From Actinomycetota bacterium (GTDB lineage: Bacteria; Actinomycetota; Actinomycetes; Nanopelagicales; Nanopelagicaceae), in assembly GCA_009698675.1 (NCBI GenBank), contig WLPT01000007.1, forward strand, positions 1-64,000: 64,000 bases of DNA, given 5' to 3'. This document shows, piece after piece, positions 1-64,000 of the stretch. The translations under genes and the position numbers were made by a program. Positions within the stretch are counted from its first letter, which is position 1. Every line of letters begins with the position of its first letter. The notes below the pieces were generated by a model, which was not told the origin of the DNA, did no database searches, and saw only the letters and a program-made list of their open reading frames with translations.

Positions 1-252
1 CTTGGCGAGCACCAAGCACCCATTCTTCTGATTAGAGATGCTTTGCATAAAAGCGGATCCATCTATGCAGGTGTATTAGATGCAGTTGTCGAGTCTTTGC
101 CGGAAATGACGCCAGAGATTGAGGCGCGAGCTAAAGCTTTAGCAATCACTGGACCGCCAAAGGAGTTTGTTGGTTTAAGTGGCGCAGTCGCGGTGGCATT
201 AGAGCCGTTTTCACCCCATAAAGATTTCTCATTAGAGGGAGTATCACGATGA
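1..252 (+). CDS. narJ: Nitrate reductase molybdenum cofactor assembly chaperone NarJ, C-terminal part (truncated by window edge)
   Basis: Frame 1 is open from base 1 (LGEHQAPILLIRDALHKSGSIYAGVLDAVVESLP...); stop TGA overlaps the narI ATG (ATGA); position directly before narI. Confidence 0.75.
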   Translation, partial: LGEHQAPILLIRDALHKSGSIYAGVLDAVVESLPEMTPEIEARAKALAITGPPKEFVGLSGAVAVALEPFSPHKDFSLEGVSR

Positions 253-989
253 GTTCTACAAATATTCTTCTATGGTCGGTACTTCCGTACATCGCCATCT
301 CATCTTTTATAATCGGCTTAGTCTGGCGCTTTAAATACGACAAGTTCAACTGGACAACGCGTTCATCGCAAATCTACGAGGGTAAGTTATTGAGTATTGC
401 AGGACCACTCTTTCACTTAGGTCTCTTCGCCGTAATCGGGGGTCATATCGTTGGTCTAATTGTTCCACAGACCCTCACCGACTCCCTGGGACTAAGCCAC
501 GAGGCGTATCACTTAGGCGCAGTAACAATGGGCGGTGCTGCCGGTATAGCTACCCTTCTTGGAATTACCCTTCTGATTTATCGCCGTCGAACAACTGCGA
601 TGGTCTTTGCACAAACAACTAAGAACGATAAGACGATGTATGTCTTTCTAGTTGCAACACTTTTGGCAGGAAGTGCAGCAACGCTATCTAGTGCTGGAGT
701 TATAGGCGAAGAACATAACTACCGTGAAACCGTTGGTCCATGGGTTCGCTCAATTCTGACCCTTAGTCCAAATGGAGAGCTCATGATGGCTAGTCCTATT
801 GCATTTAGGGTCCATGCAGTAATTGGAATGTCACTCTTCATCATCTGGCCCTTTACGCGCTTAGTGCACTCACTAAGTGCACCAGTTGGATATCTATTCC
901 GTCCATCAATTGTCTATCGCACCCGCGATGGTCGCGGTGTTGCCGGAAACCGTAAAGCCCGTCCAGGGTGGGAGCGCATCAAGTATTAA
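249..989 (+). CDS. narI: Respiratory nitrate reductase gamma subunit (NarI)
   Basis: 246 aa, multiple TM segments with His residues (FHLGLFAVIGGHIVGL; HAVIGMSLFIIWPFTRLVH); NarI family features. Confidence 0.92.
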   Translation: MSSTNILLWSVLPYIAISSFIIGLVWRFKYDKFNWTTRSSQIYEGKLLSIAGPLFHLGLFAVIGGHIVGLIVPQTLTDSLGLSHEAYHLGAVTMGGAAGIATLLGITLLIYRRRTTAMVFAQTTKNDKTMYVFLVATLLAGSAATLSSAGVIGEEHNYRETVGPWVRSILTLSPNGELMMASPIAFRVHAVIGMSLFIIWPFTRLVHSLSAPVGYLFRPSIVYRTRDGRGVAGNRKARPGWERIKY

Positions 990-997
990 TTGGTAAT

Positions 998-1034
998 AAA
1001 AAACCCGCGAACCGATATGGTCCGCGGGTTTTTT
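998..1034. terminator. Bidirectional Rho-independent terminator
   Basis: AAAAAACCCGCG (998-1009) pairs with CGCGGGTTTTTT (1023-1034); sits between convergent narI and the ABC ATPase gene. Confidence 0.93.
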
Positions 1035-1044
1035 AGTAAGGAGA

Positions 1045-2124
1045 TTAAATACGCTCTCCAGTAACTGAGCTAAACAAGTGCACTGCATTTGGATTTGCAG
1101 TAACTGCGACTGTCTCGCCCGGCTTTGGAGGATTCTTTGGATCCCAACGCACGATTATCTGTGCGCCTTCATCGCCTGCATTAGCAAATTTAACATTTGT
1201 ATCGGCTGGCTTTCCATATACGAAGGCATCGGAGCCAAGCTCTTCAACAACTTCGACTAATACATGGAAGCCATCACTTGCTGGAGTAAAGCCCTCTGGT
1301 CGAACACCAACGGTAACTTCGTTACCAGCAGATGCTGGTACTGCGATTCCAAGATTTCCAAGCATTGCCTGGCCATTAACGATTGGGGCGTTGAGCAAGT
1401 TCATTGCAGGGGAGCCGATAAAGCCTGCAACGAAAGCGTTTGCTGGGTTATCGTAAAGATTACGTGGTGTGTCTACTTGCTGTAGTAGACCATCTTTGAG
1501 AACTGCAACGCGATCTCCCATAGTCATAGCTTCAACTTGGTCGTGTGTTACGTAAACAGTTGTGATTCCAAGGCGGCGCTGCAATGCAGCGATCTGTGTA
1601 CGAGTTGCAACGCGCAACTTCGCATCAAGGTTTGATAGAGGCTCATCCATAAGGAAGACCTGTGGTTCGCGAACAATTGCGCGACCCATTGCAACGCGCT
1701 GGCGTTGTCCACCTGAAAGTGCTTTTGGCTTGCGCTCTAGGTATGGCTCAAGGTCTAGAAGCTTTGCCGCTTCAAGGACGCGACGCTCGCGCTCTTCTTT
1801 CGGTGTGCCCGCGATCTTTAATGCAAAGCCCATATTTTCAGCAACTGTCATATGTGGGTACAGGGCATATGACTGGAAGACCATTGCAATATCGCGATCT
1901 TTTGGTGCAACGTTTGTTACGTCACGATCACCGATCAAGATTCGACCAGTGTCGATCTCTTCTAATCCTGCCAACATGCGAAGTGATGTTGACTTTCCGC
2001 AGCCCGATGGGCCAACTAAAACCAAAAACTCCCCATCGTTGACAGTTAGATTCAACTTATCAACTGCAGGTGCTGTGGTGCCTGGGTAGATACGTGATGC
2101 GGCTTCGAAAACTACTGATGCCAT
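1045..2124 (-). CDS. ugpC: Carbohydrate ABC transporter ATP-binding protein, UgpC/MsmK/MsiK family
   Basis: Walker A GPSGCGKST, LSGGQRQRVAMGRA, Walker B VFLMDEPLSNLDAKLR, C-terminal TOBE-like region. Confidence 0.9.
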   Translation of the reverse strand: MASVVFEAASRIYPGTTAPAVDKLNLTVNDGEFLVLVGPSGCGKSTSLRMLAGLEEIDTGRILIGDRDVTNVAPKDRDIAMVFQSYALYPHMTVAENMGFALKIAGTPKEERERRVLEAAKLLDLEPYLERKPKALSGGQRQRVAMGRAIVREPQVFLMDEPLSNLDAKLRVATRTQIAALQRRLGITTVYVTHDQVEAMTMGDRVAVLKDGLLQQVDTPRNLYDNPANAFVAGFIGSPAMNLLNAPIVNGQAMLGNLGIAVPASAGNEVTVGVRPEGFTPASDGFHVLVEVVEELGSDAFVYGKPADTNVKFANAGDEGAQIIVRWDPKNPPKPGETVAVTANPNAVHLFSSVTGERI

Positions 2125-2142
2125 GAGATTTCTCTCCTTCTC

Positions 2143-2160
2143 CGGGCAGGTACGTGCCCG
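2143..2160 (-). promoter_or_regulatory. GC-rich stem-loop in the 5' leader of the ugpC-like gene, adjacent to the Shine-Dalgarno
   Basis: CGGGCA-N6-TGCCCG, followed on the minus strand by GAGAAGGAG and the ATG. Confidence 0.4.
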
Positions 2161-2273
2161 ACGATCCGTGGATGAAGGTGATGCCCCGGATGGGACATCT
2201 AGGCAAGGCTACGGCTAAAGGCCCAAGATTCAAAGATGGGCTCCTGTGGGGGTGCCGTATAGTTGGCCACACA

Positions 2274-3569
2274 ATGGAATCCCACTCGGTAGGTGCGTTG
2301 TTTGCAGATCTGGCCGTAGTCGCAACTTTGATTTTAACTGCGGCCCTCTTTGTTGCCGCTGAAATCGCCCTCATCTCACTTCGAGATAGCCAGGTCCGCC
2401 AACTAGCTACACGCGGAAAACGCGGCGCTCGCGTTGCAAAGCTTGCCGAAAATCCCAACCGTTTCTTAGCCGCTGCCCAAGTCGGAGTTACCGTCTGTGG
2501 ATTCTTATCGGCGGCCCTGGGAGCTGAAAAGCTTGGTGGCTATGTAATCCCTTGGCTGGAAGGCCGCGGATTTTCACATGGCGCAAGTACCACCCTTTCG
2601 ATTATCGGCGTGACTCTAGTTATCGCATATTTTTCACTTGTCTTTGGTGAGCTAGTTCCTAAACGTCTTGCCCTATTTCGCTCTGAAGAGATTTCCCTTG
2701 CATCGGCTGGAATCATCGACATCCTTGCAAAGATTTTTCGTCCTGTGATTTGGTTACTGTCAAAGTCAACGGATTTTGTAGTCCGTGCATTTGGCGTAGA
2801 TCCAACCGAGGCACGGAGCGCGATGAGTGAAGAGGAGCTCCTTGATTTAGTAGCAGGACACGCTGCATTAACTGCCGAAGAGCGCGACATAGTCGAAGAG
2901 GTATTTAATGCATCCGAGCGACAGGTGCATGAGGTTATGGTGCCGCGCACTGAAGTTGATTTTATGGATGCATCATTAACTGTTGGCAAAGCTATTGACT
3001 TAGCTGTCGATAAGGCCCATTCGCGATACCCCGTCGTTCGAGGATCTTCTGATGAAGTCGTTGGCTTTATACATGTTCGTGATTTGCTAGATGTTTCTCT
3101 TGCAAGCAAATCCACCAAAATCGTCGAACTCGTCCGTTCAATTATGTTTTTGCCTGGAACTAAAGGTGTCCTGCCTGCACTCACTGAGATGCGTGTACAG
3201 GGCCAACACTTAGCAATTGTCTTAGATGAGTACGGCGGCACCGACGGCATCATTACGTTAGAAGATTTAGTCGAGTGTCTGATCGGCGATATTCGAGATG
3301 AATATGATGATCATGAGGTTGAAGTTAATGTTCAAACGCGCACCGGTGATTTTGAGGTCGACGGCCTAATCTCGATTGAGGATTTAATTGAGCAGACCAG
3401 GCTAGAAATCCCCGATGGTCCATATGAAACAGCCAGTGGATTTGTCATGCATTATTTAGGTCGAATCCCACGAGAGTATGACGTCGTAAACTTAAATGGC
3501 CTACGAATTACCGTACTCTCCATGGAGGGCAAGCGCGCTGGCCAGCTATTGATCTCTCGGAGTGCATGA
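2274..3569 (+). CDS. CNNM/CBS-domain hemolysin-family (TlyC/CorC-like) membrane protein
   Basis: ORF 2154-3569; DUF21-like TM region, CBS pair and CorC_HlyC C-terminal domain (DEYGGTDGIITLEDLVECLIGDI). The first 40 ORF residues look non-coding; start at 2274 preferred. Confidence 0.88.
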   Translation: MESHSVGALFADLAVVATLILTAALFVAAEIALISLRDSQVRQLATRGKRGARVAKLAENPNRFLAAAQVGVTVCGFLSAALGAEKLGGYVIPWLEGRGFSHGASTTLSIIGVTLVIAYFSLVFGELVPKRLALFRSEEISLASAGIIDILAKIFRPVIWLLSKSTDFVVRAFGVDPTEARSAMSEEELLDLVAGHAALTAEERDIVEEVFNASERQVHEVMVPRTEVDFMDASLTVGKAIDLAVDKAHSRYPVVRGSSDEVVGFIHVRDLLDVSLASKSTKIVELVRSIMFLPGTKGVLPALTEMRVQGQHLAIVLDEYGGTDGIITLEDLVECLIGDIRDEYDDHEVEVNVQTRTGDFEVDGLISIEDLIEQTRLEIPDGPYETASGFVMHYLGRIPREYDVVNLNGLRITVLSMEGKRAGQLLISRSA

Positions 3570-3588
3570 TGTGTGAAAGAATCACGGC

Positions 3589-4587
3589 ATGAGTATGAAG
3601 CGCGTCTTATCGGGGATTCAGCCCACTAGCGACTCCTTCCATCTCGGTAACTACTTAGGCGCCGTCAAGCAATGGGTAGCGCTGCAAGAGGGCCATGATG
3701 CTTTTTACGCCATCGTTGATTTACACGCGCTAACAATTGAGACCGAGCCGGCCTTGTTACGCAAACGCACCTTGGCATCGGCGGCGCAGTTAATCGCACT
3801 CGGAATCTCACCAGATAGATCAACACTCTTTGTACAGTCACAAGTGCCACAACACAATCAACTGGGTTGGTTGATGGAGTGCATGGCAGGCTTCGGTGAA
3901 GCCAATCGAATGACGCAGTTCAAAGATAAGTCATCAAAGAGTGGCGCCGACAGTGCCCGCGTTGGTTTATTTACTTATCCAATGTTGCAAGCTGCCGATA
4001 TCTTGCTGTATCAAGCCGATTTGGTTCCGGTCGGAGAAGATCAGCGCCAACACATCGAACTGACTCGGGATTTAGCTGGACGTTTTAATACGCGATACGG
4101 CCAAACTTTCAAAGTTCCAGATGGCTATATTTTAAAGACTGCCGCAAAGATAAACGACCTTCAAGAGCCAACGGCCAAGATGAGTAAATCTTCCGGTTCA
4201 GCCGCTGGTGTCATTGAGATTATGGATGCACCTGAAGTCAATGCTAAAAAAATTAAGAGTTCAATGACCGATGCCGGTAGCGAGGTCCGCTTCGATGAAA
4301 AAGACAAGCCAGGCATTGCCAATCTTTTAACTATCCATAGTGCACTCTCCGGTACACCTATCGCCACCCTTGAAGGCGAGTTTGCGGGCAAGGGTTATGG
4401 AGATTTCAAATCGGCTGTAGCTGAGGTCGTTGTTGAGTATTTACGCCCAATTCGTGCAAAGGCCCTCGAGTTACTAGAGGATGAAAAACACCTGATCGAT
4501 CTTCTGCACGAAGGTGCAGCAAAGGCCCGCTCGGTAGCAAGTGGAACCCTTGAAAACGCCTATCGAAACCTCGGCACGGTCGCGTAG
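3589..4587 (+). CDS. trpS: Tryptophanyl-tRNA synthetase
   Basis: [17 protein letters not shown] class I signature and KMSKSSGS motif. Confidence 0.96.
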
Positions 4588-4656
4588 TACTATCAACACC
4601 AGGTTGAGAGTTATCCAAAACGTTACATCGGCAACATCAAAACACTGCCCCGCGTG

Positions 4657-4686
4657 TTGAGTTTCTATAGGCCTAAAGACTAGGCT
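4657..4686 (+). promoter_or_regulatory. Candidate promoter of the nucleoside transporter operon
   Basis: TTGAGT (4657-4662), 18 nt, TAGGCT (4681-4686); TAGGCT recurs as a -10 hexamer in the window. Confidence 0.45.
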
Positions 4687-4702
4687 CACAGTACACATCA
4701 AC

Positions 4703-4734
4703 CTTCTATGACACCCATGTGGGCCGCATAGAAG
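4703..4734 (+). promoter_or_regulatory. 5' UTR stem-loop upstream of the BMP substrate-binding protein gene
   Basis: CTTCTATG (4703-4710) pairs perfectly with CATAGAAG (4727-4734), inner CCC-ATGT-GGG; ends a few nt before the SD GGAGG. Confidence 0.5.
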
Positions 4735-4750
4735 ACCCCTTGGAGGAAAA

Positions 4751-5806
4751 TTGAAGAAGATATTTCGTCTTGTAGCAGTTGCAGCGGCAACAACACTTGC
4801 AGTTACTGCACTTGTTGCCCCATCAGCAACAGCAGCAACAAAGGTAAAAGTAGGCCTTGCATATGACATCGGCGGACGTGGCGATAAGTCATTCAACGAT
4901 TCTGCAGCAGCTGGTCTTGATGCAGCAAAGAAGAAGTTTGGCGTAACCGCTAAAGAGGTAACCGTCACTACTGGTTCAGATTCAGAGCGCGAAGGCAAGC
5001 TTCGTTTGCTTGCAGCAGCTGGATATAACCCAATCATCGCAGTTGGCTATCTCTATGCAACACCTCTTAAGGCAGTTGCTATGGACTACCCAAATGTTCA
5101 ATTTGGAATTATCGATGATGCATCCGTTGATCTACTCAACGTAGCAAGCCTCGTATTCGCCGAAGAGCAGGGTTCATACCTGGCTGGCGTTGCAGCAGCT
5201 CTTGCATCAAAGTCAGGAAAGATCGGTTATATCGGTGGAGTACGAATCTCATTGCTCCAGAAGTTTGAAGCTGGCTTCGTTGCCGGCGTTAAGGCAACAA
5301 ACAAGAAGGCAACAGTTGATGCTAAGTATGTAACTGAGTTCCCTGATTTCTCTGGTTTCAATGACCCAGCTAAAGCTAAGGTGATTGCAAAGGGAATGAT
5401 CGATAAGGGCGTCGATGTTATCTACTCAGCTGCAGGTGGATCAGGTGCGGGTAACTTCGCAGCTGCAACCGATGCTGCAAAGGCTGGTAAGAAGGTTTGG
5501 ACTATCGGAGTTGACTCTGATCAGTACCTAACAGCTTCAGCTGCCGAGAAGAAGAACATGCTTACATCAATGATCAAGCGCGTTGACCGTGCTGTCTATG
5601 ACGTAATTGCAACTTCTGTTGCAGGTTCATCGGTTAACGATGTTCTAGATGCCAAGGCTGGTATCTACGGTCGTCACTATGATCTAGCACTTGATGGTGT
5701 TGGTGTCTCGTACTCAGGTGGATACATCACTAAGTACAAGGCCCAGATCGACAAGGCTGCAGCAGCAATCAAGTCAGGCAAGATCAAGGTTCCAACAAAG
5801 CCTTAA
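4751..5806 (+). CDS. BMP family (PnrA/Med-like) nucleoside ABC transporter substrate-binding protein
   Basis: TTG start after TTGGAGGAAAA; N-terminal signal peptide; KVGLAYDIGGRGDKSFNDSAAAG is a BMP family hallmark; followed by ATPase and two permeases. Confidence 0.92.
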   Translation: MKKIFRLVAVAAATTLAVTALVAPSATAATKVKVGLAYDIGGRGDKSFNDSAAAGLDAAKKKFGVTAKEVTVTTGSDSEREGKLRLLAAAGYNPIIAVGYLYATPLKAVAMDYPNVQFGIIDDASVDLLNVASLVFAEEQGSYLAGVAAALASKSGKIGYIGGVRISLLQKFEAGFVAGVKATNKKATVDAKYVTEFPDFSGFNDPAKAKVIAKGMIDKGVDVIYSAAGGSGAGNFAAATDAAKAGKKVWTIGVDSDQYLTASAAEKKNMLTSMIKRVDRAVYDVIATSVAGSSVNDVLDAKAGIYGRHYDLALDGVGVSYSGGYITKYKAQIDKAAAAIKSGKIKVPTKP

Positions 5807-5838
5807 CTCTCTATATGAGATAAGGGTTACAGGTAGTG

Positions 5839-5890
5839 GCGTTTGGCCCAGCAATGGAGTTAAATCTCCTTGTTGGGCCACACGCTTTTT
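5839..5890 (+). terminator. Intra-operon stem-loop with T-run (attenuator or mRNA stabiliser) between the SBP and ATPase genes
   Basis: GCGTTTGGCCCAGCAATGGAG / CTCCTTGTTGGGCCACACGC long imperfect stem followed by TTTTT. Confidence 0.85.
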
Positions 5891-5925
5891 AATATCGGTT
5901 AAAGTATTCAAAGGAGAGTAAATAA

Positions 5926-7428
5926 GTGTCAGTAGCTGTTGAACTGCGACACATCTCCAAGCGCTTCCCAGGGGTCATCGCCAATAAAGATGTCTCTATG
6001 AGCGTAGAAACAGGTACGGTGCACGCCCTCGTTGGCGAGAATGGCGCCGGCAAATCCACAGTTATGAAGATTCTCTATGGCATGCAACGCCCGGATAGTG
6101 GCGAGATTTTAGTCAATGGCAAAGCCGTTCACTTTAAAAATCCAAATGATGCCATCGATGCAAGCATCGGAATGGTGCACCAACACTTTATGTTGGCCGA
6201 TAACTTCACCGTTCTTGAAAATATTATTTTAGGTTCAGAGCCGAAAAAAGGAGTAACAATTGACTTTGCCACAGCGCGCGCAAAGGTAGTTGAGATGGCC
6301 GCCCAGTATGGACTTGAGATAGATCCAGATGTTCTAGTTGAAGAGCTTGGCGTTGGCCAACGACAGCGCGTTGAGATCCTCAAAGTTCTCTATCGTGGCG
6401 CACGAATTCTTATCTTTGATGAGCCAACCGCAGTGCTGGTCCCACAAGAAGTTGATGATTTATTTACCGCTCTGGAAGGTCTACGGGCCGAAGGAATGGC
6501 AATTATCTTTATTTCACATAAGTTAGACGAGGTGTTGCGTGTTGCAAATGACGTGACTGTTGTTCGACAAGGCTCAACTGTCGCGGAAGTTAAATCCAAA
6601 GATGTCACAGCGCGCCAGTTAGCAGAACTTATGGTTGGTAGCGAACTTCCGCAGCCAACAACGCATGGAGATACACGCAGAAAAGAGATTACTCTTGCAT
6701 TGAAAGATGTCTCGATTTCAAATAAAGGTGCCCGCGACTTAATTTCGCACATCTCATTTGAGTTGCATGCTGGAGAAGTCGTTGGAATCGCAGGCGTTGA
6801 GGGTAATGGCCAGGCCGAACTCGTTGATGCAATCATGGGTCTTCGCGATTACACAGGAGCCATTGAGTTCGCAGGTGGAAATATCGACAAGTTGAGCGTG
6901 GCACATCGTAGAGATTTAGGAATTGGTTTGATTCCAGAGGATCGTCAGCGCCAGGCGATGATGATGGAGTCACCGTTGTGGGAGAACCGAGTTTTGGGCC
7001 ACCAGCGCGGCAAGCCAGTGATGCGTGGATTTATCTTAGATAAAAAAGCAACGATCGCCGATACTAAAGTAATAATGGAAGAGTTCGACGTACGCGCCCC
7101 AGGCCCACAGACTTTAGCTGCTGCACTCTCTGGAGGAAATCAACAAAAATTTATCGTTGGTCGCGAAATGAGTAAGGCGCCCGCATTGCTCGTAGCCTCT
7201 CACCCAACCCGAGGTGTCGATGTTGGCGCCCAAGGTGCGATTTGGGAAGAGCTGCGCAGGGCGCGAGAAAAGGGAATGGCTATCGTGTTAATTTCAGCCG
7301 ATCTTGAAGAGCTTATTGGAATGTCGGATCGGTTGCTCGTGATGTTGCGTGGAGTAGTAACTGCCGAGCTTGATCCAGCAAAGACGACGCCGGAACAACT
7401 CGGTTCAGCGATGACAGGTGCAGCATGA
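5926..7428 (+). CDS. Nucleoside ABC transporter ATP-binding protein (tandem ATPase)
   Basis: GENGAGKST, LIFDEPTAVL, second-domain LSGGNQQKFIVGREM and PTRGVDVGA. Confidence 0.95.
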   Translation: MSVAVELRHISKRFPGVIANKDVSMSVETGTVHALVGENGAGKSTVMKILYGMQRPDSGEILVNGKAVHFKNPNDAIDASIGMVHQHFMLADNFTVLENIILGSEPKKGVTIDFATARAKVVEMAAQYGLEIDPDVLVEELGVGQRQRVEILKVLYRGARILIFDEPTAVLVPQEVDDLFTALEGLRAEGMAIIFISHKLDEVLRVANDVTVVRQGSTVAEVKSKDVTARQLAELMVGSELPQPTTHGDTRRKEITLALKDVSISNKGARDLISHISFELHAGEVVGIAGVEGNGQAELVDAIMGLRDYTGAIEFAGGNIDKLSVAHRRDLGIGLIPEDRQRQAMMMESPLWENRVLGHQRGKPVMRGFILDKKATIADTKVIMEEFDVRAPGPQTLAAALSGGNQQKFIVGREMSKAPALLVASHPTRGVDVGAQGAIWEELRRAREKGMAIVLISADLEELIGMSDRLLVMLRGVVTAELDPAKTTPEQLGSAMTGAA

Positions 7429-8528
7429 AGGGCTTTAAACTCTCAACTTTTCTGCTCGCACTTGCGGCGCCAGTTGCCGCGGCAGTAGTTTCGATTGTTA
7501 TCTCATCCATTGCAGTCCTTGCATCCCATAAATCACCAGTAGATGTCTATAAATCAATGTGGCAGTTTGGAACTACTTCTGCCTCATTAATGCAGATGAT
7601 AAATACTGCTACTCCGTATTACATAGCTGCCGTTGCAATTGCAATCACCTTTCGCGCAGGTCTATTTAATATCGGCGTCGAAGGCCAACTCCGCTTAGGT
7701 GCGATTTTCGGTGCTTACTTTGGAGCAATGTTTGTACTTCCGCCCGTAATTCACGTTCTTATAATTATGGTAATTGCGATGACGATTGGTGGCTTGTGGG
7801 CCTCTATCGCTGGCTACTTAAAGGTTAAGCGCGGAGTAAGTGAAGTTATCTCAACTATTATGTTGAACTCTCTAGCTGGTGGATTATCGTCCTATCTGCT
7901 TGCAAATTACTTCGTCGACCGGACGACCAACTCAAATAACATGTCGACTAAAACACTTCCAGCCTCTGGCCATATTCCGGACCTTATGCCTTTGCTTAAC
8001 AAAGTGGGTATAAAGGACCAGCCTGGTGGCGGTGTGTATGGAATGTTTATCTTTGCCATAGCCCTTGGTATAGCTTTTTGGTTTGTAATAAACCGCACGC
8101 GTTTTGGATTTGAACTTCGGGCATCTGGCTCTAACCCCATTGCAGCACGTGTAAGTGGAGTTAACTCAAGGCGGATGACTTTTGTGGCACTTGCAGTATC
8201 CGGTGCCGTGGCTGGCCTTGCTGGCCTACCTGCAGTTTTAGGCGATACATATGCATTTAATATGGGATTTCGAACGGGAATCGGTTTCTCTGCAATCGCC
8301 GTTGCGCTCCTTGGCAGAAACAATCCAGTGGGTATGGCGATAAGTTCTCTGCTTTTTGGTTTTCTAGAGGTAAGTTCGCGATCTCTCGAACTTATCGATA
8401 TCGCACCTGAAACCTACGTCATCATGCAGGGTTCAATTCTCTTGTCATCGGTTATCGCTTACGAAGTTGTCCGCAGATACAAGATAACGCTGCAAAGCAA
8501 AGAGCTTGCAAAGGCGGTCCAAGCATGA
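7425..8528 (+). CDS. Nucleoside ABC transporter permease 1
   Basis: FRAGLFNIGVEGQLRLGA motif; overlaps upstream ATPase by 4 nt. Confidence 0.94.
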   Translation: MKGFKLSTFLLALAAPVAAAVVSIVISSIAVLASHKSPVDVYKSMWQFGTTSASLMQMINTATPYYIAAVAIAITFRAGLFNIGVEGQLRLGAIFGAYFGAMFVLPPVIHVLIIMVIAMTIGGLWASIAGYLKVKRGVSEVISTIMLNSLAGGLSSYLLANYFVDRTTNSNNMSTKTLPASGHIPDLMPLLNKVGIKDQPGGGVYGMFIFAIALGIAFWFVINRTRFGFELRASGSNPIAARVSGVNSRRMTFVALAVSGAVAGLAGLPAVLGDTYAFNMGFRTGIGFSAIAVALLGRNNPVGMAISSLLFGFLEVSSRSLELIDIAPETYVIMQGSILLSSVIAYEVVRRYKITLQSKELAKAVQA

Positions 8529-9760
8529 AAAACAAACCACTCAAGACGCTTCAATACGCAACCTTGCTTATCTTTGTACTTTCAATTGTTCGCCTAATTA
8601 CAGGCGCCTCGGATTTAACCTCGGTAGGTACGGCTTCAGCAGCCCTCCTCTTATCTGTACCAATTGCACTTGCTGGACTAGGTGGTCTATTTTCCGAACG
8701 CTCAGGCGTGGTCAACATCGGCCTTGAAGGAATGATGATTATGGGCGCGTGGGCCGGTGGAATGATCGGTACAAAGCATGGTCCATGGATTGGCCTCATA
8801 GCGGCGATCATTTTCGGTGCTACGGGTGCACTTTTGCATGCGATTGCAACGATCACCTTTGGTGTAGACCACGTTGTATCAGGAGTTGCAATAAATATTA
8901 TCGCCGCCGGTTTAGTTCGTTACTTATCGACGATTCTTTATAAGAGTGGGGCATGGCTTGGCCCTTCACAATCACCTGATGTTAATTCGATTGGAACTAA
9001 TGGACTACCTGTCTTATCGGGTGGAACCTATTTTGGGTGGAAGAGCCCAGATCTATTGAATTTGCTCGCTGAAAAACACTGGTTTTTCATCTCCGATATC
9101 GCCGCTGTTTTACGTGGCGTCACTGGGGATCTCTCGTATGTAACGATGATCGCCATTGTCTTTGTCCCGCTCTCGGTATTTATTCTTTGGAAGACCGCCT
9201 TTGGTCTTCGTCTTCGAAGCGCAGGAGAAGCACCTATTGCCGCTGAATCACTTGGTGTCAATGTCTATGCCATGAAATATGCAGGAGTATTAATCTCAGG
9301 AGGACTTGCTGGCCTTGGTGGTGGTTTCTTAGCAATCGTTGCAGCAAACCATTATCAAGAGAACCAAGTCGCAGGTCGTGGATACATCGGCCTTGCCGCA
9401 CTTCTCTTTGGCAATTATCGCCCAGGAGGAATTTTGATGGGTGCCGGCTTATTTGGTTTTGCCGATGCACTCCAGCTTCGTGACTCAGCCTCGATCCACG
9501 CCTTAATTCTATTAATTGTTTTGATTTTAGTTGTTCTTATTATCCGTGATTTCCGAAAGGGTAAAATCCTTAAAGCGGTGCTGACTCTGGCATTTGCTGG
9601 ATTATCACTCTGGTATTTCTTGGCAGTTGATGAACTACCGGGTCAGTTAGTAACTATGACTCCATACATAACCACAATTCTTGTTATGTCACTTGCATCC
9701 CAGCGATTGCGGATGCCTGCCGCCGATGGAATTCCATATCGTCGCGGTGGAATGCGATGA
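8525..9760 (+). CDS. Nucleoside ABC transporter permease 2
   Basis: FSERSGVVNIGLEGMMIMGAW motif; 4-nt overlaps with both neighbours. Confidence 0.94.
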   Translation: MKNKPLKTLQYATLLIFVLSIVRLITGASDLTSVGTASAALLLSVPIALAGLGGLFSERSGVVNIGLEGMMIMGAWAGGMIGTKHGPWIGLIAAIIFGATGALLHAIATITFGVDHVVSGVAINIIAAGLVRYLSTILYKSGAWLGPSQSPDVNSIGTNGLPVLSGGTYFGWKSPDLLNLLAEKHWFFISDIAAVLRGVTGDLSYVTMIAIVFVPLSVFILWKTAFGLRLRSAGEAPIAAESLGVNVYAMKYAGVLISGGLAGLGGGFLAIVAANHYQENQVAGRGYIGLAALLFGNYRPGGILMGAGLFGFADALQLRDSASIHALILLIVLILVVLIIRDFRKGKILKAVLTLAFAGLSLWYFLAVDELPGQLVTMTPYITTILVMSLASQRLRMPAADGIPYRRGGMR

Positions 9761-10158
9761 GTGAGATTAACTGGGAGCAGCTCCACAGCGCCGCAGTAGT
9801 GGCAATGAAAACCGCATATGCCCCATACTCAAAGTTTCCAGTCGGTGTTGCTGCATTAGTTGACGATGGTCGCATTGTTTCTGGTTGCAACGTTGAAAAT
9901 GCAAGTTATGGACTTGGCCTATGTGCAGAATGCGGATTAGTTTCCAACCTCATTGCAACAGGTGGTGGACGCCTTATTGCTATCTCGTGTGTCGATGGAC
10001 AGGGAAACTCGTTGGCACCATGTGGGCGCTGCCGCCAACTTCTCTTTGAGCATGGCGGATCCAACGCGCTCTTAATGACCGATGAGGGCCCACAGACGAT
10101 GGCAGCGATGTTGCCTTGGGCCTTTGGTCCAGATGATTTAGACCGTAATGAGCGTTAA
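9757..10158 (+). CDS. cdd: Cytidine deaminase
   Basis: CNVENASYGLGLCAE and PCGRCRQLL zinc-binding motifs. Confidence 0.96.
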   Translation: MSEINWEQLHSAAVVAMKTAYAPYSKFPVGVAALVDDGRIVSGCNVENASYGLGLCAECGLVSNLIATGGGRLIAISCVDGQGNSLAPCGRCRQLLFEHGGSNALLMTDEGPQTMAAMLPWAFGPDDLDRNER

Positions 10159-11463
10159 ATGTCGCAGGTAGAGGCCTTTTCAGCCGCTGAAGTTATTGCA
10201 GCAAAGCGTGATCATCACTCATTAACCGATCTGCAGATCGATTGGGTTATCGATGCTTATACCCGCGGTGTAGTTGCTGATGAACAAATGTCTGCATTAC
10301 TGATGGCAATTTTGCTCAACGGAATGGAATCACGCGAAATTTCACGGTGGACAGATGCCATGATCAATAGCGGCGAACGAATGAACTGGGCTGCATTGTC
10401 ACGACCAACCGTTGATAAACATTCAACTGGGGGAGTCGGCGACAAAATTACTTTGCCGCTGGCGCCCCTTGTAGCCGCATGTGGCGCAGCTGTTCCTCAA
10501 TTATCGGGCCGCGGACTTGGACATACCGGTGGAACGCTAGATAAATTGGAGTCAATTCCAGGTTGGCGTGCATCACTGTCAAATGAGGAGATGCTTAAGG
10601 TTTTGCAAGATTGCGGCGCAGTGATTTGCGCAGCCGGCGCTGGCTTAGCCCCAGCAGATAAAAAGTTGTATGCATTGCGCGATGTAACAGCAACAGTTGA
10701 AGCTATCCCGTTGATTGCCTCATCAATCATGAGCAAGAAAATCGCCGAAGGAACTAGTGCATTAGTTCTAGATGTTAAAACCGGTGCTGGTGCTTTTATG
10801 AGTGATCCAGAAAAAGCTAAAGAGTTAGCGCATGTCATGGTGGGCCTTGGTAAACGTGCTGGGGTTAAAACAGTTGCACTAGTAACTGCCATGGATATTC
10901 CACTTGGATTAACTGCAGGTAATGCTCTTGAAGTGCGCGAATCAGTAGAGGTCCTTGCAGGTGGTGGACCATCAGATATTGTTGATTTAACTGTTCTACT
11001 TGCCCGTGAAATGTTAGAAATTGTTGGCATCACCAATATTGATCCAGCTGATGCGCTAAAAAATGGCAAAGCAATGGATGTGTGGCGCCGAATGATTAGC
11101 GCACAAGATGGTGATCCCGATGCAAAGCTTCCAGTTGCAAAGGAGAATTTAACTATTACCGCAGAATCCTCTGGAACGCTTTTGAGTATGGATGCGATGA
11201 AAGTTGGCCTAGCTGCGTGGCGTTTAGGTGCTGGACGATCGCGCCAGGGCGAGGCTGTACAGGCTGGTGCTGGCATTGAAATTCACGCCAAACCAGGGGA
11301 TACCGTCAAGCAGGGAGCGCCTCTATTTACTTTGCATACCGATACACCTGCAGCTTTTGCCCGTGCCCAAGAATCACTTAACGACTCTGTAGTCATTGGT
11401 GATTTAGCAAAGAATGGGAAAATAGATAGATTGCCACTTGTAGTTGAACGAATTACTGATTGA
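10159..11463 (+). CDS. deoA: Thymidine (pyrimidine-nucleoside) phosphorylase
   Basis: KHSTGGVGDKITL signature and full-length family alignment. Confidence 0.96.
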   Translation: MSQVEAFSAAEVIAAKRDHHSLTDLQIDWVIDAYTRGVVADEQMSALLMAILLNGMESREISRWTDAMINSGERMNWAALSRPTVDKHSTGGVGDKITLPLAPLVAACGAAVPQLSGRGLGHTGGTLDKLESIPGWRASLSNEEMLKVLQDCGAVICAAGAGLAPADKKLYALRDVTATVEAIPLIASSIMSKKIAEGTSALVLDVKTGAGAFMSDPEKAKELAHVMVGLGKRAGVKTVALVTAMDIPLGLTAGNALEVRESVEVLAGGGPSDIVDLTVLLAREMLEIVGITNIDPADALKNGKAMDVWRRMISAQDGDPDAKLPVAKENLTITAESSGTLLSMDAMKVGLAAWRLGAGRSRQGEAVQAGAGIEIHAKPGDTVKQGAPLFTLHTDTPAAFARAQESLNDSVVIGDLAKNGKIDRLPLVVERITD

Positions 11464-11473
11464 GAGCATTGAA

Positions 11474-12568
11474 GTGAGCCTTACACATAAGCCAACTGCC
11501 GCACAGATCAAGCGCGTACCAAAAGTGCTTCTGCACGATCACTTAGATGGCGGATTGCGCCCACAGACGATCATTGATATCGCTGCCGAGATTGGCTATA
11601 CGTTATTGCCTACTCATGATGCCGACGAACTAGCAACATGGTTTCGCGAATCCTGTGATTCAGGTTCATTGGTTAGATACCTAGAGACTTTTTCTCACAC
11701 TATCGCCGTCATGCAACGTCGCGAAGATATTATCCGCGTTGCTCGCGAGTGCGCACTCGATCTTGCGCGCGATGGTGTTGTCTATGCTGAAGTCCGCGGC
11801 GCCCCCGAACTATTTACTGAAAAAGGCCTCACGATGGCCGATGTAGTAGAGGCAACTCTTGAAGGTTATAAGCAGGGAATGGCAGAGGCGAAGGCTGAAG
11901 GCCATGAGATTGCCGTGTACTCACTTCTCTGTGGAATGCGACAGAACAAGCGTTCACAAGAAGTTGCCGAGCTCGTAGTTAAGTATCGCCATAAAGGTGT
12001 TGTCGGTTTTGATATTGCAGGCCCTGAAGATGGTTTTCCACCCAGTGATCAAAAGGAGACCTTTGATTACCTGCGCAAGGAAGATGCGCACTTTACGATT
12101 CACGCAGGTGAGGCCTATGGTCTGCCATCGATTTGGGAGGCGATTCAGTTATGTGGAGCAGAACGTCTGGGACATGGCGTGCGTATTATCGATGACATTG
12201 ACTTCTCCGGGCCAGAGCCGGTTTTGGGTCAGCTTGCATCCTATGTTCGAGATCGCCGAATTCCACTTGAGCTCTGCCCGACATCTAACCTTCAAACAGG
12301 AGCGGCTAAAAGCTATGCCGAGCACCCTATTGGAGTCTTAGCAAAGCTGCGTTTTCGCGTAACCCTTAATACCGACAACCGACTTATGAGTCAGACATCA
12401 ATGTCATTTGAAATGAGCGAGGCGGTCAAGGCCTTTGGTTGGGACTTCACAGAGCTTCAACGCGTAACAATTAATGCAATGAAGAGCGCATTTATTCCTT
12501 ATCCTGATCGCCTTAAAATTATTGAAGGAACGATTAAGCCCGGGTATCAGAAAATATCAGCGGAGTAA
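11474..12568 (+). CDS. add: Adenosine deaminase
   Basis: ORF 11444-12568; KVLLHDHLDGGLRP, HAGEAYG, GHGVRI, LCPTSN, NTDN motifs; start refined to GTG 11474. Confidence 0.95.
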   Translation: MSLTHKPTAAQIKRVPKVLLHDHLDGGLRPQTIIDIAAEIGYTLLPTHDADELATWFRESCDSGSLVRYLETFSHTIAVMQRREDIIRVARECALDLARDGVVYAEVRGAPELFTEKGLTMADVVEATLEGYKQGMAEAKAEGHEIAVYSLLCGMRQNKRSQEVAELVVKYRHKGVVGFDIAGPEDGFPPSDQKETFDYLRKEDAHFTIHAGEAYGLPSIWEAIQLCGAERLGHGVRIIDDIDFSGPEPVLGQLASYVRDRRIPLELCPTSNLQTGAAKSYAEHPIGVLAKLRFRVTLNTDNRLMSQTSMSFEMSEAVKAFGWDFTELQRVTINAMKSAFIPYPDRLKIIEGTIKPGYQKISAE

Positions 12569-13752
12569 TGCTCGATTTTAATGATCCGGCATTTATTGCA
12601 GATCCATATGCCGGATTACAAGAGTTACGCAGCTTCGGCAAGCCAGTCTGGCATGAGGGCTTAGGAATCTTTTTAGCCGCTTGCCATGGTGATGCCAACG
12701 ATGTCTTTCGCAACAAATCACTGGGACGAATCTTTATCGATAAGAAACCAGAATTTGAATGGGAGACTTTCAATTGGCTTCACTCAGATTCTATTTTAGA
12801 TAGCGAGCCACCAAAACATACGCGTCTACGGGCCTTGGTCGCTAAAGCCTTTAACCGAAATAAGATTGAGGGGATGCGACCTGCAATCGAGCGAATCACC
12901 TCTGAACTTCTAGATGCAATCGATGTGAAAGTTAAGTCCGGGGAAAACTTCGACCTGATCGCAGATTATGCAGAACCTCTCCCAGTTAGAATCATCGCTG
13001 ACCTATTGGGGTTTCCAGAGTCTGAAGAGCATCTGCTGCGCCCGTGGTCACAAGCGATTGTGAAAATGTATGAAGTAAATCCATCTCTTGCGTATCAAAG
13101 TGAAGCGAAGGCTGCTGCAGGTGAGTTCGCAGATTATGTGCGGGCTTTGGCGGAGGAACGGAAAAAGAACCCAGGTAGTGACTTAATTTCTGATTTAGCA
13201 ATGGTCGAAGAAAATGGCGAGAAGCTCAATATGCACGAACTTGTCGCCACCGCTGTTCTGCTCCTTAATGCCGGGCATGAGGCAAGTGTGAATGCCTTTG
13301 GAAATGGGATGGTTGAAGTTTTGCGTCGCCCAGATCAAAGCGCGCTTCTTCGAAATGATCCACGAGGTCTCACGGAAACGGCGCTAGAGGAGTTCATGCG
13401 ATTTGATGCCCCACTGCAGTTATTTGAGCGTACAGCTACGAAAGATACCGAGCTCGGGGGTGTCGCAATCTCAGAGGGTCAAAAGATTGCTTCACTCATT
13501 GGTGCCGCCAATAGAGATAGCTCGGTTTTTGAGAATGCCGATGAGATGGATCTGACTCGAGATCCAAATCCGCATATCGGCTTTGGCGCCGGAATTCATT
13601 TTTGTTTAGGTGCACCGCTTGCCCGCTTAGAAATGGGTGTCTCGCTACCTGCCCTCTGGGAAAAATATCCACATATGTCACTCGCAAACGAGCCAGTGCG
13701 CCGCCCAACTTTTGTCCTACGTGGTTATGAGAGTGTAGAGATTTCTGTTTGA
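12568..13752 (+). CDS. Cytochrome P450
   Basis: Heme Cys loop FGAGIHFCLGAPLARLE, ExxR (EEFMR), I-helix AGHEAS; ATG overlaps the add stop (TAATG). Confidence 0.96.
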   Translation: MLDFNDPAFIADPYAGLQELRSFGKPVWHEGLGIFLAACHGDANDVFRNKSLGRIFIDKKPEFEWETFNWLHSDSILDSEPPKHTRLRALVAKAFNRNKIEGMRPAIERITSELLDAIDVKVKSGENFDLIADYAEPLPVRIIADLLGFPESEEHLLRPWSQAIVKMYEVNPSLAYQSEAKAAAGEFADYVRALAEERKKNPGSDLISDLAMVEENGEKLNMHELVATAVLLLNAGHEASVNAFGNGMVEVLRRPDQSALLRNDPRGLTETALEEFMRFDAPLQLFERTATKDTELGGVAISEGQKIASLIGAANRDSSVFENADEMDLTRDPNPHIGFGAGIHFCLGAPLARLEMGVSLPALWEKYPHMSLANEPVRRPTFVLRGYESVEISV

Positions 13753-14621
13753 GTTGGATAAGAGGATTGAGCGCCTTTTTTTGTAACACTCAGGGATGCA
13801 ACTGTGATTCCAAGTGCGACCGCTTCGATTGGTTTCATTCCAGAGGCTAAGCCATATGCAAATGTTCCAACAAAGGCATCTCCAGCACCAGTCGTATCAA
13901 CTGCAGTGACAATTGGCGCCGATACTCGATTGATGGAACCGTCGGCATTGATTAAAACAGCACCGAGAGCGCCAAGAGTAACTACTGAATTCTTGCCGGG
14001 CCTAAAAGTCTTTAGAATTTCATCGCTAGTTGGAAGCTCCCCATGAATGGCAGCGAACTCAGTTTCATTGGGAATAATCCAGTCGCATAGTTCCAGTAAA
14101 TCCTGGGAAAGCAGTTGATACGGTGCCGGGTTTAAAATAGTTATGCAGCCGCGAGCTTTAGCGGCGATGAAGGCTGCAAGCGTGACTTCTTGTTTGATTT
14201 CACATTGGGCGATTACAACAGAGAGATTCTCAATGCTATTGATTGCAACCACTGCTCTTGAGCTCTCAATTTCATGATTGGCTCCAGGGATAATAATGAT
14301 TCTATTCTCGCCCGCTCCATCTACCCAGATGTGGGCTACGCCAGTTGCAGATTCCGATCGCTCCACAGACTGAGAATGAATACCTAACGTTGAGAAATTT
14401 TGAGCAATTGAATCACCAAATAGATCTCGACCTAAAGCGCCAATGAAGTGAACTTCGGCGCCGCAATGGGCGGCGATAACAGCCTGGTTGGCCCCTTTTC
14501 CACCAAATCCAGTGGTAAAGAGATCGCCGATGAGAGTCTGTCCAGGCCCTGGTAAAACGGCCGCATAAGCCGTTAAATCCATCATGGCACTTCCAACGAC
14601 TGCGACAACTGCTTTACTCAT
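13725..14621 (-). CDS. rbsK: Ribokinase
   Basis: GGKGANQA and DTTGAGDAFVG PfkB motifs. Confidence 0.93.
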   Translation of the reverse strand: MSKAVVAVVGSAMMDLTAYAAVLPGPGQTLIGDLFTTGFGGKGANQAVIAAHCGAEVHFIGALGRDLFGDSIAQNFSTLGIHSQSVERSESATGVAHIWVDGAGENRIIIIPGANHEIESSRAVVAINSIENLSVVIAQCEIKQEVTLAAFIAAKARGCITILNPAPYQLLSQDLLELCDWIIPNETEFAAIHGELPTSDEILKTFRPGKNSVVTLGALGAVLINADGSINRVSAPIVTAVDTTGAGDAFVGTFAYGLASGMKPIEAVALGITVASLSVTKKGAQSSYPTQTEISTLS

Positions 14622-14626
14622 AGCGC

Positions 14627-14633
14627 TAGGCTA
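14627..14633. promoter_or_regulatory. Shared -10 core TAGGCTA for divergent leaderless rbsK (-) and nucleoside hydrolase (+)
   Basis: + TAGGCT 7 nt before ATG 14640; - TAGCCT 6 nt before ATG 14621; intergenic gap only 18 bp. Confidence 0.6.
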
Positions 14634-14639
14634 CCCGTT

Positions 14640-15593
14640 ATGAATAAAACTTCAATGATTCTCGATGTCGATACAGGTGTCGATGATGCCTTTGCAGTTC
14701 TCTTTGCCGCCCTACATCCTGATATTAACCTCTTGGGTATTACCTGCGTTGATGGCAACACTAATGTTGATCAAGTCGTTGCAAATACATTGAAAGTTTT
14801 AGATGCAGCAGGTGCCGGAGATATTCCAGTAGCTCGAGGAGCTGTACGACCATTGCTAGGCGTTTCTCAGTATGCCGAGTATGTACATGGCGCCGATGGA
14901 ATGGGTGATCTTGGAATTGCACCTTCGACTAGAAAAGTTGACCCTCGTTCAGCCGTTGAATTACTTCGCGATCTAATTGAAGGTTCTAAAGATCCAGTGA
15001 CTTTAGTCCCCGTTGCACCGCTTACAAACATAGCGCTCTTTTTGCGTGCATTTCCTGAGAGCGCCAAAAAGATTCACCGAATTGTATTGATGGGTGGCTC
15101 GGCATCGGCAGGTAATGCAACGGCTGCAGCAGAATTTAATGTTTGGCATGATCCTGAGGCGGCAGCGATTGTCTTTCAAAGCGGAGTTCCGATAACAATG
15201 TATGGACTTGATGTCTTTATGCGCCCTGGCATTACCAGCGAAGAGGCGATTGTCTTAAAAAACTCTACGGCACCCGCTGCGCAGTTTGCCGGCTCCCTCA
15301 TTGAGGCATTCATCGAACGTTTGCATATCTCCCCAATCACGTTGGGTGATTTCGGTGCTGTCGCAGCGGCGATTCACCCTGAACTATTTACTACCGAAAT
15401 GTTCGATGTCGTTGTGGATACATCATCTGGCCCAGCACGAGGTCAAACTATCTGCGATCGTCGCGATGCATTTCTTAAAGATCTAGAACCTCTAGGCCTA
15501 GAAGATTCGGCGAAAGTGCGAGTTGTGATGGATCTAGATGTTGAAGGCGTGCGCCAGTTATGGCTTAAAACCATTGAAAAGGGCCGCTTTTAA
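14640..15593 (+). CDS. Inosine/uridine-preferring nucleoside hydrolase
   Basis: DVDTGVDDAFA N-terminal Asp cluster and NVWHDPEAA motif. Confidence 0.95.
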   Translation: MNKTSMILDVDTGVDDAFAVLFAALHPDINLLGITCVDGNTNVDQVVANTLKVLDAAGAGDIPVARGAVRPLLGVSQYAEYVHGADGMGDLGIAPSTRKVDPRSAVELLRDLIEGSKDPVTLVPVAPLTNIALFLRAFPESAKKIHRIVLMGGSASAGNATAAAEFNVWHDPEAAAIVFQSGVPITMYGLDVFMRPGITSEEAIVLKNSTAPAAQFAGSLIEAFIERLHISPITLGDFGAVAAAIHPELFTTEMFDVVVDTSSGPARGQTICDRRDAFLKDLEPLGLEDSAKVRVVMDLDVEGVRQLWLKTIEKGRF

Positions 15594-16432
15594 AGCCCTA
15601 TTGGATGCCAGACAGTCTTGTTTTCTAAGAATGCCAAAATGCGACCAGGATCGGCGGATTTAAAACTGTAGATTCGCTTGAGATTTTCAGCCCCTGCAAT
15701 GCGAACTGCGCCATGTGATTTAGCGGCAAGGCCTGAAATATCAAAGCCATCGATATCCATATGAGATGCCATCCATGGCGCAATCTCATCTTTTTTGCCC
15801 GTCAATATATTAATAACACCGGCAGGTACATCACTTGTGGCAATTACTTCTGCAAAACTCATTGCAGAAAGTGGGGCCTTAGTACTTGCTAAAACAATCA
15901 CAGTATTACCGCCAACAATAATTGGTGCTATCGCATCTATAAGCCCAAGCAATGACGGAGACTCAGGTGCAATCGCAGCAATGACGCCCATGCTCTCTGG
16001 CACGGTGAAGTTGTAGTAAGGACCAGCGACAGGATTGAGTGCACCTGATAGTGATGAGAGCTTATCGCTCCAACCCGCATACCAAACAAGACGATCTACC
16101 GAATCTGTTACTTCCTTTTCAGCCTTTACCTTTGTCACACCCGTTACCGTGATGATCTCATCTACAAACTGTGCACGACGTCCCTCTAGCATTTCAGCGA
16201 TGCGATAGAGAATCTGGCCCTTGTTATATGCCGAAGCCTTATTCCAACCAGATTGTGCCGCTCGTGCTGCAACAACTGCATCCTTCAAATCTTTTCGAGA
16301 TGCCAAGCACGGGTTTGCTATGAAGGTTCCCTTTGCATTTTTAATCTCATAGGTACGGCCAGATTCAGTTCGTGGAAATGCACCATTAATAAATAGTTTG
16401 TATGTCTTCTTGACATCGATACGGTTACTCAT
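15590..16432 (-). CDS. Truncated aldehyde dehydrogenase family protein lacking the catalytic region
   Basis: 280 aa with ALDH N-terminal/NAD-binding similarity; no catalytic GQ.C or downstream Glu/PF motifs. Confidence 0.85.
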   Translation of the reverse strand: MSNRIDVKKTYKLFINGAFPRTESGRTYEIKNAKGTFIANPCLASRKDLKDAVVAARAAQSGWNKASAYNKGQILYRIAEMLEGRRAQFVDEIITVTGVTKVKAEKEVTDSVDRLVWYAGWSDKLSSLSGALNPVAGPYYNFTVPESMGVIAAIAPESPSLLGLIDAIAPIIVGGNTVIVLASTKAPLSAMSFAEVIATSDVPAGVINILTGKKDEIAPWMASHMDIDGFDISGLAAKSHGAVRIAGAENLKRIYSFKSADPGRILAFLENKTVWHPIGL

Positions 16433-17876
16433 GGCCGACCCCCTTCAAATATGCACTTAAGCCATGTCGTCCACCTTCGCGACCCCAGCCAGACTCTTTG
16501 TAGCCACCAAAAGGTGATGTTGGATCAAATTTGTTAAATGTATTTGCCCAGATAACTCCTGCGCGAAGTTGCTGGCTCGCCCATAAAATACGCGAGCCTT
16601 TCTCGCTCCAGATTCCGGCAGAGAGACCAAAAGGCGTGTTATTAGCCTTATCTATGGCCTCTTGAGGAGTTCTAAAGGTAAGGACTGAGAGAACTGGCCC
16701 AAAGATCTCTTCGCGCGCGATGCGGTGAGATTGTGTGACGCCAGTAAAGATTGTTGGGGGAAACCAGAAACCCTTTTTCGGTAAATCACATGGCGCGCTC
16801 CACCGTTCGGCGCCTTCAGAATCACCAGTTGCCGAAAGTTCACGGATCTTTAGGAGCTGCTCTTTGCTATTGATGGCGCCTAAATCAGTGTTTTTATCCA
16901 TCGGATCACCAACACGAATCTGAGCCATACGCTTTTTAAGTTTTTCTAGAACTTCATCGGCAACGCTCTCTTGCAGGATTAGTCGGGAGCCGGCACAACA
17001 GACATGGCCTTGATTAAAGAAGATTCCATTGACGATTCCTTCAATCGCCTCGTCAATTGCAGCATCCTCAAAGATGATGTTGGCAGCTTTGCCGCCGAGT
17101 TCGAGCGTTACGCTCTTTTGTGTCGGCGCAACAGCACGGGCGATTATCTTGCCCACTTCAGTAGATCCCGTAAATGCAATCTTGTCGATGCCAGGGTGAT
17201 TAACAATTAATGCACCCGTTGACCCATCACCAGTAACGATATTTACCACACCCGCAGGGAGCTCGGCCTGTTGGCAGACTTCAGCAAATAGAAGCGCGGT
17301 AAGAGATGTACTTTCGGCAGGCTTGAGAACAACTGTGTTGCCTGCGGCAAGAGCAGGTGCAACCTTCCATGCCAGCATCAATAATGGAAAGTTCCAGGGA
17401 ATAATCTGACCTGCAACACCATGTGGCTTAGTTGAAGTTCCAAGACCTGCGAACTCTAATTTATCGGCCCAGCCTGCGTGATAGAAAAAATGCGCCGCAG
17501 CTAATGGAACGTCGACGTCGCGTGATTCACGGATTGGCTTTCCATTATCTAAAGTTTCAAGGACAGCAAACTCGCGCGCACGCTCTTGCATAATGCGGGC
17601 GATGCGAAATAAGTACTTCCCGCGCTCTTTACCGCTCATTTTCGACCACGTTGTTGTGTAAGCCTTACGTGCAGCTTTTACTGCCGCATCAACATCGGCC
17701 TTACCGGCCAGAGCGATCTGACTTAAAACCTCTTCAGTAGCTGGGTTTATGGTTGGGAAGTGCTTGCTACCTGCGACGAATTTGCCGCCGATGAAGTGGC
17801 CATATTTAGGTTTAATAGAGACAACGGAGCGCGATTCGGGTGCTGGTGCGTATTCAAAGCTCACTTGGGTCTCCAT
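16425..17876 (-). CDS. Aldehyde dehydrogenase (full length)
   Basis: GQIIPWNFPLLM, TGSTEVGK, LELGGKAANIIF, GIFFNQGHVCCAGSR, EEIFGPVLSV. Confidence 0.96.
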   Translation of the reverse strand: METQVSFEYAPAPESRSVVSIKPKYGHFIGGKFVAGSKHFPTINPATEEVLSQIALAGKADVDAAVKAARKAYTTTWSKMSGKERGKYLFRIARIMQERAREFAVLETLDNGKPIRESRDVDVPLAAAHFFYHAGWADKLEFAGLGTSTKPHGVAGQIIPWNFPLLMLAWKVAPALAAGNTVVLKPAESTSLTALLFAEVCQQAELPAGVVNIVTGDGSTGALIVNHPGIDKIAFTGSTEVGKIIARAVAPTQKSVTLELGGKAANIIFEDAAIDEAIEGIVNGIFFNQGHVCCAGSRLILQESVADEVLEKLKKRMAQIRVGDPMDKNTDLGAINSKEQLLKIRELSATGDSEGAERWSAPCDLPKKGFWFPPTIFTGVTQSHRIAREEIFGPVLSVLTFRTPQEAIDKANNTPFGLSAGIWSEKGSRILWASQQLRAGVIWANTFNKFDPTSPFGGYKESGWGREGGRHGLSAYLKGVGHE

Positions 17877-18823
17877 TAATCGATCGTTACGTAGGCAGGG
17901 CTAGCGTAGTAGCCATCATCCATTTTCATGCGTTGCATTAATAAATCATTGAGTAAGGCGCTGGCACCGATTCGAAAGAGGGACGGCGTGAGCCATTCTG
18001 GGCCAGCGGTCTCATTAACTAGAACTAACTGCTTTATTGCATCTTTGGTATTTCTGATTCCACCTGCCGGTTTAACACCGATCCGTGTCTGTGTCATTTG
18101 GTAGAAATCACGCACCGCTTCAAGCATTACTAGGACCACTGGCGGCGTCGCAGCAGGGGCAATCTTGCCCGTTGAAGTCTTAATAAAATCGGCGCCTGCG
18201 GCCATGGCCAGAAAGGAGGCCTTTCGCACATTGTCATATGTTGTTAGCTCGCCGGTTTCAAAGATAACTTTTAGGTGGGCCTTGGTTCCACATAGCTCTC
18301 GAATCTGCACAATCTCGTTGAAGACATCAATGTAATTGCCGCTTAAAAAAGCTCCACGATCAATGACCATATCAATCTCAGATGCTCCGGCATCGAGGGC
18401 ATCTTGTGTATCTTGAATTTTCACTGGCATAGATGCACGACCAGATGGAAAGGCCGTTGAAACTGCAGCTAGGCCCACATGGGCTCCACCGACTAAATCT
18501 AAGTGCTTGCGCGCAACTGCAACCATGTCGTTATAGACACAGACTGCACCAACGCTTGGCACTGATGAGTTAGTTGGATCTGGACGAACGGCCTTAGTGC
18601 AGAGCGCCTGAACTTTCCCCGGTGTATCGGCACCTTCCAGGGTTGTTAAATCCACCATAGAAATTGCGGTATCTATCGCCCACCGCTTTGAACTGGTTTT
18701 AATACTTCGCGTTGCCAGCATTGCAGCGCGTGCATCTGCGCCGACTTGATCTACGCCAGAGAGAGCTCCGAGATACTTCCTGAGGGAGGAGTCAGAGCCA
18801 TCAACCAAGCCGTAAAAACTCAC
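17876..18823 (-). CDS. deoC: Deoxyribose-phosphate aldolase
   Basis: EIDMVIDRGAFLSG, LKVIFETGELT, FIKTSTGK, GVKPAGGIR. Confidence 0.95.
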   Translation of the reverse strand: MSFYGLVDGSDSSLRKYLGALSGVDQVGADARAAMLATRSIKTSSKRWAIDTAISMVDLTTLEGADTPGKVQALCTKAVRPDPTNSSVPSVGAVCVYNDMVAVARKHLDLVGGAHVGLAAVSTAFPSGRASMPVKIQDTQDALDAGASEIDMVIDRGAFLSGNYIDVFNEIVQIRELCGTKAHLKVIFETGELTTYDNVRKASFLAMAAGADFIKTSTGKIAPAATPPVVLVMLEAVRDFYQMTQTRIGVKPAGGIRNTKDAIKQLVLVNETAGPEWLTPSLFRIGASALLNDLLMQRMKMDDGYYASPAYVTID

Positions 18824-20430
18824 GATAGTAGTTCCTTCAATGGTGCTCGTAATTGGTCGAGAATGATTTGTGCGTGCGCCGAATCTTTTTCAATAACCTC
18901 AATGTAACACTTCATCTTTGCTTCGGTCCCGCTTGGTCGAATAATGATTCGAATTGTGCCATCGAGCCAGATGCGCAAACCATCGGTAGGTGGCAAACCA
19001 TCGGCAGGGGTAGATAAATCATCGATAGATGTAACGACATGACCTGCAATCTCAACTGGTTGATTCTTCCTCAGCCGGCCCATGATCTGGTGAACTTGAG
19101 ATACATCGGTTAATCGGATTGAAATCTGCTCAGTTGCATGAAAACCGTGACGGGCCCAAATCTCATCAAGTAAATTCAATAGAGTTTTATTTTCAACTGC
19201 CAGATCGGTAGCGATTTGAGCCAGTTTAATTGCGGCAGAGATTCCATCTTTATCATTGACTGTGATTGCATCAACTGCATAACCAATTGCCTCTTCATAT
19301 CCAAAGGTAAGTCCATCAATCTTTGCCAGCCACTTAAATCCAGTGAGCGTTTGCTTAAACTCTAAATTGTAATGGGCGGCAATCTTGCTCAGAATCGTAG
19401 ATGAGACAATTGAATTTGCGAGAATTCCTTTACTTGAGTTACGGGCGATTATTTCGCCGAAAATAGCGCCTAACTCGTCACCGCGTAACATTCGCCATCC
19501 AGTTGCACTATCTTTAACGGCAGCTGCACACCTATCGGCATCGGGATCATTTGCGATAACTAAATCTGCATCAAATGCCCGCGCAGTCTCAAGCGCCAAA
19601 TCGATAGCCCCAGGCTCTTCAGGATTAGGAAATGCAACGGTCGGAAAATCAGGATCGGGCTGTGTCTGAGAATCGACCAAAATTGGCGAGGTAAAACCCG
19701 CGGCATGAAAGACGCGCAGGAGAGTCTCAGTGCCAACTCCATGCATCGCTGTATAGACGATCTTTAAACTACCTGGCCGTTTAGCAATCGCGGCCGTAGT
19801 TTTTACATATTTATTAATAATCTCTTCATGAACAATGCTCCAGTTCTGACCACGAGGGTAGTTTGCAAGTTGAGTTATCGCCTCAATATGTGCGGCAATT
19901 GATTCATCGGTCGGAGAAACTATTTGTGATCCGCGATAGTGAATTCCATCGACGGTGCCACCTAAATAGACTTTGTAGCCATTATCTTGTGGGGGATTAT
20001 GGCTTGCGGTGACCATGATTCCAACATCGCATTGAAGTTCATTGGTTGCAAAAGCTAAGACTGGAGTTGGCAGAGGGCGAGGCAGAACATGGACAAGCAT
20101 TCCCGCCCCACTCAAGATCTCGGCGCTTTCACGTGTGAAGGCTTCAGATCCATGGCGTGCATCGCGCCCGATAACAACTGATGTTAAATCTCGCTCCTTC
20201 ATATATGCCGCAATTGCCGCGGCGGTGCGCCCAACCACTGCGCGATTCATGCCCGATGGACCAGGGCGCACTGGTCCTCGTAGACCCGCCGTGCCAAATG
20301 CTAGAAAGCCTGAAAATGAGGTTCGTAGTTCTATTTCATTATTTGTATCGAGCCAACTTTGTAATTGGGCTGCAGTAACTGGATCTGGATCATCACTAAT
20401 CCACGCCTCTACTTCTGCCCGTAGCTCCAT
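18820..20430 (-). CDS. Phosphosugar mutase (phosphopentomutase/phosphoglucomutase PGM2-like)
   Basis: GTAGLRGPVRPG, TASHNPPQDNGYKVY, DPDADRCAAA, RPSGTEAKMKCYIE. Confidence 0.92.
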   Translation of the reverse strand: MELRAEVEAWISDDPDPVTAAQLQSWLDTNNEIELRTSFSGFLAFGTAGLRGPVRPGPSGMNRAVVGRTAAAIAAYMKERDLTSVVIGRDARHGSEAFTRESAEILSGAGMLVHVLPRPLPTPVLAFATNELQCDVGIMVTASHNPPQDNGYKVYLGGTVDGIHYRGSQIVSPTDESIAAHIEAITQLANYPRGQNWSIVHEEIINKYVKTTAAIAKRPGSLKIVYTAMHGVGTETLLRVFHAAGFTSPILVDSQTQPDPDFPTVAFPNPEEPGAIDLALETARAFDADLVIANDPDADRCAAAVKDSATGWRMLRGDELGAIFGEIIARNSSKGILANSIVSSTILSKIAAHYNLEFKQTLTGFKWLAKIDGLTFGYEEAIGYAVDAITVNDKDGISAAIKLAQIATDLAVENKTLLNLLDEIWARHGFHATEQISIRLTDVSQVHQIMGRLRKNQPVEIAGHVVTSIDDLSTPADGLPPTDGLRIWLDGTIRIIIRPSGTEAKMKCYIEVIEKDSAHAQIILDQLRAPLKELLS

Positions 20431-20434
20431 GTTC

Positions 20435-21265
20435 TTAGAATAACTTTGGGATTACGCCTTTGAGGAGTGCCCCCATGCGATTGGCTGCAGCTTTTCCTGC
20501 GGCAATAACCTCTTCGTGATTCAGTTTTTCGCCAGTAACGCCAGCAGCTGCATTGGTTACGAGTGAGATTCCCAAAACTTCTGCGCCAAGTGCATGTGCT
20601 GCGATTGCTTCAGGAACCGTAGACATACCAACTAAATCTCCACCCATCGTGCGCATCATGTGAATCTCAGCAGGAGTTTCATACGTTGGCCCGCGCCAGT
20701 GCACATAGACGCCTTCATCGAGGGTTGAATCCTCCTGTTTTACGATCTCGCGGATTCGCTTACTGTAGAGATCGGTCAGATCAACAAATGTTGCACCAGA
20801 CAATGGTGAGACTGCCGTCAATGAGATGTGATCGCGAATCAAAACAGGCTGTCCAACATTGAATTTTGTATTTATTGCACCACATGCATTAGTCAAAATT
20901 ACAACTTTACATCCAGCTTTAACTGCAGTGCGCACGCTATGAACTACCGGTTCAACACCTTTACCTTCATAGAGATGCGTGCGGCCTAGGAATACAAGTG
21001 CGCGTAAGGATTTTCCATCGGCTTGGACGATGTATGAACGGACCTTGCCAGAATGACCTTCAACGGTCGGAGGCAAAAAACCCGTTAAATCCTCGGCATT
21101 ACATTCATATTCAGGTGCGCCTAGGGCATCGACGGCACTGACCCAACCAGATCCCATCACGAGGGCAACATCATGAGATGCAGCTCCAGTGCGTTCGATG
21201 ATTTCCTGTGCCGCAGCCTCTGCCGCAGCAAGTGGATCGCTATATAGAAGTTCGCTCGATGTCAT
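20435..21265 (-). CDS. punA: Purine nucleoside phosphorylase
   Basis: [53 protein letters not shown]. Confidence 0.95.
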
Positions 21266-22980
21266 GCGTCAATAATGTCACAGAGTGTGGTTCCACTAGA
21301 AACCGTGGCACCGATGACTGCTGTGAGGTTTGAGATAACCCCAGCTTTGTGCGCCATAAGTGGCTGCTCCATCTTCATCGCTTCAAGAACAATGATTAAA
21401 TCTCCAACTTCAACGGCTGCGCCCTCTTCTACGGCGATTTTAACAACGGTTCCCTGCATAGGACTGGTCAACCCAGTGCTGTTAGATCCGCCCGTCATAC
21501 TTGCCTTAGCTCGGTGGCGTTTAACTAAAGGCTTTGGTGCATGAACCAGTATTTCGAAGCGCTTCCCGTTTACTTCAGTTATCAAATGCTCAGGTGCCAT
21601 GTGGCTCTCAAGTGGTTGGGCAGTCGCGGTGTATACAGGAATAGTATTTACAAACTCATTCTCAATGTAGCTCGTGTAAACCTTGAAACTCTCAGTGAAT
21701 GCAGGATCTTCAACAATGGCACGGTGAAAGGGCAGAGCCGTTGCTAAACCGTCGATTGTGAATTCTGCTAGCGCTCGACGTGCACGTTCGATCGCCTGCT
21801 CTCGCGTTGCACCAGTCACGATCAATTTAGCAAGAAGTGAATCAAAGTTGCCGCCTATAGTGTCGCCATTTTTGAAGCCAGCATCCACACGCACACCCGG
21901 GCCAGTTGGAAGTATCCACTGCCTTATATGACCAGGTGCTGGCAGAAATGAACGCCCTGGATCCTCGCCATTGATTCTAAATTCAATCGAGTGGCCACGA
22001 ATAACTGGATCATCAAATCCCAGCGCTTCACCCATTGCAATTCGAAACTGCTCGCGCACTAAATCTATACCAGTAATTTCTTCACTTACAGGGTGCTCAA
22101 CTTGAAGTCTTGTATTTACTTCAAGAAATGAAATCGTGCCATCTAGACCAATCAGGAATTCGCAGGTTCCTGCGCCGATATATCCCGCCTCTTTCATAAT
22201 TGCCTTGCTTGAACGGTATAACTCATCGTTTTGAGCATCGGTTAAGAATGGAGCCGGAGCCTCTTCCACAAGTTTTTGATGACGGCGTTGTAATGAACAG
22301 TCGCGAGTACTAACAACAACTGCATGGCCAAATTGATCTACTAAAACCTGCGTTTCAACGTGGCGCGGCTTTTCTAAGTAGCGCTCGACAAAGCATTCTC
22401 CGCGACCAAAGCCACTGATGGCTTCACGCACGGCTGAGGCAAATAGCTCGGGGATTTCCTCCATTGTGTGAGCTACTTTTAATCCACGTCCGCCGCCGCC
22501 ATGTGCGGCCTTGATTGCTACAGGCAGACCATGTTCTTGTGCGAAGGCCGTGATCTCTTCATGACCTGCAACTGGATCTTTGGTACCTGCAACTAATGGT
22601 GCACCCGCCTTGGCTGCAATCTTTCGAGCAGAAACCTTGTCTCCTAAGGCGCGAATTGCACTAGGTGGTGGTCCAATCCAAATTAAACCGGCATTGATTA
22701 CCGCTTCTGCAAAGTTGGCATTCTCAGACAAAAAGCCATAGCCAGGATGAACGGCGTCGGCACCGGACTCAAGGGCTACGGCAATTAGCTTTTCAATATT
22801 CAAATAGGTTTGTGTAGCAGTCGTACCCGTGAGTGAATATGCCGCGTCGGCCATACCCGCATGGATAGAGGCACGGTCTTCATCCGAATAAACAGCAACG
22901 CTCTCGAGACCATGGTCTTTACAGGCACGTATTACGCGGACGGCAATTTCACCACGGTTTGCTATTAGTACGCGTTTCAT
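21262..22980 (-). CDS. accA3: Acetyl/propionyl-CoA carboxylase alpha chain (biotin carboxylase + BCCP)
   Basis: [30 protein letters not shown]-terminal [11 protein letters not shown] biotinylation motif. Confidence 0.95.
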
Positions 22981-23579
22981 TGCATCACCTTAACCTCTGG
23001 CCATGAATATCCAAGCTGTGCAAAGGCCTTTCGGATAAATGGCATCGAAATACCCACAACATTGGTGTAATCACCCTCAATTAAAGGGATGAAGGGGGAG
23101 CTAAATCCATCAAGCGTGAAGCCGCCGGCGACATGCAGGGGCTCTCCACTTGCGACGTAATCGTGGATCTCCTCATCACTCATTTCATCAAAAGTAACTT
23201 TCGTTGTAACGATACTCGAAATCTCGCGATCCTTTGTTGTATCAATAATGCAGTGCCCTGTATGAAGCAATCCTGAATTTCCTTGAACTCTTTTAGCGCG
23301 CTCAAAAGCAACCTCTGGAGTACCTGGTTTACCAAGTGAGAGTCCTTCAAATTCAAAGGTTGAATCACAGCCAATGATGATCGCAGGGAAATCTATCTGT
23401 TCACGGATAGTGTGAGCTTTAGTAATTGCCAGAGCGATAACCATGTCTGCAGGAAGAAGCGAATTAAAAAAATCTGTCTCTTCGTCTACATGGCTAATCA
23501 TGATTATCGGTGACAAACCCGCAGATTCCAGTAGGCGTCTACGCGAAGCCGACGCGGAAGCAAGGACTATCATTGGCAT
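22977..23579 (-). CDS. maf: Maf-family nucleotide pyrophosphatase
   Basis: [18 protein letters not shown] and VGISMPF; conserved position between accA and accE/accD. Confidence 0.95.
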
Positions 23580-23585
23580 GAGAAC

Positions 23586-23765
23586 TCAGTTCGATCTAGC
23601 GCCGAAGCGAAAGTTGTTGTTAAAAGGTTTGCGCAATTGTGGAAGTCCAAAAGCGCTGCGACGTATCACAGGCTCTAGTTCTTCACGTTTGTGTTGAGCC
23701 ATAGCCGCATTAATCGCAACAAGCTCCTGCGCCGTTGGCTGACCCTTTGTAATAATAAAATTCAT
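23586..23765 (-). CDS. accE: Acyl-CoA carboxylase epsilon subunit
   Basis: Not in ORF track (59 aa): [62 protein letters not shown] overlaps accD stop (TAATG). Confidence 0.85.
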   Translation of the reverse strand: MNFIITKGQPTAQELVAINAAMAQHKREELEPVIRRSAFGLPQLRKPFNNNFRFGARSN

Positions 23766-25336
23766 TACAGTGGAATATTTCCATGCTTGCGGGCTGGCAA
23801 AGTATCGCGCTTGGTTCTTAGCGTCCTAAAGGCCTTAGTGATGTATGCACGTGATTGGTTAGGTTCAATGACTGTATCTATAGTTCCTCGTTCGGCGGCC
23901 AAATATGGATTTGCTAGTGATTCGTTGTAGTCATTTACTAATTCGGTGCGCTTACTGACCGGATCTGCAGCTTCGGCAAGATCCTTACGGTAGAGAATAT
24001 TTACAGCACCTTGTGCACCCATAACAGCGATTTCCGCCGTTGGCCATGCAAAGTTAATGTCACTTCCTAGGTATTTTGAACCCATAACGATAAATGCACC
24101 GCCATAGGCTTTGCGAGTTATTAATGTAACGAGCGGAACCGAAGCTTCGGCATATGCATACAGCAGCTTTGCTCCACGGCGGATAATTCCATCCCACTCC
24201 TGTTCAGTGCCCGGTAAGAATCCCGGCACATCAACTAATGTAAGAATTGGGATATTGAAAGCATCGCAGAATCGCAAGAAACGTGCAGCTTTTTCACTTG
24301 AATTAATATCCAAAGTTCCAGCTAATTGGGATGGCTGATTAGCGATTATTCCAATCGATTCACCCTCAATGCGAGCAAAGCCAACAACAATATTTGGCGC
24401 ATATAGTGCATGAACTTCTAGGAATTCTCCCTCATCGACAAGGGCTTGAATCAAGACCTTCATGTCATATGGCTGATTCGTATTATCTGGAATTAACGTA
24501 TCAAGGGCGGTATCTGAAGGTTTCGTATCTAAAGATTCAGTTGGTGGAAGATGAGGCGCGCTATCCATATTATTTGAAGGCAGATATGACAACAGCGCTT
24601 TGACGTAGTCGATTGCATCGGCTTCGTTCTCGGCTAAGTAATGTGAGTTGCCGGTGCGTGTGTTATGAGTACGGGCACCACCAAGCTCCTCCATATCTAC
24701 TTCTTCACCTGTAACAGTTTTAATTACATCAGGCCCAGTAATGAACATGTGCGAAGTCTCATTGACCATAACAGTAAAGTCGGTTAGTGCAGGTGAGTAC
24801 GCAGAGCCACCTGCACATGGACCTAGGATCAATGAAATTTGAGGGATCACGCCTGACGAGCGAGTATTTAAACGAAAGATTTTCCCGTAGCCAGATAGGG
24901 AGGCAACGCCCTCTTGAATTCGTGCGCCACCAGAGTCATTGATCCCGACAAGAGGAATTCCACTTTTAAGTGCAAAAGCTGCAATCTTGACGATTTTCTC
25001 GGCGTGCACTTCACCGAGTGAGCCACCCATAATTGTAAAGTCCTGTGAGTACAACGCGATAGGTCGACCATCGACGGTTGCCGTTCCAATTACAACACCA
25101 TCGCCATATGGACGGTTGTGCTCCATGCCAAACTGGGTCGATCGATGGCGAGCAAACTCATCTATCTCAGTAAAGGAGTCTTGATCGACGAGCATCTCAA
25201 TGCGCTCGCGCGCAGTGTGCTTACCCTTGGCATGTTGCTTTTCTACCGCGCGCGCCGAACCGGCATGGACTGCCTCTTCGACACGTGCGCGTAAATCTTC
25301 GATTTTCCCGGCAGTTGTATGCAGATCACGGCTCAT
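23765..25336 (-). CDS. accD5: Acyl-CoA (propionyl-CoA) carboxylase carboxyltransferase beta subunit
   Basis: [55 protein letters not shown]. Confidence 0.96.
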
Positions 25337-25341
25337 ACCCC

Positions 25342-25348
25342 TACGGTA
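25342..25348. promoter_or_regulatory. Shared -10 core TACGGTA for divergent leaderless accD (-) and birA (+)
   Basis: + TACGGT 7 nt before GTG 25355; - TACCGT 6 nt before ATG 25336; intergenic gap 18 bp. Confidence 0.55.
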
Positions 25349-25354
25349 CTAGGC

Positions 25355-26113
25355 GTGGACATGGAAATGCTAAGTGCGGCACTCGATAGTTCACATATCA
25401 ACACCATCGTGACGGCGTACTGGCGAGTAAGCGTGGTTGAAGTCACGGCATCAACACAAAGCGATCTCGTTGCATTAGTTGAGCAAGGTAAAGGCAAAAG
25501 TGGCGACGTGATTGCTGCCGAATTTCAAAGTGCAGGTCGTGGCCGATTAGCTCGAAGTTTTGAAGCGGCACCAGGTACTGCACTTCTTTTTTCTCTATAT
25601 ATTCAACCAAAACGCAGCCGTGATGATTGGGGATGGCTGCCCTTGATAGCCGGCGTAAGTGTCGCTCAAGTACTTGGGGATTTTGATGCGCAAATTAAAT
25701 GGCCCAATGATGTCCTCATTAATGGAAAAAAGGTTTCAGGATTAATTGCAGAAGTTGTAGGCGATGGAGTTGTTATAGGCATAGGGATAAATGCTGCAAT
25801 GAATACATCCGAGCTACCAGTACCGACGGCGACATCACTTTCAATTGAAGGCGCCCACAATCGAACGCGCAATCAACTCCTTGGTGAGCTTCTAAATATT
25901 TTTGAGGTTAACTTTGCCGCCTGGGAGCTTGGGAGCGATGAGATTCAAACCAAGTATCAAGATTTGAGCGCAACAATCGGCCGTGAGGTCCGAGTTGAAT
26001 ACCCTGGCGATCGCAGTGACATCGGTATCGCAATGTCAATTTCAAATAGTGGTGAGTTAGTTTTAGATTCAGGTGTGCATGTTCATGCCGGCGACATTAT
26101 TCATCTACGATAA
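25355..26113 (+). CDS. birA: Biotin--[acetyl-CoA-carboxylase] ligase
   Basis: ORF 25319-26113; GRGRLARSFEAAPGTALLFSLYI, IKWPNDVLINGKKVSGLIAE, GIGINAAM; start refined to GTG 25355. Confidence 0.93.
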   Translation: MDMEMLSAALDSSHINTIVTAYWRVSVVEVTASTQSDLVALVEQGKGKSGDVIAAEFQSAGRGRLARSFEAAPGTALLFSLYIQPKRSRDDWGWLPLIAGVSVAQVLGDFDAQIKWPNDVLINGKKVSGLIAEVVGDGVVIGIGINAAMNTSELPVPTATSLSIEGAHNRTRNQLLGELLNIFEVNFAAWELGSDEIQTKYQDLSATIGREVRVEYPGDRSDIGIAMSISNSGELVLDSGVHVHAGDIIHLR

Positions 26114-26117
26114 TCCA

Positions 26118-27230
26118 GTGAGCAACTCCTTTCCTACCGTTGGCATAATCGGAGCCGGCCAACTTGCCCGGATGAGTGTTGCGCCAGCACTTGATCTTGG
26201 TATTAATCTCCTATTACTTGCGCAGGATTCAAGGGATAGTGGGGCACAAATTGCTAACCACGTTGTAGGCAATTACGAAAACGTCGAAACCGTCCTTGAA
26301 TTTGCCAAGAAATGTGACATCGTAACTTTTGAGCATGAACTTATTCCATTAAGTGTCATAAAGAGTATTGAGGCTCAGGGAGTCATTGTTCGACCAAGTT
26401 CCGCCGCCTTTATTTTTTCGCAAAATAAGGCCGAGATGCGCAAGCGACTCAGTAAATTTCCTGGACCTAAATCTGAAGTTATAAATACTGCCTCAGAAGC
26501 AAGTGCTTTCCCGGCAATTGCTAAAGCGATCTCAGGGGGATATGACGGCCGAGGTGTATGGAAAGTTAACTCTGCGCAGGAGTTAACTAAGGTTATAGAG
26601 CAGGTTGGAAAAGTTCTCCTTGAAGAGTTCGTGGAGTTTGATTATGAAATTGCCGTTATGGTTGCACGATCACCACATGGCCAGGCCAGCACGTGGGCTC
26701 CAACTTTGACGATACAGGTTGATGGAATCTGCACCATGACGGTGACACCGGCACCACAGTTAAATTCAGAGATGAGTGCCAAAGCGCAGAGATTGGCCTT
26801 AGATATCGCTCAAGACATCGGCGTGGTCGGTGTAATGGCAGTTGAGATGTTTGTTAAAGGTGATCAACTATTTATAAACGAACTGGCCATGCGCCCACAT
26901 AACTCAGGCCATTGGTCGATTGAAGGCTCGCTCACTTCCCAATTCGAACAGCATTTACGCGCGATCTTGGATCTTCCCTTAGGAGATACGGCCATGACGG
27001 CGCCGATAGCCGTTATGGGAAATATTTTGGGTTCGACTAAGACTGATATGTATAGGCCCTATCTGCACCTAATGGCGCGCAATCCACGGCTGAAATTTCA
27101 CCATTACAAGAAAGATGTTAGGCCAGGTCGCAAGATCGGCCATGTGAATCTATTGGGAGATGACGCCGTAGAATTAATCCACGAGGTTCGGCACGCCCTT
27201 GATTACATGAGCGGAGAAGTTAATGAGTGA
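26118..27230 (+). CDS. purK: 5-(carboxyamino)imidazole ribonucleotide synthase
   Basis: ORF 26073-27230; [37 protein letters not shown]; start refined to GTG 26118. Confidence 0.95.
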
Positions 27231-27729
27231 TGTTGCGATAATCATGGGATCTGACTCGGATTGGCCCATCATGGAAGAGGCGGCAAAGACCTTAGAACTC
27301 TTGGGGATTTCTTACGATGCCGATGTTGTTTCTGCACATCGAATGCCGATTGAAATGGTGGAGTTTGCTCAGAGCGCAGCATCTAAAGGATATAAAGTCA
27401 TCATTGCTGGCGCCGGCGGTGCAGCGCATCTACCTGGAATGGTCGCTTCATTAACTGCATTACCAGTCATCGGTGTACCGGTGGCATTAAAAAACCTTGA
27501 TGGCATGGATTCATTACTCTCAATTGTGCAGATGCCTGCAGGTATTCCAGTTGCGACAGTGGGAGTTGGTAATGCCAAAAATGCCGCGCTCCTTGCCGCA
27601 CGTATGTTAGGAATCTCTGATGCGGCAATTTCTGCCAAAGTTAGCCAAGCTATGCACGATATGAAAATCGAAGCTAAAGCAAAAGGCGCGAACTTAGCAT
27701 CACGCCGGAATCAAAAGACGGGTTTTTAG
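27223..27729 (+). CDS. purE: 5-(carboxyamino)imidazole ribonucleotide mutase
   Basis: [31 protein letters not shown]. Confidence 0.97.
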
Positions 27730-28089
27730 CTAACGTTTTTGGTATTCAATTGCTGGGCAGCGGTTCATGACTGTAAGTAGGCCAGCTTCCTGCGCACGAG
27801 TGATTGCTGCATCATCTATAACATCGAGTTGGAGCCAGACTGCCTTTGCCCCGATGGCGATTGCTTCATCGACAATCTTTCCAACCATTGAAGAGTTAAC
27901 AAAGCAGTCAACAACATCGACCTTCTCTGGTATTTCACTGAGCGTTTTATATCCCACTGCTCCATGAACAACTTCAGCTCGGGGATAAACTGGAATTATT
28001 GTGTGACCTTTTTCTTGCAATAACTTAGCCACTCCAAAAGCTGCGCGATCGGGATTATTGCCAAGACCAACTACAGCCCATACTTTCAT
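27730..28089 (-). CDS. CoA-binding domain protein (YccU-like)
   Basis: ORF 27730-28197; MKVWAVVGLGNNPDRAAFGVAKLLQEKGHTIIPVYPR; start refined to 28089, removing overlap with ugd. Confidence 0.85.
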   Translation of the reverse strand: MKVWAVVGLGNNPDRAAFGVAKLLQEKGHTIIPVYPRAEVVHGAVGYKTLSEIPEKVDVVDCFVNSSMVGKIVDEAIAIGAKAVWLQLDVIDDAAITRAQEAGLLTVMNRCPAIEYQKR

Positions 28090-28120
28090 AGCAAGGAGGG
28101 CGTCAATAGTCTGGCTCTCG

Positions 28121-29437
28121 TTAATCAGTGCGCCCCAGTGCGTGAAACTTCCAACCTGCACTTCGCCAAAGCTCGCGATCAAGGGCGTTACGGCCATCGA
28201 TAATAATCTTATTCTTAACTAACTGAGCTATTAATGATGGGTCTAAATCTCGATACTCTTTCCACTCAGTAAGGTGCAAGATTAAATCGGCGCCTTTTAC
28301 GCACTCAGTCGCCGAATCGGCAAAATTGAGATTTGGAAAACGTCGGCGGGCCGGCTCAATTCCCTTTGGATCGTGAATCACGACATTAGCGCCGGCGGCA
28401 TGAAGTTGAACGGCAATATCGAGTGCAGGAGAGTCGCGCACGTCATCACTGTCGGGCTTGAATGTTGCGCCTAGAACTGCGATTTTGTACTGAGTTAAAT
28501 CCTCCGACAAGTCATTACGTACAACATCAATAACGCGCTGGCGTGCGCGCAAATTTATGGCATCAATCTCGCGCAAAAACTCAAGGGCTTGCTTTGCGCC
28601 AAGTTCTTGCGCGCGCGCCATAAAGGCGCGAATATCTTTAGGTAAACATCCGCCACCGAAACCAATACCAGCCTGAAGGAAACGGCTTCCAATGCGTGGG
28701 TCATAACCAATCGCCTTAGCAAGTACCGTTACATCGCCGCCCGCGGCCTCACAAACTTCAGCCATGGCGTTAATAAAGGATATTTTTGTCGCTAAAAATG
28801 AGTTAGCAGCAACTTTAACGAGCTCTGCAGTAGGTAAATCCGCACGTATCCATGGAGTGCCAAGAGCGATAATTGGTTCATATACTTGTTTAAGGATTTC
28901 TTCAGCTCTATCATTTGCAACACCAACTACAAGTCGGTTGGGTGTCAATGTATCTTCAACGGCAAAGCCTTCACGCAAAAACTCAGGATTCCATGCCAGG
29001 TCTGCCTGTGGTGCGGTTTTAGTTAGTTCAGCGCGAAGTGATTGCGCAGTACCAACTGGAACGGTTGATTTACCGACAACGAGTGAACCCTCTTTTAAAA
29101 ATGGTGCAATCGTTTGTACTGCCGCTTTAACGTAGCTTAAATCTGCTGCTAATCCATCTTTGCTTTGAGGTGTTCCTACGCATACAAAATGTATGTCGGC
29201 ATCAGAAACGGCTGAAAAATCAGTTGTGAAAGTTAATCGTCCAGTTTTAACCTCTTGCGCCAATAGCGTATCCAGGCCTGGCTCGTAGAAGGGAAGCTCC
29301 CCGCGAGATAGCATCGCAACTTTTTCTGGATCTGTATCAACACCAACGACTTTAAATCCAAGAGAAGACATACATGCGGCATGCGTTGCGCCTAAGTACC
29401 CGCAGCCGATTACAGAGAGAGTTAAATTCATGCTCAT
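28121..29437 (-). CDS. ugd: UDP-glucose 6-dehydrogenase
   Basis: VIGCGYLGATHAACMSSLGFKVVGVD, WNPEFLREG, GIGFGGGCLPKDIRAF, ATFKPDSDDVRDSPALDIA. Confidence 0.96.
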   Translation of the reverse strand: MSMNLTLSVIGCGYLGATHAACMSSLGFKVVGVDTDPEKVAMLSRGELPFYEPGLDTLLAQEVKTGRLTFTTDFSAVSDADIHFVCVGTPQSKDGLAADLSYVKAAVQTIAPFLKEGSLVVGKSTVPVGTAQSLRAELTKTAPQADLAWNPEFLREGFAVEDTLTPNRLVVGVANDRAEEILKQVYEPIIALGTPWIRADLPTAELVKVAANSFLATKISFINAMAEVCEAAGGDVTVLAKAIGYDPRIGSRFLQAGIGFGGGCLPKDIRAFMARAQELGAKQALEFLREIDAINLRARQRVIDVVRNDLSEDLTQYKIAVLGATFKPDSDDVRDSPALDIAVQLHAAGANVVIHDPKGIEPARRRFPNLNFADSATECVKGADLILHLTEWKEYRDLDPSLIAQLVKNKIIIDGRNALDRELWRSAGWKFHALGRTD

Positions 29438-29441
29438 GGCT

Positions 29442-30557
29442 TTACTTTAGCGCTCCGCATGGATTTTCATCTGCGGTGCGAGTTTTGAACTTATCAACCA
29501 TTACCGGCGTGGCAGAGGCACTTGATGAGGCAGAGGGAGAAGGGGTGACTTCATCTACAAGCGGTAAATCCTGTTGTAACCGATTAAAAAGATCCGGTGC
29601 TAAAACTTTATCCCATGTTACTACCGAGCCAAGCCCTGGAACTCGTGCATTCGCATTACCTAGAGGAATTGTGAGCGTTCGGACTTTGCTGGCTGAAAGG
29701 TTTTTAAGCTGTTTAGCAAGAGTAAGCAAGTCGCTGCTATTTAACTCTGAATCGGTTTTAACAGTTGCAATTGCAGCGTTAAAGAAATTCACCAATTTAA
29801 TTGGATTGAGAAGTACGCCTGTGCTTGTCACTTTACGAAGAACGGCACTCATGAACTGTTGCTGACGCTGCATTCGGCCTAAATCACCCATGCCATCAAA
29901 ATCGCGTGTACGTACATATTTCAAAGCCTCGATGCCATCGAGAGTGTGAACTCCGGCGGTCATAACTAAGTGGCTCTTTGGATCATTGATGTCCTTCTTT
30001 GAGCAGACTTCAATTCCCCCTAGAGAGTCGACCATTCCGGCAAAACCGGCAAATCCTATTTCGATGTAGTGGTCGATGCGCACGCCAGTTTCATTCTCAA
30101 TAGTTTGGATTAAAAGTGGCGCACCACCCCAAGCAAATGCGGCGTTAATTTTCCCACTAGCTGCGCCAACAGTTCTATCTTTATATAAAGAAGATTGGTG
30201 CTCTGGAATTGTTACTAGCGAATCACGAGGAATAGAAATAATCGTCGCTTTATCACGCGCTTTACTAATATGCACAAGAAGCATCGTGTCTGACCGTGCT
30301 CCGGCAGCAGCTTTAGTTGTTCCAACTCTCAATAACTGAGACTGCGCTTTAGTCAGACCCTCGCGAGTATCTGAACCGACAAGCAGATAATTCAGCGCCG
30401 ATGTCGGTTTATCGGGACGTTTGTTCAGGGAGCTAAAAACATCGACTCGGTTGATGGCGCCACTGACTTGATCTAGGCCAAGCCAGGCTAAGGCGGAAAG
30501 GGCGACAATAGCGACCGAGAGTGAGGTAATAATCCGAATTGGTCGCGTCGCTTTCAC
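29442..30557 (-). CDS. LytR-CpsA-Psr (LCP) family cell-wall polymer ligase
   Basis: GARSDTMLLVHI, IPRDSLVTIPEH, GKINAAFAWGG, YVRTRDFDGMGDLGRMQRQQQF. Confidence 0.95.
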   Translation of the reverse strand: MKATRPIRIITSLSVAIVALSALAWLGLDQVSGAINRVDVFSSLNKRPDKPTSALNYLLVGSDTREGLTKAQSQLLRVGTTKAAAGARSDTMLLVHISKARDKATIISIPRDSLVTIPEHQSSLYKDRTVGAASGKINAAFAWGGAPLLIQTIENETGVRIDHYIEIGFAGFAGMVDSLGGIEVCSKKDINDPKSHLVMTAGVHTLDGIEALKYVRTRDFDGMGDLGRMQRQQQFMSAVLRKVTSTGVLLNPIKLVNFFNAAIATVKTDSELNSSDLLTLAKQLKNLSASKVRTLTIPLGNANARVPGLGSVVTWDKVLAPDLFNRLQQDLPLVDEVTPSPSASSSASATPVMVDKFKTRTADENPCGALK

Positions 30558-30593
30558 AGGCGAAGACTACTTCAGCGATACGGTGGTGGGGTT

Positions 30594-31586
30594 ATGACGA
30601 CATCAGCAAACGAGTTATATGGCTCACCGAAGCGTGAAATATCGGTAGTTCTCCCAGTGCGCAACGAAGCGGCCCACTTAGTCGACTCGATTAATGCAAT
30701 TTTGTCTCAGGATTTTCACGGCTCCCTTGAAGTCATTGTCGCGGTAGGGCCCTCTCAGGATGCAACAGAGGCAATTGCTAAGGAGATTTCCCTGCGCGAT
30801 TCCCGTGTTGTCATAGTCGCTAACCCAACTGGACGCACCGCCGCGGGTTTGAATCTAGCAATTGAACGTTCACAGTATTCAATCATCGTAAGAGTAGATG
30901 GACATGCAGAGATTCCACGCGATTACTTAACTTTAGCTTTTGAGATTCTCAGTCAGAGTGGCGCAGTAAATGCAGGTGGGGTCATGGCTGCGCAGGGTCG
31001 AAGTTTATTTGAACGCTCCGTCGCTCGTGCAATGCGAAGCTCCCTCGGTGTTGGCGCCTCACGTTTTCATACAGGAGGCCAAGCCGGACCCTCCGATACG
31101 GTGTATTTGGGTGCCTTTAGAAAAGAGGCGCTCATTGCAGTCGGAGGCTTCGATGAGCGATATACACGTGCGCAAGATTGGGAGTTGAATTTTCGTTTAC
31201 GAGCCGCCGGTGGTGTTGTCTACTTTGATCCCCGTTTAGTTGTTACCTATCGGCCGCGCGCAACTATCAATGCGCTCGCACGTCAATATTTTGAATACGG
31301 CCGCTGGCGTCGTGTGGTTGCACGAAGCCATGAAGGAACTATCAACTATCGATATCTAGCTCCGCCATTTACAGTGCTTGGAACCTCGATCTCGATAATT
31401 CTGGGTGCCATATTTTCTTCATTCTTCTTGATTCCTGCAATTGTGTATGCACTCTTTATCCTCATGGCATCGTTCAGGATTGGAAAATCTTTAGGTGAAG
31501 TTGTATCGCTTCCGATCATCCTTTTGACTATGCATATGTCATGGGGGCTTGGCTTTCTAACTTCGCCGAAGTCGCTCGCGCCGTAA
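30594..31586 (+). CDS. Glycosyltransferase family 2 with C-terminal TM helices
   Basis: VVLPVRNEAAHLVDSINAILSQ, RVDGHAEIP, DWELNFRLRAAGG. Confidence 0.92.
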   Translation: MTTSANELYGSPKREISVVLPVRNEAAHLVDSINAILSQDFHGSLEVIVAVGPSQDATEAIAKEISLRDSRVVIVANPTGRTAAGLNLAIERSQYSIIVRVDGHAEIPRDYLTLAFEILSQSGAVNAGGVMAAQGRSLFERSVARAMRSSLGVGASRFHTGGQAGPSDTVYLGAFRKEALIAVGGFDERYTRAQDWELNFRLRAAGGVVYFDPRLVVTYRPRATINALARQYFEYGRWRRVVARSHEGTINYRYLAPPFTVLGTSISIILGAIFSSFFLIPAIVYALFILMASFRIGKSLGEVVSLPIILLTMHMSWGLGFLTSPKSLAP

Positions 31587-31601
31587 GGTAGTCTTATCAC
31601 C

Positions 31602-32429
31602 GTGAGCGCACCCTTGCAGGTATATGAACCTTTTAAAGCGGGTCTGCCACCACTGTTTCGGTACCTTAACTCTCTCTGGTCTAGACGAACATTTATCGCA
31701 GAGTACTCGCGCTCGGAACTGCGCGAGCAGCACTTTGACTCAGTTTTTGGGCAGTTATGGCTGGTTTTAAATCCACTACTTCTTTCAGGTGTCTACTTCT
31801 TATTGATCGTTATAATTCGCGGTACATCGGACACAACGCGCTATGCCCACTTAACCGCGACTCTTTTTCTCTTCTATCTTGTGTCTAATTCGCTCTCAGG
31901 CGGCGTGAGATCAATTACAGCCGGACAAAAGTTAATTCTTAACACCGCCTTTCCGCGAATCATGCTGCCAGTTTCAGCAGTTGTTGTTGCAGTAGTTAAG
32001 TTTCTACCCACACTTCTTGTATTTCTGATTATCCGAACGCTGATGGGACTGCCTTTCTCATGGGAGATGCTCTGGGCAATTCCCATTCTCCTCATTACAA
32101 TTTTTCTTGCCTTAGGTTTATCAATAACAATCTCATGCATAAATGTTTATTTTCGCGATATCGCAAATTTCTTGCCGTACCTACTTCGTACGCTGTTATA
32201 TCTCTCGCCGATTCTCTATGAAGCATCGACTTTAAAGCCAAAAGTACTGACCCTTGAAGAGTTCAATCCCCTCTTTCCAATTTTGGACAGCTGGTCTCGG
32301 GCGCTAGTTCATGGCCAAACTCCAAAAACCTCTTACATGCTCACCGCTATAGCATGGTCGCTCGGGATTTTCTTAGTCGGAACTTATTTCTTTTTATCAA
32401 GGGAGCGCGAATTTGCTGTCCGCCTCTAA
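31602..32429 (+). CDS. Polysaccharide ABC exporter permease (Wzm/TagG-like)
   Basis: REQHFDSVFGQLWLVLNPLL, ABC-2 type TM architecture; followed by Wzt-like ATPase. Confidence 0.9.
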   Translation: MSAPLQVYEPFKAGLPPLFRYLNSLWSRRTFIAEYSRSELREQHFDSVFGQLWLVLNPLLLSGVYFLLIVIIRGTSDTTRYAHLTATLFLFYLVSNSLSGGVRSITAGQKLILNTAFPRIMLPVSAVVVAVVKFLPTLLVFLIIRTLMGLPFSWEMLWAIPILLITIFLALGLSITISCINVYFRDIANFLPYLLRTLLYLSPILYEASTLKPKVLTLEEFNPLFPILDSWSRALVHGQTPKTSYMLTAIAWSLGIFLVGTYFFLSREREFAVRL

Positions 32430-33210
32430 CGCGCATAAGACTCATGAAATCGCGGTATCAGTTCGCGGTTTAGGTCTTACATATAAAACTGCCATAGATC
32501 GCCGCCCCACTTTAAAGGCGCGTGTTAAATCTCTAGGAAGAGGCGGGAAGCAGACACGTGTCATACGCGCTCTCGATGGCGTTAATTTTGATGTTGAGTA
32601 TGGCCAAGTCCTTGGAGTAGTTGGCACAAATGGTGCTGGAAAATCTTCAATGATGCGTGTGATTGCTGGAATTATTCCGCCCACACAGGGTCGTATTGAA
32701 GTCTTTGGAAGTGTCAGCACCTTATTGGCACTTGGCGTTGGATTCAATCCCTCAATGTCTGGGCGCGATAACGTCTTTCTAGGTGGATTAGCTTCGGGCA
32801 TGAGCCGCGAAGAGATCGAGAATCATTTCCAAGAGATTGCCGATTTTTCCGAACTCGGAGAGGCGATTGATTCTCCCATGCGTACGTACTCCTCTGGAAT
32901 GTTCTCTCGATTGGCTTTCTCTGTGGCAGCTACTGTGCGCCCGGATATTTTGATTGTAGATGAGGCGTTAAGCACAGGCGATGCCAAGTTTAAGGAGAAA
33001 TCACTCAATCGATTAAAGGAGTTGCGCAGCGATGACCGTGCGCTGATTCTAGTCAGCCACGCAATGGCAACTTTGCGAGATGTTTGTAATGATGTGGTCT
33101 GGTTACACCAAGGAAAATTAATTCAACGCGGTGACCCGAACGCGGTCATTGATGCCTACCAAGAGTTTTTACAGGTCGGGAAGAGCGCAGCCATCGATGA
33201 GGATGTATAG
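32413..33210 (+). CDS. Polysaccharide ABC exporter ATPase (Wzt/TagH-like)
   Basis: GVVGTNGAGKSSMMRVIAGI, YSSGMFSRLAFSVA, DILIVDEALSTGD; short, no C-terminal glycan-binding domain. Confidence 0.92.
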   Translation: MLSASNAHKTHEIAVSVRGLGLTYKTAIDRRPTLKARVKSLGRGGKQTRVIRALDGVNFDVEYGQVLGVVGTNGAGKSSMMRVIAGIIPPTQGRIEVFGSVSTLLALGVGFNPSMSGRDNVFLGGLASGMSREEIENHFQEIADFSELGEAIDSPMRTYSSGMFSRLAFSVAATVRPDILIVDEALSTGDAKFKEKSLNRLKELRSDDRALILVSHAMATLRDVCNDVVWLHQGKLIQRGDPNAVIDAYQEFLQVGKSAAIDEDV

Positions 33211-34444
33211 GCCCCTTCTCATATCAATCATTTTTTTCTCTTCCATCACGTCTGCAGCAAATGCCCAAGATGTACCTGCAAACTTTTCTTTTCACGGATC
33301 AGGGTATGGACATGGTGTAGGGATGTCACAAATGGGTGCGCGTGGCATGGCCCTAGCAGGCGAAAGTCCGACGCAGATTCTTCAATATTTCTATAAAGAT
33401 GTAACGATCGAGCCGCGAGATGATTCAAAGATAGTGCGAGTAAATATAGGGCATCTGTTAAGTAGCGCAAAGATGTCAACTAGTACAACCGGGGCCGTAA
33501 TCGAGTTATTTAGTGGGGATATCGGCAATCGTGTAGATGCTCAACCAATTGCAGTTATGCCGGCAAAGGCAACCTTAAACTTATCGCTCTTGGGGTCTAG
33601 CGTTGTACCAAGCGTAAGTGTTGGCAAGAAAACTACATCGATAGTTAAGGGTAGAAGTTTTACAATCCGTTGGAGTGGAACACGCGATCTTCCAGGAATC
33701 GATGCGCTAGTTGCTGTGACTCAAAGCGGTGCAACAAAGAAATTTCGATATGGGCAAGTTCAGGTTAAAGTCGTTCGCGATCTATTGTTGGGCTATCGGA
33801 TGGAGCTCACTAACTCGGTTCGACTCTCCGATGAGTACTTGTGGGGAGTCAGCGAGATGCCTTCCTACTGGCCAATTGCAGCCCTACAAGCCCAGGCGAT
33901 TGCATCACGTAGCTATGCGTTAAGTAAGGCTGGCATATATCGAAGTGCCTGCGATTGTGATCTCTATGGCGAGATTTCAGATCAAATGTTTTTAGGCTAT
34001 GCCAAGGAGAGCGAGAAGAAGTACGGCGCAATCTGGAAAAGCGCCGTGTCAGATACGGCAGGTATGACGATTACCCAAGCAGGCTTACCAATAACCGCCT
34101 ATTTTTTCTCATCATCAGGGGGAAAAACTGAAAGCTCAACTAATGCATGGGGGAGTGAAAAACCATATACACAGATTGTCGATGACCCAGGAAGTCTCGA
34201 CCCAGTCTTAAATCCACGATTTGTTTCATGGGATCAAAGCATCTCTCAGACGTCGGTAGCCGCAGCGTTCTTGCTGCCGGATGTTCTTACTCTTGAAATA
34301 GTTTCAAGAAATGAGAGTGGAACCGTTGCGATAATTCGTGCAACTTCGAGTGCAGGAGTTCAAATTAGCTTGCGTGGAGAAACTTTCCGAAGTCGAACTA
34401 AGATTCCCTCGGCCTATTTCGATTTAGTTAGCGTGCAGAATTGA
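33197..34444 (+). CDS. SpoIID/LytB domain secreted protein
   Basis: ORF 33131-34444; signal peptide, FHGSGYGHGVGMSQMGARGMA, EMPSYWPIAALQAQAIASRSYAL; start refined to about 33197. Confidence 0.88.
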   Translation: MRMYRPLLISIIFFSSITSAANAQDVPANFSFHGSGYGHGVGMSQMGARGMALAGESPTQILQYFYKDVTIEPRDDSKIVRVNIGHLLSSAKMSTSTTGAVIELFSGDIGNRVDAQPIAVMPAKATLNLSLLGSSVVPSVSVGKKTTSIVKGRSFTIRWSGTRDLPGIDALVAVTQSGATKKFRYGQVQVKVVRDLLLGYRMELTNSVRLSDEYLWGVSEMPSYWPIAALQAQAIASRSYALSKAGIYRSACDCDLYGEISDQMFLGYAKESEKKYGAIWKSAVSDTAGMTITQAGLPITAYFFSSSGGKTESSTNAWGSEKPYTQIVDDPGSLDPVLNPRFVSWDQSISQTSVAAAFLLPDVLTLEIVSRNESGTVAIIRATSSAGVQISLRGETFRSRTKIPSAYFDLVSVQN

Positions 34445-35341
34445 ATTAAGTCCACCCCAAGTACCGTTTCGGCTAACAACTTCGAGGGCGCCATCTAGTG
34501 AGTTGCGACGAAATAATAGATTGCTGGCTCCACTTAAAGTTGCAGCCTTAACAATTTCACCATCTGGAAGTCGCAGTTTCGAAGCTGCAGTTATATAAGT
34601 ACCAGCTTCAATCACACAGTTATCGCCCAATGAAATACCACAACCAGAGTTGGCGCCTAAAAGGGTTTTTTCACCGATCGAGATTACTTCTTTGCCGCCG
34701 CCACTCAATGTACCCATGATTGAAGCTCCGCCACCAACGTCACTTCCATCTCCAACAACAACTCCTGCAGAAATTCGGCCTTCAACCATCGAGGCCCCTA
34801 AGGTTCCTGCATTAAAGTTAACGAACCCTTCGTGCATAATCGTCGTTCCAGATGCAAGGTGGGCACCCAATCGAACTCGATCGGCATCTGCGATGCGGAC
34901 CCCACTTGGAACTACGTAGTCAACCATCCGCGGAAACTTGTCTATAGAAAAAACCGTGACATGCCCGTAGGTTGCTTTTAGTCGAGCACGCGTGGCTTCA
35001 AAGCCCTCCACTTCGCAAGGACCAACCGATGTCCAAACAACGTTGTTGAGCAAAGCAAATACGCCATCAAGATTTGCACCGTGTGGCTTAATCAGACGAT
35101 GTGAAAGTAAGTGAAGACGCAGGTAGGCATCGAGTGCTGATTTAGGCGCCTCGGTGAGTTTGATTTCTATATGTGCCAATTCGCGAGTAACGCCACGGAG
35201 AAGATCTTCACCGCTGAGACCTTCGAGCTCAGTTGGGATTTGTGGGTTCAGCGGTGCAAGAGTTGGAGATGGGAACCAGGCGTCAAGAAGTTTTCCATGA
35301 GCCATTGTTGTAATTGCGTGGCCCGATGCGATGGTCGTCAT
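34424..35341 (-). CDS. dapD: 2,3,4,5-tetrahydropyridine-2,6-dicarboxylate N-succinyltransferase
   Basis: Left-handed beta-helix repeats; MHEGFVNFNAGTLGASMVEGRISAGVVVGDGSDVGGGASIMGTLSGGGKEVISIGE. Confidence 0.95.
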   Translation of the reverse strand: MTTIASGHAITTMAHGKLLDAWFPSPTLAPLNPQIPTELEGLSGEDLLRGVTRELAHIEIKLTEAPKSALDAYLRLHLLSHRLIKPHGANLDGVFALLNNVVWTSVGPCEVEGFEATRARLKATYGHVTVFSIDKFPRMVDYVVPSGVRIADADRVRLGAHLASGTTIMHEGFVNFNAGTLGASMVEGRISAGVVVGDGSDVGGGASIMGTLSGGGKEVISIGEKTLLGANSGCGISLGDNCVIEAGTYITAASKLRLPDGEIVKAATLSGASNLLFRRNSLDGALEVVSRNGTWGGLNSILHAN

Positions 35342-35347
35342 GTGCTA

Positions 35348-35364
35348 AGCCTAACCCCTATCCT
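35348..35364. promoter_or_regulatory. Divergent leaderless promoter pair: dapD (-) TAGGCT and LOG (+) TATCCT
   Basis: - TAGGCT (35353-35348) 6 nt before ATG 35341; + TATCCT (35359-35364) 7 nt before ATG 35372. Confidence 0.55.
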
Positions 35365-35371
35365 TTAGCGC

Positions 35372-35905
35372 ATGCGCATCGGAGTTTTCTGCTCGTCATC
35401 ACCAACTATTGACCCGAAATATGTCGACCTTGCCTACGAACTTGGCGAAGGCATTGCAAATGCAGGGTGGGAACTTGTGACTGGCGGAGGACATATCTCA
35501 ATGATGGGGGCGGTCTCCAAAGGGGCACGTTCGGCGGCGGGGCGGACAACAGGGGTAATTCCTCAGTCACTAGTAGATATTGAATTCGCCGATCACGACA
35601 ATGATGAACTTCACGTTGTTGCAACCATGGGTGAGCGCAAAGCCCTGATTACAGATATTTCTGATGCATTTATAACTCTACCGGGCGGTGCTGGAACGCT
35701 AGAAGAGTTCTTTGAAATTTGGGTTGGCCGTTATTTAAAATTTCATAATAAGCCCGTCGTGATTCTCGATCCCTTTGGAATTTATGATCCATTGCACGAA
35801 CTTGTCGTTCATCTAGAGACTGAGAATTTTATTAAACCTGGAATGCGAGAGTTAATTAAATGGACAACAACGGTAAGCCAAGCCCTGAAAGCTTGTGAGC
35901 TGTGA
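35372..35905 (+). CDS. LOG family protein (TIGR00730-type)
   Basis: PGGAGTLEEFFE motif (PGGxGTxxE), GGGHISMMGAVS. Confidence 0.94.
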   Translation: MRIGVFCSSSPTIDPKYVDLAYELGEGIANAGWELVTGGGHISMMGAVSKGARSAAGRTTGVIPQSLVDIEFADHDNDELHVVATMGERKALITDISDAFITLPGGAGTLEEFFEIWVGRYLKFHNKPVVILDPFGIYDPLHELVVHLETENFIKPGMRELIKWTTTVSQALKACEL

Positions 35906-36327
35906 GAAGTAACCACATTGCGATTTCGTTAACAATTGATGCTCCAATTCAAGAAGTGTGGGATTCATTAGTCGACTGGGAAAAACAAGGCAGTTGGATG
36001 CTCAATACAAAAGTATGGGTCACATCCAGTATCAATATCGGAGTTGGTACGCAGATTAGCGCCTTTACTGGTGTTAAAAACTTTGGAGTCTTAGACACGA
36101 TGGAAGTTACAGAGTGGAAGTCGCCGTACTTATGCGATGTGATTCATACAGGCGCCGTTATTAAAGGCTCAGGACGTTTCATGTTAAAAGAGCTCGATAA
36201 GACGCATACTCGATTTGATTGGTCTGAAGAGATTTTGGCACCACGGCCGGTCTATCTACTCATCTGGCCCGCGATTTATTGTGGAGTGCGCATTTCACTG
36301 GCTCGATTTGCCCGAACATTCCGCTAA
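35902..36327 (+). CDS. SRPBCC (START-like) family protein
   Basis: SLTIDAPIQEVWDSLVDWEKQGSWMLNT polyketide-cyclase/SRPBCC pattern. Confidence 0.82.
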   Translation: MRSNHIAISLTIDAPIQEVWDSLVDWEKQGSWMLNTKVWVTSSINIGVGTQISAFTGVKNFGVLDTMEVTEWKSPYLCDVIHTGAVIKGSGRFMLKELDKTHTRFDWSEEILAPRPVYLLIWPAIYCGVRISLARFARTFR

Positions 36328-36375
36328 ATCCAATATGCCACCGTGGCGCAAGCATTGACTAGTAACCTTGGGGCC

Positions 36376-36567
36376 ATGAAAGCACCTTTGACTCTGGCGC
36401 AGGTAATTGCCTCGTTGCCAGAAGAGGAGCGCTTTATCTTGACGTTGCACTACCTCAGATCCATGCCCCCAGCCGAGATTGCCGAACTTTTATCGGTTCC
36501 TGTTCGTGCCGTGGATGTAGTTATAGCCAGTGGAAAGGCGAGATTGCACGCATTTCTAGGCCTCTAA
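36376..36567 (+). CDS. Stand-alone sigma-70 region 4-like protein
   Basis: ORF 36343-36567; LPEEERFILTLHYLRSMPPAEIAELLSVPVRAVDVVIASGKARLHAFL resembles region 4 helix-turn-helix; no region 2 upstream. Confidence 0.72.
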   Translation: MKAPLTLAQVIASLPEEERFILTLHYLRSMPPAEIAELLSVPVRAVDVVIASGKARLHAFLGL

Positions 36568-36648
36568 GGGCGATTTCCCTCAGCTATGCCAAATGCGAGA
36601 TACTTATCTTCTTGCTTTTGTCCATTAGATCTTTAGAGGAGTCCCCAC

Positions 36649-36828
36649 ATGGCAGCCATGAAACCCCGTACTGGTGATGGTCCAATGGAGGTTACCAAAG
36701 AGGCTCGCTCCCTAGTTATGCGAATCCCTCTCGAAGGTGGCGGACGCCTTGTCGTTGAATTAAATCCGGAGGAAGCAAATAACCTCAGTGCCGCACTTCA
36801 TGCGGCTGTTTCATTAGTTAAGAAGTAA
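36649..36828 (+). CDS. DUF3117 family protein
   Basis: Not in ORF track (59 aa): MAAMKPRTGDGPMEVTKEARSLVMRIPLEGGGRLVVELNPEEANNLSAALHAAVSLVKK; SD AGAGGAG upstream. Confidence 0.93.
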   Translation: MAAMKPRTGDGPMEVTKEARSLVMRIPLEGGGRLVVELNPEEANNLSAALHAAVSLVKK

Positions 36829-36856
36829 AGCGCACTCAGGCGATAGCCTTTAACGC

Positions 36857-38344
36857 ATGTCATCAACACTTGCCAGCGCACCTGTAAAAATCTCAGCGGC
36901 GACATCTGCCGATGTAATTGCATTGGCATATGCAAACGATGGCCAAGATGCTTTTGTTTTAAAATCTCCAGGTAATCTCATTAAAGATATTGAAAAGCAC
37001 TTCGAGATTAACCTTCTCGATGAACTTTCTTTCTTCTCGCCGAAGGGGAAAGTTGGCGAGATTTTTGAAATTCCAGTCAGCGCCAAGAATTCACAGACTG
37101 ACAGAATCTATTTAACTGCGATAGGCGATGGCGCAACATCTTCACATAGGCTTGCAGCAGCTGCAGTTGCAAGAAAAGTACGAGGCAAAGCAGTCTCTGT
37201 CTATACGGCATGTGCAATCAATAAAGATGACATCAAAGCCCATGCGATCTCATTAACTATGGGAGCTTATCAATGGAGCTTAAAGAGTGAGAGGCCCGCA
37301 GGAATTCCAGAGTTTCTAGTTGCATGTGACGATAAGGAGTTAATTGATGCTGCTCAAATTGTTTCAAAAGCGATTGCGCGCGCTCGTGATCTGGTTCATA
37401 CGCCTTCTAATATTAAGAATCCTGAGTGGATGGCTTCGAAAGCGCAAGAGTTCGCCAAGTCAACGGGATTAAAGGTAAAGGTTTTAGCGGGAAAAGAACT
37501 TAAAGAGTTCGGTGGACTTAGCGCAGTAGGTAATTCATCTCCTAAGCCAGGGCCGCGATTTATTGAGGTGACATATACGCCCAAGAAGATGAATAAATCA
37601 GCGCCCGCACTTGCCCATGTTGTCTTGGTTGGCAAAGGAATTACTTTTGATACTGGAGGGGTTTCACTTAAGCGCCCCTATGACTTAATGATTGGGATGA
37701 AGTCTGACATGGCTGGGGCCGCTGCCGTTCTGGCAACTTTGACTGCCCTCGAAGAGTTGCAACCGCTCGTGCGTGTTACTGCATTAATGATGTGTGCTGA
37801 AAATGCAATCTCTGCCTCTGCGCAACGCCCAAGTGATGTCATACAACAATATGGCGGTACCACTGTTGAGGTCATTGATACCGATGCTGAAGGCCGGTTA
37901 GTTCTTGCAGATGGGCTGGCCTATGCCGATATTAATTTAGATCCGGATTATCTGGTGGATATTGCAACGCTTACCGGATCTGCAACGTTGAGTCTGGGAA
38001 GGCAGTTTGCTGCGATGTATACGCGCGATGACGCCCTTGCAGATGTATTTATTAAAGCAGGAACGGATTCAGGAGATCGAGTTTGGCGCATGCCTCTAGT
38101 AGATGACTATAAGGATGCATTGCAGAGCGAGATTGCAGATTTGACCCATACCGCCGTTAAAGGAGGCTACTCTGCAGGTTCGGTAATGGCGGCATTATTT
38201 CTTGAACGCTTTTCAGGTAATCGCCGGTGGCTACATTTAGATATTGCAGGCTCTGGACGCAGCGAAGTTGATGCTGGAGAAAATCCAAAAGGCGGCACTG
38301 GATTTGGTGTTCGTCTGCTAACTCAGTGGATAATGACCCTGTGA
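36857..38344 (+). CDS. pepA: Leucyl aminopeptidase (M17)
   Basis: VGKGITFDTGGVSLKRP and NTDAEGRL-equivalent IDTDAEGRLVLADGLAYA. Confidence 0.96.
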   Translation: MSSTLASAPVKISAATSADVIALAYANDGQDAFVLKSPGNLIKDIEKHFEINLLDELSFFSPKGKVGEIFEIPVSAKNSQTDRIYLTAIGDGATSSHRLAAAAVARKVRGKAVSVYTACAINKDDIKAHAISLTMGAYQWSLKSERPAGIPEFLVACDDKELIDAAQIVSKAIARARDLVHTPSNIKNPEWMASKAQEFAKSTGLKVKVLAGKELKEFGGLSAVGNSSPKPGPRFIEVTYTPKKMNKSAPALAHVVLVGKGITFDTGGVSLKRPYDLMIGMKSDMAGAAAVLATLTALEELQPLVRVTALMMCAENAISASAQRPSDVIQQYGGTTVEVIDTDAEGRLVLADGLAYADINLDPDYLVDIATLTGSATLSLGRQFAAMYTRDDALADVFIKAGTDSGDRVWRMPLVDDYKDALQSEIADLTHTAVKGGYSAGSVMAALFLERFSGNRRWLHLDIAGSGRSEVDAGENPKGGTGFGVRLLTQWIMTL

Positions 38345-38970
38345 TGAAAACCGATCCGCACTCATATGCCGAGAGCTTTATTCAAGAGGACCATTTTAAA
38401 TCTCAAGCACGTGCTCGTGGCTTAGAGTTCGGCACTATTGATGTAACTCCTGGAGCAGGCGCATATCTTCGACACCTGGCTTTTACCCTATCTGCGCAGT
38501 CAGTTGTAGAGGTTGGAACCGGATCAGGCGTTGGCAGTTTGTGGCTTTTGGAGGGAATGTTATCGAGCGGCACATTGACATCGATCGATGACGAAATGGA
38601 GCATACAAGAATTGCAAAGATCGCCTTTGGCGAAGCCGATATTGCCCAAACTAGATACCGCCTAATAACTAATTCAGTTCTCGACGTCATATCCAAACTC
38701 ACTGACCGTGCATACGATTTAGTAGTTTTAAGACACGATCCGCAGGATTTGGCCTATGTAATCTCTGAGGCACATCGCATTTTGCGTAGCGGCGGTGCCC
38801 TTGTCATCGATAATTTCTTTGGTGGCTCCAAGGTGTGCGATCCAGCCCAACGGGACCCAAAGACGGTTTCACTTCGCGATGCTGGGAAAATCATTAAAAA
38901 TGACACAGAGCATTGGGTGAGTACCTTAATTCCCATCGGTGATGGTTTGTTAGTTGCCACTAAGTTATAG
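38326..38970 (+). CDS. Class I SAM-dependent O-methyltransferase
   Basis: VVEVGTGSGVGSLWLLEGM, LTSIDDEMEH. Confidence 0.9.
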   Translation: MDNDPVMKTDPHSYAESFIQEDHFKSQARARGLEFGTIDVTPGAGAYLRHLAFTLSAQSVVEVGTGSGVGSLWLLEGMLSSGTLTSIDDEMEHTRIAKIAFGEADIAQTRYRLITNSVLDVISKLTDRAYDLVVLRHDPQDLAYVISEAHRILRSGGALVIDNFFGGSKVCDPAQRDPKTVSLRDAGKIIKNDTEHWVSTLIPIGDGLLVATKL

Positions 38971-38982
38971 CAGAATAAAACC

Positions 38983-40104
38983 ATGATATTTCCCCGCCAT
39001 AAAAAACAAGAGATTGCACAGCCTTGGTGGGAGGCGTCTCGGCCAAGGAAAAATTCGCGAGGTAGTATTTTTTTAGTCGCCCTCTTAGCTGGAAGTGTAG
39101 GCGGTTTTCTTGGCGTTAATGCCACAGGTGGAGCGATATTTCCCCATGCAAACTTAGTTAGATCCTCAAGTACGATTGAAAGAGCACCAAATTCCGTAGC
39201 TGGAATTGCTGCACGAGTCTTGCCATCAGTGGTATCTATCACCACACGTACAAATGATGGTGAGGGCACGGGTTCAGGATTTGTGATTGATAGTGCAGGT
39301 TATATTTTAACGAATAACCATGTCATCGCTTCGTTTGCAGAAATTGGCGGAACCTTACGAGTAACTCTCAATAATGGTGATGTTTATGATGCCACTGTTA
39401 TTGGCCGTGATTCATCATACGACCTGGCCGTTCTCAAAATTAGTGCAACAAACTTATCGGCACTTCAATTTGGTAACAGCGATAAAGTCGAGGTCGGAGA
39501 TCCGGTAATTGCAATCGGTTCACCACTTGGGCTTACCGGTACTGTCACCCTTGGAATAATAAGTGCCAAGAATCGACCAGTAACTGCAGGTGGCTCAAAT
39601 GCAGATAACTCATTTATCAATGCGATTCAAACCGATGCTGCGATTAATCCAGGAAATTCTGGAGGTCCATTAGTAGATGCAACTGGAGTCGTCATCGGTG
39701 TGAACTCTGCCATCGCCTCTCTTGGCTCAACATCGCAAACCGGATCTATCGGTTTGGGTTTTGCAATCCCAATCAATCAAGCGCGCACAACAGCAGATCA
39801 GCTTATTAAAACAGGCAAAGCAACATATCCAGTCCTTGGCGTTTCTCTTGATATGAACTTCAGTGGCCTAGGTGCCCTTATAGCTAAATCGGCCAGCGGC
39901 ATCATGGTCGGTGGCCCTGCCCAAGGCGCTGGATTAAAGCCAGGCGACATTATTATTAAATTTGAAAACCGTGAGATTATCAATGCCGAGGCCCTTATCG
40001 TCGCAGTGCGCGCTAAGAAAGTGGGAGATCGAATCAGCCTCTCCTATATGCGTGGAACTAAAGAGTTCACAGCTACTTTGACCTTAGTTGCTGCCAAGAA
40101 CTAG
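38983..40104 (+). CDS. htrA: HtrA/DegP-type membrane-anchored serine protease with PDZ domain
   Basis: GSGFVIDSAGYILTNNHV, SYDLAVLKI, TDAAINPGNSGGPLVD, C-terminal PDZ GLKPGDIIIKFEN. Confidence 0.95.
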   Translation: MIFPRHKKQEIAQPWWEASRPRKNSRGSIFLVALLAGSVGGFLGVNATGGAIFPHANLVRSSSTIERAPNSVAGIAARVLPSVVSITTRTNDGEGTGSGFVIDSAGYILTNNHVIASFAEIGGTLRVTLNNGDVYDATVIGRDSSYDLAVLKISATNLSALQFGNSDKVEVGDPVIAIGSPLGLTGTVTLGIISAKNRPVTAGGSNADNSFINAIQTDAAINPGNSGGPLVDATGVVIGVNSAIASLGSTSQTGSIGLGFAIPINQARTTADQLIKTGKATYPVLGVSLDMNFSGLGALIAKSASGIMVGGPAQGAGLKPGDIIIKFENREIINAEALIVAVRAKKVGDRISLSYMRGTKEFTATLTLVAAKN

Positions 40105-40131
40105 CCGCGTCAATATAGATAGACTACAAAC

Positions 40132-40437
40132 ATGTTCTTTGATATCGGTGCTGGGGAGCTCATGGGCTTAGCGTTGTTAGCCATGATTTTAGTTGGGCCA
40201 GAGCGTCTACCGAAAGTTGCCGTTGAGGCCGCTAAGCTGGTAAAAAAACTGCGCAACTTAACGCAAATTGCCACCGCAGAGTTAAAGGAGAATCTCGGTC
40301 CGGGCTTTGAGAATCTTCAACCGGCAGATTTGCACCCAAAGACCTTTGTGAAAAAGCAGTTGGCCGATCTTATGGATGATAATCCGGTTGCAAAGACGAA
40401 GCGCCCGCAGGCGCGGATTGATCCAGATCTCATATGA
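40132..40437 (+). CDS. tatB: Sec-independent protein translocase TatB
   Basis: FFDIGAGELMGLALLAMILVGPERLPKVAVEAAKLVKKLRN. Confidence 0.92.
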   Translation: MFFDIGAGELMGLALLAMILVGPERLPKVAVEAAKLVKKLRNLTQIATAELKENLGPGFENLQPADLHPKTFVKKQLADLMDDNPVAKTKRPQARIDPDLI

Positions 40438-41555
40438 GCCTTATTGATCAATTAGCTGATGCATTAACTGCCGTACAAGATCCTGAACTTCACCGTTCCA
40501 TAACAGATCTTGGAATGGTTGAAGATCTTGATGAAGTAGATGGCAATGTATCAGTTGCGATTTTATTAACTATTTCTGGATGTCCAATGCAAGATAGATT
40601 GCGCACGGATATTACAACTGCGATTTCAGCTGTCGAAGGGGTTAAAAGCGTTAATTTAAGTTTCGGCGTAATGTCGCAGGCACAGCGCGATAATGTTAAA
40701 AAAATCATGCGTAACGGAAGAGAGAAATTTATTCCATTCGCCCAACCAGATTCACTCACTCGTGTCATAGGTATTGCATCGGGCAAAGGTGGGGTTGGAA
40801 AATCATCGCTTACAGTTAACCTTGCAGTTGCTATGGCTAACAAGGGATTACGGGTTGGAATATTAGATGCCGATGTCTACGGCCACTCCATTCCACGATT
40901 AATGGGTCTTATGGGGCAGCGTCCTACAGCGATCGATCAGATGTTTATTCCTTTGGAATCATTTGGTGTTAAGACTGTTTCAATGGAGATGTTTAAACCT
41001 GAGCGCAGTGATGCCGTGGCTTATCGTGGTCCGCTCCTTCATCGAGTTCTCGAGCAGCTGCTATCAGATGCCTACTGGGGTGACTTAGATGTGCTGCTCA
41101 TTGATCTACCGCCAGGAACTGGAGATCTGGCAATCTCACTCGGCCAATTAATCCCAACGTCGGAGATTCTCGTTGTAACAACTCCTCAAGTTGCCGCCGC
41201 CGAAGTGGCCGAGCGCGCAGGACGGATTGCGCACCAGATTCATCAGAAAGTAATTGGAGTTGTTGAAAATATGTCCGAATACACGGACCCAACAACCGGT
41301 GCATTGGTCTCACTCTTTGGAAATGGTGGAGGCGAGGAAACCTCTAAGCGACTTTCGCAATTAGTTGGCGGTGAGGTACCACTACTCGGGAAAATTGCCT
41401 TTAGCGTCGAACTACGTGTAGGTGGAGATGCGGGAGTTCCTGTAGTTATCTCAGATCCGAACTCTGAAAGCGCGCGAGCTATCGAAGAAATTGCAGAGAA
41501 GTTAGTTAAGCGAAGTAAATCTTTACTCGGTGTGCGTTTGGGAATTGCGACGTAG
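40434..41555 (+). CDS. mrp: Mrp/NBP35-type Fe-S cluster carrier ATPase with N-terminal MIP18 domain
   Basis: SGCPMQDRL, ASGKGGVGKSSLTVNLA, DLPPGTGD. Confidence 0.96.
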   Translation: MSLIDQLADALTAVQDPELHRSITDLGMVEDLDEVDGNVSVAILLTISGCPMQDRLRTDITTAISAVEGVKSVNLSFGVMSQAQRDNVKKIMRNGREKFIPFAQPDSLTRVIGIASGKGGVGKSSLTVNLAVAMANKGLRVGILDADVYGHSIPRLMGLMGQRPTAIDQMFIPLESFGVKTVSMEMFKPERSDAVAYRGPLLHRVLEQLLSDAYWGDLDVLLIDLPPGTGDLAISLGQLIPTSEILVVTTPQVAAAEVAERAGRIAHQIHQKVIGVVENMSEYTDPTTGALVSLFGNGGGEETSKRLSQLVGGEVPLLGKIAFSVELRVGGDAGVPVVISDPNSESARAIEEIAEKLVKRSKSLLGVRLGIAT

Positions 41556-42023
41556 CTCTGAAGTTACTTCTTTAGCCAGATCTGCCAGCTCCCCACGAAC
41601 AAAGTCGCGTGTTGCCACTTCACCTAATGAGATTCGAAGCGCTGCAATCTCACGGGTCAAGTATTCGGCATCGGCGATGCTGCGCTCATTTCTTGCGCGA
41701 TCTTCATTTAGTTGAATTCTGTCGCGGTCGGCTTGTCGATTTTGTGCAAGCAAAATTAAAGGTGCAGCATAAGATGCTTGCAGTGAAAGTATGAGCGTTA
41801 AGAATATGAATGGGTAGTCGTCAAAGCGAAGATTCTTAGGAGCTGCGAAATTCCAGAGCACCCATGTGAAGACAAAGACAGTCATATAAACCAAGAATCG
41901 GGCCGTTCCTAAGAAACGCGCGAAACGCTCAGAGAGCTGACCAAAAACCTCAGGATCATAATTTGGGCGTAGGGAGCGTCGTGTCTCGCGCGGTGTATCT
42001 AATCCAAAGCTACGTGCCATCAC
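41523..42023 (-). CDS. DUF1003 family membrane protein
   Basis: FGQLSERFARFLGTARFLVYMTVFVFTWVLWN, FDDYPFIFLTLILSLQASYAAPLILLAQNRQ. Confidence 0.92.
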   Translation of the reverse strand: MMARSFGLDTPRETRRSLRPNYDPEVFGQLSERFARFLGTARFLVYMTVFVFTWVLWNFAAPKNLRFDDYPFIFLTLILSLQASYAAPLILLAQNRQADRDRIQLNEDRARNERSIADAEYLTREIAALRISLGEVATRDFVRGELADLAKEVTSELRRNSQTHTE

Positions 42024-43294
42024 TACACCTCCTTATATGCAACGGGCGATTTCTCGCGATGATCATGGCGCCAGTTTTCTGGCAGTAAATGGTCCAGGAC
42101 GTCATCAACTGTGATCGCGCCTAATAAGCGATCATTTGCATCGACAACTGGCAGAGAAAGCATGTTGTAACTGGCCAAGTGTGAAGAAACCTCATGCAGA
42201 GTTGCATCTGGCTTTACTCCACGTGAGTGTGTATCCACGATTGAACCCAGCAATGTCGATGGTGGCTCACGTAGTAAACGTTGATAATGCACAGTGCCAA
42301 TAAAACGACCCGTAGGAGTTTCAAGTGGTTGGCGCGCAATAAAAATCTGCGATGCTAAAGCTGGAGAGATCTCTTGTTGACGTACTGCAGCTAACGCATC
42401 GGCAACTGAATAATCAGCGCTCATTACGATTGGCTCTGTCGTCATCATTCCGCCGGCCGAGTAATCTTCATAGTTCATCAGACGGAGAACGTCTTCAGCG
42501 TCATCAGGTTCCATGAGTTCGAGCAGAGCTTCGGCACGCTCTTGACCAATTTCACGGAGCAAGTCGGCGGCATCATCTGGATCCATTTCACCCAGAACAT
42601 CTGCTGCTCGCTCGCCCTCAAGTTCTGCTAAAAGGGCGACTCGATCATCTTCATCCATCTCTTCTAAAACATCTGCGAGGCGCTCATCGGCTAATGCGCC
42701 AGCAACTTCGACGCGTCGTTTTGGAGGTAAATCCTGTAAAACCGTCGCTAAATCTGCAGCGCGCAGGTTAGCAAGTGTTAGCAATAAATTCGTAACGCCT
42801 TGGTTCTGTTCTGGATGCGCAAAACCAATTACTTCCTCCCATGCCACCGTTGAAGTAGCACCTTTTCTACGTAGCCCACGGCCAGGTCGCATGATGTGGA
42901 CACGATTAATTAGCCAGTCACCAGTTTGGTTTTGCTCCATGCCCATATCTTCAACAATGACAACTTCGCTCGATGCAACCAAAGTTATTGAACGGTCGAG
43001 CATGTCACCGAGAACGAGGACTTCACCAGATCGTGTCTCATAGCGGCGCATATTCAAAAGTCCAGTGATAACAACGCCACCACTTTCAATGGATGTAACC
43101 CGAGTAATAGGAACGAAAACTCGTCGTCGCAATGGAACTTCTACAACTAAGCCCAGAATTCGGGGAGGTAGATTATTTGTGCGAAGGGTCGCAACAGCAT
43201 CTCGCACCTTTCCTACTGGATCACCATTGGGGTCAAAGACTGCGGTGCCTGCAAGACGGGCAAGAAATACTCGTTTTAGGAGATTGCCGCTCAT
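42023..43294 (-). CDS. MgtE N-terminal domain + CBS pair + PRC-barrel-like protein (no transport domain)
   Basis: MgtE_N repeats (LGEMDPDDAADLLREIGQERAEALLELMEPDDAEDVLRLMNYE), CBS DANDRLLGAITVDDVLDHLL. Confidence 0.9.
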   Translation of the reverse strand: MSGNLLKRVFLARLAGTAVFDPNGDPVGKVRDAVATLRTNNLPPRILGLVVEVPLRRRVFVPITRVTSIESGGVVITGLLNMRRYETRSGEVLVLGDMLDRSITLVASSEVVIVEDMGMEQNQTGDWLINRVHIMRPGRGLRRKGATSTVAWEEVIGFAHPEQNQGVTNLLLTLANLRAADLATVLQDLPPKRRVEVAGALADERLADVLEEMDEDDRVALLAELEGERAADVLGEMDPDDAADLLREIGQERAEALLELMEPDDAEDVLRLMNYEDYSAGGMMTTEPIVMSADYSVADALAAVRQQEISPALASQIFIARQPLETPTGRFIGTVHYQRLLREPPSTLLGSIVDTHSRGVKPDATLHEVSSHLASYNMLSLPVVDANDRLLGAITVDDVLDHLLPENWRHDHREKSPVAYKEV

Positions 43295-43300
43295 GGGTTA

Positions 43301-43310
43301 AGGGTACCTT
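43301..43310. promoter_or_regulatory. Overlapping divergent -10s (AGGGTACCTT) for leaderless MgtE_N/CBS gene (-) and DMT transporter (+)
   Basis: - TACCCT 6 nt before ATG 43294; + TACCTT 6 nt before ATG 43317; intergenic gap 22 bp. Confidence 0.5.
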
Positions 43311-43316
43311 TCTCTC

Positions 43317-44240
43317 ATGAGTGTCGGTGAACAATTCCAGGATGGGCCCCACACCCGAGATAGCCACACGGCAATTCCGGCTCGAGCCGATCTCCTTCGC
43401 CTGGGTCTTGGAATGCTTGGAGTGGGTACATCTGGCCCATTAATTGCATTAAGTATCATGCCGATTCCGACCCTTATCTTTTGGCGAAACCTAGGGGGCT
43501 CTTTAGTAACTTTGCCATTTGCACTTCGACATCGAATCCACCGCGATGGAGTTAAGTGGTCGGTCATTGCTGGTCTTCTCTTGGCAACTCACTTTCTTGG
43601 ATTCTTTCTGGCCATGCGTTGGACAACAGTTGCTGCAGGAACTGCTCTCGTAGCCCTTCAGCCAATATTCGCGGCCATCTTTGTCAAAATCAGCGGTGGA
43701 CATATCCCATCAAAGGCTTGGTTGGGAATGTTTGTAAGTTTCTCAGGCGTCTTACTAATTTCCGGAGTGGATCTTCAGATTTCGATGCGAGCGTTTCTAG
43801 GTGACCTTGCCGCACTAATTTCATCTGCAGTTGCGGCGCTTTATATGATGGCTGGATCTCGTGCTCAGCGAACAATTGAAACAACTACGTACACATCAAT
43901 CTGCTATTTTATTTGTGCAATGACTGCACTTCCAATTGCACTTCTTTCGGGTTACTCGCTAATTCACTTCACTGCACGAGAGTGGTGGATACTTATCGGT
44001 TTAGTCTTTGGCGCACAGATTCTTGGACATACAATGTTTAACTCAACGCTAAAGCGAGTTTCACCCGCAGTAGTTTCGTTAATCATTTTCTTTGAAGTTC
44101 CCGTTAGCTCTGTTCTGGCCATCTGGTGGCTTGGTCAAAAACCTCCACTCGGCATCCTTCCTGGAATCGCACTCATTTTGACGGGCTGCATTTTGGTGGT
44201 CACACGTACTCGAAATTCACAGGCGGTAATTGCGCCATGA
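43317..44240 (+). CDS. EamA/DMT family transporter
   Basis: Ten predicted TM helices in two EamA-like repeats. Confidence 0.88.
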   Translation: MSVGEQFQDGPHTRDSHTAIPARADLLRLGLGMLGVGTSGPLIALSIMPIPTLIFWRNLGGSLVTLPFALRHRIHRDGVKWSVIAGLLLATHFLGFFLAMRWTTVAAGTALVALQPIFAAIFVKISGGHIPSKAWLGMFVSFSGVLLISGVDLQISMRAFLGDLAALISSAVAALYMMAGSRAQRTIETTTYTSICYFICAMTALPIALLSGYSLIHFTAREWWILIGLVFGAQILGHTMFNSTLKRVSPAVVSLIIFFEVPVSSVLAIWWLGQKPPLGILPGIALILTGCILVVTRTRNSQAVIAP

Positions 44241-45082
44241 TTGATTTGCACACACATACCAATAAGAGCGACGGTACTGATACTCCGCGTGAACTCGTTA
44301 ACAAAGCGATTTCCCTTGGTGTCACAGTTCTGGGAATTACCGATCACGATACGACCGCGGGTTGGGAAGAGGCCAAGCAATCAGTACGGGGCCAGATTCA
44401 GCTTGCCCTTGGAAGTGAAATCTCGTGCTTAACTGATGATGGAATCAGCGTACATATGCTGGGCTTGCTCTTTGATGGCAACCATCACGACATGCAGACG
44501 ATGCTTGAGGAAACTCGTGATGGACGACTACCACGAATGCGCAAGATGGTAGAAAAAATGAGGGCAGCTGGAATAGATATTTCGATGGATGATGTTGAAG
44601 CTGCACGACCAGCTGGAGCAACATTAGGCAGACCGCATTTAGCCGATGCGCTGGTAAATAAGGGTGTAATTAAATCTCGTGATGAGGCCTTTCAAGGGAT
44701 GCTCAACAATGATTCGGTTTTTTACGTCTCGCATGCTGCGCCAACTCCAGTCGAGGCGGTTCGGATGATTAGATCTGCAGGGGGAGTGGCCGTCATCGCG
44801 CACCCATTTGCATCCCTTAGAGGCCAGATTTTGGATGCCTCTAATTTTCAAGAGCTCGCTGATGCAGGTTTAAATGGAATAGAAGTAGATCATCGCGACC
44901 ACAATCTAGCTGAGCGCCAAATGTTGCGAGTTATAGCTAAAGAGTTGGATTTAGCGGTAACGGGTGCAAGCGATTATCATGGCAACGGTAAACTAAATTC
45001 ATTAGGTGAGTATCAAAGCGCACCTGATCAGTGGGAAAAGTTAGAGTCTCGGGCAGATCAAAGAAGGGTGATTACAGCATGA
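44237..45082 (+). CDS. PHP domain phosphoesterase
   Basis: ORF 44126-45082; MIDLHTHTNKSDGTDTPRELV, ITDHDT; start refined to ATG 44237. Confidence 0.92.
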   Translation: MIDLHTHTNKSDGTDTPRELVNKAISLGVTVLGITDHDTTAGWEEAKQSVRGQIQLALGSEISCLTDDGISVHMLGLLFDGNHHDMQTMLEETRDGRLPRMRKMVEKMRAAGIDISMDDVEAARPAGATLGRPHLADALVNKGVIKSRDEAFQGMLNNDSVFYVSHAAPTPVEAVRMIRSAGGVAVIAHPFASLRGQILDASNFQELADAGLNGIEVDHRDHNLAERQMLRVIAKELDLAVTGASDYHGNGKLNSLGEYQSAPDQWEKLESRADQRRVITA

Positions 45083-45699
45083 AAGCAGTTCAAATTAGTG
45101 CGCTGACATTTGCGATTCAATCCTTTGTGACCCTCTTTGTGATTATGGATCCACCAGGTGCAACACCGATATTTTTAGCACTTGTTGCCCATAAAGCTCC
45201 ACGTGAACGGCGCATGCTTGCCATTAAAGCCGCCGCTGTCTCCTTCTCTGTTATTACTTTATTTGCCCTGTTTGGCCGATTCATTTTGAGCTACCTAAAT
45301 ATCTCGATGGCGGCATTGCAGGCTGCAGGCGCATTGCTTCTTCTTCTTATCTCGCTAGATCTTTTAACTGGCGGAACTGGCGGCGGAAAGAGCGAGAACT
45401 CAGATGCAAATATCGCCTTAGTCCCACTTGGCACGCCGCTTCTTGCTGGCCCAGGCGCGATTGTTGCGACAATGATTTTCGTTCAGAGCGCTGATACAAC
45501 GCCTATGATCGCCGGATTAGTCGCAGCAGTAGTTGGAGTGCACATTGCAATTGCCGCCGTCCTTATGGCTTCAACCACAATCTTAAAGGTGATTAAAGAG
45601 GCTGGAGTAACTTTAGTGGCACGAATAGCGGGCTTGCTTCTTGCAGCAATCGCGGTTCAGATGCTGGTTAATGCAATTCGTATCTTTGTTGCCGCTTAA
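45079..45699 (+). CDS. MarC family integral membrane protein
   Basis: ORF 45031-45699; FVIMDPPGATPIFLAL and PLLAGPGAIVATMI; start refined to ATG 45079. Confidence 0.9.
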   Translation: MKAVQISALTFAIQSFVTLFVIMDPPGATPIFLALVAHKAPRERRMLAIKAAAVSFSVITLFALFGRFILSYLNISMAALQAAGALLLLLISLDLLTGGTGGGKSENSDANIALVPLGTPLLAGPGAIVATMIFVQSADTTPMIAGLVAAVVGVHIAIAAVLMASTTILKVIKEAGVTLVARIAGLLLAAIAVQMLVNAIRIFVAA

Positions 45700-47030
45700 C
45701 TTTCTTTAAACTTCTTCGTTCTTGTCCGCGTACGTTCAGTTTTCTCTTTAGGTGGAGCCGCTTTGCGCGGTGCGGGTGCGCTCTTGCTCGCAACTCGTAC
45801 GACTGGCTTGGCTTTAATCATGCGTCCAGTTGAACCTGTTGGAATATTGAGCACTTCGAAAAGATGCGGTGAGGATGAATAAGTCTCTTCTGGCTCGGCT
45901 AAGCCGAGTTCAAGAACCTGGTTAATCATCTTCCAACGAGCAAGCTCGTCCCAGTCCACGAAGGTGACGGCGATTCCATCGGCACCGGCGCGTGCAGTAC
46001 GACCAATTCTATGGACATAAGTCTTCTCATCTTCAGGGCACTGATAGTTAATGACGTGGGTAATTCCCTCGATATCGATTCCTCGAGCTGCGACATCGGT
46101 AGCTACAAGAACATCCGACTTACCCGCTTTGAAATCGCCAAGGGCTTTCTCTCGTGCGCCTTGACCTAAATCTCCGTGAATCGTATCGGCTCTAAAACCT
46201 CGCTCGATTAGGTCATCTGCCGTCTTTTGGCAGGTTCGCTTGGTGCGGCAGAAAACAATCGTTGGTCCACGTCCATCTGCCTGCAAGATACGTGCAAGCA
46301 TCTCAATCTTGTCCATGGCATGTGCGCGCAGAACATGTTGCTCAATTCGACTAACAACTGCGCCCTCATCCTCGCTATCTTGCGTGCGAATGTGAATCGG
46401 TTGATTCATAAAGCGGCGTGCTAAAGCAATGATGTCTCCCGGCATAGTCGCCGAAAACAACATCGTCTGCATGCGCTTGGGCGTATTGGCTAAAATCTTT
46501 TCAACATCTGGTAAAAAACCTAGATCTAACATCTCATCGGCCTCATCAAGAACAAGGCGAGAGACCTCTTTTAGTTTTAGCTGACCTTGTCGAGATAAAT
46601 CCAAGAGCCGACCAGGGGTTCCAACAACAATCTCGACTCCCGCCTGAAGGGCTTCAATCTGAGGTTCAAATGCACGGCCACCGTAGACAGCTAATGTGCG
46701 AATTCCACGGTTGCTTGCTAACTCTTCGATGTCACGGGTGACTTGAGTGCATAGTTCACGCGTCGGGACGACGATAAGAACCTGTGGCATCCCCTTCGTT
46801 GGAAATTCACTCCACTCAGGATCATTTGGAGCGATGACACGTTCGATAACTGGAATACCGAAGGCAAGTGTTTTCCCAGTTCCAGTTTTAGCTTGGCCAA
46901 TTACATCGCCATCGCCCAAAGCAATAGGTAAAACCATCTCTTGAATTGCAAAAGGTGCGATGAAGCCATGGGCGTGCAACGCCTCAATGGTTTCTGGGCG
47001 AAGTGGAAGTTCGGCGAAAGTCAGTGACAC
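45696..47030 (-). CDS. DEAD/DEAH-box RNA helicase
   Basis: ORF 45696-47129; AKTGTGKTLAFGIP, VLDEADEMLDLGF, SATMPGDI, HRIGRTARAG; start refined to GTG 47030. Confidence 0.96.
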   Translation of the reverse strand: MSLTFAELPLRPETIEALHAHGFIAPFAIQEMVLPIALGDGDVIGQAKTGTGKTLAFGIPVIERVIAPNDPEWSEFPTKGMPQVLIVVPTRELCTQVTRDIEELASNRGIRTLAVYGGRAFEPQIEALQAGVEIVVGTPGRLLDLSRQGQLKLKEVSRLVLDEADEMLDLGFLPDVEKILANTPKRMQTMLFSATMPGDIIALARRFMNQPIHIRTQDSEDEGAVVSRIEQHVLRAHAMDKIEMLARILQADGRGPTIVFCRTKRTCQKTADDLIERGFRADTIHGDLGQGAREKALGDFKAGKSDVLVATDVAARGIDIEGITHVINYQCPEDEKTYVHRIGRTARAGADGIAVTFVDWDELARWKMINQVLELGLAEPEETYSSSPHLFEVLNIPTGSTGRMIKAKPVVRVASKSAPAPRKAAPPKEKTERTRTRTKKFKES

Positions 47031-47031
47031 G

Positions 47032-47289
47032 TTATGCAGCGCCGAAGCCGACGCGACGTGATGCGGATTCGCCAACTTCAACGAATCCAATCTTGTCTGC
47101 CGGAACGATAATCTCATGGCCTCGCACATCGCTAAGCGTTAGTGGACTACCAGAAGTGAGAGCTTCTGTGACCGCGCTTTTAATATCAGATGTACTCATT
47201 GCGCTCTCGAAAACGATGTCGCTAGCAACGCGAGTAACAGCGATGCGGACCTCTGATTTTACGGCGACTTCATTTTTCTTAATGCTCAT
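47032..47289 (-). CDS. DUF3107 family protein
   Basis: ORF 47032-47343; VRIAVTRVASDIVFESAMSTSDIKSAVTEAL...VPADKIGFVEVGESASRRVGFGA; conserved location next to tetR; start refined to 47289. Confidence 0.92.
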   Translation of the reverse strand: MSIKKNEVAVKSEVRIAVTRVASDIVFESAMSTSDIKSAVTEALTSGSPLTLSDVRGHEIIVPADKIGFVEVGESASRRVGFGAA

Positions 47290-47309
47290 AGGGTTAATCC
47301 TATCGGCCT

Positions 47310-47921
47310 TTAATTGCGTGGAAAACCAGAAATACCTCTCCACATGAGGTTGTTAACGAGCTCTACTGCTTGCTCACGAGTAAGCGTGCTGTCTCGGTCT
47401 AACCAATGGCGAGCAGTGACTTGGGCATAACCAATCATTCCGACCCCGAGCAACATAGAGGCCTCTTTTGGAAGGCCTGTGTCGATGGAGATAACGGCGC
47501 TAGCGGCAGCGGCGCAGTCGTATGTCATGCGATTTAGACGCTCACGTACAGATGGTTCGACACTCATATCACTTTCAAATAACAATCTAAAAGCTTCACC
47601 CTCTTTTTCAATGAATGCAAAGTAAGCATCAACGGTTGCATGGACGCGATTGGCATTATCGGGTGTAGATGCAATCGCCTTTTGGATTTCAAAGACCAGA
47701 GAATCAATGTGTAGATCTAGAACTGCCAAATAAAGTTCGAGCTTTGAAGGAAAGTGTTGATATAAAACTGGCTTACTAACATTTGCGCGGTCGGCAATCT
47801 CATCCATTGCAGCTGAGTGATAGCCAGCACCAGTAAATACTTCAAGGGCGGCTGAAAGCAACAGTGCCCTGCGCTCGTCTCGAGGCAGGCGCGCTTTATT
47901 TGTTAAGTCAGAAGTAGTCAT
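47310..47921 (-). CDS. TetR family transcriptional regulator
   Basis: ALEVFTGAGYHSAAMDEIADRANVSKPVLYQHFPSKLELYLAVL helix-turn-helix; start refined to 47921. Confidence 0.93.
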   Translation of the reverse strand: MTTSDLTNKARLPRDERRALLLSAALEVFTGAGYHSAAMDEIADRANVSKPVLYQHFPSKLELYLAVLDLHIDSLVFEIQKAIASTPDNANRVHATVDAYFAFIEKEGEAFRLLFESDMSVEPSVRERLNRMTYDCAAAASAVISIDTGLPKEASMLLGVGMIGYAQVTARHWLDRDSTLTREQAVELVNNLMWRGISGFPRN

Positions 47922-48016
47922 CAGTGCAATCGTAGAGGGCTTTATATGTTTTGTGCCAATACTTGGAGGCCTAAAAAGTAGCGACAAAGGGGTGACTACG
48001 GCAGAATTAGCGTTCT

Positions 48017-49168
48017 ATGAAAATCCCGCCGCTTGTAGATTCAAATTCGGTACTTAGCCCCGATGAATCTCGACGTTACAGCCGGCATACGGTAATTCCA
48101 CAAATTGCTCAGGAGGGGCAAATCCGCCTGAAGAATGCCAAAGTTGTTTGTGTCGGTGCTGGCGGCTTGGGCTCGCCGATATTGATGTATTTGGCAGCAG
48201 CTGGTGTGGGAGAACTTGGGATAGTTGAATTCGATACGGTCGATGAGTCAAATCTTGCACGACAGGTCATTCACGGCCAGAGTGATATTGGGAGAAGTAA
48301 AATCGAAAGCGCTAAAGCTAAAATTGTAGAAATCAATCCTCTCATAAAGGTTAATATCCATGAAGTTCGCTTAGACACTTCAAATGCCATGGAGATTTTT
48401 TCTGATTACGATCTAATAATCGATGGAAGTGATAATTTTGCTACCCGCTATTTGATCAATGATGCTTGTGTCTTATTAAACAAGCCCTACATCTGGGGTT
48501 CGGTACTTCGCTTCGATGGGCAGGCAAGTGTTGTGTGGGCTAAATACGGTCCGTGTTATCGATGTCTGTACCCCGAGCCGCTAATAGAGGCACTCAACTG
48601 CGCCCAAGCGGGAGTCCTTGGAGTCTTATGTGCATCTATCGGATCTATTCAAGCTACTGAAGCGATAAAACTCATCACCGGTATTGGCCAATCGCTAATT
48701 GGATCTCTGATGGTTTACGACGCATTATCTATGAGTTATGAATTAGTTAAAATATCAAAAGATCCAGAGTGCGTGATTTGCGCAGATAAACCATCACAAC
48801 TCGGCCTGCTCGCTGATTACGAAGCGTTTTGTTCAACTGTTAGGCCAGATGCGATTACTGTTATTGAACTAAAATCAAAGCTTGATAAGGGCGAGGATTT
48901 CTATCTAGTCGATGTGCGAGAGCCCAATGAATTTGAAATTGTTCGAATTCCTGGGGGAGTACTCGTGCCCCTTGCTGGCTTTATTGACGGGAGCGCATTA
49001 GCAGCTTTGCCAAGGGATAAAGAGATAATCTTGTATTGCCGGTCTGGAGTGCGTTCAGCCACAGCTCTTGCGATAGTGAAAGAGGCTGGATTTAATCAAT
49101 CCTCTCATGTTGAAGGCGGTGTACTGGCTTGGGCTAAGCAGGTCGATCCGACATGTACGGTGTACTAA
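48017..49168 (+). CDS. moeZ: Adenylyltransferase/sulfurtransferase MoeZ (ThiF/MoeB + rhodanese)
   Basis: VVCVGAGGLGSPILMYLAAAGVGELGIVEFD, C-terminal rhodanese loop CRSGVRS. Confidence 0.96.
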   Translation: MKIPPLVDSNSVLSPDESRRYSRHTVIPQIAQEGQIRLKNAKVVCVGAGGLGSPILMYLAAAGVGELGIVEFDTVDESNLARQVIHGQSDIGRSKIESAKAKIVEINPLIKVNIHEVRLDTSNAMEIFSDYDLIIDGSDNFATRYLINDACVLLNKPYIWGSVLRFDGQASVVWAKYGPCYRCLYPEPLIEALNCAQAGVLGVLCASIGSIQATEAIKLITGIGQSLIGSLMVYDALSMSYELVKISKDPECVICADKPSQLGLLADYEAFCSTVRPDAITVIELKSKLDKGEDFYLVDVREPNEFEIVRIPGGVLVPLAGFIDGSALAALPRDKEIILYCRSGVRSATALAIVKEAGFNQSSHVEGGVLAWAKQVDPTCTVY

Positions 49169-50022
49169 TGAAAGAGTCATATAAGGATTATCGAATTCTC
49201 TTGGTTCATGCTCACCCCGATGATGAAACTATTAATAATGGTGCGACTATGGCCCTCTATGCCGCACGGGGTGCACAGATCACTCTCGTAACATGTACTC
49301 GCGGCGAAGAAGGTGAGGTCCTCGTAGCGGGACTGTCGCATTTAGCCAGTTCACAAGAGGATGGTCTTGGAGCACATCGTGAAATTGAATTAAAAAATGC
49401 GATGATCGCGTTAGGTGTCAGCGATCACCGCTTCCTGGGAAATTTCCGCGATAGCGGCATGATGGGGAGCGAATCAAATAATCGACCAGATGTTTTCTGG
49501 CAGGCAGATCTAGATTCAGCTGCGGCACTTCTTGTAAAGGTAATTGATGAGGTAAAGCCACACATCATGATTACCTATGACGAAATAGGTGGCTATGGAC
49601 ATCCCGATCACATTAAAGCTCACCTAGTCGCCATGCGCGCAAGCGAACTTTCGAGTTGGTCTATTCAAAAGATTTATTGGAATACGATGCCCAAATCCGT
49701 TATTGCCGCCGGGATTAAGGCGATGAAGGAGGTCGGATCTGATTTCTTTGGCACCGATAACGTCGATGACATTCCATTTGCAAAAGATGATTCATTTGTC
49801 ACCACTTTGATCGACGGCAATGAGTATGTAGATGCAAAAATGGCGGCGATGAGAGCTCATGAAACTCAAATCGCCCTTGATGGTCCCTTTTTTGCGCTTT
49901 CAAATAATTTAGGACTCCAGATATGGGGTCATGAGTATTACACGCTGGTCACAGGCGAAAAAGCCCCGCCTTTTGACGGTGATGGACGCGAGAGTGATTT
50001 AACGTCGGGCATTTCGCTCTGA
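49153..50022 (+). CDS. mshB: PIG-L family deacetylase, MshB-like (mycothiol pathway)
   Basis: LLVHAHPDDETINNGATMALYAARGAQITLVTCTRGEEGEVL; MITYDEIGGYGHPDHIKAH. Confidence 0.88.
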   Translation: MYGVLMKESYKDYRILLVHAHPDDETINNGATMALYAARGAQITLVTCTRGEEGEVLVAGLSHLASSQEDGLGAHREIELKNAMIALGVSDHRFLGNFRDSGMMGSESNNRPDVFWQADLDSAAALLVKVIDEVKPHIMITYDEIGGYGHPDHIKAHLVAMRASELSSWSIQKIYWNTMPKSVIAAGIKAMKEVGSDFFGTDNVDDIPFAKDDSFVTTLIDGNEYVDAKMAAMRAHETQIALDGPFFALSNNLGLQIWGHEYYTLVTGEKAPPFDGDGRESDLTSGISL

Positions 50023-50333
50023 TGAAGTTAATCTACGCCGTTATTTATGGTTTGGGTCTTGGCCTTGCCTCAATTTTTCTGCATGCCTCGATACCGCCAT
50101 TTGGATTGCTGCTTAGTTTGGTAGCTACGGGCGCCGGCATATGGAGCATTGGACGCTTGTGGGGAGGTCGCAGCCTTCGAACTATTGCCAGTCTTGCGTG
50201 GACTGTGATTGTTTTACGAGCAGGATTTCCTGGAGTAAGTGATGAGTATTTAATCGAAGGAACTGCAATTGGGGTTTCACTCATTAATGGTGGTTTTCTG
50301 GTTTTAGTTCTTGCAATTTTACTTCCGGCTTAA
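50022..50333 (+). CDS. Small integral membrane protein downstream of mshB
   Basis: 103 aa with about 4 hydrophobic segments; ATGA-coupled to mshB. Confidence 0.75.
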   Translation: MKLIYAVIYGLGLGLASIFLHASIPPFGLLLSLVATGAGIWSIGRLWGGRSLRTIASLAWTVIVLRAGFPGVSDEYLIEGTAIGVSLINGGFLVLVLAILLPA

Positions 50334-51695
50334 CCAACTCCACTCTTGCCCAGTTGGTCCATCTTTAATCTCTAACCCAGTGGCTTCGAGTTGTGCACGC
50401 AATGTATCGCTCTCACTCCAACGCTTTTGTTTGCGAGCAATTTCTCGTGCATCCAGCAGCTCTTGCTGAATTGGAGAGATCGTTTTAGCATCGATAGTTC
50501 GGTTTAAATCTAGAGCCAAAACCTTATCGGCGTAGATAAACCTGGCTCTCTTATCGGCATCTGAAAAATCTGCACTCTTTTCAATTGTCCGAAGGCGCTG
50601 GAGCGCACGAGGTGCATCCAAATCACCTTCCATAGCAGCAAGAAATTCTTCGTCTATTTGTGATTCGAGCGAATCTCCCCACAGCTGCATTTTCTTTCGT
50701 AATTTACTCAACCTTAAATCGGCGCTCTCAATTGAAGCCCATGTTAAATCCATCTGTGAGCGATATCGATTTTCAAGAAAATTTAAGCGAACTGCAAGTG
50801 GGTCTAAACCTCGCGAAATGACATCTGAAATAAGGATTACATTTCCTGCACTCTTTGACATCTTGCGCCCTTCAAATAACAAATGTTCCCCATGAACCCA
50901 TAAATCAACGGTTTCGCTACCCGCGAAAGCGTTAGATTGTGCCCGTTCATTTTCGTGATGAGGAAAGCGCAGATCTATTCCGCCAACATGCACATTGATG
51001 TGCCTATTGAGAAACTTCATAGACATTGCCGAGCACTCAATATGCCAGCCTGGAAATCCCATACCCCACGGCGAGTCCCAAACCATCTGGGTACGCTTCC
51101 CTGCATTTTTCCAGAGTGCCCAATCGGCATGGAAATGCTTTCCATCCTCATCGCTGTACTCGAATCGATGGCCTGGCTTGAGCGCATCAAGTCGATTTCC
51201 ACTGATCTGTCCATAGCTCTCAAATGATTGAGCATCGAAATAGACGCATCGATCACTTCCAATATAGGCAAAGCCTTCGACAATAAGCTCATTGATCATT
51301 GAAATCATTAGATCTATAGATTCACTTGCCCGCGGGTAAAGCTCGGCAATCTTTATATTAAGTAGAGCTAAGTCTTTATGAAAACTCTCTTCGTACATCC
51401 GTGCGATTTCGAATGGATCTTTTTTCTCAACTTTTGCTTGGGACAACATCTTGTCTTGGTCGGCTACATCCTCGGACATATGTCCAACGTCAGTGATATT
51501 TTGAATGAGCTCCACTTTACCGCCAGAGATCTCAATAGTTCGACGTATGAGATCTGAGAGCATAAAAGTTCGTAGGTTCCCAACGTGTGCGTCGCGATAA
51601 ACAGTCGGTCCGCAGCAGTACATTCTCGTGCAACCATTCAAAGAGGTGATTGGTTTAACACTTCGACTGAGCGTGTCATAGAGTGAAAGAGTCAT
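50319..51695 (-). CDS. cysS: Cysteinyl-tRNA synthetase (divergent actinobacterial subclass)
   Basis: MYCCGPTVYRDAHVGNLRTFMLSD, GWHIECSAMS, HVGGIDLRFPHHENERAQS, GRKMSKSAGN. Confidence 0.9.
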   Translation of the reverse strand: MTLSLYDTLSRSVKPITSLNGCTRMYCCGPTVYRDAHVGNLRTFMLSDLIRRTIEISGGKVELIQNITDVGHMSEDVADQDKMLSQAKVEKKDPFEIARMYEESFHKDLALLNIKIAELYPRASESIDLMISMINELIVEGFAYIGSDRCVYFDAQSFESYGQISGNRLDALKPGHRFEYSDEDGKHFHADWALWKNAGKRTQMVWDSPWGMGFPGWHIECSAMSMKFLNRHINVHVGGIDLRFPHHENERAQSNAFAGSETVDLWVHGEHLLFEGRKMSKSAGNVILISDVISRGLDPLAVRLNFLENRYRSQMDLTWASIESADLRLSKLRKKMQLWGDSLESQIDEEFLAAMEGDLDAPRALQRLRTIEKSADFSDADKRARFIYADKVLALDLNRTIDAKTISPIQQELLDAREIARKQKRWSESDTLRAQLEATGLEIKDGPTGQEWSWLSRK

Positions 51696-51892
51696 GGCCG
51701 AGCAATGACCTCGCGCCAGATGAAGATTTCATCGAGAGAGAACTCAATTAAGCGCCCATGTCGATTTCGCAGTGAGTGCGTACTCTCTAAAACCCCGACA
51801 ATATCTCGGAAGCCGCCCTCAGGATCGTGGAGGCGAATAGTCAGGCGCTTACCGATTAAGGCTTGAAACTGCCCCTCTAGCTCGCTGACCAT
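51692..51892 (-). CDS. 66-aa protein resembling the N-terminal (non-acetyltransferase) domain of Rv0428c-like GNAT proteins
   Basis: LIGKRLTIRLHDPEGGFRDIVGVLESTHSLRNRHGRLIEFSLDEIFIWREV; ATGA-coupled to cysS. Confidence 0.6.
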   Translation of the reverse strand: MVSELEGQFQALIGKRLTIRLHDPEGGFRDIVGVLESTHSLRNRHGRLIEFSLDEIFIWREVIARP

Positions 51893-51989
51893 GGCGCAAC
51901 AATAAACCTTTACCTCAATATCGCGCGCGATGGGCCTATGCGATTAGAATCAACCCAGTCAGTTTCACTAAATATCTGGAGGCAATACC

Positions 51990-52310
51990 GTGACGTACAT
52001 AATCGCCGAGCCATGTGTCGATGTAAAAGATAAATCCTGCATCGAGGAGTGTCCCGTGGACTGTATCTACGAAGGCTCGCGAATGCTCTATATCCAGCCG
52101 GATGAGTGCGTCGACTGCGGCGCCTGCGAACCGGTATGTCCAGTAGAGGCGATCTACTATGAAGATGACGTTCCTCCGCAATGGAAAGACTCTTTAAAGA
52201 TAAATACCGAGTTCTTCGTCGAGATTGGATCTCCAGGCGGAGCCGCCAAGATGGGTCCTACCAATACAGATCACGCACAAATAGCGGCCCTTCCACCTAA
52301 GAGCGAGTAA
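51990..52310 (+). CDS. fdxA: 7Fe ferredoxin (FdxA/FdxC)
   Basis: VDVKDKSCIEECPVDCIYEG...CVDCGACEPVCPVEAIYYEDDVP. Confidence 0.97.
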   Translation: MTYIIAEPCVDVKDKSCIEECPVDCIYEGSRMLYIQPDECVDCGACEPVCPVEAIYYEDDVPPQWKDSLKINTEFFVEIGSPGGAAKMGPTNTDHAQIAALPPKSE

Positions 52311-52316
52311 CTCTCT

Positions 52317-53381
52317 TTGCGCGAACAACTCCCAGATTTTCCGTGGGATGCTTTGGCACCTTTTGGTGAGATAGCGCGCTCGCATCCAGGTGGCATCATC
52401 GATTTATCGCAAGGCACTCCAGTTGATCCAACTCCCGATTTCATACAACAGGCTTTTCGCGATGCATCAAACTCTCCTAGCTATCCAGTTACTGCAGGCA
52501 CACCCGAACTACAAGCTGGCATTAGAGCGTGGGCGATAGATCGACTGGGTGCAACAGGTGAGTTTGATGTGCTTCCATTGATTGGTTCTAAGGAGCTCGT
52601 GGCATGGCTCCCAACAATTTTGCAGTCTCAAACCGTACTAATCCCGCAGATTGCATATCCCACGTATCACGTAGGTGCGTTAATTGCGCAGGCTCGATCT
52701 ATTCCAGTAGATATTGATGCACATGGTTGGCCCAAGGCCGATTTGGCTTGGCTCAACTCTCCATCTAATCCCACAGGACGAGTACATAGTGCGCAAGAGA
52801 TTCAAGCCGCTATCAAGTGGGCCCGCAGCAATAATGCGATTCTTGTCTCGGATGAGTGTTATCTCGAATTTGATCACACAGCAACTTCCATCTCTGTTTT
52901 ATCTCAAACGCAAGCAGATAATAAAAATATCTTGGCTGTACACTCATTATCAAAACGCTCTTCTATGGCCGGTTATCGCGCGGCATTTATGATTGGTGAT
53001 TCGGCACTTATCGCCCGAATCCGAGAACTTCGAAAACACGCCGGAATGATGGTTCCACTTCCAGTACAAAAAGCGATGACGGTTGCCCTCAACGATGCGA
53101 GCCATGTTGCCGAGCAACGAGCACGCTATAACGCCAGACGTGACGCATTGCGGCCGGCGTTAGAGGCCGCTGGTTTTCACATTGAATTTAGTAACTCTGG
53201 TTTATACATCTGGTGTACGCGCAATGAAGATGCCTGGACAAGTGTTGAGTGGTTGGCTCAAAGAGGAATCTTGGCAACACCAGGCGGCTTCTATGGCGCC
53301 CATGGGGCCAGACACATCCGAATCGCCATGACCGCTACCGACGCCCAGATTAACGATGCAGTTTCACGTTTGAAGGCGTAG
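52317..53381 (+). CDS. dapC: Succinyldiaminopimelate transaminase
   Basis: PLP aminotransferase fold; LNSPSNPTGRV, SLSKRSSMAGYRAAF; adjacent to ferredoxin as in other Actinobacteria. Confidence 0.92.
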   Translation: MREQLPDFPWDALAPFGEIARSHPGGIIDLSQGTPVDPTPDFIQQAFRDASNSPSYPVTAGTPELQAGIRAWAIDRLGATGEFDVLPLIGSKELVAWLPTILQSQTVLIPQIAYPTYHVGALIAQARSIPVDIDAHGWPKADLAWLNSPSNPTGRVHSAQEIQAAIKWARSNNAILVSDECYLEFDHTATSISVLSQTQADNKNILAVHSLSKRSSMAGYRAAFMIGDSALIARIRELRKHAGMMVPLPVQKAMTVALNDASHVAEQRARYNARRDALRPALEAAGFHIEFSNSGLYIWCTRNEDAWTSVEWLAQRGILATPGGFYGAHGARHIRIAMTATDAQINDAVSRLKA

Positions 53382-53384
53382 TTC

Positions 53385-54392
53385 ATGGCTGTCGGAATTC
53401 TCTTAGTTGGGGGATTCGGAACTCGTTTGATGCCCCTTACAAAGTACACACCTAAACCTATGCTCACGGTTGCGGGATTGCCGGTAACTGAACATCAATT
53501 GGCAATGGCTCGAAGAGCTGGAATTACAACTGTGGTTCTGGCAACTTCCTACTTAGCCGATTTATTTATCCCATATTTTGGTGATGGATCGAAGTGGGGA
53601 ATGAAGTTGTTGTACGCAGTTGAAAATGCACCACTTGGTACCGGCGGTGCAATTGCCAATGCCGCACTGCTACTTGGAACAAATGAGTCGATAGTTGTTT
53701 TCAACGGCGATGTCTTGAGTTCGCACAATTTGAAGGAACAGATTCGCCAACATGAGGAACATAGTGCCGATGTAACTTTACATCTGACGCGAGTCGAAGA
53801 TGCACGTGCCTATGGCGCAGTTCCAACTGATTCAGAAGGTCGTGTCACCGCATTTTTAGAGAAGATGGAAAACCCAATCACCAACTCGATCAATGCCGGC
53901 TGTTATGTTTTTAATCCTGAGATAGTTGCATCAATCCCATTGGAAACTGTCGTTAGTGTTGAACGTCAAACTTTCCCTGAGCTTATATCTGCTGGTAAAA
54001 AAATCTTTGGCTACATCGATGATTCGTATTGGCTCGACATCGGAACGCCAAGTGCATTGCTAAAGGGTTCACGGGATTTAGTCAGCGGGAAGGCGGATTC
54101 CTCAGCGCTTTTGCGTGCCGAAGTTTCCGTGCATACGCAGCAAGGGTTAATTATGGCAACGGCCGAAGTAGATTCGACTGCAACGATCGATGGTGGTTCA
54201 TGCGTAGGCGCCATGGCCAAGATTGGAGCTAGAGCACATATCTCTGGCTCAATCGTTGAAAGCGGCGCTGTGATTTCCTCAGGTGCCACGGTTATAGATT
54301 CATATATCGCTCATGGGGCCCGGGTTGAGAAAAATGCTCAGATATCTAACTCATTTCTTACAATCGGCGAGAATATATCGATGCAGGCGTGA
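53385..54392 (+). CDS. Sugar nucleotidyltransferase (mannose-1-phosphate guanylyltransferase-like)
   Basis: VGGFGTRLMPLTKYTPKPMLTVAGLP, C-terminal hexapeptide repeats. Confidence 0.9.
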   Translation: MAVGILLVGGFGTRLMPLTKYTPKPMLTVAGLPVTEHQLAMARRAGITTVVLATSYLADLFIPYFGDGSKWGMKLLYAVENAPLGTGGAIANAALLLGTNESIVVFNGDVLSSHNLKEQIRQHEEHSADVTLHLTRVEDARAYGAVPTDSEGRVTAFLEKMENPITNSINAGCYVFNPEIVASIPLETVVSVERQTFPELISAGKKIFGYIDDSYWLDIGTPSALLKGSRDLVSGKADSSALLRAEVSVHTQQGLIMATAEVDSTATIDGGSCVGAMAKIGARAHISGSIVESGAVISSGATVIDSYIAHGARVEKNAQISNSFLTIGENISMQA

Positions 54393-54403
54393 TTTTGCCT
54401 GCA
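54382..54403 (+). terminator. Stem-loop spanning the stop codon of the nucleotidyltransferase gene (possible terminator)
   Basis: TGCAGGC-N8-GCCTGCA; TGA stop lies in the loop; no clear T-run follows. Confidence 0.4.
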
Positions 54404-54430
54404 AATGGCCTATGTGAGCCCTCATTTCAC

Positions 54431-54459
54431 TTGACATTTTCGACTTACACGCGTGTAAT
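54431..54459 (+). promoter_or_regulatory. Sigma-70-like promoter upstream of whiB2
   Basis: TTGACA (54431-54436), 17-nt spacer, TGTAAT (54454-54459). Confidence 0.7.
54445..54458. promoter_or_regulatory. Perfect 14-bp palindrome overlapping the whiB2 -10 element (candidate operator)
   Basis: TTACACGCGTGTAA equals its own reverse complement. Confidence 0.65.
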
Positions 54460-54520
54460 TCACTCTTAAGTAAGTCTTTTCCACGAGGGATTAGACGCAA
54501 AGCTATTAAGGAGAATCGGT

Positions 54521-54820
54521 ATGCCGATCCGACCTGAAGCCACGAACTCCCTGGCGCCAGCTACTGGCCCAACAATTACTATCAACAGCGGAGAGAGCCT
54601 TGAGCTCTCCTGGCAGGAGCGCTCTCTATGCGCGCAAACAGATCCAGAGGCCTTCTTTCCAGAAAAGGGGGGATCTACTCGTGAGGCAAAGCGCGTCTGC
54701 CTCTCATGCGATGTTCGCTCCGAATGTTTGGAGTATGCCTTGGCACATGATGAGCGCTTTGGAATTTGGGGCGGCCTATCAGAGCGTGAACGACGTCGCC
54801 TCAAGCGCCGCTCTGCGTAA
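54521..54820 (+). CDS. whiB2: WhiB family Fe-S transcriptional regulator (WhiB2/WhmD-like)
   Basis: Four-Cys pattern C..., CLSCDVRSEC, FGIWGGLSERERRRLKRR. Confidence 0.95.
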   Translation: MPIRPEATNSLAPATGPTITINSGESLELSWQERSLCAQTDPEAFFPEKGGSTREAKRVCLSCDVRSECLEYALAHDERFGIWGGLSERERRRLKRRSA

Positions 54821-54847
54821 TTTTAACGCCACTCAAAGGTTAGAGCT

Positions 54848-57800
54848 ATGGCTGCAGAAGCGGCATTAAATCGACACCATGTCAGTGCGATCCTGGTTAC
54901 TCACGACGGACAAACATGGCTACCTGAGACCGTTGCATCACTTGCTTCGCAAACTCGAGCGATAGATTTCATTGTCGCAGTCGATACAGGATCCATTGAT
55001 GCCTCTCTCAAACTCCTCAACTCTGCACGAATCCCAATTATTAACGCCGAACGTGAGTGTGGTTTTGGCCAGGCAGTGCAGTTGGGTTTTGATTCACTAG
55101 CACCGCGAAGTGCTGATTGCACTGAGTGGATTTGGTTGATTCACGATGACAGTGCGCCGGCTCCAACGGCGTTAGAGTTTTTAATTGAAGCGATTCAAGA
55201 GCGACCACAAGTTGCGATGGTCGGACCAAAGCTTCTTGGTTGGCATGATCGCACCCACTTACTTGAAGTTGGAATTAGTATCGCCGGTAATGGAGCTAGG
55301 TGGACAGGTTTAGAGCCCTATGAATATGACCAGGGCCAACATGATGGAATTCATGACGTGCTCTCTGTTAGCACAGCTGGCGCTTTGATTCGACGTGATA
55401 TTTTTGAAGAGATCGGTGGATTTGATAAAAACCTAGCCCTCTTTCGTGATGATGTTGACTTTGGTTGGCGTGCCAGAGTTGCAGGCCACTCTGTTATAGC
55501 GGCAACGAGCGCAGTTGTTTTTCATGCTCAAGCTTCGGCAACTGAGCGTAGATCTGTTGATGTAAAGGGTGCGTTCCTACAGCGCCCACTATTACTTGAT
55601 CGACGCAACGCCGCTTACGTGCTTCTAGCTAACTCAACTTGGTGGATGATTCCATGGCTCTCACTTCAGTTACTTGGTTCTGCGATGGCGCGTTCAATCG
55701 GATATTTATTGGCAAAACTCCCAGGCTATGCAGGTGATGAAATACTTGCAGTGGCTACCTTGCTCATTAAACCAGGCGAAATCTTTAATGCTCGCAAAGA
55801 TCGCAAAGCAAAGCGTTTTGTATCCTCAAGAGTTGTTTCAACTTACATTCCGCCTCGGTGGTCGCAGCTACGCATTTCATCATCGCGATTTTTTGAGGCG
55901 ATACGCAAGCGCCTGCTTCCGGAAGAGAGTCAATCCTCTTCCACACTTCTTGAGTCAAATGAGGATGAAGATCTCTTAGTTCCAACAAAAGGCTCTAACT
56001 GGATTAAGGTTTTGCGTAAACCTGAGATTGCAGGATTTATGATTTTGGGGTTGATTACCCTGGTTTCGTCAAGATCTCGATTAGGTACTTTAATTGGTGG
56101 CGCTTTGCCAGCTTCACCTGGTGGTTCACGTGATCTATGGCGTAGTTATTTTGAAGCTTGGCACCAAGTTGGAATGGGTAGCTCACATGCCTCACCTATT
56201 TGGCTGGCAATCCTTGCAATTTTTGCCAGCCTACTTTTTGGTAAGGCCTGGCTCCTAGTAACTCTTCTCTTTTTGACTGCTCCACTTTTAATGATGTGGT
56301 CGATGTTAGTTCTGCTTAAAAAATTCACTGGAAATATATGGATCAGCATCCCAGCCAGCTTTATCTATGCATTATCACCAGTTGCAATTGCCTCAATTAA
56401 CTCAGGACGCCTTGCCACACTCGTTGTGCTTGTGATCGCACCACTCATCCCACTTATGTTGGTGAATTGGAAGGCGATTGAGCGCCATACCTGGCGTCGA
56501 ATATTCGGGCTCTGCCTCATTGGGGCTGTTTTGTACTCATTTACTTTGGTCGCCTTTGTCATTTTATTGGGCCTTGTTATCAGCGGGTTAATAGGCGACT
56601 ATCAAAATTACTCAATGCAGAAGAATAAATTACTGTTCCTTGAGCGCCTGTATAAGCGATTAACTCTGCTCATCGCTCCGTTACTCCTCACAGCCCCATA
56701 CTCATTTGAAGCGTTGGCCAATCCCATAAAGCTCTTAAGTGAGCCAGGACTCTCACTAGCTGGAGGCCTACCCAATGTAGTCATTCTGGGAAATCCTGGT
56801 GGAGATGGGGCTCTGCCGTGGTGGCTGCTCAGCCCTCTGCTATTAATTTTGATTACAGCGCTCTTTTCCTCCACCAAAGCAAAGACGATTGCCCTCTATG
56901 GAATTGGATTTCTCTCTGCGGCCCTTCTTGCATCCTCGTTGTCAACGTCCACTCATGGCGACAGCGCGCCATCTAGAGTTTGGGTCGGAAGTTTTTTGGT
57001 TGGTGCAACAATCTCATCAGTAGTTACGGGAGTCATAATTCTCGACCGCTTGAGATCGGTTTTGGTGTCAAGCAATATTCATTTTAGACATATTTTAGCT
57101 GCGACACTTCTGTTGGTCACTGGAGTATATGCAGTTGCATCGGTCGGCTGGTCAATTTCAGTTGGTGCGAATTCACCGGTTCATTCCGGAGGCTCCACCG
57201 TGATACCTGCATTTTTAAGCGCTGAGAAAGATACCAAGACGCTTGTTTTGCGCGAAGTTAATAATTTGAATAGCAAGACAATTCAATACTACATTTCTCG
57301 CGGTAAGGAAGTAACACTTGGAGAACCCGATGTCGCCCCAAGCCAGAACGCCCAAATTTCAGCACAGGCACAAGCGCTCATTGATGGCTCTGGAATTTCA
57401 AGCAGCAAAACATTCGCAGACTTTGGAATCAAATATGTCTTTGCAAAGGCGCCATTTGATGCAAATGTAATTCGCACAATTGATGGTTTAGGGGGATTTA
57501 CTCGCGCATCAGCCACGTCAGCAGGAGTTGTTTGGCGCGTCGGTGGAGTTACTGGACGAGTTATTTTAGTTGGTGACGATGGCGCTCGAAAGTTACTTGA
57601 AGCAGGTGAAGTTGGTGCGCGCGCCACAGTTGAGCATCCAGGAAGGATTCTTTTAACTGAGAGTTTTAATCGTTCCTGGCAGATTTTGCAGGAGGGATAT
57701 CGATTAGAGCGAGTGAAAAGCGATCTTGGTCTTCCAATGTTTATTGCAGCTCAATCTGGAGAAATCTCACTAATCTTCGATGGAACTATTCGCCGAGCTT

Positions 57801-57898
57801 GGATCTCATTTGAGTTGATTGCATGGGTTTTCTTAATAATTCTGGCTGCACCGGCAGGACGCAGAAAACGTGAAATCGCCGAGAGGGAGCTGGCATGA
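54848..57898 (+). CDS. Large glycosyltransferase family 2 fused to a polytopic membrane domain
   Basis: 1016 aa; N-terminal GT2 (VSAILVTHDGQTWLPETVASLASQ, DDSAPAP, FRDDVDFGWRARVAGH), then about 12 TM segments. Confidence 0.9.
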   Translation: MAAEAALNRHHVSAILVTHDGQTWLPETVASLASQTRAIDFIVAVDTGSIDASLKLLNSARIPIINAERECGFGQAVQLGFDSLAPRSADCTEWIWLIHDDSAPAPTALEFLIEAIQERPQVAMVGPKLLGWHDRTHLLEVGISIAGNGARWTGLEPYEYDQGQHDGIHDVLSVSTAGALIRRDIFEEIGGFDKNLALFRDDVDFGWRARVAGHSVIAATSAVVFHAQASATERRSVDVKGAFLQRPLLLDRRNAAYVLLANSTWWMIPWLSLQLLGSAMARSIGYLLAKLPGYAGDEILAVATLLIKPGEIFNARKDRKAKRFVSSRVVSTYIPPRWSQLRISSSRFFEAIRKRLLPEESQSSSTLLESNEDEDLLVPTKGSNWIKVLRKPEIAGFMILGLITLVSSRSRLGTLIGGALPASPGGSRDLWRSYFEAWHQVGMGSSHASPIWLAILAIFASLLFGKAWLLVTLLFLTAPLLMMWSMLVLLKKFTGNIWISIPASFIYALSPVAIASINSGRLATLVVLVIAPLIPLMLVNWKAIERHTWRRIFGLCLIGAVLYSFTLVAFVILLGLVISGLIGDYQNYSMQKNKLLFLERLYKRLTLLIAPLLLTAPYSFEALANPIKLLSEPGLSLAGGLPNVVILGNPGGDGALPWWLLSPLLLILITALFSSTKAKTIALYGIGFLSAALLASSLSTSTHGDSAPSRVWVGSFLVGATISSVVTGVIILDRLRSVLVSSNIHFRHILAATLLLVTGVYAVASVGWSISVGANSPVHSGGSTVIPAFLSAEKDTKTLVLREVNNLNSKTIQYYISRGKEVTLGEPDVAPSQNAQISAQAQALIDGSGISSSKTFADFGIKYVFAKAPFDANVIRTIDGLGGFTRASATSAGVVWRVGGVTGRVILVGDDGARKLLEAGEVGARATVEHPGRILLTESFNRSWQILQEGYRLERVKSDLGLPMFIAAQSGEISLIFDGTIRRAWISFELIAWVFLIILAAPAGRRKREIAERELA

Positions 57899-59199
57899 AA
57901 CGCAGCATAAGCGCTCTTCTGGCATTGGTGCTCTCATTCACCTTGGCGACCCTGCTCAGCCAAACAACAGGTGACTCAATCTACTCAGAGTCATTCCCAG
58001 CAGTTGTTTGCCCACCAGCATTGAGTGGACTTAATTCGCAAATCTCGGTTGCATCTACCAAGGTTCAATTTCAAACTCTTGAAAATCGCAGCACTAAGAC
58101 GATTCCATTCAGAAGCCTTAGATATACGGTGGTAAAAAACTCTCTGGTGGTTTCAGCCAATGGGGTTACGCCGGTTTTTTGGCAGAGTCGATCGGGAAGT
58201 TGGGCCGGTGGAACCACGTGTTCGGGACCAATTTCCTCTCAGTGGTTTGTCGGCGGCAGTTCAGATGTCACCACTCGAGGTAAATTAATAGTTGTTAATA
58301 GCGGATTAAGCGAGGCGATTGTCGATATCCAAGCTTTCTCTGAAAATGGAAAACAGCCCTTAGTGTCAATTAATTTAAAGGCTAAGAGTTACTCCGAACT
58401 TTCACTAGATTCTTTTGCAACAGGTGACAAGGCGTTAACAATTCATGTAGTGCCACGTTCGGGACGAATCAATGCTTTCATGATCGATGAACTGGGCGCT
58501 GGACTTCGTGCTCTCGGTGGTGATTACGTTAATCCAGTGGCCACGGCCTCTAAGACAGTTGTTATCCCGGCAGTTCCCAACCAACTACCCAAGAAGGGGA
58601 GTAAAGCTGGGTCACCACATACTCTACGAATTCTCACGACTTCAGATGTAGATTCTAATTTCACCCTCGAGCTCATGTCATCTGATGGCAATTTTGTGCC
58701 AGTAGGTTTTAATTCGCAGCGAATTTTAGCTGGTGTAGTAACCGAACTAACTTTAGCGCCAAAGATTTCGACGGGCTCATTTGCAGTCCGAATCAAATCC
58801 GATGAACCTATCGTTGCCGCTATCTCATCATCTGTAACCGTAAACGGGCGTAAAGACTTCGTATGGAGCACATCGGCTCCGGCCCTGGTACCAATGGCCA
58901 TAGCGATCACAGGCCTTTCCCCTCTTATGCTTTTTGCCGCTGACTCTGTAGCAGTAAAAATTGAGGTCACATTTATCAACGGCAAGAAATCACTTGTATC
59001 GATTAAAGGTAGTGACGTTGCTAGCTGGAGAGTGCCAAATAATGTGCGCTCAATCTCGATTCTCAAAAGCTCCCCTAATACCTATGCAGGTGCGCTGATT
59101 GCTTCCAACAATGGCTATGGATATCTGCCCATATCCCCTGGAAGTCTTTTAACGCGGGTCGAGATTCCGCACTCAAACATTCGCGTTTTAAATCCTTGA
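57895..59199 (+). CDS. Secreted DUF5719-like protein
   Basis: Signal peptide, CPPALSGLNS start, repeated beta-rich segments; ATGA-coupled to the GT2 membrane protein. Confidence 0.7.
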   Translation: MKRSISALLALVLSFTLATLLSQTTGDSIYSESFPAVVCPPALSGLNSQISVASTKVQFQTLENRSTKTIPFRSLRYTVVKNSLVVSANGVTPVFWQSRSGSWAGGTTCSGPISSQWFVGGSSDVTTRGKLIVVNSGLSEAIVDIQAFSENGKQPLVSINLKAKSYSELSLDSFATGDKALTIHVVPRSGRINAFMIDELGAGLRALGGDYVNPVATASKTVVIPAVPNQLPKKGSKAGSPHTLRILTTSDVDSNFTLELMSSDGNFVPVGFNSQRILAGVVTELTLAPKISTGSFAVRIKSDEPIVAAISSSVTVNGRKDFVWSTSAPALVPMAIAITGLSPLMLFAADSVAVKIEVTFINGKKSLVSIKGSDVASWRVPNNVRSISILKSSPNTYAGALIASNNGYGYLPISPGSLLTRVEIPHSNIRVLNP

Positions 59200-59240
59200 T
59201 AATCCCAATAAAACCTTAACTCCCCACTAATCTTGCATAC

Positions 59241-59612
59241 ATGAGTTCACAGGCAAAACTTGGGCGAGGGTGCTCACGTGTTAGTTGTAGGTCGGTCGCA
59301 ACTATGACCCTGACCTATATTTATGCCGAGTCAACGGCGGTCGTCGGACCACTTGCAACATTTAGCGAACCACATGCCTACGACTTATGTGTGATTCATG
59401 CCGAGAGATTAAAAGTGCCGCATGGTTGGAACGTTATAAAACAAGAGGTAACCGGTGAAGAGGTTGGCCCATCCGATGATGATTTAATGGCCATTGCCGA
59501 TGCGGTGCGTGAAGTAGCAAAGCCCGCCGTCGAATCGCAAGAACCTACTAATAGCAGCGGTTCGTCCTCTCAGATCGGCCGCAGAGGTCATCTTCGCGCC
59601 GTTCCATCGTAA
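59241..59612 (+). CDS. DUF3499 family protein
   Basis: CSRVSCRSVATMTLTYIYAESTAVVGPLATFSEPHAYDLCVIHAERLKVPHGW. Confidence 0.93.
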   Translation: MSSQAKLGRGCSRVSCRSVATMTLTYIYAESTAVVGPLATFSEPHAYDLCVIHAERLKVPHGWNVIKQEVTGEEVGPSDDDLMAIADAVREVAKPAVESQEPTNSSGSSSQIGRRGHLRAVPS

Positions 59613-59622
59613 GCGGTTTACG

Positions 59623-60981
59623 ATGAACCAGATCCCTAATATTTTCAAAGCCTATGACATTCGTGGGCTAGTAGACGTTGAGATAACTCCAGATTTTTCT
59701 TTCGCAACAGGGTTAGCATTCGCTCGCTTTTTACAACAAGAGCGCGAGCCAGCCACGGTAGTCATCGGGCAAGATATGCGCCCATCCTCGCCTGCTTTAG
59801 CCGATGCATTCTCTGCAGGTGTCACTGCAACTGGCCTTGATGTCGTTCGTATCGGCCTTGCCTCAACAGATATGTTGTATTTTGCCTCAGGAAAACTAGG
59901 TCTGCCTGGTGCAATGTTTACTGCCAGCCATAACCCTTCGGCATATAACGGCATAAAGCTCTGCCTTAGTAGTGCACGTCCAATTGGGCGGGAATCAGGT
60001 TTGCAACAGATCGAAAACTTTGTTCGTCAGGGCTCTCCACTTGAAATTCGTTCGGTGGGCGTAGAAACCAAACGCAACATGCTTGAAGAGTATGTTGACC
60101 ATTTACTCTCTCTCGTAGAACTCAAATCAATTCGTCCGCTCACCATTGTTGTAGATGCTGGCAATGGAATGGCTGGATACACCGCACCGGCAATATTTTC
60201 TCGTCTTAACTGCACGCTTATTCCACTCTACTTTGAATTAGATGGCGATTTTCCAAACCATGAAGCCAATCCAATAGAGCCTGCAAATCTGCGTGACTTA
60301 CAGGCAGCTGTAAAGTCAAACAAAGCAGATTTAGGTCTGGCTTTTGATGGTGATGCAGATAGATGTTTTCTAGTTGATGAAAATGGCATGAGGGTTAATC
60401 CATCAGATCTGACCTCCTTGATTGCACATCGTGAACTCGTTAAGCATCCTGGATCAACGGTAATTTATAATTTGATCTCCTCTCGCGCAGTTCTTGAAGT
60501 TATTAACGAAAATGGTGGTATTGGTGTTCGTAGCCGTGTTGGTCACTCCTATATAAAAGCTTTGATGGCCGAGACAGGAGCAATCTTCGGAGGCGAACAC
60601 TCAGGTCATTTTTACTTCAGTGATTTCTGGCGTGCAGATTCAGGTGCACTTGCAGCCTTACATGCAATCGCCGCCCTGGGAGAGTCAGATGAAAAACTTT
60701 CAAAAATCTTAGCCCCCTATCAACGCTACCAATCCAGTGGAGAGATCAACTCGACGGTGAAGGATGCCCAAGGGTCAACGTCCATTGTGGAGAAGGCTTT
60801 TTCAAATCGGAGTGGGGTTGAACTCGATCATCTTGATGGCTTAACTGTCATTGGCGACACATGGTGGTTTAACCTTCGCCCCTCCAATACCGAGCCATTG
60901 CTGCGCCTAAACGTAGAGGCCAAGACACAGGCTCAGATGGAGAAGCTATGCCAAGAAGTTCTCGCACTAATCACTGACTAG
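59623..60981 (+). CDS. manB: Phosphomannomutase/phosphoglucomutase
   Basis: IFKAYDIRGL, FTASHNPSAYNGIKLC, DGDADRCFLVDE, RPSNTEPLLRLN. Confidence 0.95.
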   Translation: MNQIPNIFKAYDIRGLVDVEITPDFSFATGLAFARFLQQEREPATVVIGQDMRPSSPALADAFSAGVTATGLDVVRIGLASTDMLYFASGKLGLPGAMFTASHNPSAYNGIKLCLSSARPIGRESGLQQIENFVRQGSPLEIRSVGVETKRNMLEEYVDHLLSLVELKSIRPLTIVVDAGNGMAGYTAPAIFSRLNCTLIPLYFELDGDFPNHEANPIEPANLRDLQAAVKSNKADLGLAFDGDADRCFLVDENGMRVNPSDLTSLIAHRELVKHPGSTVIYNLISSRAVLEVINENGGIGVRSRVGHSYIKALMAETGAIFGGEHSGHFYFSDFWRADSGALAALHAIAALGESDEKLSKILAPYQRYQSSGEINSTVKDAQGSTSIVEKAFSNRSGVELDHLDGLTVIGDTWWFNLRPSNTEPLLRLNVEAKTQAQMEKLCQEVLALITD

Positions 60982-61027
60982 CCAAGCGGCCTCATTACTC
61001 GCTTTAGCGCCTTGGGCAGTAACCTAG

Positions 61028-62346
<1,319 letters not shown>

Positions 62347-62347
<1 letters not shown>

Positions 62348-63033
62348 TGACATTGGTTATGGTCGTCGATGATGATCAAGACCTCTCAGAGATGCTCGGT
62401 ATTGTTCTAACCGGAGCTAAAATGGATGTTGACTTGGTAAGTCGCGGCGATGAGGTGCTAGAGGTTTTTCGAAACAATCCACCTGATCTTGTGTTGCTCG
62501 ATGTCATGTTGCCAGGCCTAGATGGAATCGAAGTCTGTAAATTGATTCGAGCCGAATCAATGGTGCCAATTATTATGCTCAGCGCTAAGGGCGATTCCTA
62601 TGATGTTGTTCGCGGGCTTGAGGCAGGTGCCGATGACTACATGGTCAAACCCTTTAAGCATCCATCAGAGCTTGTTGCGCGAATTCGAACTCGACTTCGA
62701 CGTACTAATGCCGACATCTCAGGCATTCTCACAATTGGCGATCTAGCAATAGATGTAGCTGCTCACCAGGTTTTACGAGCGGGAAAGCAGATTGGCCTGA
62801 CTCGCCTTGAGTTTGACTTACTTGTAGCCCTTGCCAGAGAACCTGGACGCGTATTTTCACGTAATGCGTTATTGAGCGAAGTATGGGGTTATCGCCACTC
62901 CACTGACACCAGATTAGTGAACGTTCACGTTCAGCGTTTACGTGCCAAAATTGAATTAGATCCAGAGGAACCAGAGATTGTGGTTACGGTTAGAGGCGTT
63001 GGATATAAAGCTGGAGTATTGGGCGGTTCCTAA
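62347..63033 (+). CDS. mtrA: Response regulator MtrA (OmpR family)
   Basis: VVDDDQDLSEMLGIVL, VLLDVMLPGLDGIEVCKLIRAES, C-terminal winged helix; ahcY-mtrA-mtrB order. Confidence 0.94.
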
Positions 63034-63035
63034 TA

Positions 63036-64000
63036 ATGAACCGAATCATCTCTAGATTCCGCAACTCGTTAGTTTTGAGAGTAATTATTTCAACAGTAGT
63101 ACTCTGCTTGGTCGTGATTTATTTCGCCGGTTCGGCACTTAACTCACAATTATCTACGGGAATTAAACAGGTAAACCTCGATTCAGCTTTAATTGAGGCT
63201 CGCTCAACTATTTTTAGTGCGCAATATAGGTTCGTAATAGCAGAAGGCGAGAAAAATTCGGCGGTTAGGAAAGTTGTTGATGATGTTATAGCTTCTGCAA
63301 CATCTTTAACAGCAAATGAAAATGCTCGCGAAGTAGTTTTCATAAGAAGCCCAGGAAACACACGAGAAGTTGACTATGAAATATCCTCTAACTTGGTAGA
63401 CCCGAGCACCATTCCTGAATACCTGGGTAAGAAAGTACGAAAGAGCAGTGGGTTGGGATGGAGCTATTTAAGTATTAAATATCTCGATGGGCAGAGAATT
63501 CCAGGACTAGCAATTGGTCAGAAAGTCTTGATTCCAAACGCCGGTCAATACGAGATGTATATGTTGTTCTCACTCGCAAATCAAAACGCGACGCTAAGTC
63601 TTATTCAACGTTATCTATTCATGACAGGTCTGTTCTTAATTTTACTCATCGGTTTAATAACCTGGCTGGTAGTTCGGCAAGTTGTGCGACCAGTACGTGA
63701 AGCGGCAGAAATTGCTACCCGATTTACTGCAGGAGATTTTTCACAACGTATGAATGTTCACTCACAAGATGAGATTTCAATTCTGGGGCACACTTTCAAT
63801 GAGATGGCCGAATCCCTCGAAAAGCAGATCGCTAGACTTGAAAACCTCTCACGCGTTCAGCAACGTTTCGTCTCCGATGTATCCCACGAGCTACGAACAC
63901 CACTTACGACACTTCGGATGGCTTCAGAGGTTATCAGCGCCTCAAAAGAGGGCTTCGAACCAGTTGTGGCTCGAAGCGCCGAGCTCATGGTCGCCCAACT
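63036..64000 (+). CDS. mtrB: Sensor histidine kinase MtrB, 5' part (truncated by window end)
   Basis: Open from ATG 63036 to the window end: MNRIISRFRNSLVLRVIISTVV..., HAMP, RFVSDVSHELRTPLTTLRMASEVI; absent from ORF track because no stop is in the window. Confidence 0.93.
   Translation, partial: MNRIISRFRNSLVLRVIISTVVLCLVVIYFAGSALNSQLSTGIKQVNLDSALIEARSTIFSAQYRFVIAEGEKNSAVRKVVDDVIASATSLTANENAREVVFIRSPGNTREVDYEISSNLVDPSTIPEYLGKKVRKSSGLGWSYLSIKYLDGQRIPGLAIGQKVLIPNAGQYEMYMLFSLANQNATLSLIQRYLFMTGLFLILLIGLITWLVVRQVVRPVREAAEIATRFTAGDFSQRMNVHSQDEISILGHTFNEMAESLEKQIARLENLSRVQQRFVSDVSHELRTPLTTLRMASEVISASKEGFEPVVARSAELMVAQ

Follow-up and report, generated by a model that had tools for sequence, protein, structure and literature searches.

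Putative bidirectional leaderless promoter with a shared -10 element between ribokinase-like and nucleoside hydrolase genes of freshwater Actinobacteria

A divergent gene pair separated by 18 bp

The window analyzed here, a stretch of 64,000 nucleotides, comes from a genome of 1.31 Mb, which groups with streamlined Actinobacteria of fresh water around Ca. Planktophila (acI). Two divergent genes lie next to each other in it, both predicted to be leaderless. The gene on the minus strand (rbsK, 13725–14621) encodes a ribokinase-like sugar kinase of the PfkB family (PF00294, E = 3.3e-64), and the gene on the plus strand (14640–15593) encodes an inosine-uridine preferring nucleoside hydrolase of the IU_nuc_hydro family (PF01156, E = 6.6e-85). 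The kinase scored 281 bits against the ribokinase model TIGR02152, slightly under the cutoff of 299.65, hence ribokinase-like is the safe name for this protein. An adenosine deaminase is among the genes near the pair. Judging from their translations, other neighbors appear to be cytidine deaminase-like, thymidine phosphorylase-like, and deoxyribose-phosphate aldolase-like, which would make the surroundings of the pair a nucleoside-salvage neighborhood.

The original prediction placed an 18-bp gap containing TAGGCTA between two divergent ATGs, in exact agreement with the sequence. The gap spans 14622–14639 and reads AGCGCTAGGCTACCCGTT, with the 7-mer at 14627–14633; the minus-strand ATG occupies 14621–14619 and the plus-strand ATG begins at 14640. 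No Shine-Dalgarno sequence was found in the gap on either strand, that is, before neither start codon. Since the upstream neighbor of each gene is the other one, in divergent orientation, read-through from an upstream operon is impossible for both. A motif-blind start caller placed the hydrolase start at 14655. We did not accept this candidate, as all main-clade relatives keep the ATG at 14640, whereas codon 6 is not always Met.

Two overlapping putative -10 hexamers

The 7-mer holds one predicted -10 hexamer for each gene. That of the nucleoside hydrolase, TAGGCT (plus strand, 14627–14632), is followed by 7 nt and the ATG, while that of the ribokinase, TAGCCT (minus strand, 14628–14633), is followed by 6 nt and the ATG, as had been proposed for both. 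The hexamers reciprocally overlap on opposite strands with an offset of one base. The hydrolase hexamer is preceded by CGC, a CGN extension, and the ribokinase hexamer by GGG, which is replaced by CGA, CGC, or CGG in many relatives. With 2 occurrences in the window against 4.7 expected, TAGGCTA shows no enrichment, and the bare 7-mer is thus uninformative by itself; what goes beyond chance is its position.

This position matches a signal found across the genus. In 400 kb of a relative (G082), TANNNT occurred before called start codons 36 times at a spacer of 6 nt and 20 times at a spacer of 7 nt, against about 4 times per position elsewhere, suggesting that leaderless promoters are general in the genus. 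A refined model of the genus -10 has a consensus close to G-R-T-A-G-G-C/G-T-T, with a strong G two bases ahead of the hexamer. Scores above 3 were obtained for 13% of gene starts, whereas random positions reached them in 0.4% of cases and ATGs overall in 0.6%; both starts of the pair exceed this value (3.49 for the hydrolase and 3.39 for the ribokinase). Within the leaderless set there was no enrichment of TTGA at 16–18 bp, no -35 was found for the hydrolase direction, and a generic sigma-70 scan of the region returned a single weak match, no better than chance, within the hydrolase gene. Leaderless promoters of M. tuberculosis are reported to display a CGN or SRN extension (CGN-TANNNT) and no -35 consensus (PMC3898074), and the genus pattern agrees with this.

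Conservation among relatives

Many of the relatives compared were MAGs, the nearest named ones being called Candidatus Planktophila sp., and the set included the complete genome CP015605.1 of Actinobacteria bacterium IMCC19121, in which the pair has the 18-bp gap. The main clade, defined by a hydrolase at least 80% identical, comprised 41 distinct loci. The gap was exactly 18 bp in all 41, and all 41 carried TAGG[C/G]TA, so that the expectation that close relatives would retain the 7-mer and its spacing was borne out. Six of the seven core positions (14627–14630, 14632, and 14633) were invariant. The remaining one, 14631, was C in 38 loci and G in 3, and the variant yields TAGGGT/TACCCT, leaving TANNNT intact on both strands. 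Gaps of 27 and 33 bp that appeared in six relatives were artifacts of extrapolating a diverged ribokinase N-terminus; a CAT (or CAC) lies exactly 18 bp away in these loci. Position, genus-wide spacing, and conservation can be read directly from the genomes, as can the recurrence described below.

A second clade, with about 76–78% identity, displayed a gap of about 23 bp. TAGCCT at spacer 6 does not serve the ribokinase in this clade; its -10 is probably TATTAT, which overlaps TAGGCT by TA. On the hydrolase side, TAGGCT is kept just before the ATG, with TAGAGT in one locus. The hydrolase -10 is thus the more widely kept of the two, and the shared arrangement belongs to the main clade. Two further loci of the same gene pair displayed a gap of 75 bp. 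Since the 23-bp and 75-bp versions exist, sharing the -10 is not essential. Natural variants of the pair with reduced or lost overlap are found at L085, L087, L088, and L090–L092, and at L089 and L093 (gaps of about 23 bp or 75 bp).

A probable ribokinase -35 inside the hydrolase gene

Conservation extends beyond the gap. Codons 3–5 of the hydrolase read AAA ACT TCA in essentially every main-clade relative and are synonymously frozen: T4 (ACT) and S5 (TCA) rank first and second among 121 near-invariant residues with four- or six-fold codons. On the minus strand, hydrolase codons 4–6 contain TTGAAG (14655–14650), 16 bp upstream of TAGCCT, which is a probable -35 for the ribokinase. Alternatively, the frozen codons may reflect a constraint on the start of a leaderless hydrolase mRNA. 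No synonymous constraint was seen in the first codons of the kinase, where a -35 for the hydrolase would sit. With TTGAAG read as the probable ribokinase -35, held in the frozen hydrolase codons, the promoter would exceed 18 bp. The original idea of an 18-bp promoter therefore stands for the gap as the core, but not for a promoter confined to it.

Recurrence at other divergent pairs

Pattern searches in five genomes (CAT-N5-TANNNTA-N6-ATG and variants) recovered the geometry at unrelated gene pairs; several further matches were discarded because a long ORF was missing on one side. Within the window, an acyl-CoA carboxyltransferase gene (minus strand, 23765–25336) and birA (plus strand, GTG at 25355; above the cutoff of TIGR00121 birA_ligase) are separated by an 18-bp gap at 25337–25354 (ACCCCTACGGTACTAGGC) with TACGGTA at 25342–25348. 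This geometry is kept in most retrieved relatives. An upstream ATG at 25319, chosen as the birA start by the motif-blind caller, was rejected, as a start codon corresponding to 25355 is retained in relatives. A metallophosphoesterase/MobA-like pair displayed the same geometry in mirror orientation, with TATCCTA. Both pairs are kept wherever the partner was found in relatives, with one exception (L184). In 800 kb of G082, a motif-blind gene caller identified four divergent gaps of 18 bp, every one of which has a central TANNNTA; base composition gives a chance of about 1% per gap for this. Together with the genus-wide spacing of 6–7 nt, the same geometry at unrelated gene pairs supports the proposed leaderless reading with a shared -10.

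A related arrangement was found at longer gaps. In the window, genes for an MgtE_N/CBS protein (minus strand) and an EamA transporter (plus strand) are separated by 22 bp (43295–43316, GGGTTAAGGGTACCTTTCTCTC), and the hexamers TACCCT (minus) and TACCTT (plus) overlap by the TA at 43305–43306. Overlaps of this type occur in several gaps of 22–24 bp (AGTCTAGGCT). A histogram of 246 divergent pairs in 182 ortholog groups from five samples, modest numbers obtained with a home-made gene caller, gave ortholog-group weights of 5.5 at 17–18 bp, none at 19–21 bp, and 6 at 22–24 bp. Strict TANNNT at spacer 6 or 7 on both sides was present in 67% of pairs with gaps of 17–19 bp, 67% of those at 22–24 bp, and 7% of those above 60 bp. 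We lean slightly towards reading this as a quantization of divergent-gene spacing by promoter geometry in streamlined leaderless genomes: the spacing would have a near-floor at 17 bp and fall into two clusters, at 17–18 bp with TANNNTA shared and at 22–24 bp with TA overlap, with nothing at 19–21 bp. The shared site would then hard-wire both genes to a single place where polymerase lands. If spacing is quantized in this manner, the intergenic DNA would amount to about one shared -10 and two spacers, and the genes linked by it would often be functionally related.

Further divergent gaps in the window are those at 30558–30593 (36 bp) and 35342–35371 (30 bp), the latter with TAAGCCTAACCCCTATCCTT unchanged in G082. 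A second recurrent motif, CGTTAGGCTA(T/G)CG, preceded by a G-rich and T-rich stretch, was found shortly before ATG (ATGACATC(A/C)ATGAC...) at L131 1742–1754 (G082:C1:1218741). Similar sites occur at L132, L133, and L142–L146. The motif looks like a leaderless promoter of a single direction, but has a symmetric extension.

Alternative explanations

The gap could also be read as a binding site, with the pseudo-palindrome CGNTAGSCTANCG acting as the operator for a regulator that binds as a dimer and controls nucleoside/ribose genes; the -10 elements would then lie within or beside this operator. The kinase and the hydrolase do form a coherent metabolic unit, and the 13-mer is symmetric in many relatives (e.g., CGATAGGCTATCG). 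Of 91 genomes, 32 contain CGNTAGSCTANCG in its exact form, mainly at this pair, with a few copies at other sites. The copy in the window, however, does not match the symmetric 13-mer in full, and the genome of the window has no exact copy of it. The outer CG would also result from two overlapping CGN-TANNNT extended -10 elements. Moreover, unrelated pairs keep only TA...TA and differ in the middle (TACGGTA, TATCCTA), which fits a -10 consensus better than a single regulator. We consider an operator quite improbable.

A promoter of one direction is a very improbable account of the locus. Here only one gene, most likely the ribokinase, would use this -10, and the hydrolase would have its promoter inside the ribokinase gene, giving its mRNA a 5′ UTR antisense to the kinase. 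The conserved TTGAAG does favor the ribokinase direction, and the score on the second strand could come from the symmetry of TANNNTA. Yet every clade with the pair keeps the distance of about 7 nt between TAGGCT and the hydrolase ATG, including those in which the geometry on the ribokinase side has changed. This ATG also lacks a Shine-Dalgarno sequence, and the 5′ codons of the ribokinase lack the synonymous constraint expected of a promoter in that place. Finally, a short motif in a compact genome might be a product of chance, kept through little divergence time or overlapping constraints, and the lack of enrichment of the 7-mer in the window is compatible with this. Nevertheless, hydrolase third codon positions have a mean consensus of 0.57 in the same 41 loci in which six of seven core positions stand at 1.00, and the geometry recurs at unrelated pairs, which leaves chance with hardly any credibility.

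Proposed mode of transcription

Based on the genomic evidence, we postulate that the gap is very probably a promoter that works in both directions from a shared -10, recognized by the housekeeping sigma factor, and that both mRNAs begin at or near the ATGs. TAGGCTA would supply two -10 elements offset by one base. RNA polymerase bound in one orientation would melt the element and start the hydrolase mRNA at, or within about a base of, its ATG. In the opposite orientation, aided by the -35-like TTGAAG in the hydrolase gene, it would start the ribokinase mRNA at or near its own ATG. Both mRNAs would be leaderless and translated from a 5′-terminal start codon. Over time, a single site would yield both enzymes, which act consecutively on ribonucleosides. 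It is from position, spacing, conservation, and recurrence that we infer the start sites, the use of the sigma factor, exclusivity, and co-expression at the pair.

If each mRNA begins at the A of its ATG, the predicted starts are 19 nt apart, so that two polymerases could not bind together, and mutually exclusive occupancy of the shared -10 is expected on steric grounds. Steric exclusion has been described for bidirectional promoters of E. coli, where basal activity is too low for competition unless one direction is activated (PMC12825309). By the same reasoning, an antagonistic switch need not follow here. We therefore accept a shared -10 with exclusive binding as the likely arrangement and do not claim a switch.

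This locus offers a clean, conserved, and minimal example, in abundant freshwater bacteria, of a single element of seven bases that should drive two leaderless mRNAs in opposite directions. The model predicts how close two divergent leaderless genes can lie and still function, and ties genome streamlining to promoter geometry. The 18, 23, and 75 bp versions of the same pair are natural variants that bear on the role of the shared -10 in the balance and noise of expression.

Relation to known systems

In M. tuberculosis, closely juxtaposed divergent promoters are common, and the prpD/Rv1129c pair has leaderless mRNAs; in the sections of this study available to us, no report of a shared -10 at such promoters was found (PMC3898074). 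The single-gene signal agrees with actinobacterial leaderless promoters as outlined in that study and in a survey (PMC3160421): the same TANNNT about 6–7 nt before the start, no -35 consensus, and a CGN/SRN extension. These accounts describe elements of a single direction, whereas here both directions are predicted. The restriction-modification systems EcoRV and CfrBI likewise couple transcription from divergent, overlapping core promoters, but these are regulated by a C protein and the EcoRV C transcript is not leaderless (PMC5333194).

The closest likeness is to the bidirectional promoters described by Warman, Grainger, and colleagues in E. coli and Salmonella, in which -10 elements also overlap reciprocally, often between divergent and functionally linked genes (PMC12825309, PMC10268837). 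In E. coli, the commonest distance between the starts of promoters with a shared -10 is 18 bp, and distances of 10 and 23 bp are frequent too (PMC12825309); Salmonella has the same 18-bp optimum (PMC10268837). Divergent starts of this class are 7–25 bp apart, and the distance predicted here is 19 nt. The preferred distances of 18 and 23 bp resemble the gaps of 17–18 and 22–24 bp found here, although those promoters were defined by mapped transcription start sites and the present one by start codons read from sequence. As start codons here appear to be the transcription start sites, promoter geometry would set the whole intergenic length. The proposed mechanism thus matches the known E. coli bidirectional type, and what would be new is its leaderless form, running from start codon to start codon.
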